Below are positions 1 through 21,148 of a stretch of DNA of 21,148 bases, in pieces. The stretch covers positions 1-21,148 of the IMG/VR virus record IMGVR_UViG_3300010334_000334. The stretch is one strand, 5' to 3'. The stretch is from a virus. The notes beneath the pieces are model-generated. The model saw only the letters and a list, made by a program, of their open reading frames with translations, was not told where the DNA came from and made no database searches. The position numbers and the translations under genes were made by a program. Each line of letters opens with the position of its first letter. The first letter of the stretch is position 1.

Positions 1-65
1 AGCCTGACAGCAAAGTACGCTCTGCAATCAAAGCGTATAAAACTAAACTTGATGAAAGCAACTAA
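1..65 (+). CDS. 3' end of an unidentified rightward gene (partial)
   Basis: Reading frame 3 is open from the window edge to a TAA at 63-65 and gives a 20-residue tail, PDSKVRSAIKAYKTKLDESN. The residues are charged and helix-prone. The stop overlaps the ATG of the next gene (TAATG, base 65), the same coupling seen through the rest of this rightward block, which supports a real gene end. Too little is present to name a product. The neighbouring SSB-tipped protein makes a DNA-metabolism gene plausible, but this is only a guess from position. Confidence 0.6.
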   Translation, partial: PDSKVRSAIKAYKTKLDESN

Positions 66-355
66 TGTTTATCTCCATTGAACACCACGAAGGCAAGTAC
101 CCTTCATTCAACATCAACCTCCACAGCGAAGAGGGTGCGGAAGCATTCTTGTCTATCAAGGGCTGCTCTATCAAGAGCGGTGCTAAGGGTGATTTTCTTA
201 GCTACCCTGCCCGTAAAAAAGACGATGGAACTTGGTGGAAGCACGTTTGGGGCAGCGACAAGTTCAACGCTACCATTCTGAAAAAGGCACAACAGGCACA
301 GCCAGCGGCAAAGCCAAAGACCAAGCCTGAAATGGATGATGATCTCCCGTTCTGA
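65..355 (+). CDS. small SSB-like protein with acidic C-terminal tip
   Basis: A 96-residue protein. The first ~75 residues look like a compact beta-rich domain: an IKGCSIKSGAKGDFLSYPAR stretch followed by KKDDGTWWKHVW, a pattern reminiscent of small phage ssDNA-binding proteins and of SpoVG-like folds. A flexible Ala/Pro/Lys linker (about 76-89) leads to a C-terminal MDDDLPF. That ending closely matches the conserved acidic tip of bacterial SSB (DDDIPF-type), which recruits replication and repair enzymes. The likely role is binding single-stranded DNA during phage replication and docking host SSB partners. It is much shorter than a standard SSB (about 140-180 residues), and I did not recognise a definite family. 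The start overlaps the previous stop as TAATG; the Shine-Dalgarno site is weak (GATGAAAG). The tip is directly visible; the function is inferred. Confidence 0.75.
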   Translation: MFISIEHHEGKYPSFNINLHSEEGAEAFLSIKGCSIKSGAKGDFLSYPARKKDDGTWWKHVWGSDKFNATILKKAQQAQPAAKPKTKPEMDDDLPF

Positions 356-373
356 TATTCGGGGGGAAAGCGG

Positions 374-466
374 ATGCTGTGGAAGCCAAAAAGATCATCC
401 CGCAAGCGATGCCGCCATAGACGCAGCGAGTACCCCCACCCATTTATTTTTATAGGACTTATATGA
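374..466 (+). CDS. possible Arg-rich micro-ORF (30 aa)
   Basis: This ORF would fill most of the 107-base gap between the SSB-like gene and mazG. It encodes 30 residues with a strongly basic centre (KPKRSSRKRCRHRRS) and a hydrophobic end (FIFIGLI). A purine-rich GGGGGGAAAG lies just upstream of the ATG. Its TGA overlaps the mazG ATG as ATGA, as at other junctions in this block, which favours real translation. A peptide this short can arise by chance and the basic run resembles no family I know. If it is not coding, the stretch is a plain spacer with no hairpin or promoter I could recognise. Confidence 0.35.
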   Translation: MLWKPKRSSRKRCRHRRSEYPHPFIFIGLI

Positions 467-771
467 CTACCTACGCAGACATTGAACTAAAAATTGTGCA
501 ATGGGCTGAGGCTCGACGCATCATTCCAAACTCCAATCCAGCCACTCAATTGCTTAAAGCAATCAGCGAGATGGGCGAACTGGCAGACGCAACCATCAAA
601 GGTGATGAAGATGAAATCATTGATGCTGTTGGCGATGTAATGGTTTGCTTGGTCGTTTATTGCGCTCTGAAAGACATGAATCTTGTGTCTTGCATGGAAG
701 TGGCTTACGACCAAATCAAGAACCGCAAAGGTATCCTGTTGGCTAATGGCGTATTTGTCAAAGAGAAATGA
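463..771 (+). CDS. MazG-like nucleotide pyrophosphohydrolase
   Basis: A 102-residue protein of the all-alpha NTP pyrophosphohydrolase (MazG-like) type, which hydrolyses nucleoside triphosphates to the monophosphate and pyrophosphate. The metal-binding signature is visible: E36 and E39 in the SEMGELAD segment, then E51, D54 and D58 in DEIIDAVGDVM. Length fits the single-domain phage forms, which are about half the two-domain cellular MazG. Phage versions are thought to clean the nucleotide pool or alter alarmone levels during infection; the actual substrate cannot be read from sequence. An AGGA Shine-Dalgarno site at 454-457 supports this ATG. The stop overlaps the next ATG (ATGA). Confidence 0.88.
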   Translation: MTTYADIELKIVQWAEARRIIPNSNPATQLLKAISEMGELADATIKGDEDEIIDAVGDVMVCLVVYCALKDMNLVSCMEVAYDQIKNRKGILLANGVFVKEK

Positions 772-920
772 AAGCCGCTTATGACTTGGCTATCCGAGGT
801 CTAGCAGCATTGGGGGCTTTTGCAGTCCTGATGTTCTGCCTTGGATACGCTTACGCATCTATTCCGCTGGTGCTGTCTAAGACCTGCACCCCATCATTTA
901 TTGACAGGATTCTGAAATGA
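768..920 (+). CDS. small single-span membrane protein (50 aa)
   Basis: The 50-residue ORF starts inside the mazG stop (ATGA) and ends in another ATGA overlap with the following ORF. It has a basic N-terminus (MKAAYDLAIRG), one hydrophobic segment at about residues 11-33 (GLAALGAFAVLMFCLGYAYA) and a short polar tail with one Cys. This would be an inner-membrane micro-protein or a signal-anchor peptide. The role is unknown; a superinfection-exclusion or membrane-modifying function is one possibility, without direct support. The overlap at both ends and intact frame argue that it is a real gene. The Shine-Dalgarno signal is only AAAGAGA, so expression probably depends on coupling to mazG. Confidence 0.65.
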   Translation: MKAAYDLAIRGLAALGAFAVLMFCLGYAYASIPLVLSKTCTPSFIDRILK

Positions 921-1024
921 CAACTTGGCCTTTCCCACCATTTCCTCGACCAATTCCGGCTAATGCCCCACCCGTTAAATTTAACCCTGATAACTTTGAA
1001 GATGCACCGTATGCGAGTCAATAA
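917..1024 (+). CDS. Pro-rich micro-protein (35 aa)
   Basis: A 35-residue ORF starting in an ATGA overlap with the membrane micro-protein. A good Shine-Dalgarno site (AGGA at 906-909) lies 7 bases before the ATG. The N-terminus is rich in Pro and aromatics (MTTWPFPPFPRPIPANAPP), followed by a polar, acidic tail (FNPDNFEDAPYASQ). The composition suggests an unstructured peptide or a short binding motif. I recognise no family. Its end overlaps the likely start of the next gene by 14 bases. Real translation is supported by the ribosome site and gene packing, not by homology. Confidence 0.55.
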   Translation: MTTWPFPPFPRPIPANAPPVKFNPDNFEDAPYASQ

Positions 1025-1235
1025 AGAAACAACATTGGGAGCATTTCCTTTAACCTATGGCGACAAAGTGCCAAAGCATCACATTGCCGGTGATTACGTC
1101 AAACGTGAACGTGACCCTAACGAAGCATTGCCACCAACCATGAACCTTTGGGAACGTCCTGTGTATAAACCTCAAGAAGGCTATGTTCGATTAGGTGCTA
1201 ATGACCACCAGCGTATTAAGAGCCGAGGATTGTGA
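1011..1235 (+). CDS. hypothetical early protein (74 aa)
   Basis: A 74-residue basic, soluble protein of unknown function with no Cys cluster or membrane segment. The frame is open further upstream to an ATG at 963, but that site has no Shine-Dalgarno sequence and would overlap the preceding gene heavily. The ATG at 1011 follows GAAG at about 10 bases and is preferred. Segments such as PLTYGDKVPKHHIAGDYVKR and WERPVYKPQEGYVRLGANDH look like ordinary folded-protein sequence rather than a shadow frame. The stop (TGA 1233-1235) overlaps the next ATG by one base. Nothing indicates a specific role. Confidence 0.6.
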   Translation: MRVNKETTLGAFPLTYGDKVPKHHIAGDYVKRERDPNEALPPTMNLWERPVYKPQEGYVRLGANDHQRIKSRGL

Positions 1236-1516
1236 TGAACACTTGTCCAAATTGCGGAAAAATAGCGGGATTACATAGCAGCGTAATGCAGGGATGTACT
1301 TGCCAATACTCAATGCAAGCACAGCCAGCGCAGGAGTCGGAGCCTGACGAACTCACCATCGCCTACATGAGTGGGCTTCTTGACGGCAAGAAAAAGCGTC
1401 TGTGGGTAGGGCTAGATGAGCAAGATTTTTCGGCAATCAACCAGTCTTGCTTAACCAAACTGCAAGCAGCAACAAGTGCGGAGTCCATCCTCAAGGAGAA
1501 GAACAATGCCGCTTAA
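1235..1516 (+). CDS. zinc-ribbon-like small protein with WVGL/LKEKN module
   Basis: A 93-residue protein. The N-terminus has CPNCGK followed about 17 residues later by CTC, a plausible zinc-knuckle/ribbon (four Cys, with a nearby His). The middle is polar; the C-terminal third carries RLWVGLDEQDF and ends near ILKEKNNAA. The WVGL and LKEKN elements recur in the next gene. A GTG three bases earlier (1232) is also in frame, but GAGGA at 1225-1229 is spaced for the ATG at 1235. The start overlaps the previous TGA by one base. The codons for Lys-Glu-Lys near the end (1493-1501) form the Shine-Dalgarno site of the following gene. Function unknown. Confidence 0.65.
   Translation: MNTCPNCGKIAGLHSSVMQGCTCQYSMQAQPAQESEPDELTIAYMSGLLDGKKKRLWVGLDEQDFSAINQSCLTKLQAATSAESILKEKNNAA
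1493..1498 (+). promoter_or_regulatory. Shine-Dalgarno site inside the upstream coding region
   Basis: AAGGAG is encoded in frame by the Lys-Glu codons of the LKEKN segment of the upstream gene. It lies 7 bases before the ATG at 1506 and fixes that start rather than the further upstream in-frame ATG at 1476. Confidence 0.75.
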
Positions 1517-1706
1517 ACAACACCCTACAGACCCCGACAAGGTGGTTTATGTTAGACGCCAACACGACTTGACCCCACCCCAGCGCCCGTGGGTAGGGCT
1601 GACGGAGGAAGAAATTAAAGAGTGCTTCAAGATCACGCCTGATTTATATTTGACTTGGCATATTTACGAAAGAATAGAAACCAAACTCAAGGAAAAGAAC
1701 AGTTAA
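1506..1706 (+). CDS. hypothetical protein with WVGLTEEEI and LKEKN motifs (66 aa)
   Basis: A 66-residue soluble protein beginning MPLKQHPTDPDKVVYVRRQ and carrying RPWVGLTEEEIKECF at about residues 27-41, then an amphipathic helix-like end (YERIETKLKEKNS). The WVGL and LKEKN segments parallel those of the preceding gene, while the N-termini differ completely (no Cys ribbon here). I recall WxGLT-EEI motifs as recurrent in small proteins of tailed phages, but I do not know their function. The ATG at 1506 is chosen for its strong Shine-Dalgarno site; the gene overlaps the previous one by 11 bases and the next by one base (TAATG). Confidence 0.68.
   Translation: MPLKQHPTDPDKVVYVRRQHDLTPPQRPWVGLTEEEIKECFKITPDLYLTWHIYERIETKLKEKNS
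1689..1693 (+). promoter_or_regulatory. second in-gene Shine-Dalgarno site (LKEKN copy)
   Basis: AAGGA is encoded by the Lys-Glu codons of the second LKEKN tail and sits 12 bases before the ATG at 1706. Spacing is long, so coupling through the TAATG overlap may matter more here. Confidence 0.5.
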
Positions 1707-1954
1707 TGTATAGCTATAACAAACAAGTGCGAGAAGTGTTAAAAGCGCATCCAGACGGCTTAACTTGCGCCCAAATTAATGAGATCGTAAAAGCACCAGA
1801 GGGAAGGATTTTGGCAGTCCTTAAATCAATGCCAGACGCTTATATTGACCGCTGGCAGTATCGTGGTACAAAAAAGTATATTAGTTCGGTCTGGTGCGTT
1901 GTAGAAGTTCCAGAAAATTGCCCTAAACCCAATCAACATGAAAAAACTACCTAA
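1706..1954 (+). CDS. small winged-helix-like protein (82 aa)
   Basis: An 82-residue protein. VREVLKAHPDGLTCAQINEI followed by VKAPEGRILAVLKSMPDAYI and then a Trp/Tyr-rich hairpin (DRWQYRGTKKYISSVWCVVE) fits a winged helix-turn-helix pattern: helix, turn, recognition helix, beta wing. It may be a DNA-binding regulator of phage or host transcription. No extra domain is present for ligand binding or oligomerisation. The frame extends upstream to 1655, but the ATG at 1706 forms the TAATG overlap and is preferred. The assignment rests on pattern, not on a recognised family. Confidence 0.65.
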   Translation: MYSYNKQVREVLKAHPDGLTCAQINEIVKAPEGRILAVLKSMPDAYIDRWQYRGTKKYISSVWCVVEVPENCPKPNQHEKTT

Positions 1955-2138
1955 CTTTGCTGCATGGAGCAATAAAAACTTAGCAGACTTTGCTATGGAA
2001 GCGCATATTCGTATGATTGAACAAGAGGAAGCAATAGAACACCTTAGAAATGATCTAAAGTTTGCCATGTCAGAGTTACGCAAAGGTGCTATTTTGGAAC
2101 ACAAAGATGGTTACAAAGTAGTCGTAAAAAGTGTGTAA
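1938..2138 (+). CDS. hypothetical helical protein (66 aa)
   Basis: A 66-residue protein, overlapping the previous gene by 17 bases. The sequence is mostly alpha-helical and coiled-coil-prone (NLADFAMEAHIRMIEQEEAI, EHLRNDLKFAMSELRKG) with a short basic beta-like end (HKDGYKVVVKSV). No clear Shine-Dalgarno site precedes the ATG; translation probably depends on the overlap. Unknown function. The helix-plus-strand end could allow dimerisation or binding to a partner, but nothing more can be said. Confidence 0.6.
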   Translation: MKKLPNFAAWSNKNLADFAMEAHIRMIEQEEAIEHLRNDLKFAMSELRKGAILEHKDGYKVVVKSV

Positions 2139-2173
2139 GATGGCATTACAGCGGATTGCTGTGGTTAAACTTT

Positions 2174-2177
2174 GGAG
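2174..2177 (+). promoter_or_regulatory. Shine-Dalgarno site deciding the start of the acidic gene
   Basis: GGAG lies 6 bases before the ATG at 2184. It overlaps the alternative in-frame TTG at 2172, so the TTG is very unlikely to be the start. Confidence 0.7.
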
Positions 2178-2183
2178 AACATT

Positions 2184-2516
2184 ATGCTGTTTACTGTTTC
2201 TGTTGATTTGGCTGAAGCCGGTTATTTTGAGTTTTCTACCGAATCTATTTTCCATCTTGCAGAAATTGCACAGATGCTTGGCAACATGGATATCGTTGAT
2301 GAAGACGAAGAATTTGAGGAAGAAGAAATGTTTGAAATCCCAGAAGATATCGACTACTACTTTGCTGAAGGCGAAGAGTACGTCTACGACGAAGATGCTG
2401 AGTGCTTCTGCTGGTACGATGCCGAATACGATGTTTGGTACTGGCTGGACGAAGAAGTCGGCGAGTGGCTGCTCGTAGAAGAAGAGCAAGTTGAAGAAGA
2501 GGCTGAAGAAGCCTAA
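2184..2516 (+). CDS. extremely acidic small protein, candidate DNA mimic
   Basis: A 110-residue protein in which I count 41 Asp/Glu, no Lys, no Arg and a single His, giving a net charge near -40. The first ~30 residues look folded (beta strand, then IFHLAEIAQMLGNM helix). Residues 35-75 are the acidic core with interspersed Tyr/Phe (EDIDYYFAEGEEYVYDEDAE). An aromatic Trp/Tyr-rich region follows (CFCWYDAEYDVWYWLDEEVG), then a pure acidic tail. The mix of acid and aromatic residues at this size is comparable with phage DNA-mimic proteins such as T7 Ocr (117 residues), but no homology is recognised. It is last in the rightward block, just before a terminator. An alternative is an acidic chaperone-like or RNA-polymerase-binding protein. 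The gene is well supported; the function is not. Confidence 0.78.
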   Translation: MLFTVSVDLAEAGYFEFSTESIFHLAEIAQMLGNMDIVDEDEEFEEEEMFEIPEDIDYYFAEGEEYVYDEDAECFCWYDAEYDVWYWLDEEVGEWLLVEEEQVEEEAEEA

Positions 2517-2517
2517 T

Positions 2518-2537
2518 TTGGGTACGATCCTACCCAA
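2518..2537 (+). terminator. hairpin upstream of the terminator
   Basis: TTGGGTA and TACCCAA form a perfect 7-bp stem around a 6-base loop immediately after the stop of the acidic gene. It has no T-tract of its own. It probably reinforces the next hairpin, protects the 3' end of the mRNA, or slows transcription arriving from the opposite side. Confidence 0.5.
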
Positions 2538-2540
2538 TAC

Positions 2541-2565
2541 GGGGGCTTAGGCCCCCTTTTTCTTT
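2541..2565 (+). terminator. rho-independent terminator of the rightward block
   Basis: GGGGGC (2541-2546) and GCCCCC (2551-2556) form a perfect 6-bp GC stem with a TTAG loop, followed by TTTTTCTTTT. This is a classic intrinsic terminator for rightward transcription. Its T-tract touches the stop codon of the leftward metallophosphoesterase gene. On the other strand no U-tract follows the stem, so it should be mainly one-directional. Confidence 0.88.
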
Positions 2566-3515
2566 TATAGACCGCTAACGTCTATCACTTCACCACGGAA
2601 TTCAATCTGCCCATCGTCCCATTTGTGGACAAGTTCAGGCCAAAGCAGCTTGCCATCCTTGATTGTTAGTACGGCAAAGCCGGAGCGATGGTTCAATGGG
2701 TTGCCTTCACCATACTCAAATTGAGGGCCATAAGGCTCTGCAAGAGTGCCTGTATCCACGCCAAAGCGATTGCCGTTGTAGTCTGCGTAAGGTGTGACCT
2801 TTAGACTGTGCAAATGACCCGTTACGATGCTTTTACCAGCCCCTATTGTGTTGTTGTGGGTTGCATGGATGCCACCCTTGTAGCGGTGCTTGATGATTAG
2901 ATCATCCGTTGCCCAAGTAAGCATACAGAATTGCCAGTCAAGGAAATGGTCTGACAGCTTAAAGCCAGGTGTATTCACATATTGAGGCGCATTGGCTGCC
3001 AATCGCATCTCAAATCGAGAGTCATGGTTACCCATAGTCCAAATCAGTTTGGTGTTATGGCGAACCTTTTTAGCCAGTTCAGATACTTCACCGAGCATCT
3101 CTTTGCAGGTATTTAGTTCTTCAATCAAACTTGGTGTTCTAGCCCAACCCAAAGGTGGATGGCGAGATACAGATGCACCATCAAAAGCGTCCCCATTGCA
3201 AATAACTGCTTTTGGTTGTAGTTTTTCAATCGCCCACAATAAGCCTTGAAAAGCAGTAGTCCGTATCCCAGGCCAGAAATGAGCGTCAGAAAAAACAATA
3301 ACTGTTCCATTTTCAATTCCAAGTTCTGATTTTGGAGGAGGTGGTGCCCAAGTTTTAACTTCTTTGGCAGTATCAAGATTCATGTTGTACTTCTCTGCTA
3401 ATGTGTCTCTGCGCCGGTAGACATTACGAAGGTTTGTTCCCATTGCTTTAGCCATCTTTGAAGGTGACTTATGGGTTGTCCAAAGTTCAATAAATTCAGC
3501 ATCAGTCGTATTCAT
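2565..3515 (-). CDS. HTH-metallophosphoesterase fusion protein
   Basis: A 316-residue protein. Residues about 15-40 look like a helix-turn-helix (KSPSKMAKAMGTNLRNVYRR). A Pro-rich linker (57-62) leads to a calcineurin-like metallophosphoesterase domain with all signature motifs visible: D77-x-H79, G108-D109-xx-D112, G162-N163-H164-D165, H210 and G233-H234-L235-H236. These residues bind two metal ions and hydrolyse phosphomono- or diesters, so activity on DNA, RNA or small nucleotides is possible. The HTH suggests that it is directed to DNA. It is the last gene of the leftward block, 45 bases after the endolysin, with only a weak GGGG ribosome site. Substrate and purpose are unknown; a role in DNA processing or host DNA damage is inferred. 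Confidence 0.85.
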   Translation of the reverse strand: MNTTDAEFIELWTTHKSPSKMAKAMGTNLRNVYRRRDTLAEKYNMNLDTAKEVKTWAPPPPKSELGIENGTVIVFSDAHFWPGIRTTAFQGLLWAIEKLQPKAVICNGDAFDGASVSRHPPLGWARTPSLIEELNTCKEMLGEVSELAKKVRHNTKLIWTMGNHDSRFEMRLAANAPQYVNTPGFKLSDHFLDWQFCMLTWATDDLIIKHRYKGGIHATHNNTIGAGKSIVTGHLHSLKVTPYADYNGNRFGVDTGTLAEPYGPQFEYGEGNPLNHRSGFAVLTIKDGKLLWPELVHKWDDGQIEFRGEVIDVSGL

Positions 3516-3560
3516 TGCATTACCCCGTTGTTGAAACTTTTGGAACGTACCACAAAAATG

Positions 3561-4073
3561 TTACGTCAACATGGAAGATGAGATTGTTTGTACAGAAGAG
3601 ACACGATTTGACCAGCCTTTGCCATAAGTAGGAAAGGTGGGAAGGCTTTCTAAGAACTGGAGCCGCTTGTCGTTGTACTGAGCAATGATTCTTGCAAGCG
3701 GTGTTTCTTGCAATGCAACGATTGTTTTGTATCCAATAACACCATCAGCTTCAACGCCTACGACCTCTTGCAGCCACTTTGCTGCACGACCTGGCCCACT
3801 ATTGATAGCGGCATCAAAGACAGCGTAATCAAGGCCAGCAGGGAGTTGGTCGCCAGCAACTTTGTCCCAATACTTACGCTTGTATAGCGGTGCAACAGAC
3901 TCGGGCGTCAATGCTCGCATATCGGCTTCTGATACTGGATGACCGACAAATTCCTCCCAAACTCTTTGAGTACAACCCAAATTAGTGCGACCTCCAGGAT
4001 CTCGAGGGTCATTAACATATCCACCCTCCGATTTAAGAACATGGGCTAATGCGGCTTCAAAGTTTTGTTTCAT
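3561..4073 (-). CDS. endolysin, glycoside hydrolase family 108 type
   Basis: A 170-residue peptidoglycan-degrading lysozyme that cuts the glycan backbone to release progeny. The GH108 signature is clear near the N-terminus: SEGGYVNDPRDPGGRTNLG, with E16 of the EGGY motif the expected catalytic acid. The second half (DAAINSGPGRAAKWLQEVVG, then EADGVIGYKTIVAL) matches the peptidoglycan-binding domain that normally follows. Length is typical. The frame is open further upstream, but the ATG at 4073 overlaps the holin stop (ATGA) and begins where the family begins. No signal peptide is seen, so export through the neighbouring holin is expected. Confidence 0.93.
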   Translation of the reverse strand: MKQNFEAALAHVLKSEGGYVNDPRDPGGRTNLGCTQRVWEEFVGHPVSEADMRALTPESVAPLYKRKYWDKVAGDQLPAGLDYAVFDAAINSGPGRAAKWLQEVVGVEADGVIGYKTIVALQETPLARIIAQYNDKRLQFLESLPTFPTYGKGWSNRVSSVQTISSSMLT

Positions 4074-4474
4074 TTGGTTTTCATTGCAATGATGTTTTCG
4101 AGCGTTTTGCCACCGAAGTAGGCCGACATGATGAGCATTCCCCATTGCCCCAAAAGATTGACATAGCCTTCATTGGCGTTGTAACCAAAAGCAGACATGA
4201 AAGCAAACAAAAAGTAGCCAATAAAAATAGCAACCAAAGACAGAGGGCGAATGTTTTTAGCAAGCCAGCTATCAGCAGCATCATCAGATTTCCAGCGGTC
4301 TGTAACATTGTTTTGTTCAGTCTTGTAAATATCGGTTTCGTTTGCCATCTTTGCCAACTCACCATTTTGGGCAAGAGTAGCAAGTTCAAGTTGCGCTTTG
4401 GCTTTTGCTTCTGGGTCGGGAATAAGTTTGTCAATCAACTTATTACCAATGCCAAGAATTGAGTCTAGTAACAT
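4070..4474 (-). CDS. holin, 3-TM (gene transfer agent-type) family
   Basis: A 134-residue protein with a cytoplasmic charged N-terminal half (IPDPEAKAKAQLELATLAQN) followed by the LAKNIRPLSLVAIFIGYFLF membrane segment and a second hydrophobic region (LLGQWGMLIMSAYFGG). This layout, with the PDPEAKA and NIRPL elements, is typical of the 'holin of 3TMs' family (PF11351) found in gene transfer agents and phages. It would form the inner-membrane lesion that lets the adjacent endolysin reach the cell wall. Good Shine-Dalgarno site (GAGGAAA) upstream. The stop overlaps the endolysin start as ATGA, so the two are coupled. Confidence 0.85.
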   Translation of the reverse strand: MLLDSILGIGNKLIDKLIPDPEAKAKAQLELATLAQNGELAKMANETDIYKTEQNNVTDRWKSDDAADSWLAKNIRPLSLVAIFIGYFLFAFMSAFGYNANEGYVNLLGQWGMLIMSAYFGGKTLENIIAMKTK

Positions 4475-4475
4475 A

Positions 4476-4955
4476 TCATTTCCTCATAAAATCAACGTAT
4501 TCCGTAGTGCCCCACGCTACAAGTGCAACCAAAGCAATAGCGGCTACGATGTAAAACACCATAGACAAAGCCTCTTGTATTTCTTTGCGTTTTTTAGCCT
4601 TAGCTTTTTCCATAGCTATTTCCTCTGATTTACGCTTTTGGACAATGTTGTTGCGTTCCATAACGATGGCTTGCCATACGTCAGCCTGTCCAGACCAGAT
4701 TAAGTGTTGCTTGAGTTCGTTTTCGGCGTCTTGCAATTGTTTGGCATGAAGGACTGCCTCAAAAGCCTGTGCGGTGTCAGACTTTGCAAAGCCTTTTTTT
4801 GGTGCTGCTGCTGCTTTGGCAACAACGTCTTTGGCCTCGAAGAACTTCATCAGGTCGCCACTCATGGCGTGAATGTCCTTGCCCATCTTAATGGCGGCCT
4901 GTACCCCTTTGATAGCGGCTTGAGCAGTAGCAAAGGCGGTAATTGGATCAATCAT
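4476..4955 (-). CDS. lysis-region protein with C-terminal membrane anchor
   Basis: A 159-residue protein starting MIDPITAFATAQAAIKGVQA. It is mainly helical, with a long charged coiled-coil-like stretch (ERNNIVQKRKSEEIAMEKAK) and one hydrophobic segment near the end (about residues 133-150, FYIVAAIALVALVAWG). The family occurs next to lysis genes in many aquatic phages as far as I recall, but its role is not known to me. A tail-anchored coiled coil beside holin and endolysin could act as a spanin-like or accessory lysis protein; a minor virion role is the alternative. It has no lipobox. Both ends are tightly packed: ATGA with the upstream gene, 1-base gap to the holin start. Confidence 0.75.
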   Translation of the reverse strand: MIDPITAFATAQAAIKGVQAAIKMGKDIHAMSGDLMKFFEAKDVVAKAAAAPKKGFAKSDTAQAFEAVLHAKQLQDAENELKQHLIWSGQADVWQAIVMERNNIVQKRKSEEIAMEKAKAKKRKEIQEALSMVFYIVAAIALVALVAWGTTEYVDFMRK

Positions 4956-5185
4956 TTGTCTTGCTTGCCGTCTAGCTTGTCAAATATCTTATTCAACATA
5001 TCTTTGATATCACGCATATCTGAGCGGTAATCGTCTTTGGTGATATACGTTGATGGTAGGTCTTCACGCAGTTTAGACAGGTCTGATTTCAGTTCTTTGA
5101 CAGCAGCCCAAAGTTCACGAGCAAACCAGCCCATCACGGAAAGACCAGCACCTAAAACAGCATCAATGATTTGTTGAGTTTCCAT
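4952..5185 (-). CDS. small TM/coiled-coil protein of the lysis cassette
   Basis: A 77-residue protein with an N-terminal hydrophobic or amphipathic helix (IIDAVLGAGLSVMGWFAREL) followed by a coiled coil (AVKELKSDLSKLREDL) and the STYITKDDYRSDMRDIKDML segment ending in a charged tail. This short 'TYITKDDYR' protein type is common in tailed phages next to holin and lysozyme and resembles XhlA-like membrane-associated accessory lysis proteins. The precise function is unproven. The stop overlaps the next gene as ATGA. Confidence 0.72.
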   Translation of the reverse strand: METQQIIDAVLGAGLSVMGWFARELWAAVKELKSDLSKLREDLPSTYITKDDYRSDMRDIKDMLNKIFDKLDGKQDK

Positions 5186-5190
5186 GATTG

Positions 5191-6705
5191 TTACCGAGTA
5201 GGAGGGGAAATTCCACCAAGTTTTCGATTATTAGCCCATTTTTCTTGTGCAAGCATTTTTTCAATTATTGCTTGGTCATTCATGCTTAATGCGTTATACA
5301 TTGCTCCAACTGGATAAAGACTTGTAATCATGTCTATTAATGGATTTACATTTCCATGCAAAGCTTCTTTTCCAGCTTCATAAGGCATTGTAGCCAAAGA
5401 CTTTATTGCGTCTTTTGCTTCTTGTAAATTTTTATTTACTTCTTCTTTATTTCCTTGATATTTATTTACAGCAGCAACACCCAATGCTGGCAAAGCAGCA
5501 GCAAGCGCAGTTGTAGCCAATGCACTAGGAGTAACAGCGCCTTTCATAGCATTTTTAGGAGACATTGCTAAAAAACTTTGGCCTCCAGATTCAATTGCTG
5601 ATTTCATTGCACCGCCAGATTTAACTACTTCACCATTGGGTTTATAAGCAAATCTTTCTCCAAATGATTTTCCAAAATTACCAGCCTCTGCTTCTGAACC
5701 TGGCAATACACTTGCAAAATCAGATGCCATAGATGGTGGGACACCTCCTGCAATCTTCTTACGAAGTGCTTTGTAATTTTCATCTGATCCAACAGGTTGA
5801 CCATTATTGAAATAATCTATGATTTTTTGATATGCATCTGGGCCATACGTATTTGTAATACTTACATCTCCAGCGCCATAACCACCAAGAGCAACTTTTC
5901 CTTGTTTAGCAAATTGTTCTTGGACACTTGGAGGGATGGATGCTATGGCTTTTTGTACACGTTCGTTGTAGACAGGTTCAACAGCACCAGCAACTTTAGG
6001 TGCTTCAGTAGTGGCTGTAGTTCCAGTAGTAGAAGCCTCTGGAGTCAACTTTACAGCTTTTTCAACAGGAGTTGCAACAGGATTCGTTACAACTTCTGCT
6101 GGAGTTTGTGCGGCAGAAACAGAAGCAGGAGCAACCGGTTCAACAGGGGCGGCAGCAACAACAGGAGCATTAGGTGCAGCGGGAGCAGCCGGAGCAGCCG
6201 GAGCAGCAGGACTCATTCCAAGTTTTTGCTGTAGATCGGCAATAGTTGGTTTTTGTGCTACTTCTGGTTGTGCAGCAGGTGTTGCTGGCGTGTTATCTCC
6301 CATTACATCTTTTGGCGTAAAGTTTTGCCAATCAAATGCAGGTTCTTGCAATGGAGTAGGCGTAGCTTTAGGCGATTCTATTTTTGCAGAATCTTGCATT
6401 TTGTTGGTAAGGGTGTCGTATAACTTTTTGCCGCCAACAGCAGCAGCGCCAGCAGCGGCAGCACCACCAGCACCAATTGCGTAAGGAACAATTGAACCCG
6501 TATCTGATGCCGATTCTTTCATGCGAGAAACAGCGGTACGGGCTTGAGGCATTTCTTTGCTAACAAAATCCTCATAGTTGTTGCTTGCAGGAAGAGCAGG
6601 TTCTGTTTCAGGTTTTGCCAATGATGCTAGATGAGAATTAATTTGCTCATCGGTATATCCCTCTGCTTTTGCAGCATCTCTAAAGGCTTTTTCTTTAGCA
6701 TCCAT
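5191..6705 (-). CDS. large Ala/Pro-rich protein, candidate DNA-ejection protein
   Basis: A 504-residue protein. It has a short helical N-terminus (EKAFRDAAKAEGYTDEQINS), then a Gly/Ala-rich hydrophobic stretch at about 71-95 (GAGGAAAAGAAAVGGKKL), a long Pro/Ala linker (about 115-240) with a run of AAP triplets, and a folded C-terminal part with a second hydrophobic segment at about 394-412 (ATTALAAALPALGVAAVNKY). I see no catalytic motif of a transglycosylase or peptidase. Position after the tail genes and before lysis, large size and two membrane-compatible segments fit an internal virion protein ejected to help DNA cross the envelope. This is inference; no family is recognised. Shine-Dalgarno AAGGT is present. 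Confidence 0.72.
   Translation of the reverse strand: MDAKEKAFRDAAKAEGYTDEQINSHLASLAKPETEPALPASNNYEDFVSKEMPQARTAVSRMKESASDTGSIVPYAIGAGGAAAAGAAAVGGKKLYDTLTNKMQDSAKIESPKATPTPLQEPAFDWQNFTPKDVMGDNTPATPAAQPEVAQKPTIADLQQKLGMSPAAPAAPAAPAAPNAPVVAAAPVEPVAPASVSAAQTPAEVVTNPVATPVEKAVKLTPEASTTGTTATTEAPKVAGAVEPVYNERVQKAIASIPPSVQEQFAKQGKVALGGYGAGDVSITNTYGPDAYQKIIDYFNNGQPVGSDENYKALRKKIAGGVPPSMASDFASVLPGSEAEAGNFGKSFGERFAYKPNGEVVKSGGAMKSAIESGGQSFLAMSPKNAMKGAVTPSALATTALAAALPALGVAAVNKYQGNKEEVNKNLQEAKDAIKSLATMPYEAGKEALHGNVNPLIDMITSLYPVGAMYNALSMNDQAIIEKMLAQEKWANNRKLGGISPPTR
6173..6208 (-). repeat. 9-bp tandem repeat encoding Ala-Ala-Pro
   Basis: Four near-identical 9-base units (plus-strand consensus GGAGCAGCC) lie in the linker of the 504-residue protein and encode consecutive Ala-Ala-Pro triplets. 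Slippage at this repeat could change linker length without breaking the frame. Confidence 0.75.
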
Positions 6706-6710
6706 TTTTG

Positions 6711-8315
6711 TTACCTTACAGCGTTATAAATATCGGCCAAAGAACGTTTGGGTTTGGCAGCGCCTTGAACAGCAGGTTTATTAATAGCAGCCGGTGGAGG
6801 GGAAACTCCAGTAGCAGGAAGAGTAACGCCCGTATTTTTTGTATCAACAGAAGCAGCGTAATTTGGCGGCTCTTTCAAAATTGCATTAGCGGTTGCTTTG
6901 TAATCGTTAAGCAGTCCTTGATATACAGGTTGTTTAGTAAATGCAGCTTCAAGTTCACCAGGGCGAGGAGATTGTCCTGCTGGGTAATTTTTAAGTTGTT
7001 GATTTACAAACTCATTAAATGCAATATTTACATCTGCATTAAATTTACCTTGCGCTGCTTGAACACGACCACGGGCATAAGGATCGGTAACACCAAATCC
7101 AGCAGTAGGAATGTTAAAAGTGTTTTGTGGCAAAGTTGATTCTTTGAGTGCAATTTGTTTTGCAGTTTCCAAAGCACTTTGAAGTTTTAATACGCCTTCA
7201 GGATTGTCTTTTGCCAAAGAACTGGTTTTTAAGTAAGCAGCCAAATCTTTTTGAGTTTGGTTAAATTTATTTTCAATAGATGCGCTGCTATTGCTGCTGC
7301 TTTGTTCTTGTTTTAATTGGTTTATTGATTTTGTAGTGCCATCACTAAATTTAAGAGTCCCACCAGCACCCAATGTAGCAACACCTTCTGCGCCCAAACC
7401 AGCAGTAAGTTTGGAATCAATTTGACTTCCTTCTTTGATGGATCCACTTTTAATGCCTTGTTCCAATGCGGCAAGTGCTTGGCTGCGAGTTTGGGAAGTA
7501 CCTACAGAACTGCTGGTAAATTGCAGAATTTTGGATTGCACATCAGGAGGCAAATCTTTAAGGCCAGTCAAAGAATCACCAAGTTGCTGGTAAAGAGTAG
7601 CCATTGCAGGAGCAGCAGATGCAGCAATGTTTGCATTTTTAGTTGTAGCAATAGTTTGCTGTGCATTGGCTTCCGCATTGGCTTTGTCATTCAAATAGCC
7701 AAATGTTTGGTCTAAGCCATTTGCAAACTTGGTTCGTTTGTAAAACTCTTCTGGAGAAATTTCACGTTGACCATCGTAAGCACCATGAATGTCTCCATTC
7801 TCATCAACCTTGTATTGCAAAGGCTGGCCTGAATTTTGATCGTAAGTAATCTTGGTGGTTTGTTTGCCACCACTAAGCAAACTACGCCCAGCTTCTTTGT
7901 TGCCAATTGCGTATTGCAAAAGAGCATTGATGTATTGCGGATTGTTATCGTTGTTACGCCATTGGTTTTGAAACTCAACTCGACCTTGAGGCGTAGTTAC
8001 TCCACCAGCTTTATCAATTTTTGATGTTAAGTTATTCCATTGCTCAGTTCCTGCTGCAACATTTTTAGCAACATGAAGTGCAGATGTTTGAGCAACTGGA
8101 TCGTCCGTATTGCCAGCAAGTTTCAACAATGGTTTAGGATCGCCATTTGCCATTGCTTGTGATTTTGCTGTATTAAACAAATCGGCAGGAGCAACAGTCG
8201 AAGGCAAAGGATCAGGCGCTACAACACCAGGCCCCATTTTTGGGAAATTGTCCTCAACTACATCCAATGGCTTCAAAGGAGGAGGCGCAACAGAAGAGTT
8301 AGGAGTAGTAGCCAT
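6711..8315 (-). CDS. large Gln/Asn/Ala-rich protein, candidate internal virion protein
   Basis: A 534-residue soluble protein. The N-terminal ~45 residues are Pro-rich and likely disordered (APPPLKPLDVVEDNFP). The rest is mostly helical, with Gln/Asn-rich parts (EFQNQWRNNDNNPQYINALL), a small Gly-rich beta-like insert around residues 150-180 (QPLQYKVDENGDIHGAYDGQ), and a Pro-rich tail before a basic end (KPKRSLADIYNAVR). No membrane segment or catalytic motif was found. Gene position among tail and lysis genes suggests an ejection or internal virion protein. It has no visible Shine-Dalgarno site; the ATG lies two bases after the previous stop, so reinitiation is likely. Confidence 0.72.
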   Translation of the reverse strand: MATTPNSSVAPPPLKPLDVVEDNFPKMGPGVVAPDPLPSTVAPADLFNTAKSQAMANGDPKPLLKLAGNTDDPVAQTSALHVAKNVAAGTEQWNNLTSKIDKAGGVTTPQGRVEFQNQWRNNDNNPQYINALLQYAIGNKEAGRSLLSGGKQTTKITYDQNSGQPLQYKVDENGDIHGAYDGQREISPEEFYKRTKFANGLDQTFGYLNDKANAEANAQQTIATTKNANIAASAAPAMATLYQQLGDSLTGLKDLPPDVQSKILQFTSSSVGTSQTRSQALAALEQGIKSGSIKEGSQIDSKLTAGLGAEGVATLGAGGTLKFSDGTTKSINQLKQEQSSSNSSASIENKFNQTQKDLAAYLKTSSLAKDNPEGVLKLQSALETAKQIALKESTLPQNTFNIPTAGFGVTDPYARGRVQAAQGKFNADVNIAFNEFVNQQLKNYPAGQSPRPGELEAAFTKQPVYQGLLNDYKATANAILKEPPNYAASVDTKNTGVTLPATGVSPPPAAINKPAVQGAAKPKRSLADIYNAVR

Positions 8316-8317
8316 AA

Positions 8318-8620
8318 TTATTGGGGAAGAAATGGGTTAGTTTGTGCCGACAATTCTACTTCTGGATGAACCAAATTATCTTGTGTAATAGGAATTGCTG
8401 TTGTATTTGGAACTGCGCCAATGGGAGCAATTTGAGTAACAGGCGCAACAGGTTTTCCAGAAGGGCTAGACGATGGAGGAATTCCGATTGCATTTTTCAA
8501 AGCAACAATACCAACATCTTTAATGCCTTGCATCCATCCTGGCATTTCTGTTGGAGTGGAATAATATTTGGATTCATTTCCAAAATTACTCAATCCAGCA
8601 TTGGCAAAAGGAGAAGCCAT
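8318..8620 (-). CDS. hypothetical virion-region protein (100 aa)
   Basis: A 100-residue Pro/Ser-rich protein. The N-terminal half has a possible short helical segment (EMPGWMQGIKDVGIVALKNA) and the C-terminal half looks disordered (SSSPSGKPVAPVTQIAPIG). A clear Shine-Dalgarno site (AAAGGAA) precedes the ATG. It lies between two candidate ejection proteins with minimal gaps, so it is probably a small virion or ejection accessory protein. I recognise no family. Confidence 0.65.
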   Translation of the reverse strand: MASPFANAGLSNFGNESKYYSTPTEMPGWMQGIKDVGIVALKNAIGIPPSSSPSGKPVAPVTQIAPIGAVPNTTAIPITQDNLVHPEVELSAQTNPFLPQ

Positions 8621-8631
8621 AATTTATTCCT

Positions 8632-9357
8632 TTATTTGAATTGGAATCCAGCGCCTTTACTAGAGCCTTGGCTAGTAGAACCTTGAGTTCCAGAGAAGTT
8701 TGGCGTAGTAGATGATTGAGGTGTTCCAAAAATAACAGAAGCGTATTTAGCATAAGCGTCTTGAGGTGCACCAGCGTAACCAATACGGGAAGCAGCAGCT
8801 TGATTAGCGGCAGTTAAATTGGACGCTCCACCGCTATACAAAGCATTGGCGGCAGCGGCACGATTTGCCTCTACACCAGCAGATGCATTCGCAGCAGCAG
8901 TTGCTTGACGTTGTGCATTAAGACTTGCAAGGTTGGTATCAGCCAATGCTTGACGAGCGGAACCAAGGTCACCAGCAGCACCATACATGGCATTCTGTCC
9001 AGCCAAAGCCTCACGGGAGGTTTCACGACCAGCTTGCAATGCAGCATTAACTTGTTCTTGTTTGTATTGCGGGCCAAACAAAGAAGCAAGACCAGCAGCA
9101 CCACCCAACAAAGAAGCAGAACCTACGCCTTGTTGTAGTTGGCCTGTTTTACCGGCAACATTAGAAGCGGTATTGGCAGCATTAGAAACTTGTCCAGCAG
9201 CTTGGTTATATACATTACCAGCACCAGCAATAGTATTTTGATATGCTGGAAGTGCCGTGTTTTTCAAAAAGTCCGTTTGAGTTCTGAGCAACTGTTGTTG
9301 CTCTGGAGTCATTTGAACTTGCGTTGATTGATTTCCAGATGATTTACCGGCGCCCAT
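8632..9357 (-). CDS. Ala/Gln-rich helical protein, candidate small ejection protein
   Basis: A 241-residue protein starting MGAGKSSGNQSTQVQMTPEQ. Much of it is small-residue-rich helix (ALADTNLASLNAQRQATAAA) with one mildly hydrophobic segment around residues 79-93 (SASLLGGAAGLASLF) and a Ser/Gly/Thr-rich C-terminus. This composition (Ala, Gln, Asn, Ser, very few Lys) is typical of podoviral ejection proteins that form a channel through the envelope, such as P22 gp7 or T7 gp14, although I cannot show homology. An excellent Shine-Dalgarno site (AAGGAG, complement of 9365-9370) is encoded in the end of the upstream gene. Confidence 0.7.
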   Translation of the reverse strand: MGAGKSSGNQSTQVQMTPEQQQLLRTQTDFLKNTALPAYQNTIAGAGNVYNQAAGQVSNAANTASNVAGKTGQLQQGVGSASLLGGAAGLASLFGPQYKQEQVNAALQAGRETSREALAGQNAMYGAAGDLGSARQALADTNLASLNAQRQATAAANASAGVEANRAAAANALYSGGASNLTAANQAAASRIGYAGAPQDAYAKYASVIFGTPQSSTTPNFSGTQGSTSQGSSKGAGFQFK

Positions 9358-9359
9358 GA

Positions 9360-9788
9360 TTACGCTCCTTTACCTTTTCCACCACCCATTTGAGGCATGG
9401 TAGGAGGTCGTTGAATTGATGAATTATCCCATGAACCAGTAGTATTGGCATAGCGATTTGGTTGACCCATTTGAGGTTGACCAGAATTTGCGCTAAGGGT
9501 CATATTCCCACCATCAGGTGTCAATTGATTGGGATTAGGTGCATTTCCTGCAATGCTTTTACCATTACCTGATTGTGGTTGAGTTGTTTGTTGATTTTGA
9601 AAATTAGAACGATAACCTTGATCCATCATTTCAAATGAATTTGCTTGAGATACAGGAGGTGTATCTTGTCCATAACCGGACATTTGTCTAGATGCTCCTT
9701 TACCACCACCACCTTTGCCGCCCATTTGAGGCTGTTGCATTGGCTGGTTAGTAGGATTTTGCGGAATTGATGGTGTAGGTGCGCCCAT
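9360..9788 (-). CDS. low-complexity Gly/Gln/Met/Pro protein with PQMGGKG motifs
   Basis: A 142-residue, probably disordered protein rich in Gln, Gly, Pro, Asn and Met. PQMGG-K-G elements occur near residue 20 (QPQMGGKGGGGKGA) and at the very end (MPQMGGGKGKGA), with a shorter PQMGQP between. A basic Gly/Lys block could bind nucleic acid or the envelope. It has a strong Shine-Dalgarno site (AAGGA) and sits between the tail fibre chaperone and the candidate ejection proteins, so a minor virion component is likely. No family is recognised. Confidence 0.65.
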   Translation of the reverse strand: MGAPTPSIPQNPTNQPMQQPQMGGKGGGGKGASRQMSGYGQDTPPVSQANSFEMMDQGYRSNFQNQQTTQPQSGNGKSIAGNAPNPNQLTPDGGNMTLSANSGQPQMGQPNRYANTTGSWDNSSIQRPPTMPQMGGGKGKGA

Positions 9789-9791
9789 GAT

Positions 9792-10208
9792 TTATCCTTG
9801 TGGTGGTGTAGGCCAGATTATATTGAATGGATCAGATTGAGTTGTTACATCTCTTAGTTGTTGACGATAGGCAGCCCAAGCGGATTTGTTGGGTATGTAT
9901 ATGTCTAACAATTGAGTCCAATCTGATGATGCAAGCAGATTATTTCTTTGTTCTCTAACAACACCCCATTGTGTTTCTTTAGTACGAGGGTCATACCATT
10001 GTTTTGTTGTGTAATCAAACAAATAAAAAGAAAACGGTTTTTTGGGAAATGGAACAAAATTTCCGTTATCAATATATCCTTGTACGGAAACAATGCCTTC
10101 TAAAAGACTTTCGTTTTCTTGTGCTTGAAGGTCAAAATCCATATCAGAACAAAAACCAGATCGGATAATTCTGCCCGTTTCTTTTTCATAAACAATGTAA
10201 TTTTTCAT
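9792..10208 (-). CDS. tail fibre assembly chaperone (Phage_tail_APC-like)
   Basis: A 138-residue protein. The N-terminus (YIVYEKETGRIIRSGFCSD) and especially the C-terminal block (RNNLLASSDWTQLLD, then KSAWAAYRQQLRDV and DPFNIIWPTPP) match the phage tail assembly chaperone family (PF16778): RNxLLxxSDWTQ, AWAxYRQxLRD and a final WPxxP. These small proteins accompany fibre genes and assist folding or attachment of fibres. It directly follows the 790-residue fibre gene, two bases after its stop, which agrees with that job. No Shine-Dalgarno site is visible, so it is probably translated by reinitiation after the fibre. Confidence 0.85.
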   Translation of the reverse strand: MKNYIVYEKETGRIIRSGFCSDMDFDLQAQENESLLEGIVSVQGYIDNGNFVPFPKKPFSFYLFDYTTKQWYDPRTKETQWGVVREQRNNLLASSDWTQLLDIYIPNKSAWAAYRQQLRDVTTQSDPFNIIWPTPPQG

Positions 10209-10210
10209 GT

Positions 10211-12583
10211 TTATATATTTGCTTGATAAATATTTAGAATATAACCAACATCAAGAGCTTGTTGGCCATAAACACTTATAGGAGAACCGGAAACAGAATT
10301 TCCTGCAACTCCACCTCCAATTTTACAAACGTAATTTCCAGGGCTTAGATTTATTAAAATTTGACGAGCCACAGATTGAAAAGTTGCATAATTGTAGTTT
10401 CCTTCAAAAATAGGAAAAACTCGTATCAATCCAGCATTTTGAGTTATTTGTGTATTAGAAGAATTGTATAAAACCAAATAAAAACTTGTTGAAATATCAG
10501 TACAAGTTACGTTTGTAGTATTAATAAGACTTGATAAATCTGAAACCAAAGTAATTAAAACATTGTTACTTTTGGAGACAGAAAAACTTGCTATAGTTTT
10601 TTCTTGTGAAACTCCATTAGATTGAATGTTAACTTGTGTGCCGGTACTAGATGATGCATTTTGAAATCCATTCAAAAATACATCAGACCCGTTAAATACA
10701 AAATTTTTGGTTGAACTACCCATCGCAAAATTTCCATTTGCGTATAGATAAATTCCTGTTCCAGTCATTGTGGTTCCGCTTAATGCGGGATTTGAACCAA
10801 CTTGAAGAGCATTAGAAAAAACTGTATTTGCAGAAATTTTGTCGGCAGTAATTGTATTTTGAACAATCAAGCTTCCGGTAATGTATGTATTAAACAATGC
10901 CCAAGCGGTTGTATAACGATAAATAGTAGCGTTGTTGTAGTTGTTGTAGCTAACAGTAACAATGTCTCCCGCTACTGGATTGCGTCCAAGCAATGCATTA
11001 ACTTCTGCATTTGTTGGGGCAGAACTGTCATTTGCAGTACGAGTAATAACAAAAGTAGCAGCACCACTTGAACCAGTTGCACCCGTTGCTCCTGGCGATC
11101 CTGTTGCTCCATTGCTTCCGTTGTAAGCAATTGCTCGAATGGGATTGGCTGTACTTGTCCAATTAAGAGTAGAAGTTGTTGTTGTGGCAGATACATTCAA
11201 AGGATATGTAATTGCCCACAAATAGTTTCCAGCAGTAGTGTTGCTTGGAGCGGATGTGTACCATCCTGTAGGGGCTGTAAATGCCCCTGTTGACCAAGTA
11301 TAAGTAGATGTTGTTGTTGGTCTAGTGGGGACTGTTGAACTTCCTGTCCATTGATAAATGGTTGGAAATGCTGATTGCAAACCATTAGAACCATCGGCTC
11401 CAGGAGCGCCGTTGTACACAATTGGCATTGTGATGGTTTTACTCAATGGAGAAAAAAGATTGTCACCAGTAACGCTTAACGTCACTACAACGGACGTTGA
11501 AGAAGATAGTGGAGTAACAACTACAGAAGATGCGGTAGAACTAGTAGGAGTTGCTCCAGAAATAGTCCAAGAATAAACTGGATTTGTAATGTTAAATGGA
11601 ACGGCACTTAAAGTTGCCATTGAAGGCGTATACGCACCACCAGCACTTTGAGCAAATCCTGTAAATCCTGAAATGTCAATTGTTGAAGCGTTTACGCCAT
11701 TTGTTCCATTTGTTCCATTAGAGCCAGGGTCTGCATAAACGAATTGAATGGTGGCTACACTAGCTTGAGCGACAACACCTGTACTGTCCTTATATCGAAC
11801 GGGTACTGTGATGTACGCAGGACTATTGGGCATTGCGGTTGGATTAGGCCATTGAGCGTAATCACCGGCATCAGTTGGATCGCCAATCGTAATGTTGGTT
11901 TTGGAAATGTCTCCATAGCCTGTAGTAGATGAATTTCCAATGCGCCATGAGTTATTTACAAAAGCAGAATTTGAATCTGTTTGTGCGTTTGTAAAAGGAA
12001 CAATAGCATTTTTGTTTGTCGCATACATTACAGGAACAATACCTGTAAACGATGGAGTTAAAGGATTGCCAGACCGAGGAACTTGCAGAATACTTGGCAT
12101 AAAGTAAGCAGTAAACGAGTCAACAATGACTGGAATGTTTCCAGATGTAACTACATCAAGGTCAATAGAGCCACCACCGTCAATCACCCATCCAGTATCA
12201 GGCAAAGATGTTGCTACTTGAAAATTAATTTGTCTTCCACCTGTTGAGATGTAGTACAAAAATTTAGTTGTACCAAAACCACCGGTTACTTGGCTCCAAA
12301 TGTAATCAGCAGGATTGGAAGATTCAGTAGCACTATTAGAGTTACGAATGCCGTAATACAGTCGATTAGTAGGTGAGTTGCTAAAGTTTGTTGTACCTGT
12401 TGAGTTATCAGCGTATTTAACCGCCATATATTTGTACAGATAGCCAACAGTTGTTCCTGTAGGGCCGATGATTTGACCCGTACCTGAATTGCTAGAAAGA
12501 CCCGTTGAAAAATTATTTAGGATGTAATTTATTGCGCCAGATACATCCGACATTGACGGTTCTGTTTCAAGAGCGAATGGCAT
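10211..12583 (-). CDS. tail fibre protein with collagen-like segments
   Basis: A 790-residue protein with fibre character: beta-rich, Ser/Thr/Asn/Gly-heavy. Three collagen-like Gly-x-y stretches occur at about residues 283-297 (GSNGTNGTNG), 388-401 (NGAPGADGSNG) and 484-506 (GATGSPGATGATGSSG), each joining larger beta domains and expected to trimerise. The segment TGSLIVQNTITADKISANTV near residue 570 is a common fibre or host-specificity element, and the C-terminal ~200 residues would be the receptor-binding tip. The N-terminus (MPFALETEPSMSDVSGAINY) probably attaches to the tail. Its start overlaps the nozzle-like gene stop by one base (TAATG). The chaperone gene follows. Confidence 0.82.
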   Translation of the reverse strand: MPFALETEPSMSDVSGAINYILNNFSTGLSSNSGTGQIIGPTGTTVGYLYKYMAVKYADNSTGTTNFSNSPTNRLYYGIRNSNSATESSNPADYIWSQVTGGFGTTKFLYYISTGGRQINFQVATSLPDTGWVIDGGGSIDLDVVTSGNIPVIVDSFTAYFMPSILQVPRSGNPLTPSFTGIVPVMYATNKNAIVPFTNAQTDSNSAFVNNSWRIGNSSTTGYGDISKTNITIGDPTDAGDYAQWPNPTAMPNSPAYITVPVRYKDSTGVVAQASVATIQFVYADPGSNGTNGTNGVNASTIDISGFTGFAQSAGGAYTPSMATLSAVPFNITNPVYSWTISGATPTSSTASSVVVTPLSSSTSVVVTLSVTGDNLFSPLSKTITMPIVYNGAPGADGSNGLQSAFPTIYQWTGSSTVPTRPTTTSTYTWSTGAFTAPTGWYTSAPSNTTAGNYLWAITYPLNVSATTTTSTLNWTSTANPIRAIAYNGSNGATGSPGATGATGSSGAATFVITRTANDSSAPTNAEVNALLGRNPVAGDIVTVSYNNYNNATIYRYTTAWALFNTYITGSLIVQNTITADKISANTVFSNALQVGSNPALSGTTMTGTGIYLYANGNFAMGSSTKNFVFNGSDVFLNGFQNASSSTGTQVNIQSNGVSQEKTIASFSVSKSNNVLITLVSDLSSLINTTNVTCTDISTSFYLVLYNSSNTQITQNAGLIRVFPIFEGNYNYATFQSVARQILINLSPGNYVCKIGGGVAGNSVSGSPISVYGQQALDVGYILNIYQANI

Positions 12584-14187
12584 TAGAACGCATCCTCAAC
12601 AATATTGGCTTGCCAGTTCAATGCGGTCAGATTCCAAGTGTCTGTAGCATCGTTTGATTCAACTTTAACAGAAACTGTGCGAACATTGTTTTGCTGCGTT
12701 GTAACCCAAGGATTGTCGGTCACAATGTTTGTTTGTCCTGTTTGACCATAAACCGGAGCCTGAGCCGTAGAGTTTGCACCACCAACTGTAATGTTGATTG
12801 CACCAGTTCCAGAAATTTCCGGCAAAGCACGGTGAATATACACTTTTGCCGAATACGGAACAGGGCCTTTGTCCGTCTGTAAGTTGATGTTTGTACGTTC
12901 AAACAATGCAGGAATGGGCGCATTGTTGATAAACGAATTGCCGGTATTGGTTTGAATCAATTGCGAATTGGGTGTGCTGCCTTGAGCGTACACCACAGTA
13001 CGAGATGCAAATTGAAAATCAGAACCAACAAATCTTGGGGCTTCACAAGCATCCGTAGCATTTGCAATGTCTTTTGGAGCATTCCATACTTGCAAGTCAT
13101 AACGCCAAGACAACATTTTGTTGCACCAGCCGGTAGAGTTCAAGTCGGGATAGTAGACCTCAATCTGATTTTTCTGCGTATTGTTGACAACAAAAATGCG
13201 GTCAGAATACGTTTGGCTCAAGTTGGCAAAGAAGTAATCACGAACTTTTTGATTGCCCAAAGGATTAAAACTAGAACCATCAAACACCCAAATGTCTCGG
13301 CTATCTACGCCGTAGACGTATTGGTCGGTATTTGTCCAGCAGTTGTTGTTAATCAATCCTCGACCTTGATTAAACAAACGAACGCCAAAAACAGGAGCGG
13401 TACTGTTTGTGTAAGCAATAGGAGAAAAAATTACTGTATCCCAATAGGAGCAAACATAGAAGTTAGCACCTAAGAAGAAGCCGTCAACAATAGGCCCACG
13501 GACAGGAATTTCCTTTTCATTGGCAATGTTGGTCAAGGTAGGAACCCAAGTGCCAGGAATGCCCGTATTTGCGAAAGCTTGTGACCAACGGACGGTAGTT
13601 GGATAGTTAACAGTAATGCCTGTTGACAGGTCTTCTGTAAGGTTTCCAGCAATCAAAATATTGCCGACATTTGGAGAGCAATAGTTTCTTACAAATGCTG
13701 CACGAGTAGCATTAGAGCCAGGGGTGTAATTCCATTGTGCATCAGGAGTCAAAGCAATTTCAGTTGCAGTTGACAAAAAGTACATTGGGTTACGCAATGT
13801 GTCGTTGATGAAAAAGACATTGCCAACCCAAGAGGTGGTGATATTGATGTTGTCGGAATAACCGGACAAAGATACGTTTGGATTTGCTCCAACGCCAGGG
13901 GTAATGTTAGTAATGCCAGAAGCAGTTACCGAATACCATTTACCTTCTCGTGTAGCAACAATGTAAGTCCAAGTGGATGACCCACGGAAACCGCCATCCA
14001 TAAACACGACATTGCCAGGAATGGCAGAAAGAATGGCTTGTTCGCCACCAATCTTTTTGATACCGCGAACATCGGCTTCTATGTTTTTTCCGCTGTTGTA
14101 TTCGTTTGGCCCAAGTGCGTTAGAAGGCACATCGGGCGTAAACGACATATTTACAAAGGGAGTCCTTATTTTTGCGTAATCAGACAT
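12583..14187 (-). CDS. tail nozzle-like propeller protein
   Basis: A 534-residue protein with no membrane segment. Repeated short beta motifs (WTYIVATREGKWYSVTASG, GNVFFINDTLRNPMYFLS, NFYVCSYWDTVIFSPIAY, YVYGVDSRDIWVFDGSSF) suggest beta-propeller blades. The start MSDYAKIRTPFVNMSFTPDV followed by EYNSGKNIEADVRGIKKIGG is the kind of N-terminus found in phage tail hub/stabilisation proteins of the P22 gp10 / T7 gp12 type, which close the short tail and hold fibres. The C-terminal part (about 420-534) is another beta domain. I assign nozzle by pattern and by its place after the adaptor; no search was possible. A fibre attachment or baseplate-like protein is the alternative. Confidence 0.68.
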   Translation of the reverse strand: MSDYAKIRTPFVNMSFTPDVPSNALGPNEYNSGKNIEADVRGIKKIGGEQAILSAIPGNVVFMDGGFRGSSTWTYIVATREGKWYSVTASGITNITPGVGANPNVSLSGYSDNINITTSWVGNVFFINDTLRNPMYFLSTATEIALTPDAQWNYTPGSNATRAAFVRNYCSPNVGNILIAGNLTEDLSTGITVNYPTTVRWSQAFANTGIPGTWVPTLTNIANEKEIPVRGPIVDGFFLGANFYVCSYWDTVIFSPIAYTNSTAPVFGVRLFNQGRGLINNNCWTNTDQYVYGVDSRDIWVFDGSSFNPLGNQKVRDYFFANLSQTYSDRIFVVNNTQKNQIEVYYPDLNSTGWCNKMLSWRYDLQVWNAPKDIANATDACEAPRFVGSDFQFASRTVVYAQGSTPNSQLIQTNTGNSFINNAPIPALFERTNINLQTDKGPVPYSAKVYIHRALPEISGTGAINITVGGANSTAQAPVYGQTGQTNIVTDNPWVTTQQNNVRTVSVKVESNDATDTWNLTALNWQANIVEDAF

Positions 14188-14195
14188 AAGTTCTC

Positions 14196-16994
14196 TTAAA
14201 AGAAAATAAGGAATCTACCTTGGTTGCCAGTTACAGGAGGCCCAGAAGAAACAATGTTCCAGTTTCCAGAATTGTTACTTACGCTTGTTGAATAATAAGC
14301 ATTCCAAGTTCCATTAGTTGCATTGGAATCTTTAATAATAAGATAGTTTGAATTTTTTGTTGTTGAATCAGTTCCAGCAAGAGTAAATTGAGTTCCTGAA
14401 ATTGAACTGTTAAGAGTTATCAAATTTCCTGCTGCTCCGTTTACATTCCAAGAAGTTACAGTTGTTGTTGTGCTTGCAGGAAAAATTATGGTGCAATTGT
14501 TAACTATACTTTCTAACTTTGCAAAAGTGTTTGCACCAGTAATTGTTAGAGTTCCAGTACCAGCTTGTTGTAAAGTGCAGCTATATGTTGCACCACCACC
14601 ACTAAAAGTTTTTGCAGATGAACTTGTTAATTTAATTGTCCCAGAACCAGTTGTTGTAAAAGAAGTTCCGTTAAAGTTTTGAAATGCAACTATACCAGAA
14701 CCATTGCAAACAATAGTGCCGCCACCAAAAGAAATATTATTGGAAGCAATATTTCCAACTGAAAAACTTAAATTTGTTAAAGTTTTTCCATTAAGATTTA
14801 GTGTTCCTTGATCTATTTCAAAAACAGAAACATTAAGATTGTCTTGAAGTATTAGTGTTGGATATGGATAACCAGTTCCTGTACCTGTGACCAATAATGT
14901 TGCCAATAAACTTACACCATTTGATGTAATGTTTTGAGATGCGGAAATGTTAGAAAATTGAAGTGTTCCTGAGTTTGATACAGTTGTCATTCCAGATGAC
15001 AAAACTAAATTTCCCAAAATAGAATTTGCAATACTTGACCCACCAATAGTACAAGCTCCCGTGTATCCTGTAAATGTTAGGTTATTAAAAAAACTTCCAT
15101 CATTTATTGTTAATGGGTATGTTCCACCAACAAATTCAAAATTAGAAACAGTATTAGAAAAAGCGTTTATGCTTGTTGCAACAGAACCTGAATAAGTTAC
15201 TGATATTAAATTATTACCAGTAATTGTTCCTGCAAATAAACTGTTATCAAAAATTAACCCAGAACCATTAAGAATTACTTTTCCTGTTGTTCCAAAAGCA
15301 AGCGTTCCGTTTCCAATAAAAATTGCTTCATTTGTTGCGGTAACATTAAAATTATTAAAATTAAAAGTACTATTTCCAATTGATACATTTTGAGCAATTA
15401 AATTACTAGCTAAAGTAATTGTTCCAGTAACGGATGTTTGAGATACAGTCCCACTAAAAGCAACGCCATTTCCATTTATTGTTTGAGTTCCTATTCCATT
15501 AAATTGCCAAGATAATGCGCTGCTAGAAAAAGTTAGGCCAGTTCCATTAGTCCAACTTCCTATAAAAAATTGGTTAGATAAAAGTCCTATGGTTGCGGCT
15601 GATGTTCTTGCTGAAGCATCAAAAGTACCAAAATCCCAAAATCCATCAAAATTGAGCGTTCCAATAGAACCATTATTATCAAGAACAATTGTGTCTTGAG
15701 CCAATGGGAAATTGTTTGCAGCAGGAGTTCCACCAGAGCTTGTTGCCCATCCAGTAGCAGAAATAGATTGTGTTCCTGCTAAATTCCAATATACGGATTT
15801 TGCAGTTGGAAAAGTAATCCCTGAATTTCCACCTACATTGCCAAGCCGAGTTCCAGACCAGGTTGCTGCACCAGCACCAGTAACTTTATAAAAATCTACA
15901 TCAGTCAAAGATACAGATGCTGCTGTAAATGTACTTCCATTACCATTTATTTTTAAGCGATATGTTGCATTTGTTCCAGCGGTTACTGTAAATGTTCCTG
16001 TAACTGTTGGATTATTTGTAAGATTTAATACACCTCTTCCAGTAGAAGAACGAGCTGCAACAGTTAAATTTCCAATTGAACCACTGGCAGCAGATAAATT
16101 TGCAGAAACCAATGAACTGTTCGAAATAATTAAATTAGATATTGTTTTTCCACCAATATCAATGGAAGGTGAACTATTGCTTACACTTATTTGAGACGTT
16201 CCGCTATTTAATGTAAAACTTGTTCCACCAAAGTTAAATGGAGTTATACCAGTTAAATTTACAGCAGAAGCATTTAATGTTAATGTTCTAGTTAATGATC
16301 CAACAGATGTTATTGAATCTGCCGTAATTCCATAATTTGATGCGCTAGTTGTAAGCGTACCTTGATTTAAAGTAAGGGCACTTGTAAGGCTTAAAGCATC
16401 ACCAAGAGTAACAGTAATTGCTGAACCGCTAATAGTTAGATTGGGAAGAGTTTTACCTGCCGATGTAACTGTGCTAGTTCCAACAATAGTCCATGTTCCA
16501 GTTTGACTCATTGTCATTCCAGAACCAAGAGTAAGACCACCTGTTGATGTTTGTACAGTTGTGTTTCCTGTAAATGTTCCTGTAAAACCAGTAAAGTTAA
16601 GACCGGATGTGCTTACTGCTACGTTGGTAGTAATAACGGCTGGAATAGTTCCTGTGCTTGCATTTGCTGTTATGAATGCAACATCTGATGTTGTTGGTGC
16701 TGCAACACTAACTGTTGCGGCTGTTCCTGTTAAATTTGTTCCACTAATACTTGAATTAGTAGTTAATATAAATGTTCCAGGGCCAGTATTTCCAGCGGAT
16801 ACTGTACCAAGATTAACAAGAGTTCCTCCATTGTCTACCCAAAGAGTATTTCCTGTTGCTATTGTTCCACTATTTATTGTTGCTGAATTGCTTCCACTAA
16901 ATAATGAAACATTAACAGAAACAGGAGCAGCACTTGACCAATGTGTTGTTGAATTCCAATTTCCAGTTCCACCAGCCCAATATTTATTTGCCAT
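14196..16994 (-). CDS. giant beta-solenoid adhesin / tail fibre (932 aa)
   Basis: A 932-residue protein made of repetitive Thr/Ser/Asn/Gly-rich strands (GTLNLNGKTLTNLSFSVGN, GTLTITGANTFAKLES), typical of right-handed beta-helix or autotransporter-like adhesins. It begins with a MANKYWAGGTGNWNSTTHWS cap motif. A related cap-like element (VYWNLAGTQSISATGWATSS) recurs near residue 402 and is followed by an LDNNG...LNFDG strand start, suggesting a duplicated large domain. It has almost no Lys/Arg and little Cys. It is probably a tail-associated adhesin that recognises surface polysaccharide; no catalytic residues for a depolymerase can be picked out. The DNA is more A+T-rich than neighbouring genes (for example 19 G+C of 60 at 15301-15360 against 27 of 60 at 13501-13560). 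Shine-Dalgarno AAGGGT. Confidence 0.78.
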   Translation of the reverse strand: MANKYWAGGTGNWNSTTHWSSAAPVSVNVSLFSGSNSATINSGTIATGNTLWVDNGGTLVNLGTVSAGNTGPGTFILTTNSSISGTNLTGTAATVSVAAPTTSDVAFITANASTGTIPAVITTNVAVSTSGLNFTGFTGTFTGNTTVQTSTGGLTLGSGMTMSQTGTWTIVGTSTVTSAGKTLPNLTISGSAITVTLGDALSLTSALTLNQGTLTTSASNYGITADSITSVGSLTRTLTLNASAVNLTGITPFNFGGTSFTLNSGTSQISVSNSSPSIDIGGKTISNLIISNSSLVSANLSAASGSIGNLTVAARSSTGRGVLNLTNNPTVTGTFTVTAGTNATYRLKINGNGSTFTAASVSLTDVDFYKVTGAGAATWSGTRLGNVGGNSGITFPTAKSVYWNLAGTQSISATGWATSSGGTPAANNFPLAQDTIVLDNNGSIGTLNFDGFWDFGTFDASARTSAATIGLLSNQFFIGSWTNGTGLTFSSSALSWQFNGIGTQTINGNGVAFSGTVSQTSVTGTITLASNLIAQNVSIGNSTFNFNNFNVTATNEAIFIGNGTLAFGTTGKVILNGSGLIFDNSLFAGTITGNNLISVTYSGSVATSINAFSNTVSNFEFVGGTYPLTINDGSFFNNLTFTGYTGACTIGGSSIANSILGNLVLSSGMTTVSNSGTLQFSNISASQNITSNGVSLLATLLVTGTGTGYPYPTLILQDNLNVSVFEIDQGTLNLNGKTLTNLSFSVGNIASNNISFGGGTIVCNGSGIVAFQNFNGTSFTTTGSGTIKLTSSSAKTFSGGGATYSCTLQQAGTGTLTITGANTFAKLESIVNNCTIIFPASTTTTVTSWNVNGAAGNLITLNSSISGTQFTLAGTDSTTKNSNYLIIKDSNATNGTWNAYYSTSVSNNSGNWNIVSSGPPVTGNQGRFLIFF

Positions 16995-17003
16995 TTTTTA
17001 CCC

Positions 17004-19439
17004 TTATGCAGTAGCAACGCAACGCCATTTAGATGTAGCTACGTTCCAAATAAAACCTACATCAAGACGAACACTTGAAGTAACAGATGTTGGCAAAGTT
17101 ACCGTGCCAGATGATTCAAAATTTGTTGCTGAAAATGCAATTGCAGTATTTGTGCTTGTAATAGAAACAATCAGTTTTTGACCATTGACAGGAGTTCCTG
17201 TTGTCGCAATAGAAGTAATTGCATTAGTTTGACCAGTAATGACAACCATGTCATAACTGTCTGTATTTATTGAATAAGTTGCAGTATTTGCGGTTGTTGC
17301 ATTTACCCTTGGTTGCAACCATTTGTTGGTCAATGTCTGCGTATCACTTGTACCAACTACTGTTCCAGTTGGTGCAGTAACAGTTGTCATTGCTCCAGTT
17401 CCATTGCCAACAACTAAGCCGGTCAATGATGTTGCGCCTGTGCCTCCATTAGCAACACCAAGCGTTCCACTTAATGTAATTGTTCCTGAGCCAGTAATAG
17501 GGCCACCGGAAGTGGTCAAACCTGTCGTGCCACCAGATACGCCGACAGATGTTACTGTTCCTGTGCCACTAATCGTAGACCATGTTGGCGCTCCAGCACC
17601 ATTGCTAGTCAGAACTTGTCCAGAAGTTCCAGCTACACTAAATGCGTATGCTGTACCATTTCCATAAGCAATACCACCGGCAGTAGGGCTGGCAGTACCA
17701 TTAGTTCCACCATTGGCTATAGCAAGAGTTCCACCTAGTGTAATTGCTCCAGTTGATGCTGTTGCTGGAGTTAAACCAGTTGTCCCACCAGCAAAACTCA
17801 AAACGCCACTATTTGTAATGGTTAAAGCTGAAGAGCCGTTGTAACTACTTCCGCTGCTTCCGCTTAAACCTGTACCAATAGTTAAAGCATTTGTTGTATT
17901 AGCAGTAACAGTAGTTGAGCCTCCAAGATTTACTGAATTTCCATTGATTGTTACGCTGCTATTCGTAAGTTGTGCATTGGAAATTCCTCCTAGAGTTCCA
18001 CCCAATGTCAAATTGCCAGAACTGGTAACAGTACCAGATAAAGTAATTCCATTGACTGAACCTGTTCCACCTACGGAGGTAACTGTTCCACCTCCACCGC
18101 CACTAGCAGTAGAGTTAATAGTTTGATTGGGCCAAGTTCCCGTAATGGTGACGTTTGTACCTGCTACCAATGAAGGAGTTGATGTACCGGTTCCTCCATT
18201 AGCAACTGGTAATGCCGTACTAGAATAAGTAATTGCCAATGTTCCGCTAGTTGTAATTGGGCTACCAGAAACTGATAAGAAAGAAGGAACTGTAGCCGCA
18301 ACAGAGGTAACAGTTCCACCAGAATTTGTACTGTTAATTGTTTGGTTAGGCCAAGTACCAGTAATGCTTACATTGCTTCCAGCAACCAAAGAAGGAGTTG
18401 ATGTTCCTGTGCCGCCATAAAGAACAGGAATTGCGTTTCCATTCCATGTTGCGCCTGTAATTGTTCCAGGATAATTAAATGTATTAGTTGACCAAGATAC
18501 ATTAGAAGGCGGAGCATCATGCCTATCCCAAGAACCAGCAGCAATTGAGTTATCAAGCAAATATATAGAAACATAACCACCGCTTGGAACCGAAACAACT
18601 AATGTGTTTGAGTTGTTATTAACAGTAATTGCACCGCTAGATTGGTTATTATCAAAATAAAATACGTTTCCAGCTTGTAGCGTTGTGGCATTAGGCAATT
18701 TGATGACTTGCCCGCCAGAGCCAGTAATTGTATATCTGCGATTAGATGATGCTGTTAATGTAATTGCTGTGCCTGATGCAGCTACAGATGTAAAGCCTTC
18801 ATTTAAAGCATTTATTGTGATATTTTGATTAGCATCACGCAAAACAATTGAATTTGCACCTGTTGTACCGTAAGAAGTTCCCCATGCGACCCCTGTGGAC
18901 AACGGAATACCAGAAGGGGGATAAACCATTCCACCACCACCACCGCCTCCGGTTGCGGTAATTGTCTGATTAGGCCAATCTCCCGTAATACTTACGTTTG
19001 AACCACCAATAAGAGATGGTGTAGATGTTCCGGTTCCTCCATTTGCTATGGGAAGAGGCGTTGAAGAATAACTAAGAGCCAATGTACCTGCGCTAGTAAT
19101 AGGACTATTTGTTACGGATAAAAATGATGGTGCAGACAATCCTACTGAAGTAACACTTCCAGAAGACCCAGAAGAAGAAGAAACCAATCCTGGCGTAGAC
19201 CAAGTAAGGCTTGATGTGCTTTTAGAATTAACTAAAGCAATCGTCAACCAAACTTTGTTTACAGGATTAACAGGAGGGCTATTTAACCATCCAGTTGGAG
19301 GAGTTCCAACATTTGTTACAAAATTCCAAGACCCATCAGTAGGAGTTGCTGGTTGAGTTGCAGAATCTTGGAATACAGTCCATTCAAAGTAAGTACCACC
19401 AAATGTTGTACTATTTCCGTATAAACCAGAGGTAGCCAT
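17004..19439 (-). CDS. modular tail fibre with NGGTG repeats (811 aa)
   Basis: An 811-residue fibre. It contains repeated modules of the form TVTSV...PSFLSV..SPIT..GTLA..YSST.LPIANGGTGTSTPSL, then GSNVSITG.WPNQTI, at about residues 88-160, 346-366 (second part only) and 375-440. The rest has more GGTG-type triple-beta-helix elements (IANGGTNGTASP, VANGGTGATSL). Around residues 205-310 is an inserted domain (RRYTITGSGGQVIKLPNATT). A compact C-terminal head covers the last ~130 residues (TQTLTNKWLQPRVN, then GQTNAITSIATTGTPVNGQK), a common fibre tip. The modules imply a long trimeric shaft. AAGGA precedes the start. It lies directly after the adaptor gene. Confidence 0.82.
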   Translation of the reverse strand: MATSGLYGNSTTFGGTYFEWTVFQDSATQPATPTDGSWNFVTNVGTPPTGWLNSPPVNPVNKVWLTIALVNSKSTSSLTWSTPGLVSSSSGSSGSVTSVGLSAPSFLSVTNSPITSAGTLALSYSSTPLPIANGGTGTSTPSLIGGSNVSITGDWPNQTITATGGGGGGGMVYPPSGIPLSTGVAWGTSYGTTGANSIVLRDANQNITINALNEGFTSVAASGTAITLTASSNRRYTITGSGGQVIKLPNATTLQAGNVFYFDNNQSSGAITVNNNSNTLVVSVPSGGYVSIYLLDNSIAAGSWDRHDAPPSNVSWSTNTFNYPGTITGATWNGNAIPVLYGGTGTSTPSLVAGSNVSITGTWPNQTINSTNSGGTVTSVAATVPSFLSVSGSPITTSGTLAITYSSTALPVANGGTGTSTPSLVAGTNVTITGTWPNQTINSTASGGGGGTVTSVGGTGSVNGITLSGTVTSSGNLTLGGTLGGISNAQLTNSSVTINGNSVNLGGSTTVTANTTNALTIGTGLSGSSGSSYNGSSALTITNSGVLSFAGGTTGLTPATASTGAITLGGTLAIANGGTNGTASPTAGGIAYGNGTAYAFSVAGTSGQVLTSNGAGAPTWSTISGTGTVTSVGVSGGTTGLTTSGGPITGSGTITLSGTLGVANGGTGATSLTGLVVGNGTGAMTTVTAPTGTVVGTSDTQTLTNKWLQPRVNATTANTATYSINTDSYDMVVITGQTNAITSIATTGTPVNGQKLIVSITSTNTAIAFSATNFESSGTVTLPTSVTSSVRLDVGFIWNVATSKWRCVATA
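18121..18240 (-). repeat. fibre module repeat, copy C
   Basis: Encodes ALPVANGGTGTSTPSLVAG followed by TNVTITGTWPNQTINST in the 811-residue fibre. It matches copies at 18341-18420 and 18961-19080, with differences mostly at third codon positions. Confidence 0.7.
18341..18420 (-). repeat. fibre module repeat, copy B
   Basis: Encodes YGGTGTSTPSLVAGSNVSIT followed by GTWPNQTINST. It is a shortened copy of the fibre module: the preceding ANGG part is replaced by VLYGG and the upstream strand is different. Confidence 0.65.
18961..19080 (-). repeat. fibre module repeat, copy A
   Basis: Encodes PLPIANGGTGTSTPSLIGG followed by SNVSITGDWPNQTITAT, the first copy in the protein. It ends in a run of Gly codons (about 18932-18954) that works as a flexible joint. 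Confidence 0.7.
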
Positions 19440-19448
19440 ATTGAATCC

Positions 19449-20432
19449 TTACTTGAACGAGTAGCGATAGGAGCGAGGTTGGTATTCGGAGGTCAGATGT
19501 TGATCTCCACCACGCCATTTTCCTTTGTAATTTTGATCTTCAATTAGACCATAAGCAGCATCAAAACGTACATCCCATTTACCTGATTCATCGGTGTTTT
19601 TGTTCTTATCGTAATAAGCAGACAAAGTGCCGTACAAATAGCCTTCAGGGAAAGAACTAAGCACAGCATTGGATTGCACCAATGGGTTCAAAGAATCTGT
19701 AGTTTGGCTAAACAAGAATGGGAAGGTCTTGTTGTAATAAGCTTTGATTGTTACGTTTTCACCAGGATTGGGCGTAAACACATAGTTTGGGCCAACTTCC
19801 GAGAAAGATGCACGAATAACCCGTGGCACACCAAAAGGACGGATGTACAGTTGGTCAATCATCCTACGGCGAATGATTTCTCGATCACCAACACGATCAT
19901 AAATAATCCAAGGGCCTACATTGGTAGCGCCAGAAGGTTGGTTTTGAGGTTGCGTATCTTGAAAAAACAAAATAGGCGAGTTCATATCCGCAGGGATAGG
20001 AGCCATGCCTTGAGCATCTGTAGTCAAGATAGTAGGCGTTGTGGTCGTGTAGGGGTCAGAACGCAATGCTGGCAGTTCAATAGTACGCATTTTTAGTTCG
20101 CACATTTGAATACACGCCATGATTTCTAATGAAGACTGTGTTGGCAGCTTCAGAATGGTCGCAGGAGTCGTTAAACCCGTCCATACGCCGTCTGGATCGT
20201 TAACCGTGATGGTTGTACTGGAAACAGCGATAACCGCAGCATACGGCCCTTGAACGCTTGGCCCGATAAAGTCGCCAACAAGAACTGTTCCTACGGCAGA
20301 TGCCGAGGTGGTGATAACGCCAGTTGTCGTGTTGATTGCGGTTGCGGTGATGGTCAGCGCAGAAGGTATAGCACCTACCCATTGAGCGATACGGCTAACT
20401 AGAGAATTAGCTGATTGAATGAATAGTGCCAT
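19449..20432 (-). CDS. head-tail adaptor-like protein (P22 gp4 / T7 gp11 type)
   Basis: A 327-residue protein. The N-terminus has a helical start and a beta insert (TGVITTSASAVGTVLVGDFI, SSTTITVNDPDGVWTGL). The C-terminal two-thirds has the adaptor-family order: helix ending LPALRSDPY, the MAPIPADMNSPILFF turn, then ENVTIKAYYNKTFPFLFSQ, a SFPEGYLYGTLSAYYDKNKN helix, and WDVRFDAAYGLIEDQNYKGK. This IxIxYY...P...LYGAL..A..Y..D pattern is what I know from podoviral adaptor (tail tubular A-like) proteins joining portal and nozzle. Position two genes after the probable capsid gene agrees. Shine-Dalgarno AAGG is present. Which branch of adaptors it belongs to cannot be told. Confidence 0.7.
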   Translation of the reverse strand: MALFIQSANSLVSRIAQWVGAIPSALTITATAINTTTGVITTSASAVGTVLVGDFIGPSVQGPYAAVIAVSSTTITVNDPDGVWTGLTTPATILKLPTQSSLEIMACIQMCELKMRTIELPALRSDPYTTTTPTILTTDAQGMAPIPADMNSPILFFQDTQPQNQPSGATNVGPWIIYDRVGDREIIRRRMIDQLYIRPFGVPRVIRASFSEVGPNYVFTPNPGENVTIKAYYNKTFPFLFSQTTDSLNPLVQSNAVLSSFPEGYLYGTLSAYYDKNKNTDESGKWDVRFDAAYGLIEDQNYKGKWRGGDQHLTSEYQPRSYRYSFK

Positions 20433-20441
20433 TTGTTAACC

Positions 20442-20948
20442 TTATCGTGTAGGTATTGCAGGATTATATGGAATAGGAATTTTTCCGCTTGGGTGGCATA
20501 CAAAGTCGCTGTAATATTCATTGACAATGGCGTAAAAAAGGATTTTGTCCTTTTTGTCCATTTTAATCAATTCCCAGGGTCGATTGCCAAACCATTTGGA
20601 AGAGATTTCATGTGCAAAGCACTTGGGCAATTGCATCATGTGTGCAGTACCAGCAAAGAATGGGTTGTCAGTACCATGAATTTTGTGGAATTCTCGGCGT
20701 TCTTTGCAAAACTGTCGAACTTCTTCTACATTTTTCTGCTCATACTGAACATAACGTTCACCATCAACAGCACCAACTTTGTAGTTAATGTTTTCTGTGC
20801 TAAATGATTGCGACCAGTTTTTAGACTTAACTTCATTGAAGAGTTTGTCGTTCTTTCGCAGAACACCCTCAACACCTGCCTCCAAGATTCCCTCGGAGTA
20901 GTATTTTTCATTAACTTTTACTTCTTCATCTTCCATTTTCATCTCCAT
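20442..20948 (-). CDS. hypothetical protein between capsid and adaptor genes
   Basis: Up to 168 residues from the ATG at 20948; ATGs at 20942 and 20936 are equally good, with GGAAAG or GGAG upstream. A TTG at 20957 is also in frame but lies inside a hairpin stem, so it is unlikely. The N-terminus is acidic (MEMKMEDEEVKVNEKYYSEG) and the rest is mixed alpha/beta with conserved-looking aromatic and His/Cys residues (KIHGTDNPFFAGTAHMMQLP, FAHEISSKWFGNRPWELIKM, VNEYYSDFVCHPSGKIPIPY). I recognise no family. A small virion, decoration or head-completion protein is plausible from position only. Confidence 0.7.
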   Translation of the reverse strand: MEMKMEDEEVKVNEKYYSEGILEAGVEGVLRKNDKLFNEVKSKNWSQSFSTENINYKVGAVDGERYVQYEQKNVEEVRQFCKERREFHKIHGTDNPFFAGTAHMMQLPKCFAHEISSKWFGNRPWELIKMDKKDKILFYAIVNEYYSDFVCHPSGKIPIPYNPAIPTR

Positions 20949-20956
20949 GCTTTCCA

Positions 20957-20980
20957 AAGAAGGCTGTTGCCAACCTTCTT
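20957..20980 (-). promoter_or_regulatory. GNRA-capped hairpin after the probable capsid gene
   Basis: In the leftward transcript AAGAAGGTTG and CAGCCTTCTT form a 10-bp stem (one U-G pair) closed by a GCAA tetraloop. On the other strand the wobble position would be a C-A mismatch, so the structure is specific to the coding transcript. Only UUU follows, so it is a poor terminator. It may be a leaky terminator, an mRNA stabiliser or a processing site between capsid and downstream genes. Confidence 0.6.
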
Positions 20981-20997
20981 CAGAAACCCTTAGAGGA

Positions 20998-21148
20998 TTA
21001 CAGGTAACGCTGCACTTGGGTAGAAGAGCGAGGAGCCGTCACAGCAGCACCAGTTGGCGAGATACCAGACAGTACGCCCACACCAGCGGGGTTACGCACA
21101 ATCAAAGTACCTTCCATGATGTACTGATCCAAGGAAGCGTCAGCAGAA
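20998..21148 (-). CDS. 3' end of probable major capsid protein (partial)
   Basis: The frame is open from the window's right edge to a TAA (complement of 20998-21000), giving 49 C-terminal residues including DQYIMEGTLIVRNPAGVGVL, a VTAPRSSTQVQRYL end and many Gly/Ala/Val. It would be followed in the transcript by the hairpin, the 171-residue gene and the adaptor, matching the position of the capsid gene in T7-like phages. The G+C content and codon use here are richer than in the fibre genes, as expected for a highly expressed gene. The capsid call is from context; the sequence alone is too short to prove it. Confidence 0.5.
   Translation of the reverse strand, partial: SADASLDQYIMEGTLIVRNPAGVGVLSGISPTGAAVTAPRSSTQVQRYL

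Follow-up and report, generated by a model that had tools for sequence, protein, structure and literature searches.

The acidic gene and its surroundings

The stretch of viral DNA analysed here (the window; 21,148 nucleotides, IMG/VR record IMGVR_UViG_3300010334_000334) contains a plus-strand ORF encoding a hyper-acidic protein, with a conserved leader directly upstream and a predicted terminator and a convergent metallophosphoesterase gene downstream (Table 1). ORF analysis confirmed the composition given in the original prediction, with 41 of the 110 residues being Asp or Glu and none Lys or Arg. The protein further contains a single His and 20 aromatic residues (Phe, Trp or Tyr), and has a computed pI of 4.05 and a computed charge of about -41 at pH 7. 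Asp and Glu account for 37% of its residues, versus 19% in the runner-up among the window ORFs of at least 40 residues. The window and the related loci then collected yielded 4505 distinct ATG ORFs of at least 45 residues. Of these, 84 were hyper-acidic (Asp/Glu ≥28%, Lys/Arg ≤6%), and all 84 carried the core motifs of the acidic family. In this set, hyper-acidity is unique to the acidic-family gene and is far from chance.

Relatives retain the frame, the composition and the core, and dN/dS ranges from 0.13 (core) to 0.47 (tail); the ORF therefore encodes a real protein. A 153-residue antisense ORF is accordingly a by-product.

Table 1. Features in and around the acidic cassette of the window
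Feature	Position	Strand	Remarks
MazG-like pyrophosphohydrolase gene	463-771	+	in the plus-strand block
Small conserved ORF	1938-2138		NFAAWSNxNLAxFAxE motif; directly 5' of the cassette in many slot-I loci; no family match above cut-off
Conserved cassette leader	2126-2183	+	covariance model R1 match, 59.1 bits
TAAGAT, promoter -10-like box (TARGAT)	2136-2141	+	invariant G at 2135; GT[A/C] about 15 bases upstream
Leader hairpin ACAGC-GGATT-GCTGT	2148-2162	+	at or just past the inferred transcription start; covariation, RNA fold
Shine-Dalgarno sequence GGAG	2174-2177	+	after AT-rich spacer; conserved in leader alignment
Hyper-acidic protein, F1 type, 110 residues	2184-2516	+	ATG start
Parts of the F1 protein	residues 1-34; 35-59; 60-99; 100-110		beta-beta-alpha domain; acidic linker; aromatic-acidic core; acidic tail
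F1 core, residues 60-99	2361-2480	+	four short strands with acidic turns; dN/dS 0.13
Hairpin and intrinsic terminator	2518-2560	+	predicted; hairpin 2518-2537, terminator 2541-2556 with T-rich tail
Metallophosphoesterase gene	2565-3515	-	convergent; right border of slot I, outside the cassette; PF00149, E 2.7e-7; phrog_221, E 1e-28

Extent and selection of the F1 family

Relatives of the same type as the window protein (F1) are spread over well over 100 IMG/VR phage records, which are uncultured and mostly fragmentary. A first scan of IMG/VR found 34 relatives and a profile scan 118, and 68 distinct sequences were recovered, the window's own not counted. All relatives are metagenomic contigs, some possibly chimeric. 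Two queries found no relatives of the acidic protein in bacterial genome contigs, and tblastn searches of named phages with the whole protein, the cores and the F3 type described below gave nothing meaningful, with the reservation that the low-complexity filter could mask relatives. Because this filtering could conceal matches, six named related phage genomes were rechecked using the profile, which recovers 47 of 47 positive records; the acidic gene was absent from all six.

In the alignment, F1 proteins consist of an N-terminal domain, an acidic linker of variable length, a core that is 40 residues long throughout the aligned set, and an acidic tail, also of variable length, in which EDEA repeats are frequent. 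The core follows the motif EEYVYDEDxxCxCWYDxxxxxWYWLxxExGEWLLVED, and W77, Y78, D79, W85, Y86 and W95 are invariant. Median dN/dS was 0.23 for the N-terminal domain, 0.37 for the linker, 0.13 for the core and 0.47 for the tail. The linker and tail share only 44-49% identity and vary in length, and every one of the 57 aligned members has a net charge between -26 and -50. Together, the dN/dS pattern and the conserved charge indicate that the core residues are kept by selection, while the linker and tail keep their charge as sequence and length drift.

F1 genes occur in three settings: adjoining the metallophosphoesterase gene, as in the window (setting A), adjoining the capsid gene (setting B), or downstream of the metallophosphoesterase gene on the same strand (setting C). 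The proteins of setting C lack the N-terminal domain, and their genes lack the leader.

A structured leader precedes the acidic gene

In settings A and B, the leader has a constant order: GTARGAT, about six bases, a short G+C stem-loop, an AT-rich spacer and GGAG. The TARGAT box, nearly invariant across 17 diverged leaders, is a putative promoter element; neither a TTGACA -35 element nor a sigma-70 promoter prediction was found at the leader, and the box is not a canonical -10 sequence. In the window, TAAGAT overlaps the TAA stop of the upstream ORF. That the box is conserved merely as this stop codon was ruled out, as no ORF ends there in capsid-slot loci.

The stem occurs as covarying variants (GCAGC/GCTGC, GCGGC/GCCGC and ACAGC/GCTGT), with 94.7% of cells paired and three pairs changed on both sides. 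The covariation score exceeded those of all 500 shuffles and pairing was lost on sliding the partner, bearing in mind that sequence relatedness can raise such scores. Using the covariance model, we found the leader in 74 of 89 sources, once in each (twice in L058), always and only directly before the acidic gene. A pattern scan of all IMG/VR contigs added eight new contigs, one of which had the full leader, upstream of an F1 gene; the scan found no full leader before any other gene. As the full leader is confined to the acidic gene, a phage-wide promoter was ruled out. The leader can also serve as a marker with which to find further acidic genes. The leaders of the F2, F3 and F4 types share the layout (TA box, stem-loop some 5-6 bases on, Shine-Dalgarno sequence) with other stem sequences; the exception is L258, in which the stem is present and the box absent. 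Most relatives that have the leader also have a G+C stem-loop and T tract downstream of the gene.

Stem-loops in 5' untranslated regions are known stabilisers of bacterial messages (PMC7509114). The leader hairpin would protect the message and give high expression of the acidic protein, and the cassette would be transcribed from its own promoter, on the phage's own schedule. Promoter-like box, hairpin, strong ribosome-binding site, single ORF and, usually, terminator very probably form a self-contained, moron-like cassette. From its sequence, such an expression unit looks suited to a host-takeover or anti-defence gene.

The acidic gene had originally been described as closing an early-type block before a terminator. 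It is indeed the last gene on the plus strand, with a G+C stem-loop and T tract at 2541-2560. Nonetheless, it has its own conserved leader in the window and in most relatives, and in relatives it sits elsewhere, including on the late strand; this weakens the early-block argument, which should be dropped. The terminator looks like part of the apparent self-contained cassette rather than of an early block.

Insertion sites and carrier phages

Two main slots accommodate the cassette: the junction between the lysis and metallophosphoesterase genes and that between the major capsid and HNH genes. In many loci, one border of the cassette is the metallophosphoesterase gene. Five F1 loci (L042, L043, L052, L053 and the second copy of L058) have opposite-strand genes, endolysin and metallophosphoesterase, on both sides; L066, whose sequence covers the left side only, likewise has an opposite-strand left neighbour. 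Most F3 genes are flanked by a lysis gene and the metallophosphoesterase gene, which are both on the opposite strand, and most F2 and F4 genes by the major capsid and HNH genes, as in F1 setting B.

At least two podophage lineages, unrelated to each other, carry the cassette; their genomes are about 40 kb and about 60 kb. The 40-kb lineage comprises the window, G004 and G041, and has a phrog_1328 capsid; the window contains no capsid gene and was assigned through its tail and virion genes. The nearest named genome is MW202484, with a capsid 85% identical to G041's. In this genome (L188), the deposited annotation at 7955-9004 is a hypothetical protein on the minus strand, and tblastn places the major capsid protein at 7976-9124 on the plus strand, at 85% identity. 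G041 also carries a phage DNA methyltransferase-like gene (L186, 920-2425; phrog_116) with a long middle region outside the match. The 60-kb lineage has a phrog_371 capsid and is related to Planktothrix phage Pag-Yong1, phage DSL-LC04 and Pelagibacter phage HTVC023P; its head module contains a GroES-like co-chaperonin gene (L061, 2199-2639, and homologues; phrog_3188).

Within the 60-kb lineage, G007 and G023 share 95.7% identity in the capsid protein yet 63% in the acidic protein, whose gene occupies different slots in the two. The capsid/cement junction of G007 has no cassette, its cassette occupying the other slot. A terminator and an apparent HNH-end remnant, with no HNH gene, lie at 45165-45460 of G007 (L172, 7166-7460), which suggests loss of the HNH gene. 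Many loci have the acidic gene after that for the major capsid protein, but the idea that it is itself a capsid gene was rejected as the main reading, since a phage whose capsid protein is 96% identical carries it in the lysis slot.

With the F1 and F2-F4 profiles, one place per record was found, including in contigs of 56-64 kb, the sole exception being L058 with two. Because the records are contigs, 'one per genome' holds strictly only for those of near-full length (56-64 kb). L058 contains two different F1 cassettes (1009-1398 and 2967-3347) with an intervening endolysin gene. Both have a leader, and a metallophosphoesterase gene comes next in each case; this arrangement could reflect duplication, recombination or an assembly join. 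As in morons, the insertion is present in some relatives and absent from others (the capsid slot of G007 and the six named genomes). A phage integrase (PF00589) was not found in 47 records, mostly fragments, and there are no tRNA genes in the window or in eight further stretches. One gene per record, mostly in two places, and a leader that is unique in each sequence imply a strongly selected function that is independent of phage operons, in lineages related to aquatic podophages.

Divergent members share the polyanion

Using a divergent member (L034, F2) as a lead, we identified 152 contigs, of which the best 80 were analysed. Three variants were distinguished among these best 80 of 152. F2 has a core of the same kind as F1, a different N-terminal sequence and an extra C-terminal strand. 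In F3, the N-terminal domain of F2 and an acidic linker are retained and a short end, EYEIGEIVEDEDGLVWVRV, replaces the core. F4 is the third variant. Across 56 distinct F2-F4 proteins, Asp and Glu make up 31-43% of residues and the net charge ranges from -25 to -55; the C-terminal modules differ despite this shared strong negative charge. Aligning the F1 and F2-F4 profiles with hhalign gave a probability of 99.4% (E 8.6e-22) over about 100 columns, a score that compositional bias may inflate, in an aligned region that does take in the N-terminal domain.

A large, conserved negative charge in a small protein was thus found in 57 F1 and 56 F2-F4 proteins. Judged from these sequences, the polyanion is the common feature of F1-F4, and the modules around it change. 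F1-F4 constitute a previously undescribed family or superfamily of extremely acidic small phage proteins.

Homology searches and predicted structure

Searches of Pfam, NCBIfam, PHROGs and the PDB gave no significant match for the acidic protein, be it to Ocr, ArdA, another known anti-defence family or any other entry. For the Ocr and ArdA families in Pfam and NCBIfam, no match at E ≤1 was obtained with any of the 57 members, and the PDB sequence search gave no match at E ≤10.

AlphaFold2, run with the 57 sequences, produced a model with a mean pLDDT of 62.9 and a pTM of 0.42, similar to that obtained with 21 sequences (mean pLDDT 63-64 over the two). Confidence was higher in the core (pLDDT about 80-86) and low for residues 30-49. 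The predicted elements are strands at residues 4-9 and 13-18, a helix at 19-31 and core strands at 66-69, 74-79, 84-89 and 94-97, which would describe a low-confidence fold of a beta-beta-alpha domain, an acidic linker and a four-stranded aromatic beta-meander. An elongated, DNA-shaped acidic surface is not seen in this beta-rich, low-confidence model, much of the charge lying in disordered stretches of variable length.

Foldseek found no significant match in the PDB for this low-confidence model. The OCRE domain of RBM10 (2mxw, NMR) ranked 11th, with E 7.5. The top row from VIA-align was a small artificial binding protein (Z 3.6, 42 residues, rmsd 2.6), and the one BFVD match with E ≤0.001 was an uncharacterised 67-residue protein from an uncultured phage, 46% identical. 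In Pfam, OCRE (PF17780) was hit by 2 of 57 F1 members, with a best E of 0.011 that is not significant for 57 scans, and by 1 of 18 F2-F4 proteins (E 0.5); the window protein itself had no OCRE match. The faint resemblance to OCRE is a lead, not evidence of membership.

A possible polyanionic mimic and its alternatives

Because charge, cassette and slots stay constant across F1-F4 while the modules change, we tentatively favour polyanionic (nucleic-acid) mimicry, delivered by a moron-like cassette. These observations suggest a decoy protein that occupies DNA-binding proteins of the bacterial host. The acidic product would be a flexible nucleic-acid mimic, its linker and tail occupying the DNA- or RNA-binding surface of a host protein; candidate targets are a restriction or other defence nuclease, a RecBCD/AddAB-type enzyme, RNA polymerase or a nucleoid protein. 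The beta-beta-alpha domain and the aromatic beta-meander would supply oligomerisation and target specificity. The sequences themselves show a conserved leader, a covarying hairpin, apparent independence of the neighbours, one copy per record, a change of slot, purifying selection and kept charge. The genomic context of the acidic gene shows no linked defence, restriction or RNA polymerase target.

The DNA-mimic or anti-defence class proposed in the original prediction remains a reasonable best guess from sequence. The protein is small, strongly acidic, accessory and confined to phages, and it keeps its polyanionic character although its linker and tail diverge, as would be expected of a DNA mimic. 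The profile searches revealed no family with another known role and no relatives of Ocr or ArdA. The model (pLDDT 63, pTM 0.42) does not have the shape of an elongated acidic rod, but its confidence is too low for it to refute mimicry.

Several observations count against this explanation: no target is linked by context, the fold model is of low confidence and not DNA-shaped, the setting C genes lack the N-terminal domain and leader, the non-canonical -10 box has no -35 element with it, and it is the aromatic core that is best conserved, which points to protein-protein binding rather than to charge alone. In the main rival, an OCRE- or WW-like meander grips an extended proline-rich or basic peptide through exposed Tyr and Trp, and the protein is not a DNA mimic. 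The acid would then steer the protein to basic partners, so that it adapts or blocks a host or phage protein-protein contact. The invariant aromatics and the lowest dN/dS fall in the core, whose strand-turn repeat is about 10 residues long, and OCRE binds Arg-flanked polyproline through Tyr (PMC5127646). The weak Pfam (2 of 57, best E 0.011, not significant) and Foldseek (OCRE NMR structure, E 7.5) signals point the same way, but every OCRE score is below significance, and F3 lacks the meander yet retains the polyanion, the leader layout and the slot. We consider docking of this kind rather unlikely.

A role in superinfection exclusion, or another accessory action on the host envelope or metabolism that is unrelated to nucleic acids, would suit the moron-like organisation, since changes in host phenotype or phage immunity are a frequent effect of such loci (PMC7067206); with no sign of membrane association in the composition or predicted model, and no integrase in the 47 mostly fragmentary records, this role seems improbable. 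A further candidate role is that of an acidic chaperone, or of an assembly factor serving a basic virion- or lysis-related phage protein, highly expressed beside the capsid or lysis genes. Slots adjoining the major capsid or the endolysin and metallophosphoesterase genes fit this role, but it is likewise improbable given that the acidic gene is antisense to lysis genes in several loci, changes slot, and is missing from named relatives with homologous capsids.

Polyanionic mimicry could be extended into a modular superfamily, in which an acidic scaffold with exchangeable C-terminal modules for different host targets is carried in a portable cassette, once per genome, by several freshwater podophage lineages; this broader scheme is conceivable, if doubtful. 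Should the protein prove to be a nucleic-acid mimic, its fold class would be new, its modules could be swapped, and inhibitors of bacterial nucleases or polymerases might be derived from it.

Comparison with known systems

Among small acidic mimics, Ocr (PMC7064336) as well as gp5.9 and Gam (PMC9836394) have unrelated folds and combine charge pairing with specific contacts. Like T7 Ocr (gp0.3) and gp5.9, which block host nucleic-acid enzymes, the F1 protein is a small, strongly acidic phage protein. Unlike them, it has a predicted fold that is beta-rich rather than helical and much of its charge in flexible, length-variable stretches, and there is no sequence match.

In SPO1 Gp44, a disordered acidic segment without Lys, Arg or His takes part in inhibition of RNA polymerase (PMC8208478). 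Gp44 has a folded N-terminal domain, then this acidic segment, then a C-terminal part (PMC8208478), a layout that the F1 protein, with its Lys- and Arg-free acidic linker, is predicted to share. Gp44, however, has 237 residues and an Xis-like N-terminal fold with a basic DNA-binding face, whereas the predicted beta-beta-alpha domain at the N terminus here contains few basic residues, if any; no sequence match was found between the two.

The OCRE domain of RBM5 and RBM10 (PF17780) shares with the acidic protein short aromatic repeats and a small beta-sheet (predicted here), as well as the weak Pfam and Foldseek signals. The scores are not significant, the acidic protein has strong Asp/Glu turns, and OCRE comes from a eukaryotic splicing factor rather than a phage protein.

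Typical moron loci are independently transcribed genes antisense to lytic genes (PMC7067206). The acidic cassette resembles them in being a single gene with apparent transcription signals of its own, lying between or antisense to phage genes and patchily distributed among relatives. It differs from them in that no integrase was found in its carriers (mostly fragments), in its leader hairpin of fixed layout, and in its occurrence once per record in two preferred slots.
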